Of a stretch of DNA of 64,000 nucleotides, positions 1 to 64,000 are shown piece after piece; position 1 is the first letter of the stretch, and every line of letters starts with the position of its first letter. The stretch comes from Hydrogenophilales bacterium 16-64-40 (GTDB lineage Bacteria > Pseudomonadota > Gammaproteobacteria > Burkholderiales > Thiobacillaceae). Made by a program: the position numbers and the translations under genes. The notes below the pieces were generated by a model. That model had not been told where the DNA came from and made no database searches. It saw nothing but the letters and a program-made list of their open reading frames with translations. The DNA is taken from contig NCGX01000006.1 in assembly GCA_002256995.1 (NCBI GenBank), positions 62,001 to 126,000 of the forward strand, given 5' to 3'.

Positions 1-774
1 CTGCCACCTGACACGCGGCGTGCGATCACCGCGTTTTACGCGCTGTGCCGCGAGCTCGACGACGTGGTGGACGAATGCCATGAGCGCCAGTTGGCCGAGA
101 CCAAGCTCGACTGGTGGCGCGCTGAAATCGGCCGTTTTGCGGCAGGCGTGCCGGAGCATCCGGCGACCCGCGCGCTGCTCGACACCCCGCAGGGCCGCAA
201 CGCCCCTGCCGCCCTGCTGCTGGAAATCGTCGACGGCATGGCGATGGATCTCGACTATCTGCGCTATCCCGATTTCAAGTCGCTCAACCTCTACTGCTAC
301 CGCGTGGCGGGCGTGGTGGGCGAAGTTGCGGCCGCGATTTTCGGTGGCCCACGTAGCGAAGACGACCGCGACATCCGCCGCTACGCCCACGAACTGGGGC
401 TCGCGTTTCAGCTCACCAACATCATCCGCGACGTCGGCGAAGACGCGCGGCGCGGGCGCATTTACCTGCCTCAGGATGAGTTGGTACGCTACGGCGTCGC
501 CGAGGCCGACATCCTGAATGGCCGCAGCACGCCCGAATTCCAGGCGCTGATGCAGTTCCAGTTCGAGCGCGCCAGCGCGCATTACGACAGCGCGCTCGCC
601 GCCCTGCCCGCCAGCGCGCGCAGGGCGCAGCGCCCCGGGCTGGTGATGGCGGCGATTTACCGCACCTTGCTGGACGAAATCCGCCGCGACCATTTCCCCG
701 TGCTGCGCGCACGCGTCTCGCTCACGCCGATGCGCAAGCTGTGGCTGGCCGGCAAAACCTGGCTGTTTCCATGA
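1..774 (+). CDS. hpnD: Presqualene diphosphate synthase HpnD, 5' end missing
   Basis: The reading frame is open from base 1, so the start lies left of the window; 257 residues remain. It belongs to the squalene/phytoene synthase family. The first Asp-rich motif reads RELDDVVDEC and the second DVGEDARRGRIYLP; both bind the Mg-diphosphate of farnesyl-PP. The C-terminal SLTPMRKLWLAGKTW is typical of HpnD rather than HpnC. HpnD condenses two farnesyl-PP to presqualene-PP for hopanoid synthesis. The stop overlaps the hpnE start (ATGA), so the two are translationally coupled. The HpnD/HpnC distinction is from family knowledge and from hpnE being next. Confidence 0.93.
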   Translation: MPPDTRRAITAFYALCRELDDVVDECHERQLAETKLDWWRAEIGRFAAGVPEHPATRALLDTPQGRNAPAALLLEIVDGMAMDLDYLRYPDFKSLNLYCYRVAGVVGEVAAAIFGGPRSEDDRDIRRYAHELGLAFQLTNIIRDVGEDARRGRIYLPQDELVRYGVAEADILNGRSTPEFQALMQFQFERASAHYDSALAALPASARRAQRPGLVMAAIYRTLLDEIRRDHFPVLRARVSLTPMRKLWLAGKTWLFP

Positions 775-2036
775 AGTCTGGCGTGGCCGTTGTCGGCGGC
801 GGCTGGGCAGGCTGTGCTGCCGCGCTGACGCTGGCCGAAGCGGGCGTGGCCGTCACACTGTTTGAGGCCGGGCGCACCCTGGGCGGGCGCGCCCGCGCAG
901 TCGAACTCGAGGGCCAGCGGCTTGACAACGGTCAGCACATTTTGCTCGGTGCGTATGAACAGACGCTGCAGCTGATCGCCCGCCTGCAGCCGACCGCGGA
1001 GGGCTTGTGGCGCCTGCCGCTCACCCTCGACCAGCCGCCCGAATTCAGCCTGGCCTGCCCGCGCCTGCCCGCCCCGCTGCATTTGCTGGCGGGCCTGCTC
1101 GGCGCCCAGGGCTTAAGCTGGCGCGACAAGCTGGGCGCCGCCCGCTGGGCACATGGCTTGCTGAACAACCCGGACGCGGCGGACCATCTGAGCGTCAGCC
1201 AGCTCACCCGCAGCCAGCCCGAAAAACTCAATCGTCTGCTGTGGCATCCGCTGTGCGTGTCCGCCCTCAACACGCCGCCGGAGACGGCCAGCGCCCGGGT
1301 CTTCCGCGACGTGATCCGCGCCGCCTTCGGCGGCCGCAACCATCACAGCGACCTGCTGCTGCCGCGCCGCGATCTGACGGCGCTGTTTCCCGCGCCGGCT
1401 GCCGCGCGGGTGGTCGAACTCGGCGGCGAAGTGCGCTTGTCCTGCCGGGTAACCACGCTCGACGCCGCGGCGGATGCCGTCACTGTCGGAACGCGCGATG
1501 GCTCGGCTGCTTACAGCCACGTCATCCTCGCGGTCGCGCCGCAGCATCTGGCAGGGCTGGCTGCCGCAATCCCGCAGCTCGAACCCGTGCTGCATGGGGT
1601 GGCGGCCTACGCCTACCAGCCGATTGCCACCGCTTACGTGCAATATGACCCGTCTTTTCGACTGCACAAGCCGCTGTTCGCCCTGGCGAACGGCCCCGCG
1701 CAATTCGTATTCGACCGCGGCCAGAGCCATGGCCAGCCAGGCTTGCTGGCGTTGGTTGCCAGCGCTGCGATGAACCTGTCTGCGGATTGGGTGGATCAGG
1801 CCGCCGCCCAGTTGCAGCAGATTGCCCGCCCTGGTCCGCCGCGCTGGCGCCGCCACATCGTCGAAAAGCAGGCGACCTATGCCTGCGTGCCCAACATGGC
1901 GCGCCCCGACGTCCGCACTGCGCACCCGCGCATTTTTCTGGCAGGCGATTACATCGCCGGTCCTTATCCCGCCACGCTCGAAAGCGCAACACTGAGCGGA
2001 GTACAATCGGCTCGCGCCTTACTCGAACAGCTATGA
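771..2036 (+). CDS. hpnE: Hydroxysqualene dehydroxylase HpnE
   Basis: A 421-residue flavin amine-oxidase-type protein. The N-terminal FAD-binding Rossmann motif VAVVGGGWAGCAAAL lies at residues 5-19, followed by LFEAGRTLGGRAR. The C-terminal IFLAGDYIAGPYPATLESA contacts FAD. HpnE reduces hydroxysqualene to squalene, the last step of the HpnCDE route. The ATG at 771 overlaps the hpnD stop by 4 bases; I prefer it to an in-frame upstream start inside hpnD. Its own stop overlaps the next gene in the same ATGA manner, so hpnD-hpnE-SDR form one translationally coupled operon. Confidence 0.95.
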   Translation: MKSGVAVVGGGWAGCAAALTLAEAGVAVTLFEAGRTLGGRARAVELEGQRLDNGQHILLGAYEQTLQLIARLQPTAEGLWRLPLTLDQPPEFSLACPRLPAPLHLLAGLLGAQGLSWRDKLGAARWAHGLLNNPDAADHLSVSQLTRSQPEKLNRLLWHPLCVSALNTPPETASARVFRDVIRAAFGGRNHHSDLLLPRRDLTALFPAPAAARVVELGGEVRLSCRVTTLDAAADAVTVGTRDGSAAYSHVILAVAPQHLAGLAAAIPQLEPVLHGVAAYAYQPIATAYVQYDPSFRLHKPLFALANGPAQFVFDRGQSHGQPGLLALVASAAMNLSADWVDQAAAQLQQIARPGPPRWRRHIVEKQATYACVPNMARPDVRTAHPRIFLAGDYIAGPYPATLESATLSGVQSARALLEQL

Positions 2037-2776
2037 AAGACTATTCTCCTCGCCCTGACCTGCTCGCAGGCCGCGTCATCCTCGTCACCGGCGCCAGTTC
2101 CGGGCTCGGCCGCGCCGCCAGCCTGGCGTTTGCGCGCCATGGCGCCACCGTCGCCCTGCTGGCACGCGACGAAGCCAAGCTCGAAGCGGTTTACGACGAA
2201 ATTCTGGCCGCAGGCTGCCCCGAGCCGGCGATGTTTCCATATGACCTCGCCGCGGCCGACGACCGCAGCCTGGAAACGCTGGCCGGCACCCTCGCGCAAC
2301 ACCTGAAGCGGCTCGACGGATTGCTGCACAGTGCACACCAGTTCTACAGCCTGACCCCGCTGGAACTGCAGACGCTGGAACAATGGCAGACCCTGATGCG
2401 CGTCAATCTCATTGCGCCATTCGCGCTGACCCGTGCCTGCCTGCCGCTACTGAAACAGGCGCCGGATGCCTCGGTGATGTTCACCGGTGAAACCCACGGC
2501 CATCAACCCAGCGCTTACTGGGGCGGCTATGCGGTGGCGAAGTCGGGCCTGGAAACGCTCACCCGCATCTGGGCCGCCGAACTCGGGGCGGACGAAAACC
2601 TGCGCATCAACACCCTGATTCCCGGGCAGGTGGCGACCACCCTGCGCTCGCGAACCCATCCCGGCCTGGCGCCCGAAACCCTGCCCAGCGTGGACGATCT
2701 GATGCCGTGGTATCTGTATCTGATGGGTGCGGACGGTCGCACGGTGCGAGGCCAGATTATTGAATGCCAATCCTGA
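2033..2776 (+). CDS. YciK-like short-chain dehydrogenase/reductase
   Basis: A 247-residue classical SDR. The cofactor motif is TGASSGLG (residues 19-26); the catalytic Tyr-Lys pair is YAVAKSG after the GETHGHQPSAYWG stretch. The length and N-terminal PDLLAGRVILVTGA resemble the YciK subfamily. Substrate is unknown. The start ATG overlaps the hpnE stop (ATGA), so it is co-translated with hopanoid genes. That could mean a role in isoprenoid or hopanoid modification, but YciK-type genes occur in many contexts and this is inference only. Confidence 0.85.
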   Translation: MKDYSPRPDLLAGRVILVTGASSGLGRAASLAFARHGATVALLARDEAKLEAVYDEILAAGCPEPAMFPYDLAAADDRSLETLAGTLAQHLKRLDGLLHSAHQFYSLTPLELQTLEQWQTLMRVNLIAPFALTRACLPLLKQAPDASVMFTGETHGHQPSAYWGGYAVAKSGLETLTRIWAAELGADENLRINTLIPGQVATTLRSRTHPGLAPETLPSVDDLMPWYLYLMGADGRTVRGQIIECQS

Positions 2777-2789
2777 TATCCAAGCGCCG

Positions 2790-4055
2790 ATGAAAATCGG
2801 CCGCTACGAAATACTCGATGAAGTGGGTCAGGGCGCCATGGGTACCGTTTACCGGGCGCGCGATCCGCTGATCGAACGGACGGTTGCCATCAAGACGGTG
2901 CCCATCGCACAGTTGCGGCAGGAAGGCGCCGACGCAGAATCGCGATTCCTGCGCGAAGCGCAGAGCGCCGGGCGGCTGTCGCACCCCAACATCGTGACCA
3001 TCTATGATGTCGGCGAAACCGACGGGCTCGCCTACATCGCCATGGAGTATCTTCCCGGCGCGACGCTGCGCGACATCATGAACAAGGGGCCGATGCCTCT
3101 CGATCTGGTGCTCGATACTGCCACGCAAATGGCGGGGGCGCTGGCATTCGCCCACGAGCACGGCGTCATCCACCGCGACATCAAACCGTCCAACGTCGTC
3201 GTCACCGGACGGGCGGGGCGCGTCAAGCTGACCGATTTCGGCATCGCGCATCTCCTCAACAGTGAGCACACCCAGACCGGCCAGATGCTCGGCTCGCCGC
3301 GCTACATGTCGCCGGAACAGGCGATGGGGCGCGAGATCGATGGACGCTCGGACATTTTTTCGCTGGGCGCGGTGTTGTACGAAATGCTCACCGGACAATA
3401 CGCCTTCGACGCTGACAGCCTGCCATCCATCGTGTATCGGGTGGTCCATGAAGCCCCCGTGCCTGCAACGTCGCTACGCCCCCAGCTGCCTGGCGCACTG
3501 GCCAGTTTGCTGACGCGCATGCTGGACAAGAATCCGCAGGCGCGGCCGGATGCCCGCGCCCTGGTCAACGCCCTCCATGCGCTGGTCCCGGTGGCACCAC
3601 TCGTGCCGCCCCCCCTCCCCTCCAACCGCATCTCGCGCCTGTTGCCCATACTGGCATTTGTCACCCCGATCACCGTGTTCCTGCTGATTGGGGTAAGCAT
3701 CATCGTGATTGGCTATTTCATTGCCCCCGCCCCGCAACCGGCGTCCCCCGCCACGCCCCCACCCGTCAGCGACTTGCAGGATGCCGCCCCACAGCCGGAT
3801 CAAGATGCGGAAACGGACAGTCAGCCTTCAGCTGTACCGACCGAGACCGACCGCCCGGCGCAAAAACTGCCCGTTGAAGCGGACGCCTACCTGGCTGGCC
3901 TTGACAAAAAACAGGTTGAATTGCGCATCACGCGCACCGAACTGCTGCTGCAATACACCGAGCAGCATCCCGACGTCATGCAAGTGGATCGGCAGCTCGA
4001 ACAACTGCGCATCGAGCGGCGCAGATATCTGCAGCAGCTGAAGAAGAAAAACTAG
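2790..4055 (+). CDS. Membrane Ser/Thr protein kinase (Hanks type)
   Basis: A 421-residue eukaryotic-like kinase starting 13 bases after the SDR stop. The glycine loop GQGAMGTVY (13-21), the ATP lysine in VAIK (K35), the catalytic loop HRDIKPSN (D130), DFGIA and the SPRYMSPEQ activation segment are all intact, so it should be active. A Pro-rich linker leads to one membrane helix at about 285-312. The outer part has no PASTA repeats. It is a Pro/Gln/Asp-rich stalk ending in a charged helix with the phrase LLLQYTEQHPDV, a motif seen in GumC/Wzz chain-length proteins. No strong ribosome site precedes the start; coupling to the SDR is likely. Confidence 0.9.
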   Translation: MKIGRYEILDEVGQGAMGTVYRARDPLIERTVAIKTVPIAQLRQEGADAESRFLREAQSAGRLSHPNIVTIYDVGETDGLAYIAMEYLPGATLRDIMNKGPMPLDLVLDTATQMAGALAFAHEHGVIHRDIKPSNVVVTGRAGRVKLTDFGIAHLLNSEHTQTGQMLGSPRYMSPEQAMGREIDGRSDIFSLGAVLYEMLTGQYAFDADSLPSIVYRVVHEAPVPATSLRPQLPGALASLLTRMLDKNPQARPDARALVNALHALVPVAPLVPPPLPSNRISRLLPILAFVTPITVFLLIGVSIIVIGYFIAPAPQPASPATPPPVSDLQDAAPQPDQDAETDSQPSAVPTETDRPAQKLPVEADAYLAGLDKKQVELRITRTELLLQYTEQHPDVMQVDRQLEQLRIERRRYLQQLKKKN

Positions 4056-4060
4056 GCCGG

Positions 4061-5263
4061 CTACCAGTTGGTCTCGCGTTCGGCGGTCGCGGACACCTTG
4101 TGGATGCTGAGGTCGGCGCCGGTGAATTCGGCTTCCGGATCAAGCCGCAGGCCCACAACCTGTTTCAGGATGCCATAGACGATCACGCTGCCGAGCGCGG
4201 CCACGGCCACGCCGCCCAGCGTACCAATCGCCTGCGATGCCAGGCTGACGCCGCCGATGCCACCCAGTGCCTTGGCACCAAAGATGCCGGCGGCAATCCC
4301 GCCCCATGCGCCGCACAGGCCGTGCAACGGCCACACCCCCAGCACGTCGTCGATCTTCCATTTGTTCTGCGTCACCATGAACATCCACACGAACAGCGCG
4401 CCGGCAATCGCACCGGTGGCGAGCGCACCGAGCGGATGCATCAGGTCCGAGCCCGCGCACACCGCCACCAGACCCGCCAGCGGGCCGTTGTGGATGAAGC
4501 CGGGATCGTTGCGGCCGATCACCAGTGCGGCGAGCGTGCCGCCCACCATCGCCATCAGTGAGTTCACCGCCACCAGCCCCGACACCGCCTCGATCAGCTG
4601 TGCCGACATCACGTTGAAACCGAACCACCCCACGGTGAGGATCCATGCGCCGAGGGCCAGGAACGGAATGTTCGACGGCGGATGCGCCGAAACCAGGCCG
4701 TCCTTGGTGTAGCGCCCGCGCCGCGCACCCAGCAGCAGCACCGCGGGCAAGGCAATCCAGCCGCCCATGGCATGCACCACCACCGAGCCCGCAAAGTCGT
4801 GGAAAGGCGCACCAAAGGTCGCGGCCAGCCAGTCCTGGATGCCGTAATTGCCGTTCCAGACGATGCCTTCATAGAAGGGGTAAACTAGCCCCACCAGCGC
4901 AAACGTGGCGGCCAGTTGTGGATTGAATCGGGCGCGCTCGGCAATGCCGCCCGAGACGATGGCGGGGATCGCCGCCGCAAAGGTCAGCAGGAAGAAAAAC
5001 TTGACCAGCGCGTAGCCATTTTGGGCTGACAGGACTTCGGCGCTGGAATAGAAGCTGACGCCGTAGGCGACGCTGTAGCCGACGAAGAAATAGGCAATGG
5101 TGGAAACCGAGAAATCGGTGAGGATTTTGACGAGGGCGTTGACCTGATTCTTCTTGCGCACCGTGCCAAGTTCGAGAAAAGCAAACCCCGCGTGCATGGC
5201 CAGCACCATGATGCCGCCGAGCAGTACGAACAACACATCACTGCCTGATTTCAACGCTTCCAT
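4061..5263 (-). CDS. amt: Ammonium transporter, Amt family
   Basis: A 400-residue polytopic membrane protein with the Amt signature from the first helix (GFAFLELGTVRKKNQVNAL) and the pore motif DFAGSVVVHAMGGW. It moves ammonium across the inner membrane. I start it at the ATG preceded by GGGGGTGG; a GTG two codons upstream is the alternative. There is no cleavable signal peptide, unlike E. coli AmtB. No glnK lies beside it. Upstream are a sigma-54 promoter and an NtrC-like palindrome, so it should be induced by nitrogen limitation. The gene converges on the kinase gene with 5 bases between stops. Confidence 0.95.
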   Translation of the reverse strand: MEALKSGSDVLFVLLGGIMVLAMHAGFAFLELGTVRKKNQVNALVKILTDFSVSTIAYFFVGYSVAYGVSFYSSAEVLSAQNGYALVKFFFLLTFAAAIPAIVSGGIAERARFNPQLAATFALVGLVYPFYEGIVWNGNYGIQDWLAATFGAPFHDFAGSVVVHAMGGWIALPAVLLLGARRGRYTKDGLVSAHPPSNIPFLALGAWILTVGWFGFNVMSAQLIEAVSGLVAVNSLMAMVGGTLAALVIGRNDPGFIHNGPLAGLVAVCAGSDLMHPLGALATGAIAGALFVWMFMVTQNKWKIDDVLGVWPLHGLCGAWGGIAAGIFGAKALGGIGGVSLASQAIGTLGGVAVAALGSVIVYGILKQVVGLRLDPEAEFTGADLSIHKVSATAERETNW

Positions 5264-5293
5264 GTCCACCCCCAGTTGAATTCTGTGGACACA

Positions 5294-5309
5294 AGCAAGC
5301 AGCGTTCCA
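5294..5309 (-). promoter_or_regulatory. Sigma-54 promoter of amt
   Basis: On the minus strand TGGAACG-CTGC-TTGCT matches the -24/-12 consensus TGGCACG-N4-TTGCW with one mismatch and the required GG-N10-GC spacing. Transcription would start about 20 bases before the amt ATG. Confidence 0.8.
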
Positions 5310-5363
5310 GTTATCTAAGGCACTGATTTAAAATGAAAGGCGGTTCGACAGGCGGCATTTACA

Positions 5364-5378
5364 GCACTATATCAGTGC
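5364..5378. promoter_or_regulatory. NtrC-like enhancer site upstream of amt
   Basis: A perfect inverted repeat GCACT-atatc-AGTGC fits the NtrC half-site pattern GCAC-N7-GTGC. It sits about 80-95 bases upstream of the predicted amt transcription start, the usual place for a sigma-54 activator. A second palindrome, GGTGCG-ttg-CGCACC at 5384-5398, lies directly after the tatC stop and may act as its terminator. Confidence 0.6.
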
Positions 5379-5409
5379 ATGGTGGTGCGTTGCGCACCGC
5401 CATCGTGCG

Positions 5410-6234
5410 TTACTTCGGGTCGCGCGACTCGGATTCAGCCTGGCCGGTTTCGATGCGGTCGAACTCGGCATCCATATCGGTCTCGGACAGGGGCGCGTAG
5501 TCCACCTCGGCTTCGGGCTCGGGCTTGGTAATGAACGAGGCAACGACGATCCCCAGTTCATACAGCAGCCACACGGGCACCGCGAGCATGAACTGCGAAA
5601 TCACGTCGGGGGGGGTGAAGATCGCGCCCACGACAAACGCGCCGACGATGACGTAAGGCCGGATTTCGCGCAGCTTGGCGATCGACACCATGCCCATTTT
5701 GACCAGCAGCACCACCGCGACCGGGATTTCGAATGCAATGCCGAAGGCCATGAACAGGGTCAACACGAAGTCGAGGTACTTGCCGATGTCGGTCATCACC
5801 GCCACGCCTTCGGGCGCCACGCCGACGATGAACCCAAACACCACCGGAAACACCAGGAAATAGGCGAACGTCATACCCAGCAGAAACAGGATCACGCTGG
5901 CGATCACCAGGGGTACGCCGATGCGCTTTTCGTTTTGGTAGAGGCCGGGCGCGACGAACGCCCACATCTGATAGAACACCCACGGCATCGCCAGCAAAAA
6001 GGCGGTCATCATGGTGACCTTGATCGGCACGAAGAAAGGCGTGGTGACCTCGGTCGCGATCATCTGCCCGCCTTGCGGCAGGGCAGCGAGCATCGGCCGG
6101 GCAAGCAGCGCGTAAAGATCCTGCGCCCACGGAAACAGCAGCACAAACAGCACCACCACCGCAATCACCGCGCGTAGCAGACGGTCTCGCATTTCGATGA
6201 GATGCGAGATAAAGCTGTCTTCAGAATTGCTCAT
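5410..6234 (-). CDS. tatC: Sec-independent protein translocase TatC
   Basis: A 274-residue inner-membrane protein with six predicted helices. The N-terminal SFISHLIEMRDRLLRA and the EVTTPFFVPIK loop are family hallmarks. TatC is the twin-arginine signal-peptide receptor, working with TatB to deliver folded (often cofactor-loaded) proteins to the TatA pore. Its start overlaps the tatB stop by 4 bases. The C-terminal tail is long and acidic. The gene ends the his-hinT-tat run. Confidence 0.97.
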   Translation of the reverse strand: MSNSEDSFISHLIEMRDRLLRAVIAVVVLFVLLFPWAQDLYALLARPMLAALPQGGQMIATEVTTPFFVPIKVTMMTAFLLAMPWVFYQMWAFVAPGLYQNEKRIGVPLVIASVILFLLGMTFAYFLVFPVVFGFIVGVAPEGVAVMTDIGKYLDFVLTLFMAFGIAFEIPVAVVLLVKMGMVSIAKLREIRPYVIVGAFVVGAIFTPPDVISQFMLAVPVWLLYELGIVVASFITKPEPEAEVDYAPLSETDMDAEFDRIETGQAESESRDPK

Positions 6235-6710
6235 GGGGGTTTTCCGGCGGACTCGGCGGGTGCCGTTTCCACCACGGCAGAGGGCGTGGATGTGACAGTA
6301 TTCTGGTCAGGCTCGTCGAGCGGCAGGCTCTGCTGCTGCGCCTGTTCCATCTCGATCTGCTTCATGGCTGGCTCAGTGACAGGACGCTCGCCCTCGGTCA
6401 CCGCCATGGCCGCCACCACCTTGGTCACGCTGCTCGCCTCGTCGCGAAGATAGTCATCGACCGCGGTCGCCTGCTGCTCGATGCCCGACACCGCCGATTC
6501 GACCGACGCCTTGAAGTCCTGGCCGACACGGCGCATTTCATCCAACTGAATTTCGTGACTGATGTCCGACTTCACGGATGACACATAGCGCTGCATGCGG
6601 CCATACAGATGCCCGGCGGTGCGCGCCACCTTGGGCAAGCGCTCAGGGCCAATGACAATCAGCGCCACCACTCCGATGAGAATGAGTTCAGTAAAACCGA
6701 TGTCGAACAT
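6231..6710 (-). CDS. tatB: Sec-independent protein translocase TatB
   Basis: A 159-residue protein with a single N-terminal membrane helix (MFDIGFTELILIGVVAL), the Gly-Pro-Glu hinge IGPERLPKVART and a long amphipathic, charged cytoplasmic helix, then a Pro/Glu-rich tail. The Glu in the helix (TELIL) and the GPERLP hinge identify TatB rather than TatA. It partners TatC as twin-arginine receptor. Confidence 0.95.
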   Translation of the reverse strand: MFDIGFTELILIGVVALIVIGPERLPKVARTAGHLYGRMQRYVSSVKSDISHEIQLDEMRRVGQDFKASVESAVSGIEQQATAVDDYLRDEASSVTKVVAAMAVTEGERPVTEPAMKQIEMEQAQQQSLPLDEPDQNTVTSTPSAVVETAPAESAGKPP

Positions 6711-6739
6711 GATTTACAGGTGCACTAGCCTCTCGGGCC

Positions 6740-6952
6740 TCAGCTCTGCTGCTTGTCCTTGACTTCGACGTCGATGGTGCGGCCTTGCTCGTCCTTCTCG
6801 CCGATCTTGGGTGCATCCTCCTTCACGCCTTCCTTGAAGCCCTTGACCGCGCCACCGAGATCGCTGCCGATGTTGCGCAGTTTCTTGGTGCCGAAAATCA
6901 GCAGTACCACCACCAGAACGATCAGCCAATGCCAGATGCTAAAGCTACCCAT
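6740..6952 (-). CDS. tatA: Sec-independent protein translocase TatA
   Basis: A 70-residue pore subunit: short periplasmic N-terminus, one helix ([15 protein letters not shown]), the [10 protein letters not shown] hinge and an amphipathic helix rich in Lys/Asp. I start at ATG 6952, which has a clear AGGAG seven bases upstream, rather than at an in-frame TTG two codons earlier. It lies 17 bases downstream of hinT. Confidence 0.95.
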
Positions 6953-6969
6953 GATCAATCTCCTTTAAA

Positions 6970-7308
6970 TTAACTGCGGCCAACGGGATCGCCGCCGCCA
7001 AATACGTGAACGTGAAGGTGGAACACTTCCTGCCCGCCGCCGCGCCCGGTGTTGATGAGCGTCTTGAAGCCTGCGTCGAGCCCCTGTTCCTTCGCCAGAC
7101 GCGGCGCCAGCAGCAGCATCTTGCCGAGCAGCCTTTCGTGTTCGGGCGTGCAGTCGGCGAGCGTCGCGATATGCAGCTTTGGAATGATCAGGACATGCAC
7201 CCGCGCGAATGGGTGGATATCGTGAAACGCCAGCACCTCGTCGTCTTCGTAAACCTTGCTGCCCGGCAACTGGCCGGCAGCAATTTTGCAGAAAATGCAG
7301 TCACTCAT
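6970..7308 (-). CDS. hinT: HIT-family purine nucleoside phosphoramidase
   Basis: A 112-residue HinT-type protein. The zinc-like start CIFCKI, the [16 protein letters not shown] strand and the histidine triad HLHVHVFGG are present. It hydrolyses AMP-lysine and related phosphoramidates. It overlaps the end of hisE by 8 bases, a placement between hisE and tatA common in betaproteobacteria. Confidence 0.95.
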
Positions 7309-7618
7309 GTCGATTCGCTTTTTCAGCCAGCCCGGACAGGCCCTCGCGGCGCGCCAGTTCGTTCAGCACATCCGCAGGCTTGAGCCCCTTGTGCGCCAGC
7401 AGCACCAGGGTATGAAACCACAAATCGGCGACTTCGTAGATGATCTTTTCGGCCTGGTCGTCCTTCGCCGCCATCACGGTCTCGGTCGCTTCCTCGCCGA
7501 TCTTTTTCAGAATGGCATCGGTGCCCTTGGCGTACAGCCTGGCGACGTAGGAACTGTCGGGCGCCGCCTGCTTGCGTGCCTCCAGCGTTGCGGCGAGACG
7601 CTCCAGGATGTCGCTCAT
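7301..7618 (-). CDS. hisE: Phosphoribosyl-ATP pyrophosphatase HisE
   Basis: A 105-residue MazG-like helical enzyme with the metal-binding [12 protein letters not shown] segment and the [10 protein letters not shown] helix. It hydrolyses phosphoribosyl-ATP to phosphoribosyl-AMP, the second step of histidine synthesis. It is separate from HisI here, and overlaps hisI by 4 bases. Confidence 0.96.
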
Positions 7619-8016
7619 TTACGGTAGATCTCGTCGGGGTTCTTGAGAACAGGGCTTGTCGTGACCCACTGGCCATCGCCTTCATTATCGCGGTCCAGCT
7701 TCTGGAAAAAACACGAGCGTCGGCCGGTATGACAGGCAATGCCGCCAAGTTGTTCAATTTTCAGCAGCACCACGTCGTTGTCGCAATCGAGGCGGATTTC
7801 GTGGACATTCTGCACATGGCCGGATTCCTCGCCCTTGCGCCACAGCTTGTTGCGCGAACGGGACCAGTACACCCCACGCAGCGTGCGCGCGGTTTCCGCC
7901 AGCGCCTCGCGGTTCATCCACGCCACCATCAGGATCTCGCCGCTGACAGCGTCCTGGGCGATCGCCGGCACCAGGCCCTGCGCGTCCCACTTGACGGCAT
8001 CGAGCCAGTCGCTCAC
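7615..8016 (-). CDS. hisI: Phosphoribosyl-AMP cyclohydrolase HisI
   Basis: A 133-residue zinc enzyme opening the adenine ring of phosphoribosyl-AMP. The metal ligands are seen in [11 protein letters not shown] and [14 protein letters not shown]. The start is a GTG whose last bases overlap the hisF stop (GTGA), so translation is coupled; the open frame continues upstream inside hisF but without homology. HisI and HisE are separate polypeptides, unlike the fused enterobacterial HisIE. Confidence 0.95.
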
Positions 8017-8768
8017 AGCCTGACCTCGATGCCGTGCTGCTTCATGTACTTTTTCGCCTCGTCGATGCCGTATTCGCCGAAGTGGAAAATGCTTGCCGCC
8101 AGCACTGCATCGGCGCGGCCTTGCTTGACGCCGTCGACCAGATGCTGCAGGTTGCCGACGCCGCCGCTGGCGATGATGGGAATGTCGACCGCGTCGGAAA
8201 TCGCGCGCGTGAGTTCCAGGTCGAAACCGCTCTTGGTGCCGTCGCGGTCCATCGAGGTCAGCAGCAGTTCGCCCGCGCCGAGGCTTTCCATTTTCTTCGC
8301 CCACTCGATGGCGTCGAGTCCGGTCGCCTTGCGGCCGCCGTGGGTGAAGACCTCCCAGTGGTCGCCCACCCGCTTGGAATCGATCGCTACGACGATACAC
8401 TGGCTGCCGTAGCGGTCGGCCGCGTCCTTCACCAGCTGCGGATTGACCACCGCCGAGGTGTTGATGCTGACCTTGTCGGCACCGGCGTTGAGCAGGCGCT
8501 GGACGTCGCCCACTTCGCGCACGCCGCCGCCGACCGTCAGCGGAATGAACACTTCGGAGGCAACGGCCTCGATGATATGGAGAATCAGGTCACGGTTGTC
8601 GCTCGATGCGGTGATGTCGAGAAAAGTCAGCTCGTCCGCGCCCGCCTCGTTGTAGCGCCGCGCGATTTCGACCGGGTCGCCGGCGTCTTTCAGTTCGACG
8701 AAGTTGATTCCTTTGACCACGCGGCCATTGGTGACATCGAGACAGGGAATGATGCGCTTTGCAAGCAT
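8013..8768 (-). CDS. hisF: Imidazole glycerol phosphate synthase, cyclase subunit HisF
   Basis: A 251-residue TIM barrel. The two catalytic aspartates lie in [15 protein letters not shown] (D11) and [12 protein letters not shown]; phosphate-binding GGVG and GGGVRE loops are present. With HisH it makes imidazole-glycerol phosphate and AICAR. It follows hisA by 15 bases. Confidence 0.97.
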
Positions 8769-8783
8769 GGTCAGTCTCAGAGA

Positions 8784-9539
8784 TCAGACGCCGAACACAC
8801 CGCCGGCGAGCTCGTCGGCGAGCTTTTGTGCCTCGACAAAATCAAGCGTGCCCTGGTAGATCGCACGGCCGGTGATCGCGCCGATGATGCCGTCCTTGGC
8901 GACGGTGGACAGGGCCCTGACGTCGTCGAGATTGGTGACGCCGCCGCTGGCGATGACCGGAATCGAGAGCGCCTGTGCCAGTCTTTGCGTGGCTTCGATG
9001 TTGACGCCGCTCAGCATGCCATCGCGCCCGATGTCGGTGTAGATGATGGCTTCGACGCCATAGCCTTCGAAACGCTTGGCCAGATCGATGACGTCGTGGC
9101 CGGTGATCTTGGACCAGCCTTCGACGGCGATCTTGCCGTCACGGGCGTCGAGCCCGACCATCACGTGGCCGGGGAAGGCGTCGCAGGCTTCGTGCAAAAA
9201 GCCGGGGTTCTTGACCGCGGCGGTGCCGATGATGACGTAGCGCACGCCGTCGTCAAGATAGCGCTCGATGGTAGCGAGGTCGCGAATGCCGCCGCCAAGC
9301 TGCACCGGCATGTCGTCGCCCACCGCGTCGACGATGGAACGGATTGCCGCGTCGTTCACCGGCTTGCCGGCAAACGCGCCGTTGAGGTCGACCAGATGCA
9401 GGCGGCGCGCGCCGAGTTCCTTCCAGTGGCGGGCAGTCGCTGCCGGATCCTCGGAAAACACGGTGGCACTGTCCATTTCGCCTTGTTCCAGGCGCACGCA
9501 GTGGCCGTCTTTAAGGTCGATCGCAGGAATAATTAACAT
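8784..9539 (-). CDS. hisA: ProFAR isomerase HisA
   Basis: A 251-residue TIM barrel homologous to HisF. Catalytic Asp residues are in [15 protein letters not shown] (D8) and [12 protein letters not shown]. It performs the Amadori rearrangement of ProFAR to PRFAR, the substrate of HisF/HisH. Full length; the start ATG is clear. Confidence 0.97.
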
Positions 9540-9568
9540 GGCTGATCAGCGGTCGTACAGGTGAGAAA

Positions 9569-10255
9569 TTAGGCGCAGGCAGCGCCGGACATATCGCAGG
9601 CGGTGTCGCGTTCGCCCGGATTCCAGGTTACAAAATTGCCCAGCAGCGTCAAACCGTCATTCTGGCTTTTTTCCGGATGGAACTGAACCGCAAAGATATT
9701 CCCCGTTGCCACCGCACAGGTGAACGGGAAAGGGTAATGCGAAAACCCCGCAATCACGTCGGGCGAGATCGGCTGAACGAAGTAGCTGTGGACGAAGTAG
9801 AAGCGCGCGCCCTCCTCGATCCCCACCCATAGCGGATGCGGGGCCGCCTGATGGACGTTGTTCCAGCCCATGTGCGGCACTTTCAGCTTGTTGCCCCGGT
9901 CGTCGTGCATCGCCTCGTGCGGAAAGCGCTGCACCGTGCCGGGCAAGATGCCGAGGCACGCGGTATCGCCTTCCTCGCTGTGTTCGAACAGCACCTGCAT
10001 GCCCATGCAGATACCCAGAAACGGCTTGCTACGGGCGGCGTCGATGATCGTCTGGCGGAGGCCGCGCGCGTCGATCTCGCGCATGCAGTCGGGTGCGGCG
10101 CCCTGCCCCGGAAACACCACGCGGCCAGCCGCGGCAATCACCGCGGGGTCGGAGGTGACCACCACGCTCGCCGCCGGTGCGACGTGCTCGATGGCCTTGG
10201 ACACCGAACGCAGATTGCCCATGCCGTAGTCGATGACGGCGATGTCAACGCTCAC
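9569..10255 (-). CDS. hisH: Imidazole glycerol phosphate synthase, glutaminase subunit HisH
   Basis: A 228-residue class I glutamine amidotransferase. The nucleophile Cys is in FLGICMGMQ; the His-Glu pair is in VQFHPEKSQ. It supplies ammonia to HisF. The C-terminus runs about 15 residues past the usual end (after LLGNFVTW) and carries two extra cysteines. The start overlaps hisB by 4 bases. Confidence 0.96.
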
Positions 10256-10839
10256 AGCGCACCCTTGGTCGACGGCAGTATGTCGCCCATGCGCAGGTCG
10301 GCCTCCACTGCCATGCGCAGTGCGCGACCAAAGGCCTTGAAAATGGTCTCGGCCTGATGGTGCGCATTGATGCCGCGCAGGTTGTCGATGTGCAGCGTGA
10401 CGCCGGCGTGATTGATGAAGCCGCGGAAGAATTCGAGGAACAGGTCGACGTCGAATTCGCCGATGCGCGCACGCGTGTAGTCGACGTGGTATTCCAGCCC
10501 GGGCCGCCCCGACAGGTCGATCACCACGCGCGACAGCGCCTCGTCGAGCGGCACGTAGGCGTGGCCGTAGCGGCGGATGCCCTTCTTGTCGCCGAGCGCC
10601 AGGGCAAAGGCCTGACCAAAGGTAATACCGGTGTCTTCCACCGTGTGGTGGGCGTCGATGTGGAGGTCGCCCTTGGCCTGGATGTCGAGATCGATCAGGC
10701 CGTGGCGCGCGATCTGGTCGAGCATGTGGTCGAGAAAGGGCACGCCGGTGGCGAGCTTGCTGACACCGGTGCCATCAAGATTGAGACTGACCGTGATTTG
10801 GGTCTCGAGGGTGTTGCGGGTGACTTGGGCGGTGCGCAT
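10252..10839 (-). CDS. hisB: Imidazoleglycerol-phosphate dehydratase HisB
   Basis: A 195-residue monofunctional dehydratase with duplicated Mn-binding motifs [13 protein letters not shown] and [16 protein letters not shown]. It lacks the N-terminal histidinol-phosphatase domain found in enterobacterial HisB, so that phosphatase must be encoded elsewhere. It overlaps hisH by 4 bases. Confidence 0.97.
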
Positions 10840-10889
10840 GGCGTCTGGAAATAAGGCTGTAAATGGATTCTAGCAGGCCGCTCTGGTTT

Positions 10890-11948
10890 TCAGCACAGCG
10901 CTTTCAACGCGGCAAGCAGCGCATCGCATTGCGCATCGGTGCCGACGGTGATGCGCAGGAACGGCGCGATGCGGGCCGGATTGTTGAAGTGACGCACGAC
11001 AATGCTGCGTTCACGCAAGCTCGCGGCGAGTTCTGCGCCCTCGTGTGTGGCATGGCGGGCGAAGATGAAATTGGCGGCCGAGGGCAGCACCTCGAAGCCG
11101 AGTGCTTCCATTTCAGCCACCAGCCGGGTGCGGGTCGCCACCACCTTCGCGCAGATGGATTCGAACCAGGCTCGGTCTTCGATCGACGCCAATGCGCCGG
11201 CCTGGGCAAAGCGATCGAGCGGGTAGGAATTGAAGCTGTCCTTGACCCGGTTGAGTGCCTCGATCAGGTGCACCTGTCCGATGGCGTAGCCGACGCGCAG
11301 ACCGGCCAGCGCGTGCGATTTCGACAGGGTGCGGACAACCAGCAGTTGCGGGTAGCGCGCCACCAGTCCCATCGCTGATTCGCCGCCGAAGTCGATGTAG
11401 GCCTCGTCGATCACCACCACCGAGTCCGGATTGCCGGCCAGCAGGCGCTCGATTTCCGCCAGTTCCAGCAGGCGACCGGTGGGCGCATTGGGGTTGGGGA
11501 ATATCACCCCGCCGTTGGGCGTCAGGTAATCGTCGACCCGGATCTCGAATGTTTCGGTGAGCGGAACCGTCCGGTAAGCGATCTCGTACAGCCCGCAATA
11601 CACCGGATAAAAGCTGTACGTGATGTCGGGAAACAGGATGGGCCGCTCGTGCTTCAGCAAGGCCAGAAACGCGTGCGCCAGCACCTCGTCGGAACCGTTG
11701 CCGACGAACACCTGTTCGGCGCCGACACCGTGCAATGCGGCAATGCCGGCACGCAGGCGGTCGGAACCCGGATCGGGATACAGACGCAGGGTGTCGGCGG
11801 CCTCGGCGCGCACGGCGTCGAGCACCCGCGGACTGGGGCCGTAGGGGTTTTCGTTGGTATTGAGCTTGACCAGATTGGCCAGCTTCGGCTGCTCGCCCGG
11901 CACGTAGGGCGTCAGGCCGCGCACCACGGCACTCCAATAGCGACTCAT
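10890..11948 (-). CDS. hisC: Histidinol-phosphate aminotransferase HisC
   Basis: A 352-residue fold-type I PLP enzyme. The cofactor lysine is in [29 protein letters not shown] is the substrate-entry motif of this family and [10 protein letters not shown] the PLP-binding one. It transaminates imidazole-acetol phosphate. It follows hisD by 13 bases and precedes hisB by 50. Confidence 0.96.
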
Positions 11949-11961
11949 CGGAATGGCGGGC

Positions 11962-13266
11962 TCACTTATGGACCAGGCGATATTCGGCGGAACGCGCGTG
12001 CGCCTGCAGGCCTTCGCCGTAGGCCAGCGTGGCGGCGATCCGCCCCAGCGTCTGCGCGCCAGCCTGCGACACGTTGATCAGGCTGCTGCGCTTCTGGAAG
12101 TCGTACACCCCCAGCGGCGACGAGAAGCGCGCCGTGCGCGAGGTCGGGAGCACGTGGTTCGGCCCGGCACAGTAATCGCCCAGCGCCTCGCAGGTGTGCT
12201 TGCCCATGAAGATTGCGCCAGCGTGGCGCAAGCCGGGCAACAGCGCATCAGGGTCGGCCACCGACAATTCCAGGTGTTCCGGCGCAATGAGGTTCGAGAT
12301 CGTCACGGCATCGTCGAGGTCGCGCGTCTTGATCAGTGCGCCGCGGTTGGTGAGCGAGGTGCGGATCACCTCGCTGCGCGGCATCTCGTCGATCAGTTTA
12401 TCGATCGCCGCCGCCACCGCGTCGAGATAGGCGGCGTCGGGCGACAGCAGGATCGACTGCGCCATTTCGTCGTGCTCGGCCTGCGAGAACAGGTCCATCG
12501 CCACCCATTCCGGCGGCGTGTTGCCGTCGGCGATCACCAGGATTTCGGACGGACCGGCAATCATGTCGATGCCGACAGTACCGAACACGCGGCGCTTGGC
12601 TGCCGCCACGTAGGCGTTGCCGGGGCCGACGATCTTGTCCACCTGCGGCACGGTTTCGGTGCCGTAGGCGAGCGCCGCCACCGCCTGCGCGCCGCCGATG
12701 GTGAACACACGGTCGACCCCGGCAATCGCTGCGGCAGCCAGCACCAGCTGGTTATGCTCGCCGCCCGGGGTCGGCACCACCATGATGAGTTCACCCACGC
12801 CGGCCACCTTGGCCGGAATCGCGTTCATCAGCACCGACGACGGGTACGCAGCTTTGCCGCCCGGCACGTACAGCCCGACACGGTCGAGCGGGGTGATCTT
12901 CTGCCCCAGCACGGTGCCGTCGTCCTCGGTGTAGGTCCAGGAGCCCTGGACCTGTTTCTCGTGATAGCGGCGCACGCGATCCGCCGCGGCTTCCAGCGCC
13001 TGGCGGGTGTCGGCGGGCAAGTGTTCGAGCGCGACCTGCAGTTGCGTTGCGTTGATCTCAAGGCTGGCCAGCGACGCCGCCGGCAGGCGGTCGAAACGCT
13101 CGGTGTATTCGAGGACCGCGGCGTCGCCACGCTTTTTGACGTCATGCAGAATCGCGGCCACCGTCTGTTCGATGGCGGCATCGGCGGCATCATCGAATTG
13201 CAACAGGCGGGCAAGGCGGGCCTGAAAATCAGGCTGCGCACTATCGAGGCGGGTGAGCGTAACCAC
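11962..13266 (-). CDS. hisD: Histidinol dehydrogenase HisD
   Basis: A 434-residue NAD and zinc enzyme oxidising histidinol to histidine. Signature elements are [41 protein letters not shown] and SQAEHDE. The start is a GTG with GCAGGA five to ten bases upstream. It is the first gene of the his operon; hisG, which often precedes hisD in related bacteria, is not in the window, and a divergent Fur-family gene is found instead. A minus-strand TACAAT at 13307-13312 could be the operon's -10, but no good -35 accompanies it. Confidence 0.97.
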
Positions 13267-13354
13267 GGGATTCCTGCTTCAAAAATAGGATCAGAGTATG
13301 GTTTTAATTGTACCGGTTTTTGACGCCTGACCGCGCCCGGTAGAGGCTTCCGGG

Positions 13355-13383
13355 TTGAAAGTCATACTGATTCCGGATATTAG
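13355..13383 (+). promoter_or_regulatory. Probable sigma-70 promoter of the Fur-family gene
   Basis: TTGAAA (13355-13360), a 17-base spacer and TATTAG (13378-13383) form a good -35/-10 pair 33 bases before the start codon at 13416. Confidence 0.55.
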
Positions 13384-13415
13384 ACAAAGTCCAGATCGAC
13401 GATTATCATGCGCAT

Positions 13416-13826
13416 ATGCATTACACGCGCGACAACATGGCCGGCCTTTTGCGCAGCCACGACATCAATCCAACCCACCAGCGGATCGAGATTGCGCACG
13501 CGTTGTTTTCGCGGCAGGAACACCTCTCGGCCGATCAGGTGATGGCGATCGTCAACACGCGCCACTCGGAGACCTCCAAGGCCACGGTCTACAACACGCT
13601 CAAGCTGTTTCTCGAAAAAGGCCTGGTGCGTGAAGTCATCGTCGATCCCAGCAAGGTGTTCTTCGACCCCAACACCAGCCCGCACCATCACCTCTATGAA
13701 GTCGACAGCGGCAAGCTGTCCGACATCGATGCTGAACATGTCGTGATTTCCGGCCTGCCGCCGCTACCGGCTGGCATGGTGACCGAAGGCATCGACCTCA
13801 TCGTGCGCGTCCGCCGCACCGGTTGA
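13416..13826 (+). CDS. Irr/PerR-like Fur-family transcriptional regulator
   Basis: A 136-residue Fur-family protein: winged-helix DNA-binding half (LLRSHDINPTHQRIEIAHAL, SKATVYNTLKLF), then a dimerisation half with the triple-histidine motif SPHHHLYEVDSGKLSDID typical of Irr/PerR-type regulators. It contains no cysteine at all, so it lacks the structural Cys4 zinc site of PerR and classical Fur. It may sense haem, iron or peroxide; the ligand cannot be read from the sequence. It diverges from hisD. Confidence 0.85.
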   Translation: MHYTRDNMAGLLRSHDINPTHQRIEIAHALFSRQEHLSADQVMAIVNTRHSETSKATVYNTLKLFLEKGLVREVIVDPSKVFFDPNTSPHHHLYEVDSGKLSDIDAEHVVISGLPPLPAGMVTEGIDLIVRVRRTG

Positions 13827-13842
13827 TCTTCCCCGCCCGTCG

Positions 13843-14151
13843 ATGAAACGGGTTTTCATCGCGCCCTCCCTGCTCGACGCCCAGCTGGCTGTCGATGCGT
13901 TGGCCAGCCTCGGCATCGTCACCCACATTTTCAACGTCAATGCCGCCGGCGCACTGGGCGAAGTGCCGTTCATGCAGGTGCAGCCCGAAGTATGGGTCGA
14001 CGACGATGTCCAGGAAGCGCGGGCGCGCGAAGTATTGGCGGGGTTGCGCGACGCGCCGCCGCGCGACGAGAAAATCTGCGCCCATTGCGGCGAACTCAAT
14101 CCCGGGAATTTTCTGAGCTGCTGGCAGTGCGGGCGCGCGTTGCCTGACTGA
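13843..14151 (+). CDS. DUF2007-type protein with C-terminal zinc ribbon
   Basis: A 102-residue protein. Residues 1-70 resemble the DUF2007 'putative signal transducing' fold (VFIAPSLLDAQLAVDALASL). The tail has two CxxC pairs, CAHCGE and CWQCGR, forming a probable zinc ribbon. It follows the Fur-like gene by 16 bases and is probably co-transcribed. No function is known. Confidence 0.75.
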   Translation: MKRVFIAPSLLDAQLAVDALASLGIVTHIFNVNAAGALGEVPFMQVQPEVWVDDDVQEARAREVLAGLRDAPPRDEKICAHCGELNPGNFLSCWQCGRALPD

Positions 14152-14163
14152 GCATCCACGCAG

Positions 14164-14544
14164 TCAGGACGGCTGCGTGTCTTGTTTCAGTGCATCTTTC
14201 AGTGCATCGAGGTGCTGCTGATACTGGCGCGCAAAAATCTGCTCCAGTTCGTCGATCACGTCGACCGCCGCCACGCCGTGAATCAAATGGCGGGTCATCT
14301 GCGCGGAAGCCTCGTGGAAAATGCGGTTGCGCTCCAGCATCGGGTAGGTCTGCATCAGGCGTTGAATCGCCTTGACCACGTTTTCCTGCTCGGGGCGCGG
14401 AATCAGCAGCGGCTCGGTGGGCGGCGCGGCGGCAATCTCGGCGCCTTCCTTGCCTGCGAGAAACTCGGCGTATTCGAGCAAGGCCTGTTGCCGGGTTTCC
14501 GACAAATTTCTGAAAATCGACAACAGGCGCTTGCTGTCGCGCAT
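14164..14544 (-). CDS. Conserved hypothetical protein downstream of LysR regulator
   Basis: A 126-residue, mostly helical acidic protein (LLSIFRNLSETRQQALLEYAEFLAG ends the first helical pair). No transmembrane segment or signal peptide. I start it at the ATG overlapping the LysR stop (TGATG), which implies translational coupling and possibly a shared role. I do not recognise the family. Confidence 0.7.
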   Translation of the reverse strand: MRDSKRLLSIFRNLSETRQQALLEYAEFLAGKEGAEIAAAPPTEPLLIPRPEQENVVKAIQRLMQTYPMLERNRIFHEASAQMTRHLIHGVAAVDVIDELEQIFARQYQQHLDALKDALKQDTQPS

Positions 14545-15488
14545 CAGCGGCTGCGCCCCTTGACCGGGCGCTTCAGCGCCACGACATCGACATTGCACTG
14601 CTGAAACTTGTGGTCGACAAAGCTGATGAAGGCATCGAGCAGCTTGCTGCGGAATTTTTCCGGTGCGTAGACCATGGTCAACTCGCGCGTCAGCCGCGGA
14701 TTCAGCGGCACGGCGACCAGCGTGCCGAGCTGGATTTCCTTGGTGACGGTGGAGGCCGACATGATGGCGACGCCCAGATTGGCCTCGACCGCCCCCTTGA
14801 TGGCCTCACGGCTGCCAAGCTCCATCTCGATGTGCAGGTCGTCGGGGTTGACGCCATGGTTCTTGAAGAAATCGTCCACCACCTCGCGCGTGCCTGAGCC
14901 ATGCTCGCGCGACACGTAGGGCTGGTCGGCGATATCGCGGGCGTCGACGCTTGGACGCGAGGCCAGCACATGGTTGGGCGAACAGATCATGACCAACTCG
15001 TCCTCGCAGCACGCCAGCGTGGTCAGGTTGGGGTTGTGTGACGGCGCTTCGATCAGGCCGACGTCGAGCGAATGGTCGCCCACTTTCGCCGCCACGGTTT
15101 CCGAGTTGGCAACGGTCAGACGCGCCTGCACCTGTGGAAAACGCTCCTTGAATTCGCCCAGGATGCGCGGCAGCAGGTACTCGGCAATGGTGGTGGAGGC
15201 ACCGATCATCAAGGGGCCCGTCACCTGCCCGGTCAGCTCGCCCACGCGCGCTTCCATCTCGGCGGTCAGGTCCAGAATGCGCTCGGCGTAACCCAGCACC
15301 AGATCGCCTACGGGCGTCATCGAAATCTTGCCGTGGCTGCGCTCGAACAAACGGGTGTTGAAATGCTCTTCCAGCTGCTTGACCTGAAAGGTCACCGCAG
15401 GCTGGGTCATATAGAGGACATCCGCGGCTTTGGTGAAGCTGAGCTGCTTGGCAACGGTGTAGAATACTTGAAGTCTGCGGTCGGCCAT
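14544..15488 (-). CDS. LysR-family transcriptional regulator
   Basis: A 314-residue LTTR: N-terminal helix-turn-helix (LSFTKAADVLYMTQPAVTF, residues 17-35) and a two-lobe substrate-binding domain. The ATG at 15488 is preceded by GGGA; an in-frame TTG seven codons earlier is less likely. It diverges from lplT across about 157 bases that should hold both promoters. The target is unknown; it could be lplT or the coupled downstream gene. Confidence 0.88.
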   Translation of the reverse strand: MADRRLQVFYTVAKQLSFTKAADVLYMTQPAVTFQVKQLEEHFNTRLFERSHGKISMTPVGDLVLGYAERILDLTAEMEARVGELTGQVTGPLMIGASTTIAEYLLPRILGEFKERFPQVQARLTVANSETVAAKVGDHSLDVGLIEAPSHNPNLTTLACCEDELVMICSPNHVLASRPSVDARDIADQPYVSREHGSGTREVVDDFFKNHGVNPDDLHIEMELGSREAIKGAVEANLGVAIMSASTVTKEIQLGTLVAVPLNPRLTRELTMVYAPEKFRSKLLDAFISFVDHKFQQCNVDVVALKRPVKGRSR

Positions 15489-15645
15489 AAATTCCCGTCC
15501 CGGGGTCAAAAAAGATTTTTATTCAACCACAAACCCGCCCGTGTTGAAACATTCTCATCATCAACTCCCTGTATTCGCAGACCTTTCGTCAGCGCCCGGG
15601 CACCCGCCCGATGCCCCGCCCCGCCGCTTCTGACCAGGTCACCCC

Positions 15646-16863
15646 GTGAACCGCGCGTTTTACGTCATCCTGTCGGCGCAGTTCCTGTCGGCGCTGGCTG
15701 ACAATGCCCTGCTCTTCGCAGCCATCGGCCTGCTGCTGTTCTTCTCGGCGCCGGAATGGTTCTCGCCGCTGCTGCAGACAGTTTTCGTCGTTGCCTATAT
15801 CGTGCTGGCGCCGCTGGTCGGGCCGTTCGCCGACGCACTGCCCAAAGGCCGCGTCATGCTGATCGCCAACACGGTGAAGTTCGCCGGCTGCCTCACCATG
15901 CTGGCCGGTCTGCACCCGCTGCTGGCCTACGCAATTGTCGGCGTGGGCGCTGCGATGTACTCACCCGCCAAATACGGCATTCTCACCGAGCTGCTGCCGC
16001 CCGAAAAGCTGATCGTCGCCAACAGCTGGATGGAGGGCACCACCGTGGTCGCCATCGTGCTCGGTGCCATCATTGGCGGCGCGCTCATCAATCCGCAATT
16101 GGCTGAAGGCATCTTGCTCAACATTGGCCTGGACAGCCGGCTCATCGCGCCGAAATTTGCCATCGTCGCCATCACCAGCCTGTATCTCGGCGCTGCCATC
16201 GTCAACCTGTTCATCCCGCGCCTGCCGATCGACCACAAGCTTCCCAATCGTTCGCCGCTGTTCGTCCTCCATGATTTCTGGCACAGCTTCAAGCTGCTGT
16301 GGCGCGACCCGCTCGGCCAGGTTTCGCTCGCCGTCACCACACTGTTCTGGGGCGTCGGCGCCACCCTGCGTCTACTCATCATCGCCTGGGCCGCGCTCAA
16401 CCTTAAATACGGGCTGGACCAGGCGACCCAGCTCACCGCCGCCACCGCATTTGGCATCGCCATCGGTTCGGTGCTGGCCGGCAAGTTCGTCAGCCTGCAG
16501 CGCGCTGTCAGCGTCCTGCCCGCTGGCATCCTCCTGGGCTTTGTACCGATTGCGCTGATCTGGGTGGAAAGCCTGATCCCTGCCCTGTTGCTGTTGGGGC
16601 TGGCGGGGACGCTGGCAGGCTATTTCGTGGTGCCGATGAACGCCCTGCTGCAGCATCGCGGTCACCTGCTGATGGGCGCGGGGCACTCCATTGCCCAGCA
16701 GAATTTCAACGAGAACATCAGCATCCTGCTGCTGACCGGCGCCTACGCCCTGATGGTGCGCGCCGACTGGCACATCCACACCATCATCTGGATATTCGGC
16801 CTGTTCATCAGTAGCGTGATGACCGCGATTTGGCTGCGGCATCGCCACGATGTCGTGCACTGA
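15646..16863 (+). CDS. lplT: Lysophospholipid transporter LplT (MFS)
   Basis: A 405-residue major facilitator with about 12 helices. The N-terminal AQFLSALADNALLFAAIGLL and AMYSPAKYGILTELLPP are characteristic of LplT. It flips lysophospholipids to the cytoplasmic face for re-acylation. In enterobacteria its partner Aas (acyltransferase plus acyl-ACP synthetase) is adjacent or fused; here no aas follows. The start is GTG. Confidence 0.9.
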   Translation: MNRAFYVILSAQFLSALADNALLFAAIGLLLFFSAPEWFSPLLQTVFVVAYIVLAPLVGPFADALPKGRVMLIANTVKFAGCLTMLAGLHPLLAYAIVGVGAAMYSPAKYGILTELLPPEKLIVANSWMEGTTVVAIVLGAIIGGALINPQLAEGILLNIGLDSRLIAPKFAIVAITSLYLGAAIVNLFIPRLPIDHKLPNRSPLFVLHDFWHSFKLLWRDPLGQVSLAVTTLFWGVGATLRLLIIAWAALNLKYGLDQATQLTAATAFGIAIGSVLAGKFVSLQRAVSVLPAGILLGFVPIALIWVESLIPALLLLGLAGTLAGYFVVPMNALLQHRGHLLMGAGHSIAQQNFNENISILLLTGAYALMVRADWHIHTIIWIFGLFISSVMTAIWLRHRHDVVH

Positions 16864-16956
16864 ACGCGGCGTTTAACCCCATCGACCCACTGGGCCGCGC
16901 GCCAAGTGCCACCCCATCAGCAGGCATACCCGCTTTGACCCGAGCGAAGACGCACC

Positions 16957-17511
16957 CTACTTGAGAGAGGGCCGATTTTCCTTCAGTTGCGCGGCGTATT
17001 TCTCGCGCGCTTTGGCCACCTTGGGTGCCACCACAAACTGGCAGTAAGGCTGGTTGGGGTGCTGACCGAAGTAGGCCTGGTGGTAATCCTCGGCGGGGTA
17101 GAACCTTGTCGCCGCGGTCACTTCGGTGACGATGGGGGCGTCGAATTGCCTGGCCGCTGTGAGTTCGGCGATCACCGCCTGTGCTTCGGCCTGCTGCTCA
17201 GGGGTGTGCCACAAAATCGCCGAGCGATACTGGGTGCCGACGTCGTTGCCCTGGCGATTTAGTTGCGTGGGGTCATGCAGAGTGAAGAAGACTCCCAGCA
17301 GTTCACGATACGAGATCACGGCCGGGTCGAAGCTCACCTGCACGACTTCGGCATGGCCGGTGTCGCCGTTGCAGATGCCCTCGTAAGTGGGGTTCGCCGT
17401 GTGGCCGCCCATGTAGCCCGACACCGCGGATTCGACGCCGTGCAATTGGTTGAACACCGTTTCAAGGCACCAGAAACAGCCGCCTGCGAGGGTCGCTACT
17501 GCGTGCGTCAT
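16957..17511 (-). CDS. msrA: Peptide methionine sulfoxide reductase MsrA
   Basis: A 184-residue repair enzyme for methionine-S-sulfoxide. The catalytic motif GGCFWCLETVF lies at residues 9-19; EDYHQAYFGQHP is also conserved. I start at ATG 17511, which has GGAG about eight bases upstream, rather than at the in-frame ATG twelve codons earlier. The region between lplT and msrA (16864-16956) shows nothing. Confidence 0.95.
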   Translation of the reverse strand: MTHAVATLAGGCFWCLETVFNQLHGVESAVSGYMGGHTANPTYEGICNGDTGHAEVVQVSFDPAVISYRELLGVFFTLHDPTQLNRQGNDVGTQYRSAILWHTPEQQAEAQAVIAELTAARQFDAPIVTEVTAATRFYPAEDYHQAYFGQHPNQPYCQFVVAPKVAKAREKYAAQLKENRPSLK

Positions 17512-17524
17512 GACATTTCTCCGT

Positions 17525-18133
17525 TCAAACGACGGGCATCGTTTCAATGAACGATGCGCGCGCCGCCAGTTTGTCGGCGAGCCTCGCCAGATTAGGGTGC
17601 GCGTCCCGCCAATCGATTTCCGGGAAGCGTAGATTCAGGTAGCCGAGCGTACAGCCGCTGGCAACATCGGCCAGCGTCATGCTGTTGCCGAGGTACCAGG
17701 GCTTTTCGCCGAGTGCTTCGGACAGGGCTTCCAGCCCGCGGAACAGGGCTTTTTCCTGCAGCACCAGCCAGTCGCTGCTCTGCTGCTCGGACGGGCGTTT
17801 TCTTTCCAGGAACAGCGCCACCGCGGCGTCGGTGACGCCATCTGCCAGCGCTTCGACGCCGCGCACGATCATGCGACTTCTCGGTTCGGCGGGAATCAGG
17901 TGCGCAACTGGGCTGACATGGTCGAGATACTCGACGATGACGCGCGAATCGAACACGGAAACGCCGTCTTCCAGTACCAGCACCGGCACTTTGCCGAGCG
18001 GGTTGAGCGCGGCAACCGGGCTGTCGGGCAACCAGGGGTTTTCGACCTGGAGACGAAAGGGGATCTTCTTTTCCAGCAGCACCACACGAACTTTGCGGCC
18101 GTAGGGGCTGGTGAGCGAGGTGACGAGTTTCAT
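17525..18133 (-). CDS. Glutathione S-transferase family protein
   Basis: A 202-residue two-domain GST. The thioredoxin-like N-terminus starts KLVTSLTSPYGRKVRVVLLEKK, with the cis-proline in LGKVPVLVLEDG and the ESR-like DSRVIVEYLD glutathione contact; an all-helical C-terminal domain follows. Substrate is unknown. It sits 13 bases upstream of msrA, compatible with a shared stress-repair transcript. Confidence 0.88.
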   Translation of the reverse strand: MKLVTSLTSPYGRKVRVVLLEKKIPFRLQVENPWLPDSPVAALNPLGKVPVLVLEDGVSVFDSRVIVEYLDHVSPVAHLIPAEPRSRMIVRGVEALADGVTDAAVALFLERKRPSEQQSSDWLVLQEKALFRGLEALSEALGEKPWYLGNSMTLADVASGCTLGYLNLRFPEIDWRDAHPNLARLADKLAARASFIETMPVV

Positions 18134-18163
18134 GCTGTTCGAATCCTGTGGCGGGCGTGGCGG

Positions 18164-18805
18164 TCAGGCCTGGTTTTGGGTGCTGCGATTATCGCCGGCA
18201 GCCAGCGCGGCGCCAACCCGTTCGCGCAGGGTCGGCAGCACGTCCAGCTCGAACCAGGGATTGTGCTTCAACCATAGGCGATTGCGCGGGCTGGGGTGCG
18301 GCAGCGGGAAATACTCGGGGGCAAAATCGCGCCAGGCCGCCACCGTGTCGGCGAGCGTGCGGCCACGGCGTTTTCCCAGGTAATAGGCCTGCGCATAGGC
18401 GCCGATCAGCAGGGTCAGACGGATGTCCGGCATGGCGGCACGCAGCGGCGGATGCCACAGCGGCGCGCATTCCGGGCGCGGCGCCAGGTCGCTGCCTTTG
18501 ACCGTGCCGGGATAGCACAGGCCGGCGGGGACGATGGCGATACGCGCGACGTCGTAGAACGCGTCGCGCGTCATGTCCAGCCAGTCACGCAGCCGATCCC
18601 CGGACGGGTCGTTCCACGGAATCCCGGTTTCATGCACGCGGCGCCCCGGCGCCTGGCCGACGATCAGCAGGCGCGCAGTGGGCGAAACGCGCAGGACGGG
18701 GCGCGGCGAATGCGGCAGGCTGGCGGCGCAGACGGTGCATGCCTGCACCTGTTCCACCAGTTCGGCAAAATCCGTGGGCTCACCGACTTCACCCGGCTTC
18801 TTCAT
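18164..18805 (-). CDS. Uracil-DNA glycosylase superfamily protein
   Basis: A 213-residue UDG-fold protein. The active-site-like block LLIVGQAPGRRVHETGIPWND and the distal HPSPRNRLWLKHNPWF match a family annotated as uracil-DNA glycosylase-like. An N-terminal CTVCAASLPHS contains two cysteines but not a full Fe-S cluster set. Whether it excises uracil is uncertain. I start at ATG 18805 just after thrC; the frame extends further into thrC. Confidence 0.8.
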   Translation of the reverse strand: MKKPGEVGEPTDFAELVEQVQACTVCAASLPHSPRPVLRVSPTARLLIVGQAPGRRVHETGIPWNDPSGDRLRDWLDMTRDAFYDVARIAIVPAGLCYPGTVKGSDLAPRPECAPLWHPPLRAAMPDIRLTLLIGAYAQAYYLGKRRGRTLADTVAAWRDFAPEYFPLPHPSPRNRLWLKHNPWFELDVLPTLRERVGAALAAGDNRSTQNQA

Positions 18806-18821
18806 GCCGCCTGGGTACTGC

Positions 18822-20246
18822 TCAGCGTGCGTGGTCGACGATGAATTGCTTGACCGCATTGACGTCGGCATCCATGACGTGTTTCTTCTGCGGCTGCGCT
18901 TCCAGGTCGGCCAGTTCGGCCGGGCGCACCGGATCGATGCCGAGCGCCTCGCGGATGGCGTCCTCGAACTTGGCCGGCTGAGCGGTTTCCATGCAGATCA
19001 GCGGCACGCCCGGCTCGCGGTGCTCAAGGCCAACCTTGAGGCCGTCGGCGGTGTGCGGGTCGATCATCGTGCCGTACACCTCGTATACGGTGCGGATGGT
19101 GTCCATGCGGTTGGCATGATTGCTCGACCCCGACACCACGCCGAAGCCGGCGACGCGGTCGAACAGGCCATCTGCGTTGAGATCGAAGCTGCCGCCGGAT
19201 TCCACCGCGCCCCACAGGCTGCGGACCATGGCCGCGTCGCGCCCGGTCAGATCAAACACGAAGCGCTCGAAGTTGGATGCCTTGGAAATGTCCATCGACG
19301 GGCTGGAGGTGTGCCTGGTTTCCGGACGCGGGCGGTAGACGCCGGTCTTGAAAAACTCGTCGAGCACGTCGTTTTCGTTGGTAGCGACGATCAGCTTCTT
19401 GATCGGCAGCCCCATCTGGCGCGCGATGTGGCCGGCGCAGACGTTGCCGAAGTTGCCCGACGGCACCGAGAACGACACTTCCTGGTCGTTGCTCTGGGTC
19501 GCTGCGAAATACGCTTTGAAATAGTAGACGCTCTGCGCCGCGACGCGCGCCCAGTTGATCGAGTTGACCGCGCCGATGTGATGCTTCGCCTTGAAGTCGA
19601 GATCGTTCGACACCGCCTTGACGATGTCCTGGCACTGGTCGAACACGCCGCGGATCACCAGGTTGTGGATATTGGCGTCGGTGAGTGCATACATCTGCGC
19701 CTGCTGGAAGCGCGTCATGCCGTGCTCGGGGGACAGCATGAAAACGCGCACGCCGCGCTTGCCGCGCATCGCGTATTCGGCCGCAGAACCGGTGTCGCCC
19801 GAGGTGGCACCGAGGATATTCAGCTCGCCACTGGTTTTCGTCAGTACGTACTCGAACAGGTTGCCCAGCAACTGCATCGCCATGTCCTTGAACGCCAGCG
19901 TCGGCCCGTTCGACAGCGCCAGCACGTGCAGACCGGGCTCCAGCGTTTTCAGCGGGGTGATGTCCCCGGCGTTCTCGCCTGGTCCCGTGTAGCGATAGAC
20001 GTCGGCGGTATAGGTCTTGTCGATCAGCGCGGCAAGATCGTCGTGCGGGATGTCGTCGATCAGGCGCGACAGCACGGCAAAGGCGAGCTCGCGGTAGTTC
20101 ATACCGCGCATCGCCCCCAGTTCCCCGGCGCTGAAACGTGGGTAATGTTCCGGCATGTAAAGGCCGCCGTCGCTGGCGAGCCCGCCCAGCAGGATTTCGG
20201 AGAAACGAAGCTGCGGGGCCAGGCCGCGCGTGCTGAGGTAGTTCAT
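18822..20246 (-). CDS. thrC: Threonine synthase ThrC
   Basis: A 474-residue PLP enzyme of the long, E. coli-like class. The cofactor lysine is in LAFKDMAMQ, and the phosphate-binding loop is ATSGDTGSAAEYA. It converts O-phosphohomoserine to threonine. It follows hom by 14 bases. Confidence 0.96.
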   Translation of the reverse strand: MNYLSTRGLAPQLRFSEILLGGLASDGGLYMPEHYPRFSAGELGAMRGMNYRELAFAVLSRLIDDIPHDDLAALIDKTYTADVYRYTGPGENAGDITPLKTLEPGLHVLALSNGPTLAFKDMAMQLLGNLFEYVLTKTSGELNILGATSGDTGSAAEYAMRGKRGVRVFMLSPEHGMTRFQQAQMYALTDANIHNLVIRGVFDQCQDIVKAVSNDLDFKAKHHIGAVNSINWARVAAQSVYYFKAYFAATQSNDQEVSFSVPSGNFGNVCAGHIARQMGLPIKKLIVATNENDVLDEFFKTGVYRPRPETRHTSSPSMDISKASNFERFVFDLTGRDAAMVRSLWGAVESGGSFDLNADGLFDRVAGFGVVSGSSNHANRMDTIRTVYEVYGTMIDPHTADGLKVGLEHREPGVPLICMETAQPAKFEDAIREALGIDPVRPAELADLEAQPQKKHVMDADVNAVKQFIVDHAR

Positions 20247-20260
20247 TAGAGGACCCTCGA

Positions 20261-21574
20261 TTATCTCGCCGCCAGCTCTTCGAGGCGGATGCGCATCACC
20301 TGCCCTGCCACCGTGTCGAGCGCCTCGATGCGGGCGATCGCCGCGTTGATGTTCTTTTCCACCGTGATGTGGGTGAGCAGGATGATGTTGACCTCGACCT
20401 CGCCTTCGGCGGGCTCCTTCTGCACCATGGCGTCGATGGAGATGTTGCCGTCGGCCAGGATGCGGGTGATGTCGGCCAGCACGCCGGGGCGGTCGAAGGC
20501 ACGCAGGCGCAGGTAGTACGCGGTGCGCACCTCGTCCATCGGCAGGATCGGCGTGTCGGCCAGCTGGTCGGGCTGGAACGCCAGATGCGGCACGCGGTGG
20601 TGCGGGTCGGCGGTGTGGAGGCGCGTGACGTCAACCAGGTCGGCGACCACCGCGGAGGCGGTCGGCTCGGCGCCGGCGCCGGCGCCGTAATACAGCGTCG
20701 GACCGACGGCGTCGCCCAATACCAGCACCGCGTTCATCGCGCCGTCGACGTTGGCGATGAGGCGCCGCTCGGGAATCAGCGTCGGGTGCACGCGCAGTTC
20801 GATGCCGTTTTCGGCGCGGCGCGCGATGCCCAGCAGCTTGATCCGATAGCCCAGTTCCTCGGCGTACTGCACGTCCTCGCGCGTGAGCTTGGAGATGCCC
20901 TCGGTGTAGGCGCGATCGAATTGCATCGGGATGCCGAAGGCGATCGCCGACAGGATGGTGAGCTTGTGCGCGGCGTCGATGCCCTCGATGTCGAAGGTCG
21001 GGTCGGCTTCGGCGTAGCCGAGGCGCTGCGCTTCCTTCAGCACGTCCTCGAAGGCCGCACCCTTGTCGCGCATCTCGGTCAGGATGAAGTTGCTGGTGCC
21101 GTTGATGATGCCGGCCAGCCACTCGATGCGGTTGGCGGTGAGGCCTTCGCGCAGCGCCTTGATGATGGGAATGCCGCCGGCGACCGCCGCCTCGAACGCG
21201 ACCATCACGCCACGGGTCTGCGCCGCTGCGAAAATCTCGTTGCCGTACTTGGCGACCAGATGCTTGTTGGCGGTGACCACGTGCTTGCCGTTGGCGATCG
21301 CCTGCAGCACCAGTTCGCGCGCCGGCTCCAGGCCGCCGATCAGCTCGACCACGATGTCGATCGCGGGGTCGTCGACGACGTCGAAGGGATTGGTCGTCAG
21401 CGGCAGGTCGCCGGCCAGTGCACGGGCTTTTTCCAGGTCGCGCACGGCCGCACGGACCACGCGGATTTCGCGTCCGGCGCGACGGGTGATTTCTTCGGCA
21501 TTGCGGCGCAGCACGGTGAGCGTGCCGCCACCGACAGTGCCCAGGCCCAGCAGGCCGACGTTGATGGGTTTCAT
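20261..21574 (-). CDS. hom: Homoserine dehydrogenase Hom
   Basis: A 437-residue monofunctional enzyme: NAD(P)-binding GLGTVGGGTL (residues 10-19), catalytic domain with GIINGTSNFILTEM and EADPTFDIEGIDAAHK, and a C-terminal ACT domain (YLRLRAFDRPGVLADITRI) for threonine feedback. No aspartokinase fusion. It lies between the aminotransferase and thrC. Confidence 0.97.
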   Translation of the reverse strand: MKPINVGLLGLGTVGGGTLTVLRRNAEEITRRAGREIRVVRAAVRDLEKARALAGDLPLTTNPFDVVDDPAIDIVVELIGGLEPARELVLQAIANGKHVVTANKHLVAKYGNEIFAAAQTRGVMVAFEAAVAGGIPIIKALREGLTANRIEWLAGIINGTSNFILTEMRDKGAAFEDVLKEAQRLGYAEADPTFDIEGIDAAHKLTILSAIAFGIPMQFDRAYTEGISKLTREDVQYAEELGYRIKLLGIARRAENGIELRVHPTLIPERRLIANVDGAMNAVLVLGDAVGPTLYYGAGAGAEPTASAVVADLVDVTRLHTADPHHRVPHLAFQPDQLADTPILPMDEVRTAYYLRLRAFDRPGVLADITRILADGNISIDAMVQKEPAEGEVEVNIILLTHITVEKNINAAIARIEALDTVAGQVMRIRLEELAAR

Positions 21575-21598
21575 TGTTTGGTCTCGTTCAGATAAAAA

Positions 21599-22840
21599 TC
21601 AGCGATGCGCCCGCTGGCGGTCGAGGAAGCGGCTCATGCGCGAAATCGCCTCGGTCAAATCTTCTTCATGCGGCAGGAACACCACCCGGATGTGGTCAGG
21701 ATGCGGCCAGTTGAAGCCGCTGCCCTGCACCACCAGCACACGCTCCTCTTCCAGCAGGTTGAGGATGAACTTCTGGTCGTTGCTGATGTGATACAGCTTA
21801 GGGTCGAGCCGCGGAAACAGGTACATCGCCGCCTTCGGCTTGACGCAGCTCACGCCGGGAATCAGCGTCAGCAGTTCGTGCGCCAGGTCGCGCTGGCGCG
21901 TCAGCCGCCCGCTCGGTGCGACCAGGTCGTTGATGCTCTGGTAGCCGCCGAGCGCAGTCTGGATCGCATACTGCCCCGGCACGTTGGAGCACAGGCGCAT
22001 CGACGCCAGCATGTTCAGCCCTTCCAGATAATCCCGGGCGTGGCGCTTGTCGCCCGACACCACCAGCCAGCCCGAACGGTAGCCGCAGGCGCGATAATTT
22101 TTCGACAGGCCGTTGAAGGTGATGATCAGCACATCCTCAGCCAGCGAGCCGACCGAAGTGTGCACCGCGCCGTCGAACAGCACCTTGTCGTAGATCTCGT
22201 CGGCGTACACGATCAACTGGTGCTGACGCGCGATCTCGAGGAGTTCAAGCAGCAGGTCGGTCGGATACAGCGCGCCGGTCGGATTGTTCGGATTGATGAT
22301 GACGATCGCGCGCGTGTTGGGGGTGATCTTGGCGCGGATGTCGTCGAGGTCGGGCAGCCAGCCGGCGCCCTCGTCGCACAGGTAATGGCGCGGCTTGCCG
22401 CCGCCGAGGCTCACCGCTGCGGTCCACAGCGGGTAGTCGGGCGCCGGAACCAGCACTTCGTCGCCGTTGTTCAAGAGCGCCTGCATTGCCATCACGATCA
22501 GCTCGGAGACGCCGTTGCCGATGAAGATGTCGTCGATCTGCACCCCGGGAATGCCCTTGCGCTGGGTCTCGTGCATGATCGCCTTGCGCGCCGAGAAGAG
22601 CCCCTTGGAATCGCTGTAGCCCGAAGCGTTCGGCAGGTTCAGGATCACGTCCTGCACGATTTCTTCAGGCGCTTCGAAGCCGAACGGCGCCGGGTTGCCG
22701 ATGTTCAGCTTGATGATGCGATGGCCTTCTTCCTCCATCTGCCGCGCCCGCGCCATCACCGGGCCGCGGATGTCGTAGCAGACGTTGTCGAGCTTCGACG
22801 ACTTGCGGAGGGTGCGTAAGCATGGCGTGTCAGCCGTCAC
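21599..22840 (-). CDS. AlaA-like PLP aminotransferase
   Basis: A 413-residue fold-type I aminotransferase with the cofactor lysine in FNGLSKNYRACGYRSGW and IINPNNPTGALY. It is closest in pattern to AlaA (alanine-pyruvate/valine-pyruvate type). The start is taken at GTG 22840, preceded by GGGAA; the frame extends further upstream with an unlikely Cys-rich start. Its fixed place before hom-thrC in betaproteobacteria suggests a role in aspartate-family or alanine nitrogen supply. Confidence 0.85.
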   Translation of the reverse strand: MTADTPCLRTLRKSSKLDNVCYDIRGPVMARARQMEEEGHRIIKLNIGNPAPFGFEAPEEIVQDVILNLPNASGYSDSKGLFSARKAIMHETQRKGIPGVQIDDIFIGNGVSELIVMAMQALLNNGDEVLVPAPDYPLWTAAVSLGGGKPRHYLCDEGAGWLPDLDDIRAKITPNTRAIVIINPNNPTGALYPTDLLLELLEIARQHQLIVYADEIYDKVLFDGAVHTSVGSLAEDVLIITFNGLSKNYRACGYRSGWLVVSGDKRHARDYLEGLNMLASMRLCSNVPGQYAIQTALGGYQSINDLVAPSGRLTRQRDLAHELLTLIPGVSCVKPKAAMYLFPRLDPKLYHISNDQKFILNLLEEERVLVVQGSGFNWPHPDHIRVVFLPHEEDLTEAISRMSRFLDRQRAHR

Positions 22841-22994
22841 AATATTTTCCCGGTGGGCAAAAGAAAAAACAGGGCAACAATCAAGGCAAAACAATGCCTT
22901 GGAAAGCGCGCGATTTTACCGGAGCCGTCCTGCCCCGGCAAACGCCGTTGCGGCAGGCACACCGGGGTTTCATTGAATCTGCTATGGTTTCAAC

Positions 22995-23396
22995 ATGAAA
23001 CTGCACCTCAACAATGACGCCAATCAGCGGCTGTTCACCGGCTATGGCGACGATCACGTCCTTATCAACGGCCATCGCCACGAATCCAGCCTGCTGCTGA
23101 CCCCGCGCGGCGTCGAGATCGCCCCCTGGGCGGGCCTCGGCTTCGAGGCGCTGACCGCCGCCCATTTCGAATGGATTGCGCTGCGCGAACTGGACATCCT
23201 GTTGCTCGGCACCGGCGCCCGGTTGCGCTTCCCCCACCCGTCTCTCACGCGGGCGCTGACGGACGCCCGCATCGGGCTGGAAGTGATGGACATCGGCGCG
23301 TTGTGCCGCACCTACAACATTCTGGTTGCCGAAAGCCGCAACGTCGGCGCGGCGGTGCTGATCGAGCCCGGCGGCCGGACAGGCGAAGCAGCATAA
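22995..23396 (+). CDS. Mth938-like domain protein (DUF498)
   Basis: A 133-residue protein of the Mth938/NDUFAF3-like fold, with LLLTPRGVEIAPWA and the nucleotide-like LDILLLGTGARLRFPHP. Relatives of the mitochondrial NDUFAF3 act in respiratory complex I assembly; bacterial function is unproven. It diverges from the aminotransferase gene. Confidence 0.85.
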   Translation: MKLHLNNDANQRLFTGYGDDHVLINGHRHESSLLLTPRGVEIAPWAGLGFEALTAAHFEWIALRELDILLLGTGARLRFPHPSLTRALTDARIGLEVMDIGALCRTYNILVAESRNVGAAVLIEPGGRTGEAA

Positions 23397-23450
23397 AAGC
23401 GTTCAGAAGGGGAAACGGCGGCGGTGACCGCCAATACGCCACGCAAAAAA

Positions 23451-23484
23451 ACAGAAAAGCCCCGAAAAAACGGGGCTTTTCTGT
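23451..23484. terminator. Bidirectional intrinsic terminator
   Basis: A perfect 14-bp stem (ACAGAAAAGCCCCG / CGGGGCTTTTCTGT) with an A6 loop. On the minus strand it is followed by seven T, so it ends the tRNA-Val transcript; on the plus strand it closes the Mth938-like gene. Confidence 0.9.
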
Positions 23485-23506
23485 TTGCATGACGCAGTGT
23501 TCGGGC

Positions 23507-23581
23507 TGGTGGGCAGTACAGGGCTTGAACCTGTGACCCCCGCCGTGTGAAGGCGATGCTCTACCGCTGAGCTAACTGCCC
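23507..23581 (-). tRNA. tRNA-Val (CAC)
   Basis: A 75-base cloverleaf on the minus strand: acceptor GGGCAGT pairs with ACTGCCC, anticodon loop TTCACAC gives anticodon CAC (valine, GTG codons), T-arm ACAGG-TTCAAGC-CCTGT is perfect and the CCA is encoded. It is followed by the terminator at 23451-23484. Confidence 0.96.
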
Positions 23582-23704
23582 CGAAGCGGCGCGAATTAAA
23601 CCACATCCGACCCGGCGCGGTCAATTTCGGCGCAACTCGCTCATTAAACAAGGACCGCCAAACCCAGCCGGTTAAAATGGCCCCTTTTTCCGCCCCGCCC
23701 CGCC

Positions 23705-25093
23705 ATGATCCGCACCCGCTTCGCCCCTTCCCCCACTGGTTATCTGCATATCGGCGGCGCGCGCACCGCGCTGTTCTCGTGGGCGTTTGCGCGCCATCAC
23801 GGCGGCCAGTTCATCCTGCGCATCGAGGACACCGACATCGCGCGCTCGACCCCCGAGGCGGTGCAGGCGATCCTCGACGGCATGGCCTGGCTCGAGCTGA
23901 ACCACGACGAAGGCCCGATCTACCAAACCAAGCGCCTGTATCGCTACAAGGAAGTGCTCGAGCAGATGCTGGAAAACGGCCAGGCCTATCACTGCTACTG
24001 CAGCACCGAGGAACTCGACGCCATGCGCGAGGCGCAGCGCGCGCGCGGCGAAAAACCGCGCTACGACGGCCGCTGGCGTCCCGAAGCCGGCAAGTCCCTG
24101 CCGGTGCCGCCTTCCGGCGTGCAGCCGGTGGTGCGCTTCAAGAATCCCACCGAGGGCACGGTGGCATGGAACGATCTGGTCAAGGGCATCATCGAGTTTT
24201 CCAACGCCGAGCTCGACGATCTCATCATCGCGCGCGGCGACGGCACCCCGACCTACAACTTCTGCGTGGTGGTCGACGACTGGGATATGCAGATCAGCCA
24301 TGTCATTCGCGGCGACGACCACGTCAACAACACGCCGCGCCAGGTCAACATTCTGCGCGCGCTGGGCGCCGAAGTGCCGCACTACGCCCATCTGTCGATG
24401 ATCCTCGGCGATGACGGCACCAAGCTGTCGAAGCGCCACGGCGCGGTGTCGGTGATGCAGTATTTCGAAGAAGGCTACCTGCCGGAAGCGGTCATCAACT
24501 ACCTGGCGCGGCTCGGCTGGTCGCACGGCGACGCCGAACTGTTCAGCCGCGAGCAGTTCGTGCAGTGGTTCGACCTCGACCACATCACGCCGTCGGCCGC
24601 GCAGTTCAACACCGAAAAGCTGCGCTGGCTCAACCAGCAATACATCAAGGCGGCAGACGACGCGCGCCTGGCCGGGCTCGTTCGCCCCTTCCTCATTCGC
24701 AACGGCGGCAATCCGGACGACGGCCCCGAGCTTGCAGTGGTGTGCGCACTGGTGAAGGAGCGCGCCGCCACCATCGTCGAACTGGCCGACGCCGCCACCC
24801 TCTTCTACCGCACCCTGCACCCGACGCCTGAACTCATGGCGCAGCACGTCACCCCGGACGTGCTGCCCGCGCTGGCCGAACTCGCCGCACGCCTCGAAAC
24901 GCTGACCTGGGAGCGCAGTACCATCAGCGCCGCGTTCAAGGAAACCCTTGCCGCGCACGGCCTCAAGATGCCTAAGCTGGCGATGCCGGTGCGCGTGCTG
25001 GTGACCGGCGAGGCGCAGACGCCCGCGATCGACGCCACGCTGGAACTGATCGGGCGCGACAAGGTGGTCAGCCGCCTGAAAGCCGCACTCTAG
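23705..25093 (+). CDS. gltX: Glutamyl-tRNA synthetase GltX
   Basis: A 462-residue class I synthetase. The HIGH motif reads [16 protein letters not shown] and the KMSKS motif [18 protein letters not shown] is the usual glutamate-binding strand. It charges tRNA-Glu (and possibly tRNA-Gln if GatCAB is present). It is flanked by tRNA genes on both sides, a common arrangement. Confidence 0.97.
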
Positions 25094-25139
25094 GCCGCCA
25101 CATGCGCGGATGATTCCGCTATAATGCGCGCTGTTTTTC

Positions 25140-25215
25140 GCCGATGTAGCTCAGTTGGTAGAGCAGCGCATTCGTAATGCGAAGGTCGCCAGTTCGATTC
25201 CGGCCATCGGCACCA
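25140..25215 (+). tRNA. tRNA-Thr (CGT)
   Basis: A 76-base cloverleaf: acceptor GCCGATG/CATCGGC is perfect, anticodon loop TTCGTAA gives CGT (threonine, ACG codons), and CCA is encoded. The T-stem GCCAG/CCGGC has an A-C mismatch at positions 52-62. Confidence 0.95.
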
Positions 25216-25403
25216 GTTGCCGAGCAAGCCGGATGTCAGCGACCTCAAGATATTCGGCCTCGAGCTGGGTTCCGCCATCGCTCGCCTCCAGATCGCTCCG
25301 CCACGCGGCCAAGGGCCGTCTCGGAAACCGGCTCAGCAGGCGACGAAGTTTAGTTGCCCGAAGCCTTCGGCGTAACTTTTTTTCCTGCCCCAGCCTCCGC
25401 GGC
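25216..25403. other. Non-coding stretch after tRNA-Thr
   Basis: No supported gene. Frames crossing it show no recognisable homology. Its only clear structure is the terminator at 25352-25383, which ends the tRNA-Thr transcript about 135 bases downstream of the tRNA. Confidence 0.5.
25352..25383 (+). terminator. Intrinsic terminator after tRNA-Thr
   Basis: An AGTT/AACT outer stem and a CCGAA/TTCGG inner stem with a small internal loop, followed by seven T on the plus strand. Confidence 0.75.
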
Positions 25404-28400
25404 CTAAACCGCCTGTTCCATGAGTTCGTCGAGGCGACAGGGCTTGTGGATGATGTAGCCCTGGGCGTAATCGACGCCGATTTCCCGCAGCGCCTCGAGC
25501 AGCATGGGGGACTCCACGTACTCGGCCACGGTGCGCAGGCCCAGCGAATGACCGATGTCGTTCATCGACTTGACCATGGCAAGGTCGCCCGGATTCTGCA
25601 GCATGTCCTTGACGAAGCTGCCGTCGATCTTGAGGGTGTCGGTGCGCAGGTTCTTCAGGTGAGCGTAGGAGGTGAAGCCGCTGCCGAAATCGTCCAGCGA
25701 GAATTTGCAGCCATAGCGGCGAATTTCGCGGATGAAATCCTGCGCGGCGCCGTAACTTTCGATGGCGGCGCTTTCGGTGATCTCGAAGATGATCTTGTCG
25801 GTGGGAAAGTCGCTGCCCGGCAACTCTTTCTGCAGGAAGCGCATCACCTCGGGGTTGCTGAGCGAGGTGGCGGACAGATTGATGGCGAAGCCGCCCACGG
25901 ACGCGAAGTGCGCCCGGTTGGCCGCGATCCACGCGAATACCTTGCGCATCACCCAGATGTCGACTTCGTGGGCGCGCTGCAGGCGCTCCACGTTGGAAAT
26001 GAAGTGCGCCGGTTCGATCATCAGCCCGGACTCGCTCTCGATGCCCAGCAGGATTTCGTAATAAGGCAGCAGTGACGTGCCCGCGCCGATGGGCATCACC
26101 TGCTGGCAGCGCAGATGCAGGCCGCCGTCATTGTTGAGGAAAGCATCGAGACGCCCCGCCCAGTCCATCAGCGATTCCTGGGACAGCAGCTGGGGACTGG
26201 CCTGCTCATAGATCTGGATCCGGTTGCGGCCCTGGGATTTTGCCGTGATGCAGGCCGAGTCGGCACGCCGGATCGCTTCTGCGGGGCTTAGCTGGTCCGG
26301 TGCGTATTCGGCGATGCCAATATTGAATCCGATGCTGTAGTGATGTTGCCCATGCTGGAACGGGTAGTCCTTCACCTGCGCGAGCAGCTTGTCGACGGCG
26401 GGGCAACCTGCTTCCCGGCTGCAGTTGGGCAGCAGGATCGCCAGGGTGTCGTCGCGCAGGCCCGCCAGAACGGCATCGGGCCCGATTTGCGCCCGAACCG
26501 CGCTGGCCAGGCCGCGCGCCAGCTCTTCCGCCGCTTCCACGCCGCAGCTGTTGTAGACCATGCGGAACTGGTCGAACTCGATGATGCCGACTGCATGCGC
26601 CTTGTCCGCCTGCTCCGGCATCGCCAGCTGGTTCATGCGATGCGTGAAGCCATTTCGGTTGAGCAGGCCGGTGACCGGGTCGTGCATGGCCTGATTCAAC
26701 AGGCTCTGATACGTCTCGTCGAACAGCGCGTGTTCCGAACGCTCGATCAGCGGCAGGTCGATATCCTTGCCGGGTTTGGCGTCACCGTGCTGGATCTGCC
26801 GGGCCAGTTCGGCAAACGTGAACTCCAGTTTGTGGGTGGCGGAACGGTTGGCAAACGCGCAACTCGATGGCGGCTGGCTGATCCAGATGAGTTGCATCGG
26901 CACCTGGCTGCCTTCCAGGCTGAAATCCCACCAATCGCCCACCCGCAGTTGATCGGCCAGCGAGCGATGCGCAGACGGGACATCCTCTGCCTCGTCTTGC
27001 GGCGCGGCCAGCCTGCCGGGGGGCACACTGACCATCGCAGAAGGGGACAAGTCATTGGCCAACTGGTCACCCAGCTCGTCGATGAACGCGGCCAGCAGTC
27101 TGGCATCCACATTGACCGTCGCCAGCGTGCGCTCGATCTCATTCAGCAAGGCCTGTGCCGCGCCCTCGGTCCGCGCGCCGTCCGCATCGGGGCCGAGCCG
27201 TGCGGACAGCCGGTCCAACACCGCCAGGCCGGTTTCCCAGGCATCGCCCTGCGCGCCCTCGCGCATTTCCAGCAGCACGAGATGCTGGCGCCAACCCGCA
27301 TCCAGCAGGCGCAGCAGCATGGCGGGCACCTCGCGTCCGGCCAGCCGCTGTTCCAACGCCGCATTGACCCGGGAACGGGCGGTGCGGATGCGCGTCCGGC
27401 CCTCGCTGGCCTCCTGCAGCCGCGCGACCCGCGTTCTGCGAATCTGCAGGATCGGAAGCAGCACCTTCTCGAGGCTGTCGCGAACCGCCTCGAAAATGCC
27501 GGAATCGTCGTCAGCCTGACTGCAGACGCGGTCCACCAGCAAGGTGAGAAAGCGCTGCAGCTTGGCATCGAAAATCCTGCCCTGGTCGTCCGCCGCCACG
27601 GCGTATTGCTCGATCAGGTCGAGCACCTGGCGAGCTGGGTGGTCGGGCAGGTTGGGGAAGTTCGTGTCCTGCAGCGCGAGCTTGAGCAGCGGCCCTTGCA
27701 GCCGCTGTACCAACGACTCCAGGTCAGAACCGGAGACGAAGTCCGCCCGCGCCCGGGCAAACAGGTTCGAAGTCGTATCCAATATCTGCCGGTGGCCCGG
27801 GGCCAGGCGTCTTGCCTCTCCAGCGAGGGCGATGCGCGCATCGATCTGCTCGGTCAGGGGCAGCATGGGGCTGCCCGCTGTTGCCGGATTCGCCAGCGGC
27901 ATGCCGCTCAGGATCATCAGCAGCTCGTTCAGGCTGACAGCCGGCACGCCCTCCGCACTGGACGGAGCCAGCGGCGGGGCATCGCGTCCGGCCATCTGGC
28001 GGGCAGCCTGCTGCAGGCGCCCCACCACTTGCAGGACTTCGGGCCGGGCGACAGTCTGCCCCGCCGGCAAACTGCCCTGGAAATTCGTGCGCGCCGCACG
28101 CGTTCCCGTAGCAAAACCCCGAGTGGCGTTGAGGGTGGCCAGAATCCGGTCCAGGCTGTAGTCGGCTCGATCCGGGGCCAGGGGGAGGCGGACCGGATCC
28201 TGTTTGGTGAGTTTGTCCAGCGTGGCGGCAATTTCGGCCAGATCCAGTTCGGGCCTGCCGCTTTCGGCGCGACGCGAATCGACTGCCGTGGCCGGCGCCG
28301 GTCGCGTTTTTTCGCGTACCGGCACAACCGGCTGCAGGGATTCCAGCACCTGGTTGAGTTGGGAGTACAGCGCGGGGACATGGCTCGACACCGCCTGCCC

Positions 28401-29318
28401 CAGGGCCTCATAGAGGTGCGCCCGCACGGGACTGGAAAAATCCACGTTCTGGATCACGCCCTGGAAGGTGCGGCAAATCACTTCCGGTCCGAAGGGGTTG
28501 TGCTTCCTGTCGACGGGCGTGCCAAGCAGCCGACTGTAGCGCTGCTCGAACATGTACAGCGGTTGGGCGATCTCCGCCTCGATCAGCTTGATCACCGCCG
28601 ACAAGCTCAGCCAGTCTTCGAACTCCGCCTCGTCGACGAGGGCCAGCTTGTTTTTTTCTGGCGCGTCGGGGAAGGCTGCGGCTGTCAGCCCAGTATTCTG
28701 GATGCGTTCGCGCATGGCGCTGAAGAAATCAGCCTCGATCCGGCTGCGGCGCTGCATCAGTTCCTGGACGCCGTGGTTGTAGTGGGATCGCTCCAGGAAA
28801 TCGATCTCGCTCTGCCCTGCTTCCCCCAGGCGCTCCATGGCGCGCTGAAAAAAGTCCTGCATCATCGCGTCGAGCGCACTGCGAAACAGGCGGGCGCATT
28901 CCAGTTGCAGCGCCTGGGCCTGTTGCGGGGTCGGAGCAGACGCCGTCCGGGGATCATCAGGCCTGGCCAAGCCTTCGCCCGCCGCGCGCAAGGCCCGCAG
29001 GGCGCCCTCGGGCATGACGGCGACAAAGATGCCCACGCCGCCGGGAGCGAGGTGCGCGACGCGGCCGTTCAACCGGAACACGCCGGCGTCGTCCACCGCA
29101 AACGCCACCTGCACGCGGGTGCCCATCAGGGCGGGGATGGCCGCATCCGGCGTCTTCCCTTCCACAAAAGCCATATACAGCCCGTTGGGGCAATAGTCGC
29201 GGATTTCGGCAAGAAAGGCCTCGCCCTCGCCGAAACGGACGCGTGCGGTCTGCAACGTTGCCTCGCGCGCGTGACGCCGCTGTGGCTTGCTGTCTGCTCC
29301 GGGAACGGGATGTGCCAT
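25404..29318 (-). CDS. PilZ-DUF1631-GGDEF-EAL c-di-GMP protein
   Basis: A 1304-residue cytoplasmic protein. The N-terminus has a PilZ-like c-di-GMP motif (RRHAR, then DYCPNG). A long DUF1631 helical region follows (LFRSALDAMMQDFFQRAM onward). The GGDEF domain begins DPVTGLLNRNGF, but its active loop reads AGLRDDTLA, so cyclase activity is unlikely. The EAL domain has EIL in place of EAL yet keeps INLSA, FEITES, DDFGSGF, LKIDGSFVK and QGYIIHKP, so phosphodiesterase activity is plausible. The start is ATG 29318; the ribosome site is weak. It may read c-di-GMP and degrade it. It lies 77 bases after the ACP-FAAL fusion gene. Confidence 0.85.
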   Translation of the reverse strand: MAHPVPGADSKPQRRHAREATLQTARVRFGEGEAFLAEIRDYCPNGLYMAFVEGKTPDAAIPALMGTRVQVAFAVDDAGVFRLNGRVAHLAPGGVGIFVAVMPEGALRALRAAGEGLARPDDPRTASAPTPQQAQALQLECARLFRSALDAMMQDFFQRAMERLGEAGQSEIDFLERSHYNHGVQELMQRRSRIEADFFSAMRERIQNTGLTAAAFPDAPEKNKLALVDEAEFEDWLSLSAVIKLIEAEIAQPLYMFEQRYSRLLGTPVDRKHNPFGPEVICRTFQGVIQNVDFSSPVRAHLYEALGQAVSSHVPALYSQLNQVLESLQPVVPVREKTRPAPATAVDSRRAESGRPELDLAEIAATLDKLTKQDPVRLPLAPDRADYSLDRILATLNATRGFATGTRAARTNFQGSLPAGQTVARPEVLQVVGRLQQAARQMAGRDAPPLAPSSAEGVPAVSLNELLMILSGMPLANPATAGSPMLPLTEQIDARIALAGEARRLAPGHRQILDTTSNLFARARADFVSGSDLESLVQRLQGPLLKLALQDTNFPNLPDHPARQVLDLIEQYAVAADDQGRIFDAKLQRFLTLLVDRVCSQADDDSGIFEAVRDSLEKVLLPILQIRRTRVARLQEASEGRTRIRTARSRVNAALEQRLAGREVPAMLLRLLDAGWRQHLVLLEMREGAQGDAWETGLAVLDRLSARLGPDADGARTEGAAQALLNEIERTLATVNVDARLLAAFIDELGDQLANDLSPSAMVSVPPGRLAAPQDEAEDVPSAHRSLADQLRVGDWWDFSLEGSQVPMQLIWISQPPSSCAFANRSATHKLEFTFAELARQIQHGDAKPGKDIDLPLIERSEHALFDETYQSLLNQAMHDPVTGLLNRNGFTHRMNQLAMPEQADKAHAVGIIEFDQFRMVYNSCGVEAAEELARGLASAVRAQIGPDAVLAGLRDDTLAILLPNCSREAGCPAVDKLLAQVKDYPFQHGQHHYSIGFNIGIAEYAPDQLSPAEAIRRADSACITAKSQGRNRIQIYEQASPQLLSQESLMDWAGRLDAFLNNDGGLHLRCQQVMPIGAGTSLLPYYEILLGIESESGLMIEPAHFISNVERLQRAHEVDIWVMRKVFAWIAANRAHFASVGGFAINLSATSLSNPEVMRFLQKELPGSDFPTDKIIFEITESAAIESYGAAQDFIREIRRYGCKFSLDDFGSGFTSYAHLKNLRTDTLKIDGSFVKDMLQNPGDLAMVKSMNDIGHSLGLRTVAEYVESPMLLEALREIGVDYAQGYIIHKPCRLDELMEQAV

Positions 29319-29395
29319 GTTGTTCTGCTGGGGACGTCCACTAATAGGCCATGGCTTGCGCCAACATGCGAGCTTTCGCTGCAACTGGCGCGGAC

Positions 29396-32359
29396 TCAGC
29401 CCGTCGCGTCGGGTTCTCCCAAACGCGCCAGGATCTGTTGGCGTGCGCTATCGCGCAATTGCAAGGCGGCCTGCCAGGCTTCTCCTACTGGAGATATCGG
29501 TTTGCTGATGTAAACCTTGAGGGCGCTGTAATGCGGGCGCCTTGACTCGCCGCGCAGCAGGGTGCGGGTGCCAACCAGGCAGACCGGCAGCACCGGCACA
29601 CCGGTTCGCGCGGCGAGCATGAACGCCCCCATGCGAAAAGGCAGCAGGCCGGGCTCGCCGCGGAAGGTGCCTTCGGCAAAGAACACCATCGATTCGCCGC
29701 TGCGGACCCTTTCCTCCAGCGCTCGCGTGTCCTCGGCGCCACGCGCGCTGTCGAAGCGTTCGACGAAGGCGCTGCCGAGCCGCCGCAAGGGGATGGCGGC
29801 GAGCGGCTTCTTCAGCAGTTCCTGCTTGGCGACATAGGCAAAGCGCGGCGGCAGCACCGCAGTGAGGACCAGGGCATCAAGGAAGCTGGCATGGTTGGCC
29901 ACCACGATCAGCGGCCCGTCATGGCCGGCCAGCTGTTGCCGGCCTGTCACCTGCGGCCGCAGCCCGGTCAGCGCCAAGGCCAGCTGCGCGCATGCCTTGG
30001 CGATGCGGCGGCGCAGGCCGAGGCTGGGCAAGATCGCGATCAGCAGCCAGGCCAGCGGCACGATGAGCAGGTAGACCGCCCGGGCCCAGGCCGCCCACAC
30101 CGCATCGGCCGCGCGCCCGAGCCGCTGGCCGGCACCGGCGGCCAGGCGCAGCCACTGCTGCCAGGGCGGACGCTGCGCGGCGAGCAGTTCGCCGCGCTCG
30201 TAGCGCTCGCGGCAGGCAGCGCGGCGGACCTTGCCGCTGGAGGTTTTGAGCACCGTGCGCGGCGGCGCCAGCACGATGTCGTCGGCCGGCATGCCGATCA
30301 GGTCGACGGCGAGGCCATTGATTTCCGCCAGGATGCGCGCGCGGTTCGCTTCCGTGTCGTCGCGGATTTCGGCCAGCACCACCAGCCGCTCGGTGCCGCC
30401 TTGCGCGTCGCTGGCAGGGAACACCACGACGCCGCCGGGACGCACGCCGGGCAGCCGGCTCACCGCCGCCTCCAGTTCCTGCGGATGGAGGTTATGGCCG
30501 CCGCGGATGATGATGTCCTTCTCGCGCCCGGTGAGGTAGAGCTCGCCTGCCGCGAGATAGCCGAGGTCGCCGGTATTGAGCCAGCCGTGATCGAACAGGG
30601 ACTGGCTCGCATCCGCGTTGTGAAAGTAGCCGCGGGTTGCCGATGGCCCCTGGAACTGCACGCGCCCCAGCCTGCGTTCGGGCAGTTCGCGGCCGCCTGC
30701 ATCGACGATGCGGATGGCGTGGTCCGGCAAGGCCAGTCCGCAGGACACGATGCGCTGGGCATGGGCATCGTCGGCCTCGGCGGGGCGGGCGATGCCGCTC
30801 GCCGACAGCGCGGCGCGATCGACGCGGTCGATCAGCGGACCGCGTCCGAGCGGTGGAAAGGTCAGTCCGACTGAAGACTCCGCCAGGCCATAGACCGGGG
30901 TCATCGCGCTGGCACAGAAACCATGGCGGGCGAAGCGCGCAGCGAAGCCTTCGATGGTGTCGGGGCTGACCGGCTCGGCGCCGTTGTAGGCCAGCCGCCA
31001 CTGGCTCAGGTCCAGCCCCTCGAGATCGCGCTCGTCGAGCTTGTTGAGGCACAGCTCATAGGCGAAGTTGGGCGCCGCCGAGACGCTGGCGCGATGGCGG
31101 TGGACCGCCCACAGCCAGCGCCCGGGCCGCGCCAGAAAGGCCAGCGGCGACATCAGCACCAGGCGGAAGCCGACATACAGGCTGCCCATGCAGGCGCCGA
31201 TCAGTCCCATGTCGTGATACAGCGGCAGCCAGGACACGAAGGTGTCCTTCGCGGTGACGCCGGAGGCGCGCGCCATGGCGTTGAGGTTGGCAAGCAGGTT
31301 GGCGTGCGAGAGCACCACCCCCTTGGGGTTGCCGGTGCTGCCCGAGGTGTATTGCAGGAAGGCGGTGTCCTGCGGTTGCGGCAGGGGCGGCAGCTGCGCC
31401 GTGGCGGCCCTGGACAGATCGGTGACGGTTTGCACCCCACGCAGCGAGGGACACTGCGCGCGCAGCAGATGACCAAGCGGCTTGGCCCGCGCGTCGGTGA
31501 TCAGCAGCACCGCCCCGGCATTGGCGACGATGCCGGCGATGCGGCGCATGTGGTCCTCGATCTGCGACGGGCGCGCCGGCGGGTACAGCGGCACCGGCAC
31601 GCAGCCGGCGTAGAGCGCGCCGTAGAAGGCGGCGAAAAATTCGCGGCCGGTGGGGAGCATGATGGCGACGCGGTCGCCAGTCATCGGGCCAGCGGCGACG
31701 CGGTCGCCCGTCATTGGACTTGGCGCGATGAGGTCGCAAGCGTGATCGCTCCGGCCAGGTTGTAGGAGCGGCGCCCTCGCCGCGATTGCCGGCGATTGCG
31801 CGGCGCCGGCAATCGGCCCGGGGGCGGGCCTCCTACGGTCCATCTCGTACGCCGCTGCAAGCGGCAGGCCATGCTCGCGCAGCCCCGCCGCCAGCGCCAA
31901 CGCCGCGGTCTGCAGCTGGCGATAACTGATGTCCTCGCTGTGCCCTGCCTCGCCCTCCAGCGTAATGTGCACCCGATCGCCGTGCTGCTCGACATGCCAG
32001 TCGAGCAGCTCGACCAAGGTGAGAAGCGTGTCTGGCGGTTGTTCGGGCGCGGCCGCCTCCATCGCCGCGGCCGGCCCCGGCGCGGGCGCTTCAACGGGCC
32101 CTGCCACGCCCATCTGGCGCAGCAGGTCGCGCGGGGTTTCGGCCTCGGCGAACGCCGCCTCGGCCAGCCGCACCCCGAGTTCACGCTCGATGCGCGCGAG
32201 CAGTTCCACCCGCGCCAGACTGTCGAGACCGAAGTCGCGCTCCAGTTCATGGTCCAGGCCGAGGCGGTCGATGCCGTTCGCGCCCGGCCGCAACTCGCGC
32301 GCGAGGCCGCGGACGATGTCGAGCAGCTGCGTCGTGTCCGCTTGAGTCAAGTTCTTCAT
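29396..32359 (-). CDS. ACP / fatty acyl-AMP ligase / PlsC-type acyltransferase fusion
   Basis: A 987-residue three-domain enzyme. Residues 1-90 form an acyl carrier domain with the phosphopantetheine serine in DFGLDSLARVE (S47). Residues 120-720 form an adenylation domain of the FAAL type (TSGSTGNPKGVVLSHANL, SWLPLYHDMGLIG, NTGDLGYL). After a hydrophobic segment, residues 790-980 form a glycerolipid acyltransferase with NHASFLD (HX4D) and FAEGTFRG. It could activate a fatty acid, hold it on its own carrier and pass it to an acceptor lipid. Residues about 175-232 are an insertion made of a REPIN and a 10-residue tandem repeat, placed before GDRVAIMLPTG. Acceptor and physiological role are unknown. 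Confidence 0.88.
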   Translation of the reverse strand: MKNLTQADTTQLLDIVRGLARELRPGANGIDRLGLDHELERDFGLDSLARVELLARIERELGVRLAEAAFAEAETPRDLLRQMGVAGPVEAPAPGPAAAMEAAAPEQPPDTLLTLVELLDWHVEQHGDRVHITLEGEAGHSEDISYRQLQTAALALAAGLREHGLPLAAAYEMDRRRPAPGPIAGAAQSPAIAARAPLLQPGRSDHACDLIAPSPMTGDRVAAGPMTGDRVAIMLPTGREFFAAFYGALYAGCVPVPLYPPARPSQIEDHMRRIAGIVANAGAVLLITDARAKPLGHLLRAQCPSLRGVQTVTDLSRAATAQLPPLPQPQDTAFLQYTSGSTGNPKGVVLSHANLLANLNAMARASGVTAKDTFVSWLPLYHDMGLIGACMGSLYVGFRLVLMSPLAFLARPGRWLWAVHRHRASVSAAPNFAYELCLNKLDERDLEGLDLSQWRLAYNGAEPVSPDTIEGFAARFARHGFCASAMTPVYGLAESSVGLTFPPLGRGPLIDRVDRAALSASGIARPAEADDAHAQRIVSCGLALPDHAIRIVDAGGRELPERRLGRVQFQGPSATRGYFHNADASQSLFDHGWLNTGDLGYLAAGELYLTGREKDIIIRGGHNLHPQELEAAVSRLPGVRPGGVVVFPASDAQGGTERLVVLAEIRDDTEANRARILAEINGLAVDLIGMPADDIVLAPPRTVLKTSSGKVRRAACRERYERGELLAAQRPPWQQWLRLAAGAGQRLGRAADAVWAAWARAVYLLIVPLAWLLIAILPSLGLRRRIAKACAQLALALTGLRPQVTGRQQLAGHDGPLIVVANHASFLDALVLTAVLPPRFAYVAKQELLKKPLAAIPLRRLGSAFVERFDSARGAEDTRALEERVRSGESMVFFAEGTFRGEPGLLPFRMGAFMLAARTGVPVLPVCLVGTRTLLRGESRRPHYSALKVYISKPISPVGEAWQAALQLRDSARQQILARLGEPDATG
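31664..31723 (-). repeat. In-gene 30-bp tandem duplication
   Basis: A 30-bp unit starting GGCGACGCGGTCGCC occurs twice at 31664 and 31694, with about 25 aligned bases nearly identical. It encodes PMTGDRVAAG then PMTGDRVAIM in the adenylation domain. The last copy is the expected GDRVAIMLPTG core strand; the first is the duplicate. Confidence 0.85.
31762..31836. repeat. REPIN (inverted REP doublet) inside a coding sequence
   Basis: Two 33-bp REP units in opposite orientation, separated by 9 bases. Both begin GTAGGAG, have a 5-bp hairpin with a 4-base loop, and end CGATTGCCGGCG. The hairpins differ (CGGCG/CGCCG in one, GCCCG/CGGGC in the other) but each pairs perfectly. Total length is 75 bp, exactly 25 codons, so the host frame stays open. 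Confidence 0.92.
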
Positions 32360-32380
32360 GCCTGCTTTATAGCGCCGTCG

Positions 32381-33652
32381 TCAATACGGCGCCGTAGCGT
32401 CCTCGCGCTCGGCCAGAACCAGATCGATCACGCGCCATAGCCGCCACAGATCGGGCAGATCCTCGCGCCAGAAGCGCCAGCTGAACGGGCCGGACACGCT
32501 CATGTCGACGTGCCCCAGCACGCTGCGGATAAAAAATACGCGCGCCTGCCCCGCCGGCACGGCATCGGCAAGCGCCAGGCTCTCCGTGTAGGGAATGAGA
32601 TTGTCTTTCCGGCCGTGCACCAGGATCAGCCGCGCCTGTAGCGGCGCGAGATCGTGCCGCGCGAGATCGAGCCGCGCGATGTCCTCGCGCATGCCCCGCG
32701 GCAGCCGCGCGAACAACGCATCAAAGCGCGCGGGATCGGTATTGAGGGCCAGCGCATACACCGCATGCGCATCAGGATTCAGTTTGGCGGCGAGCGGTTC
32801 CAGGTCGGCCCGGGGATCGTCCATGCGCTGCGCCACCATGCGGTCGAACACGGCGCGATCTGCCGCCGCGTCCGCGAGGTAATCCAGGCTGGAATAGGCC
32901 AGCACCATGCGGCCGGTGTCGTCCGGGGTGATGTGATGCCAGGCGCCCGCATGCTCGAACCAGCCGGTGGTGAAGAAACGCATGGCGCGCGGCAGATCGT
33001 GATAGCCACCCATCCCGACGATGAAGCGCACCTGTTCGCGAATGTCGTCCTCCAGCGCGGCGAGCACGGCGGGACCAACGGAGTAGCTGAAGGCGAACAT
33101 GCCGGCGCGTCCGTCCGGCGCCAGTTCCGGCTGCCGGCTGACCCAGGCGAAGGCTTCGACGATTTCGCGTGCATCCGAGGGACGGATGCGCAATTGCCGA
33201 TAGCCGGCAAGCTCGGGCACCACCACCGCAAATCCGGCGCGCGCCAGGGTGGTGGCGAATGCCACCATTCGCGGGTCGTCCTTGCCCTGCGGCACCGCGC
33301 CGGGAACCGCGACGAGGGCGGCGCGCGGGCAGTGCGCGGCGCCCGCTTCCAACGGCGCCAGCGACCGCGTCACGCAACCCTCCCGCGCGGACGGCAAATA
33401 GAGATCGGCGTGATGCGCGCGCCCTGCCACCGTGTAGGCGACGGTTTGTCGCAGCGGTTCCGGCGTGGTCCGCTTCAGCCGGGAATCGCCTGTGCCAGCG
33501 GCCAGATCCTGTAACACCCGCACCGCTTCGACGTGCCGCGTGGGCGCGCATCCCGCCAGCGCGACGAGGAACGCAATGGCCAACACGCGCGCCATCCGTT
33601 CCCGCACGAGAATCAAAATCCGTGTCGTCCTATGCGCTGGCATCGTTGGCAT
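32381..33652 (-). CDS. Alpha/beta-hydrolase lipoprotein
   Basis: A 423-residue protein. The lipobox LVALAGC follows a basic, hydrophobic N-terminus, so it is probably lipid-anchored. The nucleophile elbow is AFSYSVG (small-x-Ser-x-small), the acid is in HGRKDNLIP and the histidine in VLGHVDMS. It starts at an ATG overlapping the fadD stop (TGATG); an internal ATG 19 codons on gives a neater signal peptide. It lies between an acyl-CoA ligase and an acyltransferase, so it may act on acylated lipids; substrate is unknown. Confidence 0.75.
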   Translation of the reverse strand: MPTMPAHRTTRILILVRERMARVLAIAFLVALAGCAPTRHVEAVRVLQDLAAGTGDSRLKRTTPEPLRQTVAYTVAGRAHHADLYLPSAREGCVTRSLAPLEAGAAHCPRAALVAVPGAVPQGKDDPRMVAFATTLARAGFAVVVPELAGYRQLRIRPSDAREIVEAFAWVSRQPELAPDGRAGMFAFSYSVGPAVLAALEDDIREQVRFIVGMGGYHDLPRAMRFFTTGWFEHAGAWHHITPDDTGRMVLAYSSLDYLADAAADRAVFDRMVAQRMDDPRADLEPLAAKLNPDAHAVYALALNTDPARFDALFARLPRGMREDIARLDLARHDLAPLQARLILVHGRKDNLIPYTESLALADAVPAGQARVFFIRSVLGHVDMSVSGPFSWRFWREDLPDLWRLWRVIDLVLAEREDATAPY

Positions 33653-35325
33653 CAGGGCACCTGCTTGAGCGCCCGCCGCAGGACCTTGCCGATCGGCGAC
33701 TTCGGCAGCCGCTCGCGGAATTCCACCTGCTTCGGCACCTTGTACGCGGCCAGGTTCGCCCTGCAGTGGGCGATCAGTTCGGCGGCGGTCAGCGCCGGAT
33801 CCCGCTTCACCACGAAGGCCTTGACCGCCTCGCCGCTCGTCTCGTCCGCCACCCCCGTCACCCCCGCTTCCCTGACCCCGGGATGCAGCATCAGCATCGC
33901 CTCGACCTCGTTCGGGTAGACCTTGAAGCCCGACACCACGACCACGTCCTTGCCGCGTTCGACAAAGCGGACCATGCCGCGCGCGTCCACCTCGCAGATG
34001 TCGCCGGTTCGCAGCCAGCCGTCCGCGCTCAAAACGTTTGCGGTTTCGTCCGCCATGTTCCAGTAGCCGCGCATCACCTGCGGCCCCTGCACGCAGAGCT
34101 CGCCCACCTCGCCCGGCGGCAGCGGCTTCCCTGCCTCGTCACGGATTTCCACCCGGGTGGACGGGATCGGCATGCCGATCCCGCCGCTGAATTCGCGGGC
34201 ATCGAGCGGATTGGCGCAGACGATGGGCGACGCCTCGGTCAGCCCGTAGCCCTCGATCAGCGGCACCCCCATCTGCTGTTGCCAGCGCTCCGCCACCGCC
34301 CGCTGCACCGACATGCCACCGGCCACCGCGAGCTTGAGCGCGCCGGCGTTGGCTTGCTTTACCCGCTCGAAGCCGGGCGCATCAAGCAGCTTGTGATAAA
34401 GGGTATTGACGCCGGTGATGACGCTGAAGCGCGTTGCGCGCAGCACCTTGATGAAGCCGGGAATGTCGCGCGGGTTGGTGATCAGCACGTTGTTTCCGCC
34501 CCACTTGACGAAGGTCAGCAGGTTGGCCGTGAGCGCGAACACGTGGTAGAGCGGCAGCGGCGTGATGACGACTTCCTCGCCTTCCGCGAGGATGTTGCCG
34601 ATCCAGGCGGAGGTCTGCTCGACGTTGGCCACCAGGTTGCCGTGGGTGAGGATCGCGCCCTTGGCCACTCCGGTGGTGCCGCCGGTGTATTGCAGGAAGG
34701 CGATGTCGTTCTGCGTGATCGCCACCGCCGCCAACGGATGGCGCGCGCCGCGCCTGAGCACGGTGTTGAAGGCCACCGCGCCCGGCAGCTGCCAGCGCGG
34801 CACCCCGCGCTTGATCCACTTGACCACGAAGTTGACCAGGCAGGCCTTGGGCGGCGGCAACAGGTCGCCCACCCGGGTGGTGATCACGTGGCGCAGCGCG
34901 GTGGTCGCGATGATTTCCTGCAGCGTGTGCGCAAAATTCTCCAGCACCACGATCGCCGTCGCACCGGAATCGGCCAGCTGGTGCTGCAACTCGCGCGCGG
35001 TGTAGAGCGGATTGACGTTGACCACCACCATGCCGGCGCGCAGGGCACCGAACAGCGCCACCGGATACTGCAGCAGGTTGGGCAGCATGATCGCCACCCG
35101 CTCGCCGCGCTGCAAGCCGGCCTCGTGCTGCAGCCAGGCGCCGAACGCCTGCGAGCGACGGTCGAGTTCGTCGTAGCTCAGGCCGACGCCCAGGTTGGTG
35201 AAGGCGGGACGGCCACGGAACCGCGCGCAGCTCTGTTCGAGCAGATCCTTGAGCGAGGCGAAGCGGGAGATGTCTACTTCTGTCGGCACCCCGGGCGGAT
35301 AGTGCTCGAGCCAGATCGGGTTCAT
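33652..35325 (-). CDS. Long-chain acyl-CoA ligase (FadD-like)
   Basis: A 557-residue AMP-forming ligase. The P-loop is YTGGTTGVAKGAILTHGNL, with EGYGLTEASP and the hinge/C-terminal GYWNMADETANV and KSPIGKVLRR. It activates fatty acids with ATP and CoA. The ATG at 35325 has AGGAG about eight bases upstream; an extended frame upstream lacks homology. It is first in a run of three lipid genes on the minus strand. Confidence 0.9.
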   Translation of the reverse strand: MNPIWLEHYPPGVPTEVDISRFASLKDLLEQSCARFRGRPAFTNLGVGLSYDELDRRSQAFGAWLQHEAGLQRGERVAIMLPNLLQYPVALFGALRAGMVVVNVNPLYTARELQHQLADSGATAIVVLENFAHTLQEIIATTALRHVITTRVGDLLPPPKACLVNFVVKWIKRGVPRWQLPGAVAFNTVLRRGARHPLAAVAITQNDIAFLQYTGGTTGVAKGAILTHGNLVANVEQTSAWIGNILAEGEEVVITPLPLYHVFALTANLLTFVKWGGNNVLITNPRDIPGFIKVLRATRFSVITGVNTLYHKLLDAPGFERVKQANAGALKLAVAGGMSVQRAVAERWQQQMGVPLIEGYGLTEASPIVCANPLDAREFSGGIGMPIPSTRVEIRDEAGKPLPPGEVGELCVQGPQVMRGYWNMADETANVLSADGWLRTGDICEVDARGMVRFVERGKDVVVVSGFKVYPNEVEAMLMLHPGVREAGVTGVADETSGEAVKAFVVKRDPALTAAELIAHCRANLAAYKVPKQVEFRERLPKSPIGKVLRRALKQVP

Positions 35326-35421
35326 CGCCGGTCTCCTGATTGACGCACGACGGCGGCCTTGAAAGTCGTCCCGACCGGAAACGCCGCGCCGCAAGCTTCC
35401 ACGCACCATGCGGAGTGCCCG

Positions 35422-36318
35422 CTACGGCACGACCGGACTGATCAGCAGCACGTCGCATGTCGCCGCGTGGGCCACGTCCTTGCTCACGCTGCCCAGCAGC
35501 CAGTCCTGCAAGCCGCCGCCATAGCCATGGCGCCCCAGCACCACCAGATCGACCTGGCCCGCCTCGATGGACTGGCAGATGACTGCAGGGGAAAAGCCTG
35601 GCTGCACCAGGCGCCCGACTGCAGCGCCCGGTTCGACCTGTGCCAGCAGGGCGTCCAGCTGTTGCTCGGCCTCGGTGCGCAGGCGCGCGAGCCAATCGGC
35701 GATGTCTATGCGAACGAATTTTGCCTTGCGCAAACGCTGCTCGACCTCGCTCCCCAGCACGTGCAGCGCCTCCACCCGTGCGCCGTCGGCGACACTGATG
35801 GCGTGGCTGATCACCGCCGCCGACACCGGGGAGAAGTCCACCGCTGCCAACACCTTGCGATAGGGTGCATCCGCCGGCTTCTTGACGATGAGCACCGGGC
35901 ACGTCGCCACCCTCAGCAGACGCGAAGCGGTGGACCCGAGAAACAGGTCCATGAGCGTGCTCTCGCCGCGCGACCCGGCCACCACCAGATCAGCCGCCAC
36001 CTCCGCTGCGTAGTCGGCGATTTCGGTATGCGCCCGGCCCAGGCGGGTGACGGGGCGGACGCGAATGCCCAACTGGGCGGACAGGCTGGCCGCCACGGCC
36101 TCCACCCGGGTCTGCTCCGCCTGCTGCAATTCCAGGTCGTTGTGGCCGAATTCATCCGGGGTCAGGGTCAGGCTGGGGTAGAGATCGAGCGGGCGCACCA
36201 CATGCAGCACATGCAGCTCGGCGTCGTGCTGCTTGGCGATGCGCGCGGCGCGCTGCACCGCGCGCTCGGAAAATTCAGAAAAATCGGTGGCGGCAACGAT
36301 GCGGCGGATGCTGGGCAT
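35422..36318 (-). CDS. Tandem universal stress protein
   Basis: A 298-residue protein with two UspA domains. The first starts RRIVAATDFSEFSERAV and carries the ATP loop VAGSRGESTLMDLFLGSTA; the second starts KVLAAVDFSPVS with VLGRHGYGGGLQDWLLGSV. Both G-x-G loops suggest ATP binding. The start ATG has AGGGAG seven bases upstream. Known relatives respond to starvation and oxidative stress. Confidence 0.9.
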   Translation of the reverse strand: MPSIRRIVAATDFSEFSERAVQRAARIAKQHDAELHVLHVVRPLDLYPSLTLTPDEFGHNDLELQQAEQTRVEAVAASLSAQLGIRVRPVTRLGRAHTEIADYAAEVAADLVVAGSRGESTLMDLFLGSTASRLLRVATCPVLIVKKPADAPYRKVLAAVDFSPVSAAVISHAISVADGARVEALHVLGSEVEQRLRKAKFVRIDIADWLARLRTEAEQQLDALLAQVEPGAAVGRLVQPGFSPAVICQSIEAGQVDLVVLGRHGYGGGLQDWLLGSVSKDVAHAATCDVLLISPVVP

Positions 36319-36355
36319 GGCGGACTCCCTCGTGGCTTTGACCATTCATCATAGT

Positions 36356-36376
36356 CATCCCGCCGCTATCGGGATG
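36356..36376. repeat. Short inverted repeat after the arsenic operon
   Basis: CATCCCG-ccgctat-CGGGATG, a perfect 7-bp palindrome 38 bases past the last ars gene (minus strand). There is no T run; it may be a weak or Rho-assisted terminator. Confidence 0.35.
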
Positions 36377-36413
36377 CGCGGCGCCCCGTCCGCTTATTCG
36401 GCCGGCTGGTTCG

Positions 36414-36644
36414 TTACAGCCAGCTTTCGATCTTCTTGCGATCCGGCACGCCGCCGGCGTGCACCACCTTGCCGTCGATCACCACGCCGGGGGTGGACAT
36501 GACGCCGTAGCCGAGGATGGCCGCCATGTCATCGACCTTTTCCAGATTGACCGCGACGCCGCGCGCCTGCGCAACTTCCTCGATCAGCTTGAGCGTGGTC
36601 TTGCAGTTGGCGCAGCCGCTGCCGAGCACTTTGATGTTCTTCAT
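36414..36644 (-). CDS. Mini-thioredoxin (redox-active disulfide protein)
   Basis: A 76-residue thioredoxin-fold protein with an active CANC motif (residues 11-14: GSGCANCKTT) and the cis-proline in MSTPGVVIDGKVV. This family is repeatedly found in ars loci and near ArsP-type permeases. It could recycle the disulfide of ArsC or ArsM. Last gene of the arsenic operon, 10 bases after arsM. Confidence 0.85.
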   Translation of the reverse strand: MKNIKVLGSGCANCKTTLKLIEEVAQARGVAVNLEKVDDMAAILGYGVMSTPGVVIDGKVVHAGGVPDRKKIESWL

Positions 36645-36654
36645 CCGGTTCTCC

Positions 36655-37461
36655 TTAAAGGTTTGGCTTGACCGCCTCGATGGTGGCCGAGGCGATGAAG
36701 TCCTCGACCCCACGGCCGGGCGCCCAGTGGCGGATGAACTCGCGGCTGGCATCCTTGGGGGCGATGCGGATGTCGGCGAAGCCCGCCGCCGCAAGCATCG
36801 CGGTGAGTGCGTCGACGCTGGCCGCACCGGCGACGCAAGCGGTGTAGAGGGCGACTTCCTGCTGCATGGCCTCCGGCAACGGGACGGTGGTGACGATGTC
36901 GGAAATGGCGAGGCGGCCACCGGGTTTCAGCACCCGCCAGGCGTCGCGAAACACCTGCGCCTTGTCCGGCGACAGGTTGATCACGCAGTTGGAAATGATG
37001 ACGTCCACCGTCGCGTCGGCGAGCGGCAGATGCTCGATCTCGCCGAGGCGGAAGTCGACGTTCGTGTAGCCGCCCTTGGCTGCGTTGGCGCGCGCCTTGG
37101 ACACCATGTCCGGGGTCATGTCGACGCCGATGACGGCGCCTGACGCGCCGACCTGGCGCGCGGCGAGGAAGGCGTCGAAGCCGGCGCCGCTGCCCAGATC
37201 CAGCACGGTCTCACCCGGCTTGAGTGCGGCGATGGCCTGCGGGTTGCCGCAGCCGAGCCCGAGGTTGGCGCCTTCCGGCACCGCAGCCGTCTCCTCGGCG
37301 CTGTAGCCGATGCCCTGCGACAGCAGTTCGGCGACGGATTGGTCGGAGGGCGCGCAGCATCCGGTGCTCGGTGCGCAGCAGCCGTCGGATTCGGCGCGCG
37401 CCACCGCGCCGTAGGCGTCGCGCACCTGCTGGCGAATCTGGTCGTGTTGGTGGATGCTCAT
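36655..37461 (-). CDS. arsM: Arsenite S-adenosylmethionine methyltransferase ArsM
   Basis: A 268-residue class I methyltransferase. The SAM loop is [13 protein letters not shown]. Three conserved cysteines needed for As(III) binding are present: C71 (LGLGCGNP), C159 (ISNCVINL) and C209 (YTACVAGA). It makes mono- and dimethylarsenicals. The N-terminus has two extra vicinal pairs, [13 protein letters not shown] (residues 27-39), a pattern shared with other proteins of this operon. Confidence 0.95.
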
Positions 37462-37489
37462 GATCGGGCTCCTTGAAAAGTGTTGGGCT

Positions 37490-37801
37490 TCAGCAGCAGG
37501 ACTTGCCGGAGGGCGTCGGGATGCAGCAGGCCGCGCCCGACTCCACCACGGCGATCTTGGCTAACGGATCGGTGGGTTTGGCGCTGGGGGCGTAGGCTTC
37601 ATCGAAGCTGGCATCCAGCTTTTGCGCGGCCTCGTCGCGGATATGCCGGGCGATTTCGATCACCGCGTCGATCTGCTCGCGCGACACGCCATAGCCCTTC
37701 AGCCGGTCGATCTGGCACAGGCCCTGTTTGGGATGGTTGGCGGCAATATTGGCCGCCAGCGACACCAGGGCGACGATGGAAGGATGCAGTTCGGTACTCA
37801 T
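37490..37801 (-). CDS. Small AhpD/CMD-like protein with Cys-Cys tail
   Basis: A 103-residue helical protein. The middle ([17 protein letters not shown], then [15 protein letters not shown]) resembles the carboxymuconolactone decarboxylase/AhpD fold, but only one cysteine of the AhpD CxxC remains. The tail [13 protein letters not shown] has two vicinal pairs. The start ATG overlaps the arsP stop (ATGA), so it is translationally coupled to the permease. It may bind trivalent arsenicals; no function is established. Confidence 0.7.
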
Positions 37802-38763
37802 AGGATGACACTCCTCAAGGCGTTGAACAGGACGCCGACCAGCACGAAGGCGGTGGCGAGATAGGCAGCGAAGAGGCCGAGCAGCGGCCATTTGACGACC
37901 TTGCGCAAGATCAGCATCTCCGGCAGCGACAGCGCGATCACCGCCATCATGAAGGCCAGCACGGTGCCGAGCGGCACGCCCTTGCCGAGCAGCGCCTCCG
38001 CCACCGGGATGACGCCGACCGCGTCGGAATACATCGGCACGCCTGCGAGCACGGCGACGATGACCGACAGCACGCTGCCGTCGCCGGCGATTTTGGCGAC
38101 GAAGTCTGCCGGCACGTAGCCGTGGATCACGGCGCCGATGCCGACGCCGATCAGCACGTATTTCCAGATGCGCCCGACGATCTGCCGCACCTCGTTCCAG
38201 GCGTAGTCGTGGCGGGCGCGCAGGCCGGTGTCCCGCTCCTCCTGCGCCGCCTCGCCCATGTGGATTTTCCAGACGTAGTCCTCGACCCAGCGTTCCGGCT
38301 TGAAGGCCTGCAGCACGTAGCCGCCGACGAAGGCGACGGTCAGCCCGGTCGCCACGTAGATCAGCGTCATCTGCCAGCCGATGACGCCGGCCAGCACCAC
38401 CACCGCGACCTGGTTGACCATCGGGCTCGCGATCAAAAACGACAGCGTCACGCCGAGCGGGATGCCGGCCTCGACGAAGCCGATGAACAGTGGAATCGAC
38501 GAGCACGAGCAGAACGGCGTCGCCGCGCCCAGGCCCACCGCCATCAGGCGCGCGCCGGGGCCGGAGCGGCCGCGCATCATCGCGCGCACCCGCTCCGGCG
38601 TGAGCAGCGCACGCAGCCAGCCCATCAGGTAGATCACCGTGGTCAAGAGCACCAGGATCTTCGCCACGTCCATGACAAAAAAATGCAGCGCCGCGCCCAG
38701 CGGCGTCTCCGCCGAAAGCCCGGCGAGATCGAACACCAGCAGGGTGGCGAAGGCGTCGAACAT
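37798..38763 (-). CDS. arsP: ArsP-type organoarsenical efflux permease
   Basis: A 321-residue DUF318-family permease with about eight helices and the signature TPFCSCSSIPLFIGF, the cysteines used by ArsP to bind trivalent organoarsenicals. Known ArsP proteins export methylarsenite. Its start overlaps the stop of the upstream hydrolase remnant (TAATG) and its stop overlaps the next gene (ATGA). Confidence 0.88.
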   Translation of the reverse strand: MFDAFATLLVFDLAGLSAETPLGAALHFFVMDVAKILVLLTTVIYLMGWLRALLTPERVRAMMRGRSGPGARLMAVGLGAATPFCSCSSIPLFIGFVEAGIPLGVTLSFLIASPMVNQVAVVVLAGVIGWQMTLIYVATGLTVAFVGGYVLQAFKPERWVEDYVWKIHMGEAAQEERDTGLRARHDYAWNEVRQIVGRIWKYVLIGVGIGAVIHGYVPADFVAKIAGDGSVLSVIVAVLAGVPMYSDAVGVIPVAEALLGKGVPLGTVLAFMMAVIALSLPEMLILRKVVKWPLLGLFAAYLATAFVLVGVLFNALRSVIL

Positions 38764-39696
38764 TACTGCGACTCGAACTCGACGAAGGCGCGGTTCATGT
38801 TGGCGCGGTGGAGATCGCCGTAGTTCTCGAGATGCCGGAATTGCGGCAGGTCGGCGTAGCGGTCGAGCGTCGCACTCATCGGCTCCATCGCCTGCGCGGC
38901 AGCACCCACCTTGCCGGCGAGGAAATCGGAGTAGTCACCGGTCTCGCGTTGCGCCTGCGCGAGGTCCGTCACACGGCCGTGACCGGGGACGATGCGCGCC
39001 GGCTCTGCAAAGCGGCGAGCGCGTGGAAGGCCTGCTGGCCGTTCTTCACGCTCGACCACGGCAATACGCCGAGCAGACGGTCGACGTAGGCCAGGTCGCC
39101 GCTGAACATCACGCGCTGCCTGGGCAACCAGACCCAGGCGTCGCCCGGAAAATGCGCGTCGGTGTAAGTCAGGCTGAGCGTTTCGCCGCCCAGTTCCAGC
39201 GTGGCCGAATCGCCCGCCGGGGTCTTGGACGCGGGCAGCGGCTGCGTCCCCCGCATGCGCTCGCCGAGAAAGCGGGTCAGCCCTGCCATGTGCTGCCCCG
39301 CATATTCGGCCTGGGTGGCGGCGGTGCGGGCGAGCGCAATGACCTCGGCGCCCTTGCGGGAAAAATAGTCGTTGCCGAGCCAGCGGTGGTCCTGGCTGCC
39401 GGTGTTGACGACCCAGCGCACCGGCTGCTTCGTCACGCGGGCGATGGCGGCCTCGATCTTCTTGGCGCCAAGCAGGCTGACACCGGAGTCGATCAGGATC
39501 ACCCCGTCGGACGCGACGATAAAGCCGAATTGGCGTTCAAGCCGTCGTTCTCCGCGCTGCGCTGGCCCAGCGGACCGACGATGGCGTAGACGTTGTCGAC
39601 GACCTGTTCGGCTTGGGGCTGGTAGTCGGCGCGAGCAGAGAGCGCAAGCAAACTTGCAGCGGCAGCAAACAGGATGAATACGCTACGTTTCAACAT
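38763..39696 (-). pseudogene. MBL-fold metallohydrolase, broken by two frameshifts
   Basis: Read in three frames, the pieces join into one periplasmic MBL hydrolase of about 310 residues. The N-terminus is a signal peptide (VFILFAAAASLLALSARA); the second piece has DGVILIDSG, NTGSQDHRWLGN and HFPGDAWVW; the third has ARIVPGHGRVTDL. Frame shifts fall near 39518 (family phrase NFGFIVASDG needs one more base) and near 39010 (ALAALQ-EPARIVPGHG needs one more base). Both fit single-base deletions. It could be a recent pseudogene or two sequencing errors. It lies between acr3 and arsP. Confidence 0.8.
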
Positions 39697-39702
39697 TTTC
39701 TT

Positions 39703-40782
39703 TTATTTGGCAGCCAGACCCGCTTCATACCAGCCCTTGCTGCGGTTGACGATCTTCACCACCAGCAGCATCACCGGCACCTCGATCAACACCCCCACCA
39801 CGGTGGCGAGCGCCGCACCCGACTGGAAGCCGAACAGCGCGATCGCCGCCGCCACCGCCAGTTCGAAGAAGTTGGACGCGCCGATCAGCGCCGACGGGCA
39901 GGCGACGCTGTGCTTCTCGCCCACCTTGCGATTGAGCCAATAGGCCAGCCCCGAATTGAAGAACACCTGGATCAGGATCGGCACTGCCAGCAACGCAATA
40001 ATCAGCGGCTGCGCGATGATCTGCTCGCCCTGGAAAGCGAACAGCAGCACCAGCGTGACGAGCAACGCAAGGATGGACAGATGGCCGAGGCTGGCAAGCG
40101 TCGCATCGAACGCCGCCTGCCCCCGCTTGAGCAATTGTCGACGCCACAGCTGCGCCAGGATCACCGGGATGACGATATAGAGCACCACCGAGGCAAACAG
40201 CGTGTCCCACGGCACCACGATCGCCGACAGCCCGAGCAGCAGGCCGACGATGGGCGCGAAGGCGAAGATCATGATGGTGTCGTTCAGCGCCACCTGCGAC
40301 AAGGTGAAGTACGGGTCGCCGCCGGTGAGCCGGCTCCATACGAACACCATCGCGGTGCAGGGCGCCGCGGCCAGAATAATCAGCCCGGCGACGTAGCTGT
40401 CGAGCTGCTCCGCCGGCAGGTAGGGCGCGAACAGATGGCGGATGAAGAGCCACGCCAGGAGCGCCATCGAAAACGGCTTCACCGCCCAGTTGACGAACAG
40501 CGTCACGCCGATGCCCTTCCAATGCGACCGCACCTGATGCAGCGCACCGAAGTCGATCTTCATCAGCATCGGGATGATCATCACCCAGATCAAAAGGCCG
40601 ACCGGAATGTTGACCTGCGCCACTTCCATCCGCCCCAGCGCCTGGAACGGCGCCGGCAGGAACTGGCCCAGCGCCACGCCGGCGACGATGCACAGCGCCA
40701 CCCACAGGGTGAGCCAGCGCTCAAACACGCTCATCGGCGCGCCGGCGACACGCCTTCCTGTCACCTCACACTGTGCACTCAT
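39703..40782 (-). CDS. acr3: Arsenite efflux transporter Acr3
   Basis: A 359-residue, ten-helix carrier of the BASS/ACR3 type. The essential cysteine is in ILAAAPCTAMVFVWS and the second conserved loop is GASNFFELAVAAAIALFG. It exports arsenite (possibly antimonite) using the membrane potential. It overlaps the upstream arsC by 4 bases. It is often labelled arsB but is unrelated to the E. coli ArsB. Confidence 0.94.
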   Translation of the reverse strand: MSAQCEVTGRRVAGAPMSVFERWLTLWVALCIVAGVALGQFLPAPFQALGRMEVAQVNIPVGLLIWVMIIPMLMKIDFGALHQVRSHWKGIGVTLFVNWAVKPFSMALLAWLFIRHLFAPYLPAEQLDSYVAGLIILAAAPCTAMVFVWSRLTGGDPYFTLSQVALNDTIMIFAFAPIVGLLLGLSAIVVPWDTLFASVVLYIVIPVILAQLWRRQLLKRGQAAFDATLASLGHLSILALLVTLVLLFAFQGEQIIAQPLIIALLAVPILIQVFFNSGLAYWLNRKVGEKHSVACPSALIGASNFFELAVAAAIALFGFQSGAALATVVGVLIEVPVMLLVVKIVNRSKGWYEAGLAAK

Positions 40783-41276
40783 GCCGTCTTTCCAATATCA
40801 CGCACCGCCTGCTGCAGCTTCATGCGATCGAGCGTCTCGAACGGCAGGCTGACGAACATACAGATGCGGCGTTGCAGTTGGCTCATGGCATCGACAAAGG
40901 CATGGCGCTTCGCCTCGTCGCCACCTTCCATCGCGACCGGATCGGGAACCCCCCAATGCGCGGTGACCGGCTGTCCCGGCCACACCGGGCAGACTTCGCC
41001 CGCCGCCTTGTCGCATACCGTGATAACAAAATCGAGGCGCGGCGCGTCAGTCTGCGCGAATTCATCCCACGGTTTGCTGCGAAGCTCGCCGGTGGGGAAG
41101 TTGTTTTTTTCGAGCAGCGCCAGCGCAAACGGATTCACCTGCCCGGCCGGATGGCTGCCCGCGCTGAATGCCCGGAAGCGCCCCTTGCCCAGATTGTTGA
41201 GCAGGGCCTCGGCCAGGATCGAGCGCGCCGAATTGCCGGTGCACAGGAACAACACGTTGAAGACCGGTTCGACCAT
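40779..41276 (-). CDS. arsC: Arsenate reductase, low-molecular-weight phosphatase type (copy 1)
   Basis: A 165-residue ArsC of the LMW-PTP fold. The P-loop is VLFLCTGNSARS; later cysteines are in VITVCDKAAGEVCPVW. It belongs to the thioredoxin- or mycothiol-linked class and reduces arsenate for Acr3 export. It precedes acr3 with a 4-base overlap. Confidence 0.92.
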   Translation of the reverse strand: MVEPVFNVLFLCTGNSARSILAEALLNNLGKGRFRAFSAGSHPAGQVNPFALALLEKNNFPTGELRSKPWDEFAQTDAPRLDFVITVCDKAAGEVCPVWPGQPVTAHWGVPDPVAMEGGDEAKRHAFVDAMSQLQRRICMFVSLPFETLDRMKLQQAVRDIGKTA

Positions 41277-41294
41277 GGCAGCGTCTCCGGCGAC

Positions 41295-41726
41295 TCAGGC
41301 GACAGCGGCCTGCAGGCCGAGCTTCCCGCGCACCGCCGCGACCAGCCGACTGCGGATGTCGTCGCGCACGGCGATAAAGCTCTCCAGCGGCTCGCCGTGC
41401 GGGTCGTGAAACGGCAGGTGGATGGCCGGGATCGGCTTCGGGAAGATCGGGCAGGCTTCCTTCGCGTTGTCGCACACCGTGACCACGAGGTCGATGTCCT
41501 CGTTCATCACCGCATCGATGTCCTTCGGGTGCAGGCCGTCGGTATTGAGGCCTGCCGCTTGCAGCGCGGCGATCGCGCCGTCGGCCACTTTCGGCTGCGG
41601 CCGGGTGCCGGCGGAGAGCGCGCGCACCTGGCCGGCAAGGTCGTGGTTCAGCAGCACTTCGGCCATTTGCGAGCGGCAGGAATTGCCGGTGCACAGCACC
41701 AGCACGGTGTAGGTTTTTTCAGCCAC
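41295..41726 (-). CDS. arsC: Arsenate reductase, low-molecular-weight phosphatase type (copy 2)
   Basis: A 143-residue LMW-PTP-type ArsC with the P-loop VLVLCTGNSCRS and the redox pair in VTVCDNAKEACPIF. It keeps the S. aureus-like C(x)nC arrangement more closely than copy 1. The two copies are clearly diverged, so this is not a recent tandem duplication. It lies 30 bases after arsI. Confidence 0.92.
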   Translation of the reverse strand: MAEKTYTVLVLCTGNSCRSQMAEVLLNHDLAGQVRALSAGTRPQPKVADGAIAALQAAGLNTDGLHPKDIDAVMNEDIDLVVTVCDNAKEACPIFPKPIPAIHLPFHDPHGEPLESFIAVRDDIRSRLVAAVRGKLGLQAAVA

Positions 41727-41756
41727 GATGGCTCCCTTGTTGAATGAAAGAAAAAC

Positions 41757-42224
41757 TCAGCAACAGCCGCCCGCTGCGGACTGGGCCGGGGTACAGCAGG
41801 CGGTCTTTTCCGCTGCGGGTTCGGGCACGCAGCAGCCGCCGGCCGACGGCCCGCCGAACACCGGGATGCTGTCGAGCGTGTGATAGGTTTCCCAGGCGAT
41901 GCCGGTGGGATCGGTCGCCCAGTATTTGTCCGACTTTGCGTAGCAGCAGGCGGTACCCATTTCCACCACCACCTCGCCGTCGAGCTTCTGCAGGCGCGCG
42001 TTCATCTCGGCCAGCTCGTCGGCGTTTTCGACCTGCACGCCCAGATGGTTGAGGCCGGGGGCGGCGCCGCGCGCCGAGATCGCGAAGTTGACGCGCGGAT
42101 CATCGAGCATCCACTTGGCGTAGTCATCCTTGGTGACCGTCGGCTCGGCGGCGAACATGGTGGAATAGAACTTGATGCTGGCGGCCAGATCGTCGACCGC
42201 GACGTGTACGTGCAGGCGTTTCAT
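41757..42224 (-). CDS. arsI: C-As lyase ArsI (VOC family)
   Basis: A 155-residue vicinal-oxygen-chelate dioxygenase. The metal ligands are the His of LHVHVAVDD, the His of LNHLGVQVE and the Glu of AWETYHT. The As(III)-binding vicinal pair is in GTACCYAKSDKYW. ArsI cleaves the carbon-arsenic bond of methylarsenite. The tail holds three more vicinal pairs (GGCCVPEP, TACCTPA, GGCC). The start overlaps the arsR stop by 4 bases. Confidence 0.92.
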   Translation of the reverse strand: MKRLHVHVAVDDLAASIKFYSTMFAAEPTVTKDDYAKWMLDDPRVNFAISARGAAPGLNHLGVQVENADELAEMNARLQKLDGEVVVEMGTACCYAKSDKYWATDPTGIAWETYHTLDSIPVFGGPSAGGCCVPEPAAEKTACCTPAQSAAGGCC

Positions 42225-42559
42225 GATGGTTCCTTTTCAGTCGAACAAGCGGGAGTGCAAACCGGCGAGCAGGGATTGCCGCCGCAGCAGTTTTCGGTGA
42301 GAAAACCGAGCAGTGCGTTCATGGTCGAGAAATTTGCGGTGTAGATGACGAAGCGCCCTGCCTGCTGCGAGCTCACCATTTCGGCATGCGACAGTTCCTT
42401 CAGGTGGAAGGACAGCGAGGACGGCGCGATGCCGGTGAGTTCGCTGATCCGGCCGGCGGCAAGGCCGGCAGGGCCGGCCTGAACCAGCGCGCGAAAGATG
42501 GCCAGACGGGAATCCTGGGCCAGGGCAGCGAGGGCAGTAACGACGGTTTTCGTTTCCAT
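42221..42559 (-). CDS. arsR: ArsR-family repressor
   Basis: A 112-residue winged-helix repressor (ISELTGIAPSSLSFHLKEL recognition region). The C-terminal tail ENCCGGNPCSPVCTPACST carries five cysteines; the vicinal pair probably senses As(III), as in other ArsR types whose sensor moved to the C-terminus. The helix-3 CVCDLC site of E. coli ArsR is absent. First gene of the operon. Confidence 0.93.
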   Translation of the reverse strand: METKTVVTALAALAQDSRLAIFRALVQAGPAGLAAGRISELTGIAPSSLSFHLKELSHAEMVSSQQAGRFVIYTANFSTMNALLGFLTENCCGGNPCSPVCTPACSTEKEPS

Positions 42560-42562
42560 ATT

Positions 42563-42595
42563 TCAATGATATTTGAATTATTGAAAACATTGCAA
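42563..42595 (-). promoter_or_regulatory. arsR promoter with overlapping ArsR operator
   Basis: On the minus strand TTGCAA (42595-42590), an 18-base spacer and TATCAT (42571-42566) form a promoter in an AT-rich island. The dyad TCAA-tgatat-TTGA (42563-42576) covers the -10 and is a likely ArsR operator. The predicted start of transcription falls at or next to the arsR ATG at 42559 and no ribosome site is visible, so arsR may be leaderless. Confidence 0.55.
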
Positions 42596-42765
42596 GCTTT
42601 TTTTGCCACCCACCCGGCGTCATTTTCGATCGCTCGCTGTCCCGGTCAAACCAGCCTTCCTGAAAATATTCGTGTCGAACGGGAATAAACTCAGCGTTAC
42701 GGGTGTTCACGTCAATGCAAGCCAAACTTGCGTTTGTCCCTCCAACCCATTAACAAGGAAACGCC

Positions 42766-43149
42766 ATGAACACCTCATTCACCGCCTCCCTCGCCGCTCT
42801 GAGCATGCTGGTTGCCTGCGCCACCCCCTACGCCGCATCGCCCGCCAAGACCGAGATGGGCGTGCTCACTAACCCGGCCGGCATGACGCTGTACGTCTTC
42901 GACAAGGACATGGCCGGCTCCGGCAAGAGCGTCTGCAACGGCGACTGCGCCGCGAAGTGGCCGCCCCTGGCCGCGGCCGCGGCCGCGTCCGACAAGGCCA
43001 GCGGCGACTACGCTGTCATCACCCGCGACGACGGTTCGAAGCAGTGGTCGTACAAGGGCAAGCCGCTGTACCTGTGGATCAAGGACCAGAAGCCGGGCGA
43101 CATGACCGGCGACGGCGTCAACAACGTGTGGCACACCGCCAAGCCCTGA
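42766..43149 (+). CDS. Secreted COG4315-type protein with YxxxD repeats
   Basis: A 127-residue exported protein: signal peptide with a possible lipobox near LSMLVACATPYAA, then two repeats of the COG4315 pattern, TLYVFDKD (with CNGDCAAKWPP) and PLYLWIKDQKPGDMTGDG. AGGAAACGCC precedes the ATG. This family is often linked to ECF sigma factors; here the sigma gene starts on the very next base. Function is unknown; a periplasmic metal or redox role has been guessed for relatives. Confidence 0.82.
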   Translation: MNTSFTASLAALSMLVACATPYAASPAKTEMGVLTNPAGMTLYVFDKDMAGSGKSVCNGDCAAKWPPLAAAAAASDKASGDYAVITRDDGSKQWSYKGKPLYLWIKDQKPGDMTGDGVNNVWHTAKP

Positions 43150-43647
43150 GTGCGCACCCGTCCCGACCTGATCGAGCACCTCCCCCGCCTGCGCCGCTAT
43201 GCCCGGGCGCTGACGGGTGACGTCAATCGCGCCGACGACCTGGTGCAGGACACCCTCGAGCGCGCGCTGGCAAAGCTCGACCTGTGGCAGCCCGGCAGCG
43301 ACCTGCGCGCCTGGCTGTTCACCCTGATGCACAATCTGTTCGTCAACCAGATCCGGATCAAGCGGCCGCAGGAAACCGTGATGGAGGACGCGCTCGACGA
43401 GCCGGTGAGCGGCGGCCAGATGGAGGCGCTGGCCGCGCGCGACATCCACGCCGCGCTGGCGCGGCTGCCCGAGGAACAGCGCGAAGTCCTGCTGCTAGTG
43501 GGGCTGGAGCAATTCGGCTACGCTGAAGCCGCCCAGGTGCTGGGCGTGCCGACCGGCACCGTGATGTCGCGGCTGTCGCGTGCGCGCGAGCGGATGCGGC
43601 AGATGCTGGCGGGCGAACCCGCAGTCAAACTGAAGCTTGTGATATGA
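43150..43647 (+). CDS. ECF-type RNA polymerase sigma factor
   Basis: A 165-residue sigma factor with region 2 (ADDLVQDTLERAL) and region 4 (LPEEQREVLLLVGLEQFGYAEAAQVLGVPTGTVMSRLSRARERM). The start is GTG, touching the preceding stop (TGAGTG), so it is coupled to the COG4315 gene. It overlaps the anti-sigma gene by 4 bases. It probably drives its own operon; GGGAATAAA around 42688, upstream of the COG4315 gene, is a possible -35. Confidence 0.92.
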   Translation: MRTRPDLIEHLPRLRRYARALTGDVNRADDLVQDTLERALAKLDLWQPGSDLRAWLFTLMHNLFVNQIRIKRPQETVMEDALDEPVSGGQMEALAARDIHAALARLPEEQREVLLLVGLEQFGYAEAAQVLGVPTGTVMSRLSRARERMRQMLAGEPAVKLKLVI

Positions 43648-44417
43648 CAGACAACGTCCACGAACATGAACTCCACGCCTATGTGGATGGCACCCTGCCC
43701 GAGGCGCGCCGCCTCGAGGTCGAGGCTTGGCTGGCTGCGCATCCGGCCGACGCCGCGCGGGTGCAGGATTGGATCGGACAGAACCAGTCCCTGCATGCCG
43801 CCTTCGACAGTGTGCTGAACGAGCCGCTGCCGCTGAACCTGGTGCGCGCCACCCGCCGCCCGGCCCTGCCCGTGCCGTTCAAGGCGGTGGCGGCGACGCT
43901 GGCCATGCTGGTGACCGGACTGATCGGCTATGCCATCGGCCTTGGCACCCCCGGGCAGGCGCCCGCCGCCCCGGCCTACCTTGCCCGCGACGCCGCCATC
44001 GCCCACGCCGTGTTCAGCCCCGAATCGCGCCACCCGGTCGAAGTCGACGCCGCCCACGCCGACCATCTGGTGGCCTGGCTCTCCAAACGCGTCGGCACCC
44101 AACTGCAGGCGCCGGACTTCAGCGCGCAGGGATTCGAGTTGCTGGGCGGCCGCCTGCTCACCGGCGAAACCGGACCGGTGGCGCAGTTCATGTATCAGGA
44201 CAAGATCGAGCGCCGCGTCACCCTGTACGTGCGCCGCGCGGTGGCCGGCAATACGGAGACGAGCTTCCGCCACGCCACCGAAAACGGCGTCGACGTGTTC
44301 TACTGGATCGACGGGGATTTCGGCTACGCCCTGTCAGGGCAGATCGGGCGGCAGGCGATCCAGCGGTTAGCCGATGCGGCCTATCGCCAACTCGTCACCG
44401 CATCAGCCGACCGATAA
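43644..44417 (+). CDS. Anti-sigma factor, membrane-anchored
   Basis: A 257-residue protein. The N-terminal helices HEHELHAYVDGTLPEARRLEVEAWL are the sigma-binding anti-sigma fold. One membrane helix (AVAATLAMLVTGLIGYAIGL) leads to a periplasmic domain ending in FYWIDGDFGYALSG. It contains no cysteine, so it is not a classic redox zinc anti-sigma factor. It overlaps the sigma gene by 4 bases. Confidence 0.85.
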   Translation: MTDNVHEHELHAYVDGTLPEARRLEVEAWLAAHPADAARVQDWIGQNQSLHAAFDSVLNEPLPLNLVRATRRPALPVPFKAVAATLAMLVTGLIGYAIGLGTPGQAPAAPAYLARDAAIAHAVFSPESRHPVEVDAAHADHLVAWLSKRVGTQLQAPDFSAQGFELLGGRLLTGETGPVAQFMYQDKIERRVTLYVRRAVAGNTETSFRHATENGVDVFYWIDGDFGYALSGQIGRQAIQRLADAAYRQLVTASADR

Positions 44418-44434
44418 GCCCGCCGACGGAAGCC

Positions 44435-45936
44435 TCAATCGTCGCAGCCCGCGCCCAGCTTTGCGCCCGAGCCTTCGGGTTCGAGTCCCAGGTAATCGCG
44501 CGCCACCGCTTCGGCGACCTTGATGCCGTCGACCCCGGCCGACAGGATGCCGCCGGCATAGCCCGCGCCCTCGCCCGCCGGGTACAGGCCCTTGACGTTG
44601 ATGCTCTGGAAATCGTCGCCGCGCGTGATACGAAGCGGCGACGAAGTGCGCGTCTCGACCCCAGTCAGCACCGCGTCCGCCATCGCAAAGCCCTTGATCT
44701 GCTGGTCGAACGCCGGCAGCGCCTCGCGGATCGCCTCGATGGCGTAATCCGGCAGCGCGGTGGCGAGGTCGGTGAGATGCACGCCGGGCTTGTATGAGGG
44801 TTCGACGCTGCCGAGTTGCGTCGACGGCTTGCCATCGAGGAAATCGCCGACCCGCTGCGCCGGTGCATCGTAGTTGCCGCCGCCGAGTTCGAACGCGCGC
44901 GCTTCCAGTTTCCTTTGCAGTTCGATGCCGGCAAGCGGATCGTCGCCGGGAAAATCCGCCGGCGTGATGCCCACGACGATGCCGGCGTTGGCGTTGCGCT
45001 CGTTGCGCGAATACTGGCTCATGCCGTTGGTCACCACGCAGTTCGGTTCGGACGCGGCCGCCACTACGGTGCCGCCCGGGCACATGCAGAAGCTGTATAC
45101 CGTGCGGCCATTTTTCGCATGGTGCACCAGCTTGTAGTCCGCCGCGCCGAGCTGCGGGTTGCCGGCGTTCGACCCCAGCCTTGCGCGATCGATCAGCGAC
45201 TGCGGATGCTCGATGCGGAAACCAATGGAAAACGGTTTCGCTTCCATGTAGACGCCGCGCGCGTGCAGCATCTCGAAGGTGTCGCGCGCGCTGTGGCCGA
45301 GCGCAAGGATGACGTGATGGCTGGCCAGCGTCTCGCCGCTGGCGAGCGTCACCCCGCGGATCCGTTTCCCGTCCGCTCCCTCCTCGATCAGCACGTCGGT
45401 GACGCGCTGCTGGAAGCGGATCTCGCCGCCCAGTTTCTCGATCTCGTGGCGCATCGCCTCGACCATGCCGACCAGGCGGAAGGTGCCGATGTGCGGCTTC
45501 GAGACGTAGAGGATCTCATCCGGCGCGCCCGCCTTGACAAACTCGGTCAGCACCTTGCACCCCAGATGCTTGGGATCCTTGATCTGGCTGTAGAGCTTGC
45601 CGTCTGAAAATGTGCCCGCCCCGCCCTCGCCAAACTGCACGTTGGATTCCGGGTTGAGCACGTGCTTTCGCCACAGCCCCCAGGTGTCCTGGGTGCGCTC
45701 GCGCACCGCCTTGCCGCGCTCCAGCACGATGGGCTTGAAGCCCATCTGCGCCAGCACCAGCGCGGCGCCGCGTAGACCATCAGCAGGGCGTGCTTTTTGC
45801 GCGCGTCGTAGCTGCGCTTGAAGATGCTGAAGCCGACAAGATCGTCGTCGGCGAGCCCCAAGCGTTGCAGGATCGCCGCACGCAGGGCCTCGGGCGGATG
45901 GTCGAGCGGGAGTTTGAGTTCAGTCAGTCGCAGCAT
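44435..45936 (-). pseudogene. FAD-dependent oxidoreductase (COG2509-like), internally deleted
   Basis: The first part (from MLRLTELKLPLDHPPEALR) reads to HALLMVY near 45775; the rest (AALVLAQMGFKPIVLERG to the stop at 44435) continues in another frame. About 90-100 residues normally between them, including the GxGxxG FAD-binding loop, are absent. The catalytic half is otherwise intact (FGEGGAGTFSDGKL, CMCPGGTVVAAASE, YPAGEGAGYAGGI). A deletion with frame change is the simplest reading; an assembly error is possible. Confidence 0.8.
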
Positions 45937-45987
45937 GTGTTTTAAACGTATCGGTTGAAACAATCATCGCGAGTGCCCGCAGCGACG

Positions 45988-46166
45988 TCGCGATCCATCG
46001 TCCCGAGGACGGGGCTCCTACAAAAAGCCGCCGCCCCATGTAGGCGCGTCTGAACGGCAGACCGCGGCGCCCTTGTAGGAGCGGCGCCCCCGCCGCGATT
46101 TTCGTGCCCTGGCCAAACCGCAGCCCTCGCGACCTCCACCCATCGCCCCGAGGGCGGGGCTCATAC
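45988..46166. repeat. Cluster of four REP palindromes
   Basis: Units with the GTAGGAG head lie at 45988-46021 (minus), 46040-46066 (plus, head GTAGGCG), 46075-46099 (plus) and about 46128-46166 (minus, head GTATGAG). Each has a GC hairpin. The third matches the unit at 31762 over its first 22 bases except one loop base. The last two units face each other like a REPIN. They fill most of the intergenic region 45937-46184. Confidence 0.85.
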
Positions 46167-46184
46167 ACCACCGGTTCGCGACCC

Positions 46185-47438
46185 TCAGCTCACGGCGCTC
46201 ACAAACGCTAGTGCCCCCTGCCCCGCGGCGCGGCCGCTGGCGAAGCAGCCCGTCAGCAGGTAGCCGCCGGTGGGCGCTTCCCAGTCCAGCATTTCACCCG
46301 CGACAAACACGCCGGGCAGATCGCGCAGCATCAGGCGTTCGTCCAGCGCCTCGAAGCGCACGCCGCCGGCGCTGCTGATCGCCTCGTCGAGCGGGCGCGG
46401 GGCAACAAGCTTGATCGGCAGCGATTTTATCGCGTTGGCGAGTGTCACCGGATCGTTCAACTGCGCCGGCGTCAGGATTTCGCGCAGCAGCGCCATTTTC
46501 ACGCCCTTGATGCCGGCACGGCTTTGCAGGTGGCTCGACAGCGACCGCGCGCCGCGGGGATGGCCGACTTCGGCCATGACTCGCGCCAAGGTTTTATCGG
46601 GCGCCAGGTCAAGCTCAACCATCACCGCGCCCTGCGCCGCCATGGCATCGCGCAACGGCGCCGACAGGGTATACACCAGGCTGCCCTCGATGCCGCCGTC
46701 GGACAGCATCAGTTCGCCGCGGCGTTCATGCACCCGGCCCGTCGCATCGGTGAATCGCAGCGCCACCGTCTTCAGCGGCTGCCCGGCGAAACGGCTCTTC
46801 AGATGTTCGCTCCAGCCACCCGCCACGTCGAAGCCGCAGTTCGACGGCCGCAGCGGCGCGACCTCGACCCCGCGCTGCGCCAAGAGCGGCACCCACGCGC
46901 CATTCGATCCCAGCTTCGCCCAGCTGCCGCCGCCGAGCGCCAGCACCACCGCGTCAGCCCGCACGGCCAACTCGCCCTGCAGCGAAGCGAGGCGCAGCGC
47001 GCCGTCCTCGCGCCAGCCCAGCCAGCGATGCCGCACATGAAACCGCACGCCGGATTCGCGCAGCCGATGCAGCCACGCGCGCAACAGCGGCGCTGCCTTC
47101 ATCCCGGTTGGAAACACCCGCCCCGACGAGCCGACAAAGGTTTCGACCCCCAGCCCCTGAATCCACTCGCGCAAGGCGGCAGGGGGAAAGGCCTCGAGCA
47201 ACGGGTGGATGTCAGCCGCCCGCGCGCCGTAGCGCGACAGGAAAACGTCGAACGGTTCGGAATGGGTGATGTTCATGCCGCCCACGCCGGCCAGCAGGAA
47301 CTTGCGGCCCAGCGAAGGCATGGCGTCGTAGAGATCGACCCGCACCCCGTTTTGCGAAAGGACTTCGGCCGCCATCAGGCCGGCGGGGCCGCCACCGATC
47401 ACAACGGCGGTTTTCAGGGTCTGCGCGTGCGGGGTCAT
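46185..47438 (-). CDS. YhiN/HI0933-family flavoprotein
   Basis: A 417-residue FAD protein. The Rossmann motif AVVIGGGPAGLMAAEVL is at the N-terminus, followed by LGRKFLLAGVGGMNITHSE, the signature of this family; the C-terminal GVFVAGEMLDWEAPTGGYLL contacts FAD. I start at ATG 47438; an in-frame TTG lies four codons earlier and the ribosome site is weak for both. Function of the family is undefined. Confidence 0.88.
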   Translation of the reverse strand: MTPHAQTLKTAVVIGGGPAGLMAAEVLSQNGVRVDLYDAMPSLGRKFLLAGVGGMNITHSEPFDVFLSRYGARAADIHPLLEAFPPAALREWIQGLGVETFVGSSGRVFPTGMKAAPLLRAWLHRLRESGVRFHVRHRWLGWREDGALRLASLQGELAVRADAVVLALGGGSWAKLGSNGAWVPLLAQRGVEVAPLRPSNCGFDVAGGWSEHLKSRFAGQPLKTVALRFTDATGRVHERRGELMLSDGGIEGSLVYTLSAPLRDAMAAQGAVMVELDLAPDKTLARVMAEVGHPRGARSLSSHLQSRAGIKGVKMALLREILTPAQLNDPVTLANAIKSLPIKLVAPRPLDEAISSAGGVRFEALDERLMLRDLPGVFVAGEMLDWEAPTGGYLLTGCFASGRAAGQGALAFVSAVS

Positions 47439-47560
47439 CAACGGGCTCAAATACAGGACTTCGCGCCGTGAAGCGTACGGGACTCAGGCCGCTATCAACC
47501 GGATGCAGTCCCAGGAGGCTCAGTCGTCTGCTGAACCACAGCCCCCCGCTTCTGCGGTGG

Positions 47561-47860
47561 CTACTTGATCAGGAATGCATCCTTTGAACGACCTTTAGCT
47601 TGCTCTTCCGCCAGCCACTTCGGTGCGCGACCACGACCCGACCAGGATTCACCCGTGGCCGGATTGCGATATTTTGCGGCCACGGCAGTACGCGCCTTGG
47701 CCTTTTTTGCCCCACCCTTCAGGTCATCAAGGGTGATCCCGTATTCCTTCATCCTCGCCTGAATCTCCGCGACAACAGACGCAATTTCAGCGCGACGCGC
47801 CACCTCGGCTTGCTTCAACAACGCTTCTGCCTGCGCCTTCAATTCGGTGTAAGTTGCCAT
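47561..47860 (-). CDS. H-NS family nucleoid protein (BpH3-like)
   Basis: A 99-residue protein: N-terminal coiled-coil oligomerisation region (ELKAQAEALLKQAEVARRAEI), a Lys/Ala linker, and the DNA-binding core YRNPATGESWSGRGRAPKWL. H-NS proteins silence AT-rich, often acquired DNA. It has its own upstream space (47861-47925) after the guaA hairpin. Confidence 0.92.
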   Translation of the reverse strand: MATYTELKAQAEALLKQAEVARRAEIASVVAEIQARMKEYGITLDDLKGGAKKAKARTAVAAKYRNPATGESWSGRGRAPKWLAEEQAKGRSKDAFLIK

Positions 47861-47925
47861 CGTTTTTTCCTTTCAAAAGTGAATCGGATCAATATCAAAC
47901 CAGTTTATTCTGCATTAGCCAAACA

Positions 47926-47943
47926 AGCCCGCTACGCGGGGCT
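47926..47943 (-). terminator. Possible terminator after guaA
   Basis: On the minus strand AGCCCCGC-GTA-GCGGGCT forms a hairpin with one bulge, followed by TGTTTGG. It lies 24 bases past the guaA stop. The T run is poor. Confidence 0.4.
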
Positions 47944-47966
47944 CCTCGCCCGGCGTCCCAAGAACA

Positions 47967-49529
<1,563 letters not shown>

Positions 49530-49547
49530 AAATATTTGTATGGTGGT

Positions 49548-50258
49548 TCAGTCGGCTAAAAAGTAATTCACGGTGGAAACCACGCGCACCTTCTTGACGT
49601 GCGCGGTGCTTTCGTCCCGGTCCTCGATGCTGAATTGCCCCTGGCTGGCGCGCTTGATCTTGCCCAGGCTGCTGTCGGAATCCTTGGCGAACTTATCCGC
49701 GGCCTGGCGGGCGTTGCGGGTGGCCTCCTCGATCATCGCGGGCTTGAGCGTATTCAGGCCGGTGAACAGGAAGCGTGCGCGGTTCTCGTAATCGCCGGTG
49801 TTCAGCGCAATCCCCTGCTCACCCAGAACCGAGAGTTCCGGCATAGCCCGGCGCACGGCGTCCACCTGCCGGGTGTAAACGGTGACCACGGATTTCCCGG
49901 TGTAGCGCAGGCGATTCGCCAGATCGGCGTTGCCGTAGTCCTGCGCCTGCCGGTCCGTAATCGAAGGTGCGGAAACGGAGATTTCCGCCGGCTTGAATCC
50001 CTGCGCCTCGAGAAAATCGATAATGACGGCGTTCTTACCCTGCAGGGTCTGGTACAGGCGAGTCAGGTCGGCATCCGCCTCGCTGAAGGCGATCGGCCAG
50101 ATCGCCGTGTCGGCCGGGACTTCGCGCTCGGCCAGGCCCTTGACCTCGACGCTGCGCTCGAACTGCTTGAACTTGACGATGCCGTCAGCCAGCAGCCAGG
50201 CCGCTGCCACCATTCCGAAAGCCAACACCAAGGCTGCTGCCAGGCGGTTGTTACCCAT
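49548..50258 (-). CDS. SIMPL-domain (DUF541) periplasmic protein
   Basis: A 236-residue protein with an N-terminal membrane anchor/signal (LAAALVLAFGMVAAAWLLADG) and a SIMPL domain (VEVKGLAEREVPADTAIWPI). Relatives in E. coli (YggE) are linked to oxidative-stress protection. It sits between guaB and guaA, 18 bases upstream of guaA, so it is probably co-transcribed with the GMP genes. Confidence 0.88.
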   Translation of the reverse strand: MGNNRLAAALVLAFGMVAAAWLLADGIVKFKQFERSVEVKGLAEREVPADTAIWPIAFSEADADLTRLYQTLQGKNAVIIDFLEAQGFKPAEISVSAPSITDRQAQDYGNADLANRLRYTGKSVVTVYTRQVDAVRRAMPELSVLGEQGIALNTGDYENRARFLFTGLNTLKPAMIEEATRNARQAADKFAKDSDSSLGKIKRASQGQFSIEDRDESTAHVKKVRVVSTVNYFLAD

Positions 50259-50289
50259 GCGTCCCCCTTATGCGATCGGCGCTGACTGA

Positions 50290-51759
<1,470 letters not shown>

Positions 51760-51865
51760 TTAACGCAAAGCGGAATTATACGCGCCCGCCCCCGCCCCGC
51801 ACAAACCACGCGTTCCCCATGCCCCATTTGGTCGTAATCTACCAATCCGTTTATGCGACAGGTGG

Positions 51866-51894
51866 TTGACTCCCGTGCCTGATACCGCTAACTT
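51866..51894 (+). promoter_or_regulatory. Possible sigma-70 promoter of the small lipoprotein gene
   Basis: TTGACT (51866-51871), 17 bases, then TAACTT (51889-51894). The -35 is strong and the -10 weak. The guaB promoter should also lie in 51751-51865 but I see no convincing match. Confidence 0.4.
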
Positions 51895-51974
51895 TGCGTC
51901 AGCATTCACTCTGCTAGGGCGCGCGGTTCAACAGCCCGACCCCTGAACGCCATATAACTCGAGGAGATAACACA

Positions 51975-52325
51975 ATGTCCAAAGCAATGTCCAAAGTTTT
52001 GCTTGCCCTGACTTCCGCGGCCCTGCTGGGTCTGACTGGATGCGCCGACCTTAACGCCAACAAGGCGGGCGACAAGCCCACGGCTACCAAGGCCGCCATC
52101 AGCGCCGAAGCCAAGGCTGCGCTGAGCGCCGCCCAGGCTGACGTCAAGGAAGCCAAGGCGAAGAATGCGCTGTGGACGACCGCCGATGCCGCGCTGAAGG
52201 CCGCCGAGAAAGCTGCTGCCGAAGGCGACAGCGCCACGGTCATCAAGCAGTCCAAGCTGGCCAGCGACCATGTCAAGAAGGGCTTGGCCCAGCTCAACTA
52301 CCCGATGCTCAAAGTCGGCGACTAA
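51975..52325 (+). CDS. Small Ala/Lys-rich lipoprotein
   Basis: A 116-residue protein with a lipobox LGLTGC (Cys23). The mature part is a single long helix rich in Ala and Lys (AALSAAQADVKEAKAKNALW), of a DUF4398-like or Lpp-like type. GAGGAGATAACACA precedes the ATG, giving a strong ribosome site. It has its own promoter and a strong terminator, so it is a monocistronic and probably abundant envelope protein. Function is unknown. Confidence 0.82.
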   Translation: MSKAMSKVLLALTSAALLGLTGCADLNANKAGDKPTATKAAISAEAKAALSAAQADVKEAKAKNALWTTADAALKAAEKAAAEGDSATVIKQSKLASDHVKKGLAQLNYPMLKVGD

Positions 52326-52342
52326 GTCAGTCCGCTTCAGCA

Positions 52343-52378
52343 AAAAAGGCCTTCCGGATTCATCCGGAAGGCCTTTTT
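52343..52378. terminator. Bidirectional intrinsic terminator
   Basis: A 16-bp perfect stem (AAAAAGGCCTTCCGGA and complement) with a TTCA loop, and T runs on both strands. It separates the lipoprotein gene from the converging rnfH gene. Confidence 0.92.
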
Positions 52379-52392
52379 GTTGGGCGCGCGTT

Positions 52393-52749
52393 TTATGTCG
52401 CGTCGGACTTGCTAACCGCTGCGGCCTTCTCGGGCGCGGCGTCGCCACCGCCCTTTTTGGTGGCCTTGCCTTCTTCCGCGCGTTTGCGGCGCACCTCCTT
52501 GGGGTCGGCGATCAGCGGGCGATAGATTTCCACCCGGTCGCGGTCGCGCACCGGGTCATCCAGCTTGACCAGCTTGCTGAAAATCCCGACCTTGTTCTTG
52601 GCCAGGTCGATTTCGGGATGGGCGTCCAGCACGCCGGATGCGCGAATGGCGTCTTCCACCGTCGCGCCTTCGGCAAGCTGGACGTGCAACAGGGGCTGCT
52701 GCGTCGGCAAGGCATAAATGACTTCGACGCTGATATGGGTTCTGTTCAT
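52393..52749 (-). CDS. rnfH: RnfH-family ubiquitin-like protein
   Basis: A 118-residue protein. The beta-grasp part starts [20 protein letters not shown] and includes [26 protein letters not shown] (family motif, given in pieces). The C-terminal tail is Lys/Ala-rich. It is paired with ratA (overlap 4 bases), an arrangement conserved across proteobacteria. Its role is unclear. Confidence 0.9.
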
Positions 52750-53180
52750 ACGGCATACACCTCGTCCGCACGGCGCACGAAGGCATCGACAAAGGTATTG
52801 GTGATATGGCTGAAAACGGGCGCCAGCAGGGTTTCCAGCATCCGGTTCGAAAACGTGTACTGAAGGCGGAATTCGATCTTGCAGGCATCGTCCCCCAGCG
52901 GCGAAAAAAGCCAGTCGCCTTCCAGTTCGGAAAACGGCCCGTTCTGCAGCCTGATCCGCATCTCGCGCGGATGCGTTTTGGTGTTTTCCGTGGTGAAGCT
53001 CTGGCGGATGCCCATGTAGGCGATATGAATCGTTGCCACCGTGCTCGCTTCATCGCGCCATTTCAACTCGGTGCCCCCGCACCACGGCAGAAAAGCGGGG
53101 TAATCCTCGACCCGGTCCACCAGTTCAAACATGCGTTCCGGGGGGTGCGCCACCAGCACACTTTTTTGCACTCGCGCCAT
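52746..53180 (-). CDS. ratA: RatA/COQ10-like START-domain protein
   Basis: A 144-residue lipid-binding START-fold protein ([29 protein letters not shown]). E. coli RatA was described as inhibiting 70S assembly, while the family also includes ubiquinone-binding COQ10. The ATG at 53180 gives the conserved start; a longer frame upstream is less likely. It diverges from smpB across 50 bases. Confidence 0.88.
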
Positions 53181-53230
53181 ATGACACTGAAGCCTTGTAA
53201 AATCAAGAATTGTACGCAAGCCCGTCTGCC

Positions 53231-53680
53231 ATGAGCATCGTCGACAACAAAAAAGCCTTTCACGATTATTTCATCGAAGAACGATTCGAGGCCGGCATCA
53301 TGCTCGAAGGCTGGGAAGTGAAAGCCATCCGCGCCGGCCGGGTGCAGTTGAAAGAAGCCTATGTGGTGGTCAAGAGCGGCGCGGTCTATCTGATCGGATG
53401 CCACATCAGTCCGCTGTCCACCGCCTCCACCCACATCCACGCCGATCCCACGCGTTCGCGCAAGCTGCTGCTGCATGCGGCAGAAATCAGCAAGCTCATC
53501 GGCAAGACCGAACGCGCCGGCTACACGCTGGTGCCGCTCGACTTGCACTATGTCAAAGGCCGCATCAAGCTTGAATTCGGCCTGGCCAAAGGCAAAAAGC
53601 AGCACGACAAGCGCGCGACAGAAAAAGACCGCGAATGGGAGCGAGAAAAGCAACGCATGGTGCGGGCTGCCCAAAAATGA
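53231..53680 (+). CDS. smpB: tmRNA-binding protein SmpB
   Basis: A 149-residue trans-translation factor. It begins [20 protein letters not shown] and has [19 protein letters not shown]; the basic tail includes KGKKQHDKR. It brings tmRNA to stalled ribosomes. I start at ATG 53231, the conserved N-terminus. The tmRNA gene itself is not in the window. Confidence 0.96.
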
Positions 53681-53691
53681 AGGCGGACAGC

Positions 53692-53725
53692 ACCGCCAAA
53701 CGGATGAAAGCATCCGCTTGGCGGT
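53692..53725 (+). terminator. Hairpin after smpB
   Basis: ACCGCCAA-a-CGGATG, loop AAAG, CATCCG-c-TTGGCGGT: a 14-bp stem with one mismatch, starting 12 bases past the smpB stop. The following tract (TTGTTCTTGT) is only moderately T-rich. Confidence 0.6.
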
Positions 53726-53736
53726 CAAAGTTGTTC

Positions 53737-53765
53737 TTGTGAGCTGTCAACATCCGGATTATGAT
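53737..53765 (+). promoter_or_regulatory. Probable sigma-70 promoter of the 57-residue gene
   Basis: TTGTGA (53737-53742), a 17-base spacer and TATGAT (53760-53765) lie 31 bases before the ATG at 53796. Confidence 0.5.
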
Positions 53766-53795
53766 CCGTTGAAATATCAACAAAAGGACAAAACC

Positions 53796-53969
53796 ATGTC
53801 GGCCCTTCCAGTTTATCAAGTTGAGTTCATTCCGCTGGAACGCCGTTTGGACGACCGCCGCGTCGCGTCGCGCAATGCAGCGTTGCCGCGTGGAATCACG
53901 GCAGACCGCCGCAAGGCAAGCAGCCGGCGCATGGAAGATCTCAGATCCGCTAAACTGCACGTCATATAA
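53796..53969 (+). CDS. Small Arg-rich hypothetical protein
   Basis: A 57-residue protein with 11 arginines arranged as repeated RR pairs (ERRLDDRRVASR, then TADRRKASSRRMED). The ATG has AAAGGA about eight bases upstream, and a promoter with good spacing lies just before it, after the smpB hairpin. I do not recognise a family. It could be a small nucleic-acid-binding protein, but composition is the only support. Confidence 0.55.
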   Translation: MSALPVYQVEFIPLERRLDDRRVASRNAALPRGITADRRKASSRRMEDLRSAKLHVI

Positions 53970-54213
53970 GCATCAGCTAAAATCTGCGCTTCGCGCGCAA
54001 GCTCATCCCGTTTGGCCTGGCTGCAGCACGTCCATGCTGCCATCCGCCAGGATCGCTGTCTCCGCTACCCGCCCCCCATGCAGCAAGACAACCCACGTTT
54101 GCCGCAGCGTGGCTCCAAGCATGACCGACACCGCTTTGCAGCCGAGACTGCGGCCGTGTGACAATGCTGGAACCTGACTGCCCCCGTATTTCCCCCCGAA
54201 AGTTGAGCCCAGC
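53970..54213. other. Intergenic region before mnmH
   Basis: No gene that I can support. A minus-strand open frame crosses it, extending into mnmH, but without homology. The mnmH promoter should be here; I see no convincing match. Confidence 0.4.
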
Positions 54214-55251
54214 TTGCCCGCCACCGTAGATGAACTCGCGGCCTTCGATGAAATCATCGACGTCCGTTCCCCCAGCGAATTCGCCGAAGATCACATCCCC
54301 GGCGCGATCAACCTGCCCGTGCTGAGCGATGCCGAGCGCGCGCGCGTGGGCACCCTGTACAAGCAGGTGTCGTCGTTCGAGGCGAAAAAAATCGGCGCAG
54401 CGCTGGTGGCGCGCAACATCGCGCAGCATCTTGACACCTGGTTCGCCAACAAGCCCAAGTCGTACCGGCCGCTGGTGTATTGCTGGCGCGGCGGCAGCCG
54501 CAGCGGCTCGCTGACGCACATCCTGCAGAAAATCGGCTTTGCCGCCATGCAGCTCGATGGTGGCTACAAGGCCTATCGGCGGCACGTGGTGGCCGAACTC
54601 GCCCGCCTGCCGGCGCAATTAACCTATCGGGTGGTGAGCGGTCCCACCGGCAGCGGCAAGAGCCGCCTGCTGCTGGCGCTGGCCAGCGAGGGCGCCCAGG
54701 TGCTCGACCTCGAAGTGCTGGCCGCGCATCGCGGTTCGCTGCTGGGGGCGCTGCCGGGGCAAGCCCAGCCGTCGCAAAAAATTTTCGAGAGCGCCATCTG
54801 GTCGGTGCTGAACGGCTTCGACCCCGCCCGTCCCGTATTCGTCGAGGCGGAAAGCAAGAAGATCGGCGCGCTGCGTGTGCCCGAGGCGCTGATCACGGCG
54901 ATGCACGCCAGCCCCTGCTTCCGGCTGGACGTGCCGCTGGCGGCACGGGTTCAGTTGCTGACCGAGGATTACGCCCACTTTCTGCACGACCCGGAGACGA
55001 TCAACCGCCAGCTCGGTTTTCTCACCACGCTGCGCGGCAGCGAAACCATTGCGGCGTGGCAGGCGCTGGCCACCCGGCAGGCCTGGTCCGAACTGGTGAC
55101 CGTCCTGCTGGAACAGCACTACGACCCGGCGTATCTGAAGTCGCTGTCGCGCAATTACACCCCCTCGGCCGCCGATCTGGCCTTCCACACGGAAGACCTC
55201 TCGGCGAGCGGCATGCTGTTGCTGGCGCGCGCGATTCTGGCGGCGATGTAA
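54214..55251 (+). CDS. mnmH: tRNA 2-selenouridine synthase MnmH (SelU)
   Basis: A 345-residue enzyme with an N-terminal rhodanese domain, whose active cysteine is in VYCWRGGSRSGS, and a P-loop domain (SGPTGSGKSRLLLAL). It geranylates then selenates 2-thiouridine in tRNA wobble positions. The start is a TTG with no alternative nearby. Its presence implies that the organism makes selenophosphate (selD elsewhere). Confidence 0.93.
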   Translation: MPATVDELAAFDEIIDVRSPSEFAEDHIPGAINLPVLSDAERARVGTLYKQVSSFEAKKIGAALVARNIAQHLDTWFANKPKSYRPLVYCWRGGSRSGSLTHILQKIGFAAMQLDGGYKAYRRHVVAELARLPAQLTYRVVSGPTGSGKSRLLLALASEGAQVLDLEVLAAHRGSLLGALPGQAQPSQKIFESAIWSVLNGFDPARPVFVEAESKKIGALRVPEALITAMHASPCFRLDVPLAARVQLLTEDYAHFLHDPETINRQLGFLTTLRGSETIAAWQALATRQAWSELVTVLLEQHYDPAYLKSLSRNYTPSAADLAFHTEDLSASGMLLLARAILAAM

Positions 55252-55261
55252 CCCCAGCAAG

Positions 55262-55684
55262 CTAGATCAGCTTCCCCAGCACGAAGCCGATCACGATGCC
55301 GATGATGAGTGCGATCGTGACCCCGCGATAGGTCAGCACGTCCTTGGAATAACCGCGCCGGATGGCGACGTAGGCCACCAGGTAGCCGACGGCGTTGAGC
55401 AGCCAGATGAAGCCGATCGACAAAACTTTGACGATGATCGGGCCGATGATCGGCACCAGCGCGATGATGCCCAGCAGCCAGGCAAAGGCATTGGTGACCA
55501 GCCCCACCACCACCACGCTGCCGGCGATCACGCTGCGGTCGACGTTGAAATGAAATCCCAGCCCCACCAGCGCCGCAATCGCCAGCCACAGCGGCAGCAT
55601 CACCCTCCAGTTGCGCCACCATCGCGCCCGGGGCGAAAAATCAGGCATTAAGTCGTCTAGTTTTAAGTCGTCCAGCTCAGCCAT
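55262..55684 (-). CDS. Small multi-pass membrane protein
   Basis: A 140-residue protein with an acidic N-terminus (AELDDLKLDDLMPDF) and four hydrophobic segments. No family is recognised. It lies downstream of relA (45 bases) on the same strand and could share its transcript. Confidence 0.7.
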   Translation of the reverse strand: MAELDDLKLDDLMPDFSPRARWWRNWRVMLPLWLAIAALVGLGFHFNVDRSVIAGSVVVVGLVTNAFAWLLGIIALVPIIGPIIVKVLSIGFIWLLNAVGYLVAYVAIRRGYSKDVLTYRGVTIALIIGIVIGFVLGKLI

Positions 55685-55729
55685 GTCTCAGATACGGGGA
55701 ATCGGGAAACCCGAACAATAAACGAACAC

Positions 55730-57871
55730 TTAGCCCCGCCCCACTTCGATCACGTTCTGCACGTGCTGCAGGCGCGCCAGAAGCCGCGACAGTTGCTGTA
55801 ATTCCTTGACGCGCACGGTGAGCCGCATGTGGGCATATTCTCCGCGGCTCTCGGTGTTGACGCGCAGCACATCGAGCTTGTCCTTGGCGATGACATCGGA
55901 AATATCGCGCAGCAGCCCCTGACGATCAAACGCTTGCAGCAAAATATCGACTTCAAATGCCGCACCCGCATCGGCCACCCATTCGGCCGGCATCATGCGT
56001 GCTGGGTTGGCGCGCTTGAGCGCGGCGCAGTCCTCCCGGTGCACGGTGACCCCGCGTCCGACCGTGGTGTAGGCGACGATGGCCTCGGGCGGCTGCGGTT
56101 TGCAGCAGCGCGCAAGCTGCAGCGGCACGTCGCCCAGTCCCGGGATGGTGACCGGATTGCCGGTTTTGGCGCGCGCCCGCGGTTTGCTGGTGGGCGTCAG
56201 CGCGGGGACGACCTTGCCCGATTCCTGCAGGGCATTGATCAGATCGCGCTGGCCGACATCGCCGCGGCCGAGCGCGGCGAGGAACTCGTCGACCTTGCCG
56301 AACTTGAGCCGCTGGGCGAGTTTCTCCTGGCTGGCGTCCACCACGCCGAGGCGCTTGAGTTCCTTTTCCAGCAGGGTGCGACCAAGGCTGACCTGTTCGC
56401 CGACGTCGCGCTGGCGGAACCAGGCGCGTACCTTGGCGCGTGCGCGTTGGGTGGCCAGATAGCCGAGCGCGGGGTTGAGCCAATCGCGGCTCGGCGCGCC
56501 CTCCTTCGCGGTGATGACCTCGACGCGCTGGCCGTTGTCGAGCACGGTGTTGAGCGGCACCATCGCGCCGTTGACCTTGGCGCCGCGGCAGCGGTGGCCG
56601 AGATCGGTGTGCAGCGCGTAGGCAAAATCCACCGGGGTGGCGCCGCGGTCGAGCGCCAGCACCCGCCCCTGCGGCGTCAGCACGTAGACCTGGTCGTGGA
56701 ACAGTTCGGTCTTGAACTGTTCGGTGAATTCGCTGCTGTCGGCGACGTCGTCCTTCCATTCCAGGATGCGCCGCAGCCAGGCGATTTTTTCCTCGTACTG
56801 CGCGTCCTGTTTGCCGCCTTCCTTGTAGCGCCAGTGCGCGGCGACGCCGAGCTCGGCGTGGCGATGCATGTCGAGGGTGCGGATCTGCACTTCGAGCGCG
56901 CGGTCCTCGGGGCCGATCACGGCGGTGTGCAGCGAGCGGTAGTCGTTGCTCTTGGGCTGCGAGATGTAGTCGTCGAACTCGCCGGGGATCGGCTGCCACA
57001 GGTTGTGCACCAACCCCAGCACGGTGTAGCAGTCGATCTCGTGCTTGACCAGCACGCGCACTGCGCGGATGTCGTACAGCTGCTCGAAGGAGAGGCGCTT
57101 CCGGCGCATCTTGTTGACGATGCTGGCGATGTGCTTGGGGCGGCCGGTCACTTCCGCCTCGATGCCGTGCAGCGTGATTTCCGCCTGCAGGCGTTCGATG
57201 ATGCCCTGGATGTAGGCCTCGCGGTCGGCGCGTTTTTCATCGAGTTGCTCGGCGATGGCTTTGTAGCTGTCGGGTTCCAGATAGCGGAAGGCCCAATCCT
57301 CCATCTCCCACTTGATCTGCCACACGCCAAGCCGGTTCGCCAGCGGAGCGAACAGCTCGCGCGCCTGCTGTCCGAGCGCCTCGCGGGTGGCGGCATCCTC
57401 GCTGGCTGCGCAACGCAAAAGGTGGGTGCGCTCGGCCAGTTTGACCAGCACCACGCGGATATCTTCCACCATCGCCAGCACCATCTGGCGCAGCGCCTCC
57501 AACTGGGCGTGCGGGTCGATGCGCTTGTCGGTGGCGCTGGTGGCCAGCGTCTCAATGCGCGCCATCGCCGCGACGCCGCGGGCAAGCCGGGCAGCCGTGC
57601 CGAAGCGGGCATCGAATTCGGGACTGTCGTCGACACAGTTCTGCAGCAGGGCTGCGGCCACTGCATCCGCCCCCACCCGCAACTCGGCCACGATCAGCGC
57701 CGCGCCGACGCTGTGCGCAAAAGCCGGGCTGGCGCCCAGTTGCTGGTGCGCATGTTCCAGCGCCTGCCAAGGCAGATGGTTTTCTGCCACTGGCAACACA
57801 CGCGCCAGCGCCTGCCTGGCGGATTCGAGGTCGGTCGCTTCAAAGCAGCGGGGCTTCGAGGTTTCGGTCAT
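55730..57871 (-). CDS. relA: GTP pyrophosphokinase RelA
   Basis: A 713-residue stringent-response enzyme: N-terminal pseudo-hydrolase domain (the HD motif is replaced by QNCVDD, so no ppGpp hydrolysis), synthetase domain (YDIRAVRVLV, then EFDDYISQPKSNDYRSLHTAV), TGS domain (VYVLTPQGRVLALDRGATP), zinc/CC region and C-terminal ACT. It makes (p)ppGpp on starved ribosomes. The start overlaps the comEC stop (ATGA). Confidence 0.96.
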   Translation of the reverse strand: MTETSKPRCFEATDLESARQALARVLPVAENHLPWQALEHAHQQLGASPAFAHSVGAALIVAELRVGADAVAAALLQNCVDDSPEFDARFGTAARLARGVAAMARIETLATSATDKRIDPHAQLEALRQMVLAMVEDIRVVLVKLAERTHLLRCAASEDAATREALGQQARELFAPLANRLGVWQIKWEMEDWAFRYLEPDSYKAIAEQLDEKRADREAYIQGIIERLQAEITLHGIEAEVTGRPKHIASIVNKMRRKRLSFEQLYDIRAVRVLVKHEIDCYTVLGLVHNLWQPIPGEFDDYISQPKSNDYRSLHTAVIGPEDRALEVQIRTLDMHRHAELGVAAHWRYKEGGKQDAQYEEKIAWLRRILEWKDDVADSSEFTEQFKTELFHDQVYVLTPQGRVLALDRGATPVDFAYALHTDLGHRCRGAKVNGAMVPLNTVLDNGQRVEVITAKEGAPSRDWLNPALGYLATQRARAKVRAWFRQRDVGEQVSLGRTLLEKELKRLGVVDASQEKLAQRLKFGKVDEFLAALGRGDVGQRDLINALQESGKVVPALTPTSKPRARAKTGNPVTIPGLGDVPLQLARCCKPQPPEAIVAYTTVGRGVTVHREDCAALKRANPARMMPAEWVADAGAAFEVDILLQAFDRQGLLRDISDVIAKDKLDVLRVNTESRGEYAHMRLTVRVKELQQLSRLLARLQHVQNVIEVGRG

Positions 57872-60213
57872 GGCTGCGTGAATTGAGTCTGCCAGTAGCG
57901 GCGATAGGTGGGACGATATTGTGAGGCATCAACCCCGGCTTCGCCAAAATCAAGGCGGATCATGCCGGCAGCATCGCTGCGCAGCAGGCGCGCGTTGATC
58001 TCGCGAAAACGCGCCACCACATGGGGATGCGGGTGCCCGTAGCGGTTGCGGTGCCCCAGGGTGAAGACGACGAATTCGGGACGGGTTGCCGCTACGAATT
58101 CAGGAATGGACGAGGTACGGCTGCCGTGATGTCCGGCGAACAGAACATCCACCGAAGCCAGCTGGCCGGATTCGAGCAATTCGAGTTCCGTCTGCCTTTC
58201 GCCATCCCCCGTCAGCAGCAGACTGTGGCGCGCGCTGCTGACCCGCAACACACAACTGAAGTCGTTGTCGCGGCGCCGGGATTCGGCATAGGCCGCAGGC
58301 CGTGGATTCAGGATTTCGAACTGCACGCCGTCCCAGTTCCAGTGCTGGCCGCGCACACACGATCGCGCGGGCGATACGTCGTCGAGCAGGGGGCTGCTCG
58401 CGGGCATCCCATGCAGCAGCCAGTCAGTCGGAATATCGCGCAGCACCGAGCGCAAGCCGCCGCTGTGGTCGTTGTCGTCGTGCGAAACGATCAGCCCGGA
58501 CAGCCGCCCGATTCCCGCTGCGCGCAGGTAGGGAACGACGATGCGCTCGCCCGAATCGCTGTCGGCGAATGACGCGCCGGTGTCGTACAGCAGGGCATGA
58601 TTCGCGGTGCGGATCAGCACGGCGGTGCCCTGTCCGACATCGATCGCCTCGGCGCGAAAGTGGTCGGGCGCAATGGCATCGCGCAGCGGAAACAGCAGCG
58701 GCAGCCACAGCAGCAGCCCCAGCACGCGCAGCGGAAACCCGCGCGGCAAGAGCAGCCACACCGTGCCAACCAGCGCCAACGCCGCCGCCCCCCAGCCCGG
58801 TGCGGGCAGCGTCATCACCGCCAGCGGCAGGCTGCTCGCCCAGTCCAGCCCCGCGCCCAGCCAGGCCATCAGCCACGCCGCCACCTGCCACAGGGACGGG
58901 ATCAGCACCCCCAGCAGCGCCAGCGGTGTGACCAGCCAGCTCACCAACGGAATCGCCACCGCATTGGCCAGCGGCGAGATCAGAGAGACCTGCTGGAACA
59001 GCAGAAACAGCACCGGCGCCAGCGCCAGCGTGACCGCCCCCTGCACCGTGACCCAGCCGCGCAGCTTGTCGGGCAGCGCGACGCGGCCAAAGGTCACCCA
59101 CAGGATCGCGGCCATGGCACCGAACGACAGCCAGAAACCGGCCGACAGCACCGCCCATGGATCGACCAGCAACACGACGAACAATGCCACGATCAGCGCA
59201 GTGAAAGGGCGCGGCTGGCGCCGTCCCCAGAAGGCCAGCGCCAGCACGATCAGCATGAACAGGGTGCGCTGCGCCGGCACCTGGAATCCGGCCAGCACGG
59301 CGTAGGCGAGCGCCGCCAGCACCGCAGCGATCAGCCCGGCCTGGCGCGCGGGCAGCCGTTCCGCTTGGCGCGGCAGACGCCGCCACCCGCTTGCCATCAG
59401 CCAGCCGGCCAGGGTGGCGATCATGGTGACGTGAAGGCCAGAAATGCTTAGCAAATGATTGACGCCGGTGCGGGTGAAGGCGCGCCATTGGCCGTGCGGG
59501 ATGCTGCGCTGGTCGCCCACCACCAGCGCAGCGATGACGCCGGCATAAGGCGCGTCGCCAAGCGTCGTGAAGATGCGTTGGCGCACCGTCGCTCGGGTCG
59601 CGGCGATCCAGGCGGCGGGCGTGGCGGCGCGCGCCGCGACGCGTTGAGGCGCTGGCGTTTCGCGCACATAGCCGCTGGCATTGATGCCGTGCTCCAGCAT
59701 CCAGGCTTCGAGGTCAAAGCCGTGTGGATTGCTGGTGCCGTAGGGCATCTTGAGCCGCACGGTCAGCTGCCAGCGTTCGCCGGCCTGCATCCGCGCGACG
59801 CGATCTGATGATCCGCGCGGCCAGTAGCGGGTCAACTGGACCCGCCGCAGCACCGGGGCATGGGGGGGGGTGACCTGCTCGACGTCGAACACGAAGCGCT
59901 CGCCGCGCGCGTTGGCGTGCGGCAGGTCGGCAATCACGCCGACCAGCGCGATATCCACCCCCTGCCATGGTGCCGGCAGCCGCTCGGCCAGTCGCGCATC
60001 CGCCCGCCCGGCGGCCCAGGCAAAACCGAGCGCCACGCACAGCAGCGCGATGCCGAGGCGGCGCGTGAATTCGGCAACAGCGTGGGAGAAAACGGGTAGC
60101 CACAGCAGCGCCAGCAGAAGCGGCAGCAGCCACAGCCAGCGCGCCGGCGGCAGTTCGGGCTGCTGTTGCAGCCACCACACACCGAGACAGAACGCGATGA
60201 GGGTGAGCCGCAT
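57868..60213 (-). CDS. comEC: ComEC/Rec2 DNA-uptake channel
   Basis: A 781-residue inner-membrane protein: N-terminal OB-like region, about ten helices forming the Competence domain (GVNHLLSISGLHVTMIATLA in pieces around residue 250), and a C-terminal MBL domain with VSHDDNDHSGGL and GHHGSRTSS. It carries single-stranded DNA across the inner membrane during transformation. No other com genes are near. It is followed by relA with a 4-base overlap. Confidence 0.93.
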   Translation of the reverse strand: MRLTLIAFCLGVWWLQQQPELPPARWLWLLPLLLALLWLPVFSHAVAEFTRRLGIALLCVALGFAWAAGRADARLAERLPAPWQGVDIALVGVIADLPHANARGERFVFDVEQVTPPHAPVLRRVQLTRYWPRGSSDRVARMQAGERWQLTVRLKMPYGTSNPHGFDLEAWMLEHGINASGYVRETPAPQRVAARAATPAAWIAATRATVRQRIFTTLGDAPYAGVIAALVVGDQRSIPHGQWRAFTRTGVNHLLSISGLHVTMIATLAGWLMASGWRRLPRQAERLPARQAGLIAAVLAALAYAVLAGFQVPAQRTLFMLIVLALAFWGRRQPRPFTALIVALFVVLLVDPWAVLSAGFWLSFGAMAAILWVTFGRVALPDKLRGWVTVQGAVTLALAPVLFLLFQQVSLISPLANAVAIPLVSWLVTPLALLGVLIPSLWQVAAWLMAWLGAGLDWASSLPLAVMTLPAPGWGAAALALVGTVWLLLPRGFPLRVLGLLLWLPLLFPLRDAIAPDHFRAEAIDVGQGTAVLIRTANHALLYDTGASFADSDSGERIVVPYLRAAGIGRLSGLIVSHDDNDHSGGLRSVLRDIPTDWLLHGMPASSPLLDDVSPARSCVRGQHWNWDGVQFEILNPRPAAYAESRRRDNDFSCVLRVSSARHSLLLTGDGERQTELELLESGQLASVDVLFAGHHGSRTSSIPEFVAATRPEFVVFTLGHRNRYGHPHPHVVARFREINARLLRSDAAGMIRLDFGEAGVDASQYRPTYRRYWQTQFTQP

Positions 60214-60225
60214 CGCGAGTGTGAA

Positions 60226-60906
60226 TCAGGCCGGCTGCAGGATTCCGTCGACCAGCCGCATGCGCCGGTCCATGCGCGCTGCCAGCTCGGCGTCGTGGGT
60301 GACGACGACCAAGCTCGTCGCGTGTTTGCGGTTGAGCTCGCGCATCAGGTCGAACACCGCGTCGGCAGTGTGGCGGTCAAGGTTGCCGGTAGGCTCGTCG
60401 GCGAGAATGCACGCGGGTTGCGTGACCAGTGCGCGCGCGATGGCGACGCGCTGGCGCTCGCCGCCGGAGAGCTCGCCGGGCCGGTGCGCGAGGCGATGGC
60501 CAAGGCCGACCTCGTCGAGAATCGCGGCGGCGCGCGCCAGCGCCTCGGCCCGATCCATGCGGCGGATGAGGAAAGGCATGGCGGCGTTCTCCTGCGCGGT
60601 GAACTCGGGCAGCAAATGGTGGAACTGGTAGACGAAACCGAGCGCGCGATTGCGCAGATCGCTGCGCTCGGCTTCGGAAATCGCGAAGGGGTCGCGCCCC
60701 ATCAGGCTGATCGTGCCGGACGTCGGCGAATCGAGCCCGCCCAGAAGATGCAGCAGGGTGCTTTTGCCCGAACCGGAGGCGCCGACGATGGCAAGCGACT
60801 CGCCGGCACGGATTTCCAGATCGACGCTGCCGAGCACCGGCACATCGATCCCACCCTGGCGGAAAATCTTGTCCAGTCCGGCGCAGCTCAACACGACTTC
60901 ACTCAT
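60226..60906 (-). CDS. lolD: Lipoprotein-releasing ABC transporter ATPase LolD
   Basis: A 226-residue ATPase: Walker [10 protein letters not shown], signature [15 protein letters not shown], Walker [13 protein letters not shown]. It powers release of outer-membrane lipoproteins. The ATG at 60906 overlaps the lolC stop by 8 bases. It precedes comEC by 12 bases. Confidence 0.94.
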
Positions 60907-62143
60907 AGCGCAGCGCCTCCGCCGGATTGATGCGCGACGCGCGCCAGCTCGGGTACAAGGTCGCGACCAGGCTGATGAGCAGCGAAATGCCGGCGATGAT
61001 GGCGACGTCATTCCACACCAGTTTGGAAGGCAGTTCGTTGATGTAGTACACGTCCGCCGGGAACAGATCCAGGCCGGCCATGCGTTCGATGACAGGCACG
61101 ACGGTTTCGAGGTTGAGCGCGATCAACACCCCGCTCGCCAGTCCCAGCAGCGTGCCGAACACGCCGATGAACACCCCCTGCACGATGAAGATTTTCATGA
61201 TCGAACCAGGTCGGGCCCCCAGCGTGCGCAGGATGGCGATGTCGGACTGCTTGTCGGTCACCGCCATTACCAGGGTGGAGACGATGTTGAACGCGGCGAC
61301 GGCGACGATCAGCAGCAGGATCAGGAACATCATCCGTTTCTCGATTGCCACGGCGCGGAAGAAGTTGGCGTGGCTTTTCGTCCAGTCGGTCAGGTAATAG
61401 TGGCCGGCGAGACTCTGCGACAGATCGCGGGTGACGAAGGGCGCACGAAACAGTTCGGTCAGCTTCAGTCGCACGCCGGATACGTCTTCGCCCAGCCGCA
61501 GCAGCTTCTGCGCGTCCTGCAGATGAACCAGCGCCAGGCCCGAATCATATTCGAACATGCCCGCCTCGAAGATGCCGGTGACGGTGAACTGTTTGACGCG
61601 CGGCATCACCCCGGCCGGGGTGATGTTGCCCTGCGGCGTCAGCAGCACCAGCTTGTCGCCGGGATATACATTGAGCACGCGAGCAAGTTCACCGCCCAGG
61701 ATGATGCCAAATTCGCCTGCCTGCAGATCGGTCAGCTTGCCGGCCTTCATATAGCTGGAAAAATCGGCGACCTGGCTTTCCATATCCGGCAACACGCCGC
61801 GAATGATCGCCCCGCGCACCAAATCGCCATGGGCCAGCATCCCCTGCGCACTCACAAAGGGCGCGCCGGACATTACTTCCTTGTTCTGCTTCGCCTCCGC
61901 CAGCACGCCGCGCCAGTCGGCGAGGCGATCCGCCGGGCCGGCGATTTCAAGGTGCGCCGCTACGCCAAGAATGCGCGTGCGCAACTCTTCCTGGAAGCCG
62001 TTCATCACACTCAGCACCACGATCAGCGCCATCACCCCGAGCGCGATGCCCGCCATGGAGACGATGGAAATGAAGGAAATGAAATGGTTGCGGCGCTTGG
62101 CGTGGGTGTAGCGCAGGCCGATCAGAAGCTCGTAGGGAAGCAA
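60899..62143 (-). CDS. lolC: Lipoprotein-releasing permease LolC (LolC/LolF type)
   Basis: A 414-residue permease: N-terminal helix after [20 protein letters not shown], a large periplasmic domain, and three C-terminal helices ([17 protein letters not shown] is the coupling region). The start is a TTG (family start [11 protein letters not shown]); an extended frame upstream has no homology. Only one permease gene is present, with no lolE beside it, so the exporter may be a LolF-type homodimer or lolE may lie elsewhere. Confidence 0.9.
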
Positions 62144-62186
62144 AGCAGGACTCGCAGAAGGAATCCCCGCAGTATGCCACAGCTCC

Positions 62187-62606
62187 CTACTCGCCCAGCA
62201 GGTGCACCACCACCCTGCGCGTTTGCGCCGCACGCCGATGCTCGAAGACGTAAATCCCCTGCCAGGTGCCGAGCAGCGGCCGGCCGTCGGCAACCGGAAT
62301 CGACAAATGCGTCTGCGTCAAGGCCGCGCGCACATGCGCCGGCATGTCGTCCGCGCCTTCCAGGGTATGTTCGTAAATCGGATCGCCTTCCGGCACCAGC
62401 CGCGACAGGAAGCGCTCGAGGTCGGTCTGCACCGTCGGATCGGCATTTTCCTGAATCAGCAGGCTCGCCGAGGTGTGGCGGATATACAGGGTGAGCAGGC
62501 CCTCCCGGATGCCGCTGGTATCAACCCAGTTCCGCACCTGCGGGGTGAACGCATACAAGCCCTTGCCACGGGTGGGAAGGGCGATTTCATGGAAGGCTTG
62601 GCGCAT
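62187..62606 (-). CDS. YjbQ/UPF0047 family protein
   Basis: A 139-residue protein with the family's conserved RHTSASLLIQENAD and LGTWQGIYVFEHRR. Members show weak thiamine-phosphate synthase activity; physiological role is uncertain. It lies 43 bases upstream of lolC. Confidence 0.92.
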   Translation of the reverse strand: MRQAFHEIALPTRGKGLYAFTPQVRNWVDTSGIREGLLTLYIRHTSASLLIQENADPTVQTDLERFLSRLVPEGDPIYEHTLEGADDMPAHVRAALTQTHLSIPVADGRPLLGTWQGIYVFEHRRAAQTRRVVVHLLGE

Positions 62607-62644
62607 AGCGCCATTCTAGCGAATCCGCTTGTTACACTCGATGC

Positions 62645-63643
62645 ATGCTGTTCATCATCCCCTATCTGTTCCCGCCCACGCGCCTGCTGGAAACGGCAGC
62701 CTCGGGTCTGCACCTGCCCGCGCTGCAAACTTTGCTGGCGCGCGGCACCCGCCTGCCCTGCCCCGCCGGCGGCGTGGAGGCGGCCCTGTGCGAAGCGTTC
62801 GGAATATCACGTCAGCAGGACTGGCCGCTCGCACCGATCACCCTGGCGACTGATGGCGGGGTGGCCGGTGACGCCTACTGGCTGCGCGCCGACCCGGTGC
62901 ATTTGAGGGTGATGCGCGACCGCGTCGTGCTAACGGACGCCGGCGCACTTTCACTCTCGCCCCAGGAAGCCGACGCCCTTGCCGCAGCCATCGGCCAGCA
63001 TTTCGGTGCCGACCTGAGTCCGCTGCCGCTCCACCCTCGACGCTGGTACCTGCAGTATCTCCAAGCACCGTGCCTCGCCACCACGCCGTTGTCGGTCGCG
63101 GTGGGACGCGATATCGATCCGTTGCTGCCGCACGGCGACGACGCCATGCGGTTTCGTGCCGAACTGAATGAGCTGCAGATGTTGTTGCACGAGCACCCGG
63201 TCAATCAGGCGCGCGAAGCGCGCGGCGAACTCCCGGTAAATTCGCTGTGGCTATGGGGCGGCGGCCGTCTGCCCGTCACCTGCGCCACCCCTGTTCCGCT
63301 GTACGCAGGGAACGTCGAAGCGCAGGCGCTGGGAACCTTCTGCAACGGACGCGTACGGGCGCTTCCAACGCATAGGGACGCACAACTATTTAGCGGTGAA
63401 GGGGTGATTCTTCTCGACAACCTGACCCCGACCGGACAGATCGGCGATGCCTACGGCTGGCGCGAAGCGCTGCGAGAACTGGAACAGGGCTGGTTTGTTC
63501 CGCTACAAGGCACACTACGCACGATCCGCCCACAAGGCCTGCGACTGCTCGACCCGGTCAGCGGCAAGGCCTTGCATTTGCACCCCCGCGACGCCTGGAA
63601 GGTCTGGCGACGCCCGCGCCCCCTGATCTCGATGTTGTCTTGA
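62645..63643 (+). CDS. RpfE-like (COG4255) conserved protein
   Basis: A 332-residue protein with ELNELQMLLHEHPVNQAR and LPVNSLWLWGGG, matching a family that includes Xanthomonas RpfE, encoded in the DSF quorum-sensing region. The biochemical role is unknown. No signal peptide is clear. No other rpf genes are near, so a role in DSF signalling is not supported here. Confidence 0.8.
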   Translation: MLFIIPYLFPPTRLLETAASGLHLPALQTLLARGTRLPCPAGGVEAALCEAFGISRQQDWPLAPITLATDGGVAGDAYWLRADPVHLRVMRDRVVLTDAGALSLSPQEADALAAAIGQHFGADLSPLPLHPRRWYLQYLQAPCLATTPLSVAVGRDIDPLLPHGDDAMRFRAELNELQMLLHEHPVNQAREARGELPVNSLWLWGGGRLPVTCATPVPLYAGNVEAQALGTFCNGRVRALPTHRDAQLFSGEGVILLDNLTPTGQIGDAYGWREALRELEQGWFVPLQGTLRTIRPQGLRLLDPVSGKALHLHPRDAWKVWRRPRPLISMLS

Positions 63644-63662
63644 GACGATCCGCGAGGCGGGC

Positions 63663-64000
63663 TCAGACCGGCGTCGCCCACAGATCGTGTTCGTCGGCTT
63701 CCTCGACCTGGACCTTGAGGCGCGTTCCCGGCGGCAGATCGAACACCCCCTCCAGATAGACCACGCCGTCAATTTCTGGCGCGTCAGCATGGCTGCGCGC
63801 CAGCGTGCCGACCTCGTCCTGCGCGTCGACGATCACCTCGATTTCGCGGCCGATCTTGGTCGCAAGCCGGGCTGCCGAGATATCCGCCTGTACGGCCATG
63901 AAGCGTTCGAGACGTTCTTCCTTCAGTTCTTCCGGCACAGCATCCGGCAATTCGTTGGCCGCCGCACCTTCCACCGGCGAATATTTGAAGCAGCCAACGC
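63663..64000 (-). CDS. rimO: Ribosomal protein S12 methylthiotransferase RimO, C-terminal part
   Basis: The frame is open to the window edge; about 112 C-terminal residues are visible. [19 protein letters not shown] is the end of the radical-SAM region, and the rest is the TRAM-like domain ending [12 protein letters not shown]. RimO methylthiolates Asp89 of S12. The Fe-S motif and the start lie right of the window. Confidence 0.93.

Follow-up and report, generated by a model that had tools for sequence, protein, structure and literature searches.

A REPIN carried in frame within the gene of an ACP-FAAL-acyltransferase fusion protein

Palindromic elements inside and outside genes

REPINs, in the portion of the 2011 description on which we draw (PMC3116915), consist of two inverted REPs and a spacer that fold as one; they are present in many copies, and a RAYT is encoded in the same genome. 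They were described there in extragenic space. REPs within genes have been reported, too. Sections of a 2013 study (PMC3733652) describe REPs of both the GTAG and the CGTC kind that lie entirely within open reading frames (ORFs) of several species, over half of them as dimers or groups and encoding 20–30 aa. Some genes contain two such inserts, and in two Xanthomonas recB genes different REPs occupy approximately the same site. Many of the genes hit function in DNA synthesis and repair, and it is proposed in the same sections that linkers or loops tolerate the inserts. The Rickettsia palindromic elements are another example: palindromes inserted in frame in genes (Ogata 2000, 2002, as reported in a passage of the review PMC10969869).

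Here we describe a REPIN that lies in frame within an enzyme gene. The gene belongs to Hydrogenophilales bacterium 16-64-40 and lies in a stretch of DNA of 64,000 nucleotides that was analysed as a whole, and that we call ‘the window’. The gene and the parts of the element, in window coordinates, are:

29396..32359, minus strand: host gene, an ACP-FAAL-acyltransferase fusion of 987 aa (from the ORF list, Pfam and fold matches)
31762..31836, minus strand: the REPIN, 75 bp, codons 175-200 (from its inverted arms, genome family and folding)
31762..31785, plus strand: core of one REP unit, with GTAG head and stem GCGGCG/CGCCGC (from the unit scan)
31813..31836, minus strand: core of the other REP unit, with GTAG head and stem GGCCCG/CGGGCC (from the unit scan)

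In its inverted pair of REPs, its joint fold, its copy number and its RAYT, this element resembles the REPINs of PMC3116915 as set out in the portion cited, but whereas those were found outside genes, this copy is part of a coding sequence. Because intragenic copies of REPs have been published (PMC3733652), we treat location as a tendency of REPINs rather than as a defining property. With the intragenic REPs of the 2013 sections, our locus shares both superfamilies, GTAG and CGTC, and the position within an ORF. It differs in its target, a FAAL rather than one of the many DNA synthesis and repair genes, and in offering a series of orthologues in which the element is retained, partially lost or totally lost; its loop contains a tandem unit as well. 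With the Rickettsia elements, as that passage of the review presents them, it shares in-frame insertion of a palindrome within a gene under purifying selection, in a different group of hosts; the likeness is one of description—it works as they do—and we do not class it as one of them.

The in-frame REPIN of the FAAL gene is a well-resolved new case, then, of a phenomenon already described in other bacteria. Its less ordinary features are the layering of the hinge in which it sits and the invariance of third codon positions in its hairpins, the latter recognized post hoc and in a small sample.

The element, its family and its transposase

The two arms of the REPIN, 31762-31794 and 31804-31836, are 33 nt each, 79% complementary, and separated by a spacer of 9 nt. 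An earlier note on this DNA, made from the sequence alone, had claimed just such a 33+9+33 inverted pair at 31762..31836, and comparison of the arms bears it out. In each arm a GTAG head and two further bases precede a 6-bp stem that closes a 4-nt loop, and GATTGCCGGCG follows; both units thus have the GT(A/G)G head and ensuing imperfect palindrome by which REPs are defined. The same note placed the element in frame, with no added stop, at residues ~175-200, which agrees with the coordinates of ORF 29396-32359(-) (residues 175-200). It also held that the arms differ at five paired positions in a compensated way; compensated they are, but the differences amount to three base pairs (six bases) and one loop base, instead. 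The 75 nt fold as a unit, into two REP hairpins and an 11-bp stem that joins them. As RNA, this fold has a calculated energy of -50.6 kcal/mol (z -3.64), and as DNA a z of -4.10; in neither case did any of 200 shuffles do as well. Four of the REPIN's six frames are free of stops, and so insertion in frame is not improbable in itself.

The element has many relatives. In its own genome, the search for the unit that the earlier note had proposed as a check produced at least 52 family matches (E<=0.01) on at least 47 non-overlapping stretches, 40 of 92 candidates having been scored and some stretches being two halves of one doublet; the REPIN is, like those described before, one of many copies. 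Matches at E<=0.001 occur in at least 26 of 56 genomes of the genus, in each of which up to 16 candidates were scored. When 48 units were collected without requiring their stems to pair, 39 were found to pair at all six stem positions, and 47 at five or more.

The stems also covary, and the claim that selection for folding is visible holds up in this respect. Among 25 of the 26 distinct 24-mers (the one omitted looks like a chance match), 96.7% of stem pairs are standard, compared with 72.4% in shuffles; 29 stem cells are changed on both sides, compared with 11.2; and the covariation score is 0.517, compared with 0.128. None of 500 shuffles scored as high on any of these. Coarser measures are less distinct: four pairs with change on both sides, a number reached by 107 of the 500 shuffles, and seven further pair types, reached by 23.

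Two other arrangements of REPs deserve mention. A second doublet in the window, at 45997-46099, has 27-nt arms with 49 nt between them, and lies between genes, as REPs ordinarily do, with a listed ORF on either side. At G000:C6, near a contig end, three REPs 108 bp apart make up a small direct array.

A RAYT was expected elsewhere in the genome, and one is present. The genome has three genes for Y1-type transposases, and the one on contig C50 scores 143.5 bits to the NCBIfam model for REP-associated tyrosine transposases (NF047646; cut-off 80) and is flanked on both sides by REPs of the REPIN's family. No family unit was found in the examined flanks of the other two (93.1 and 75.1 bits), one flank being shortened by a contig end. 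Y1-type genes occur in 40 of the 56 genomes of the genus. It may have been the C50 RAYT that moved the REPIN.

The host enzyme and its hinge

According to Pfam, the host protein consists of a PP-binding domain (residues 31-81), which is the phosphopantetheine attachment site, an AMP-binding domain (223-579; E 4.1e-68) and an acyltransferase domain (803-928). A fold search with a model of its structure (mean pLDDT 81.7, pTM 0.65) returned FAALs as the top solved matches, 3pbk, 3kxw and 7r7e, the best being 3pbk_A (E 2.0e-48, TM 0.78 by target length, rmsd 9.4). The AMP-binding domain and this fold together mark the protein as a FAAL. Outside the REPIN and the hinge, dN/dS is 0.20-0.31 in all 21 pairs of orthologues, a sign of purifying selection, and the enzyme looks intact.

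The REPIN encodes a part of the protein that the model renders poorly. pLDDT falls below 50 at residues 169-222, between the helix at 146-162 and the strand at 230-234, and this hinge is probably disordered, as modeled. The alignment behind the model comprised 35 of the 80 relatives considered below, every one of them without the insert, and so low pLDDT is weak evidence of disorder here; it would be expected anyway of an insert that the aligned relatives lack. As far as adenylate-forming enzymes in general are a guide, the hinge loop probably lies on the protein surface, remote from the active site, and it may be functionally neutral.

Measured from AAGL to RV, the hinge is 75 residues long in this protein, but no longer than 15 in any of 80 relatives from a named collection, these being the best 80 of at least 592 confirmed, a choice from which very near genomes were possibly left out. 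Lengths of 6-14, which are found in 16 of the 80, are at least partly artefacts of alignment. At the hinge site, a REPIN-encoded segment was found neither in any of the 80 relatives kept nor in three outgroups belonging to the order; an alignment to homologues had been suggested earlier as a check. The hinge has further layers:

31679..31858, minus strand: net insert, approximate, amounting to 60 codons when set against relatives with a hinge of 15 residues, its exact borders uncertain (from the hinge comparison and model)
31664..31723, minus strand: a 30-bp unit that encodes GDRVA, present twice, the copies being 80% identical (from repeat comparison)
31837..31853, minus strand: upstream flank of the REPIN, taken in the gene's own direction, 17 bp; in congeners its equivalent is also found with REPs that lie elsewhere than in this gene (from flank searches)

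Orthologues were sought in 56 genomes of the genus, most of them drafts in many contigs and 27 of them >=90% complete and <=5% contaminated. Eight matched at E<=1e-60. One, G035, was rejected as an orthologue at 31% identity, and seven remain, that of the present genome included; a fragment in G030 (64% over 833-986) fell below the cut and is left out of the count, and the gene of G002 is split across two contigs. Between HITL and PTGREFFAAF the hinge ranges from 180 to 510 nt, and in all seven it is a multiple of three and stop-free. Four of the seven—our genome, G002, G071 and G075—have a complete REPIN at the same site, and outside the REPIN their genes are 83-90% identical in DNA. G006 retains the first REP and then diverges, so that half a REPIN is left, and G001 and G067 have none. 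The REPIN insertion, as these sequences indicate, is old within the genus. The earlier note had thought it recent, and a recent insertion in a single strain is rejected by the series of orthologues.

Absence of the REPIN need not mean that it never arrived. Trees built from the remainder of the gene place G067 together with G006 and G071 (support 98 for aa, 100 for DNA), and G067 retains a stretch that resembles the flank just downstream of the REPIN; nested as it is among carriers, its lack of the element looks like loss. The aa and DNA trees disagree on the order within this group of three, and support at the deeper nodes of the genus is 56-90. G001 branches nearest the outgroups.

Other material has entered the same loop. 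The copy of the 30-bp unit at 31664-31693 holds the GDRVA with which the conserved strand opens, and on our reading of the hinge alignment all seven orthologues have one or more extra copies, partly degenerate. Within this array, in G006 and G071, is a palindromic element of 138 bp with a CGTC end that encodes 46 residues; only one of its six frames is open, and that is the one used in the FAAL gene. Among the matches listed for a 263-bp query that includes it (at most 13 candidates scored per genome), at least 40 of the 56 genomes are represented, mostly over the element part, and by this measure the 138-bp element is dispersed in the genus. For the 30-bp unit a dispersed origin was considered and rejected, since beyond about base 190 the query matched FAAL genes only, among the matches listed; the unit looks to be of local origin.

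We think it very probable, overall, that the locus goes back to an ancestral in-frame insertion of a REPIN into a loop of the FAAL, which was tolerated, and to which additions and losses came later. A REPIN, which is not autonomous and is believed to depend on a RAYT transposase for its movement, would have entered the FAAL domain in frame, after the helix and before the ‘GDRVAIMLP’ strand, in an ancestor common to five or more species of the genus. The ~60 extra residues would have been tolerated as a flexible linker in an enzyme still under purifying selection. Tandem copies of the 30-bp unit would have accumulated in the same loop, which in the line leading to two of the species also took up the 138-bp CGTC-type element; later, one lineage would have lost the REPIN, and another half of it. 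Changes that broke the frame were presumably removed by selection, and the order of events was presumably the one given.

Could the ORF be a pseudogene or an artefact of annotation, a fortuitous fusion across an intergenic REPIN? Other ORFs that span REPs in this genome do look spurious. A scan of 28 loci, with a codon-position heuristic, gave 12 spanning ORFs, and none of the 10 submitted to Pfam had a hit; within the limits of this test, no other in-gene REP was found in the genome. Six of the spanning ORFs were checked, and in all six there is a coding-like ORF on the opposite strand, the REP lying beyond its end in four and within its first residues in two. Against this, in seven of seven orthologues the gene reads as a single open frame that takes in the ACP, the hinge and the FAAL domain; its dN/dS is low, as given above; and its model matches solved FAALs. 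That it is an artefact is hardly credible. The earlier note called an in-frame REPIN unusual, and within this genome the limited test of 10 ORFs revealed no other, but in-frame intragenic REPs have been published from other bacteria (PMC3733652).

Conservation within the REPIN and beside it

In the four complete copies—G006 is left out, and G002 contributes its first 754 residues only—the hairpins vary little. Of the 42 columns in their codons 3 are variable, compared with 15 of 30 for the spacer and 478 of 2064 elsewhere in the gene. Third codon positions vary in none of the 14 hairpin codons but in 280 of 688 codons elsewhere; among 19627 random pairs of 7-codon windows, 0.2% are as low in third positions, and 3.2% in all columns. 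Four-fold columns are invariant in 11 of 11 cases in the hairpin codons, in 11 of 13 in the REPIN, and in 204 of 334 in the rest. The product of same-codon frequencies is ~1e-4, but for four codons among the fourteen (CTA, and AGG at three places) there were two comparisons or none. Third positions this constant are not what one expects of a pure passenger, and they count against an entirely neutral account.

The hairpins might act in mRNA or DNA while also being translated, and the REPIN be kept by selection on the nucleic acid. The invariant third positions and four-fold columns and the codon-frequency product favor this, as does the variable spacer between the hairpins. But the third-position test was conceived after the alignment had been viewed, and covers 14 codons in four sequences; the contrast weakens when all columns are counted; and the REPIN as a whole is no more alike between our genome and the other three carriers (81-83% identity) than is the rest of the gene (83-89%). 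The element has been lost in G067, moreover, and half lost in G006, and gene conversion would yield an identical pattern. We regard selection on the nucleic acid as unlikely.

Gene conversion itself, in which other REPs of each genome homogenise the hairpins without these having a function in the gene, is likewise unlikely, if slightly less so. Among units collected by a detector that requires pairing, no stem types are more frequent than the two found in the REPIN (15 and 10), and a REPIN at C17:69604 is 89% identical to it across all 75 nt. Yet all four complete copies have the same unlike pair of stems in the same order, and the spacer varies, though conversion should homogenise the spacer, too.

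It is very unlikely, we think, that the inserted peptide was selected as a useful linker. Much of it (RRPAPGP, AARAPLLQ) recurs in the four complete copies, but only 15 of the 25 residues encoded by the REPIN are invariant, compared with 521 of 688 in the rest of the gene, two species lack the REPIN, and the segment is of low confidence and probably disordered in the model. Residues less conserved than those of the rest fit selection on the hairpins, or homogenisation by REPs, better than selection on the peptide.

The flanks raise another question. Together with a REP, the 17-bp upstream flank recurs outside the gene at four sites, G002:C5, G006:C4, G006:C36 and G071:C113, all of them in genomes that carry the FAAL gene. 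At G006:C4 the shared flank is longer than 17 bp, and at G002:C5 28 bp of the downstream flank recur as well, with one mismatch. G006:C36 and G071:C113 have similar surroundings and are probably one old site. If the translated REPIN were still mobile as a hairpin, with stems maintained at the level of nucleotides, copies might have been seeded from it outside the gene, and the four sites would be such copies. We find this decidedly unlikely. Weaker, partial or gapped matches to the upstream flank occur in G004, G007, G014 and G023, where no orthologue was found, and at G002:C56 a different REP is followed by the downstream flank, too; these observations are equally consistent with an incoming unit larger than the REPIN. 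Just upstream of the insert, at 31854-31880 of the window, the codons for HGLPLA resemble a short palindromic unit that occurs beside REPs in G002, G004 and G014; relatives have a similar GL..GL stretch, which bears on whether this region was inserted or is native.

The account we prefer remains that of an old in-frame insertion, tolerated by its host and altered since. Its orthologues make up a natural series—the REPIN being complete, halved, lost, or joined by a second element—of a protein that absorbs mobile palindromes and keeps its frame in doing so. The series allows a direct test between neutral filler, retention at the level of the nucleic acid, and re-seeding from the genome.
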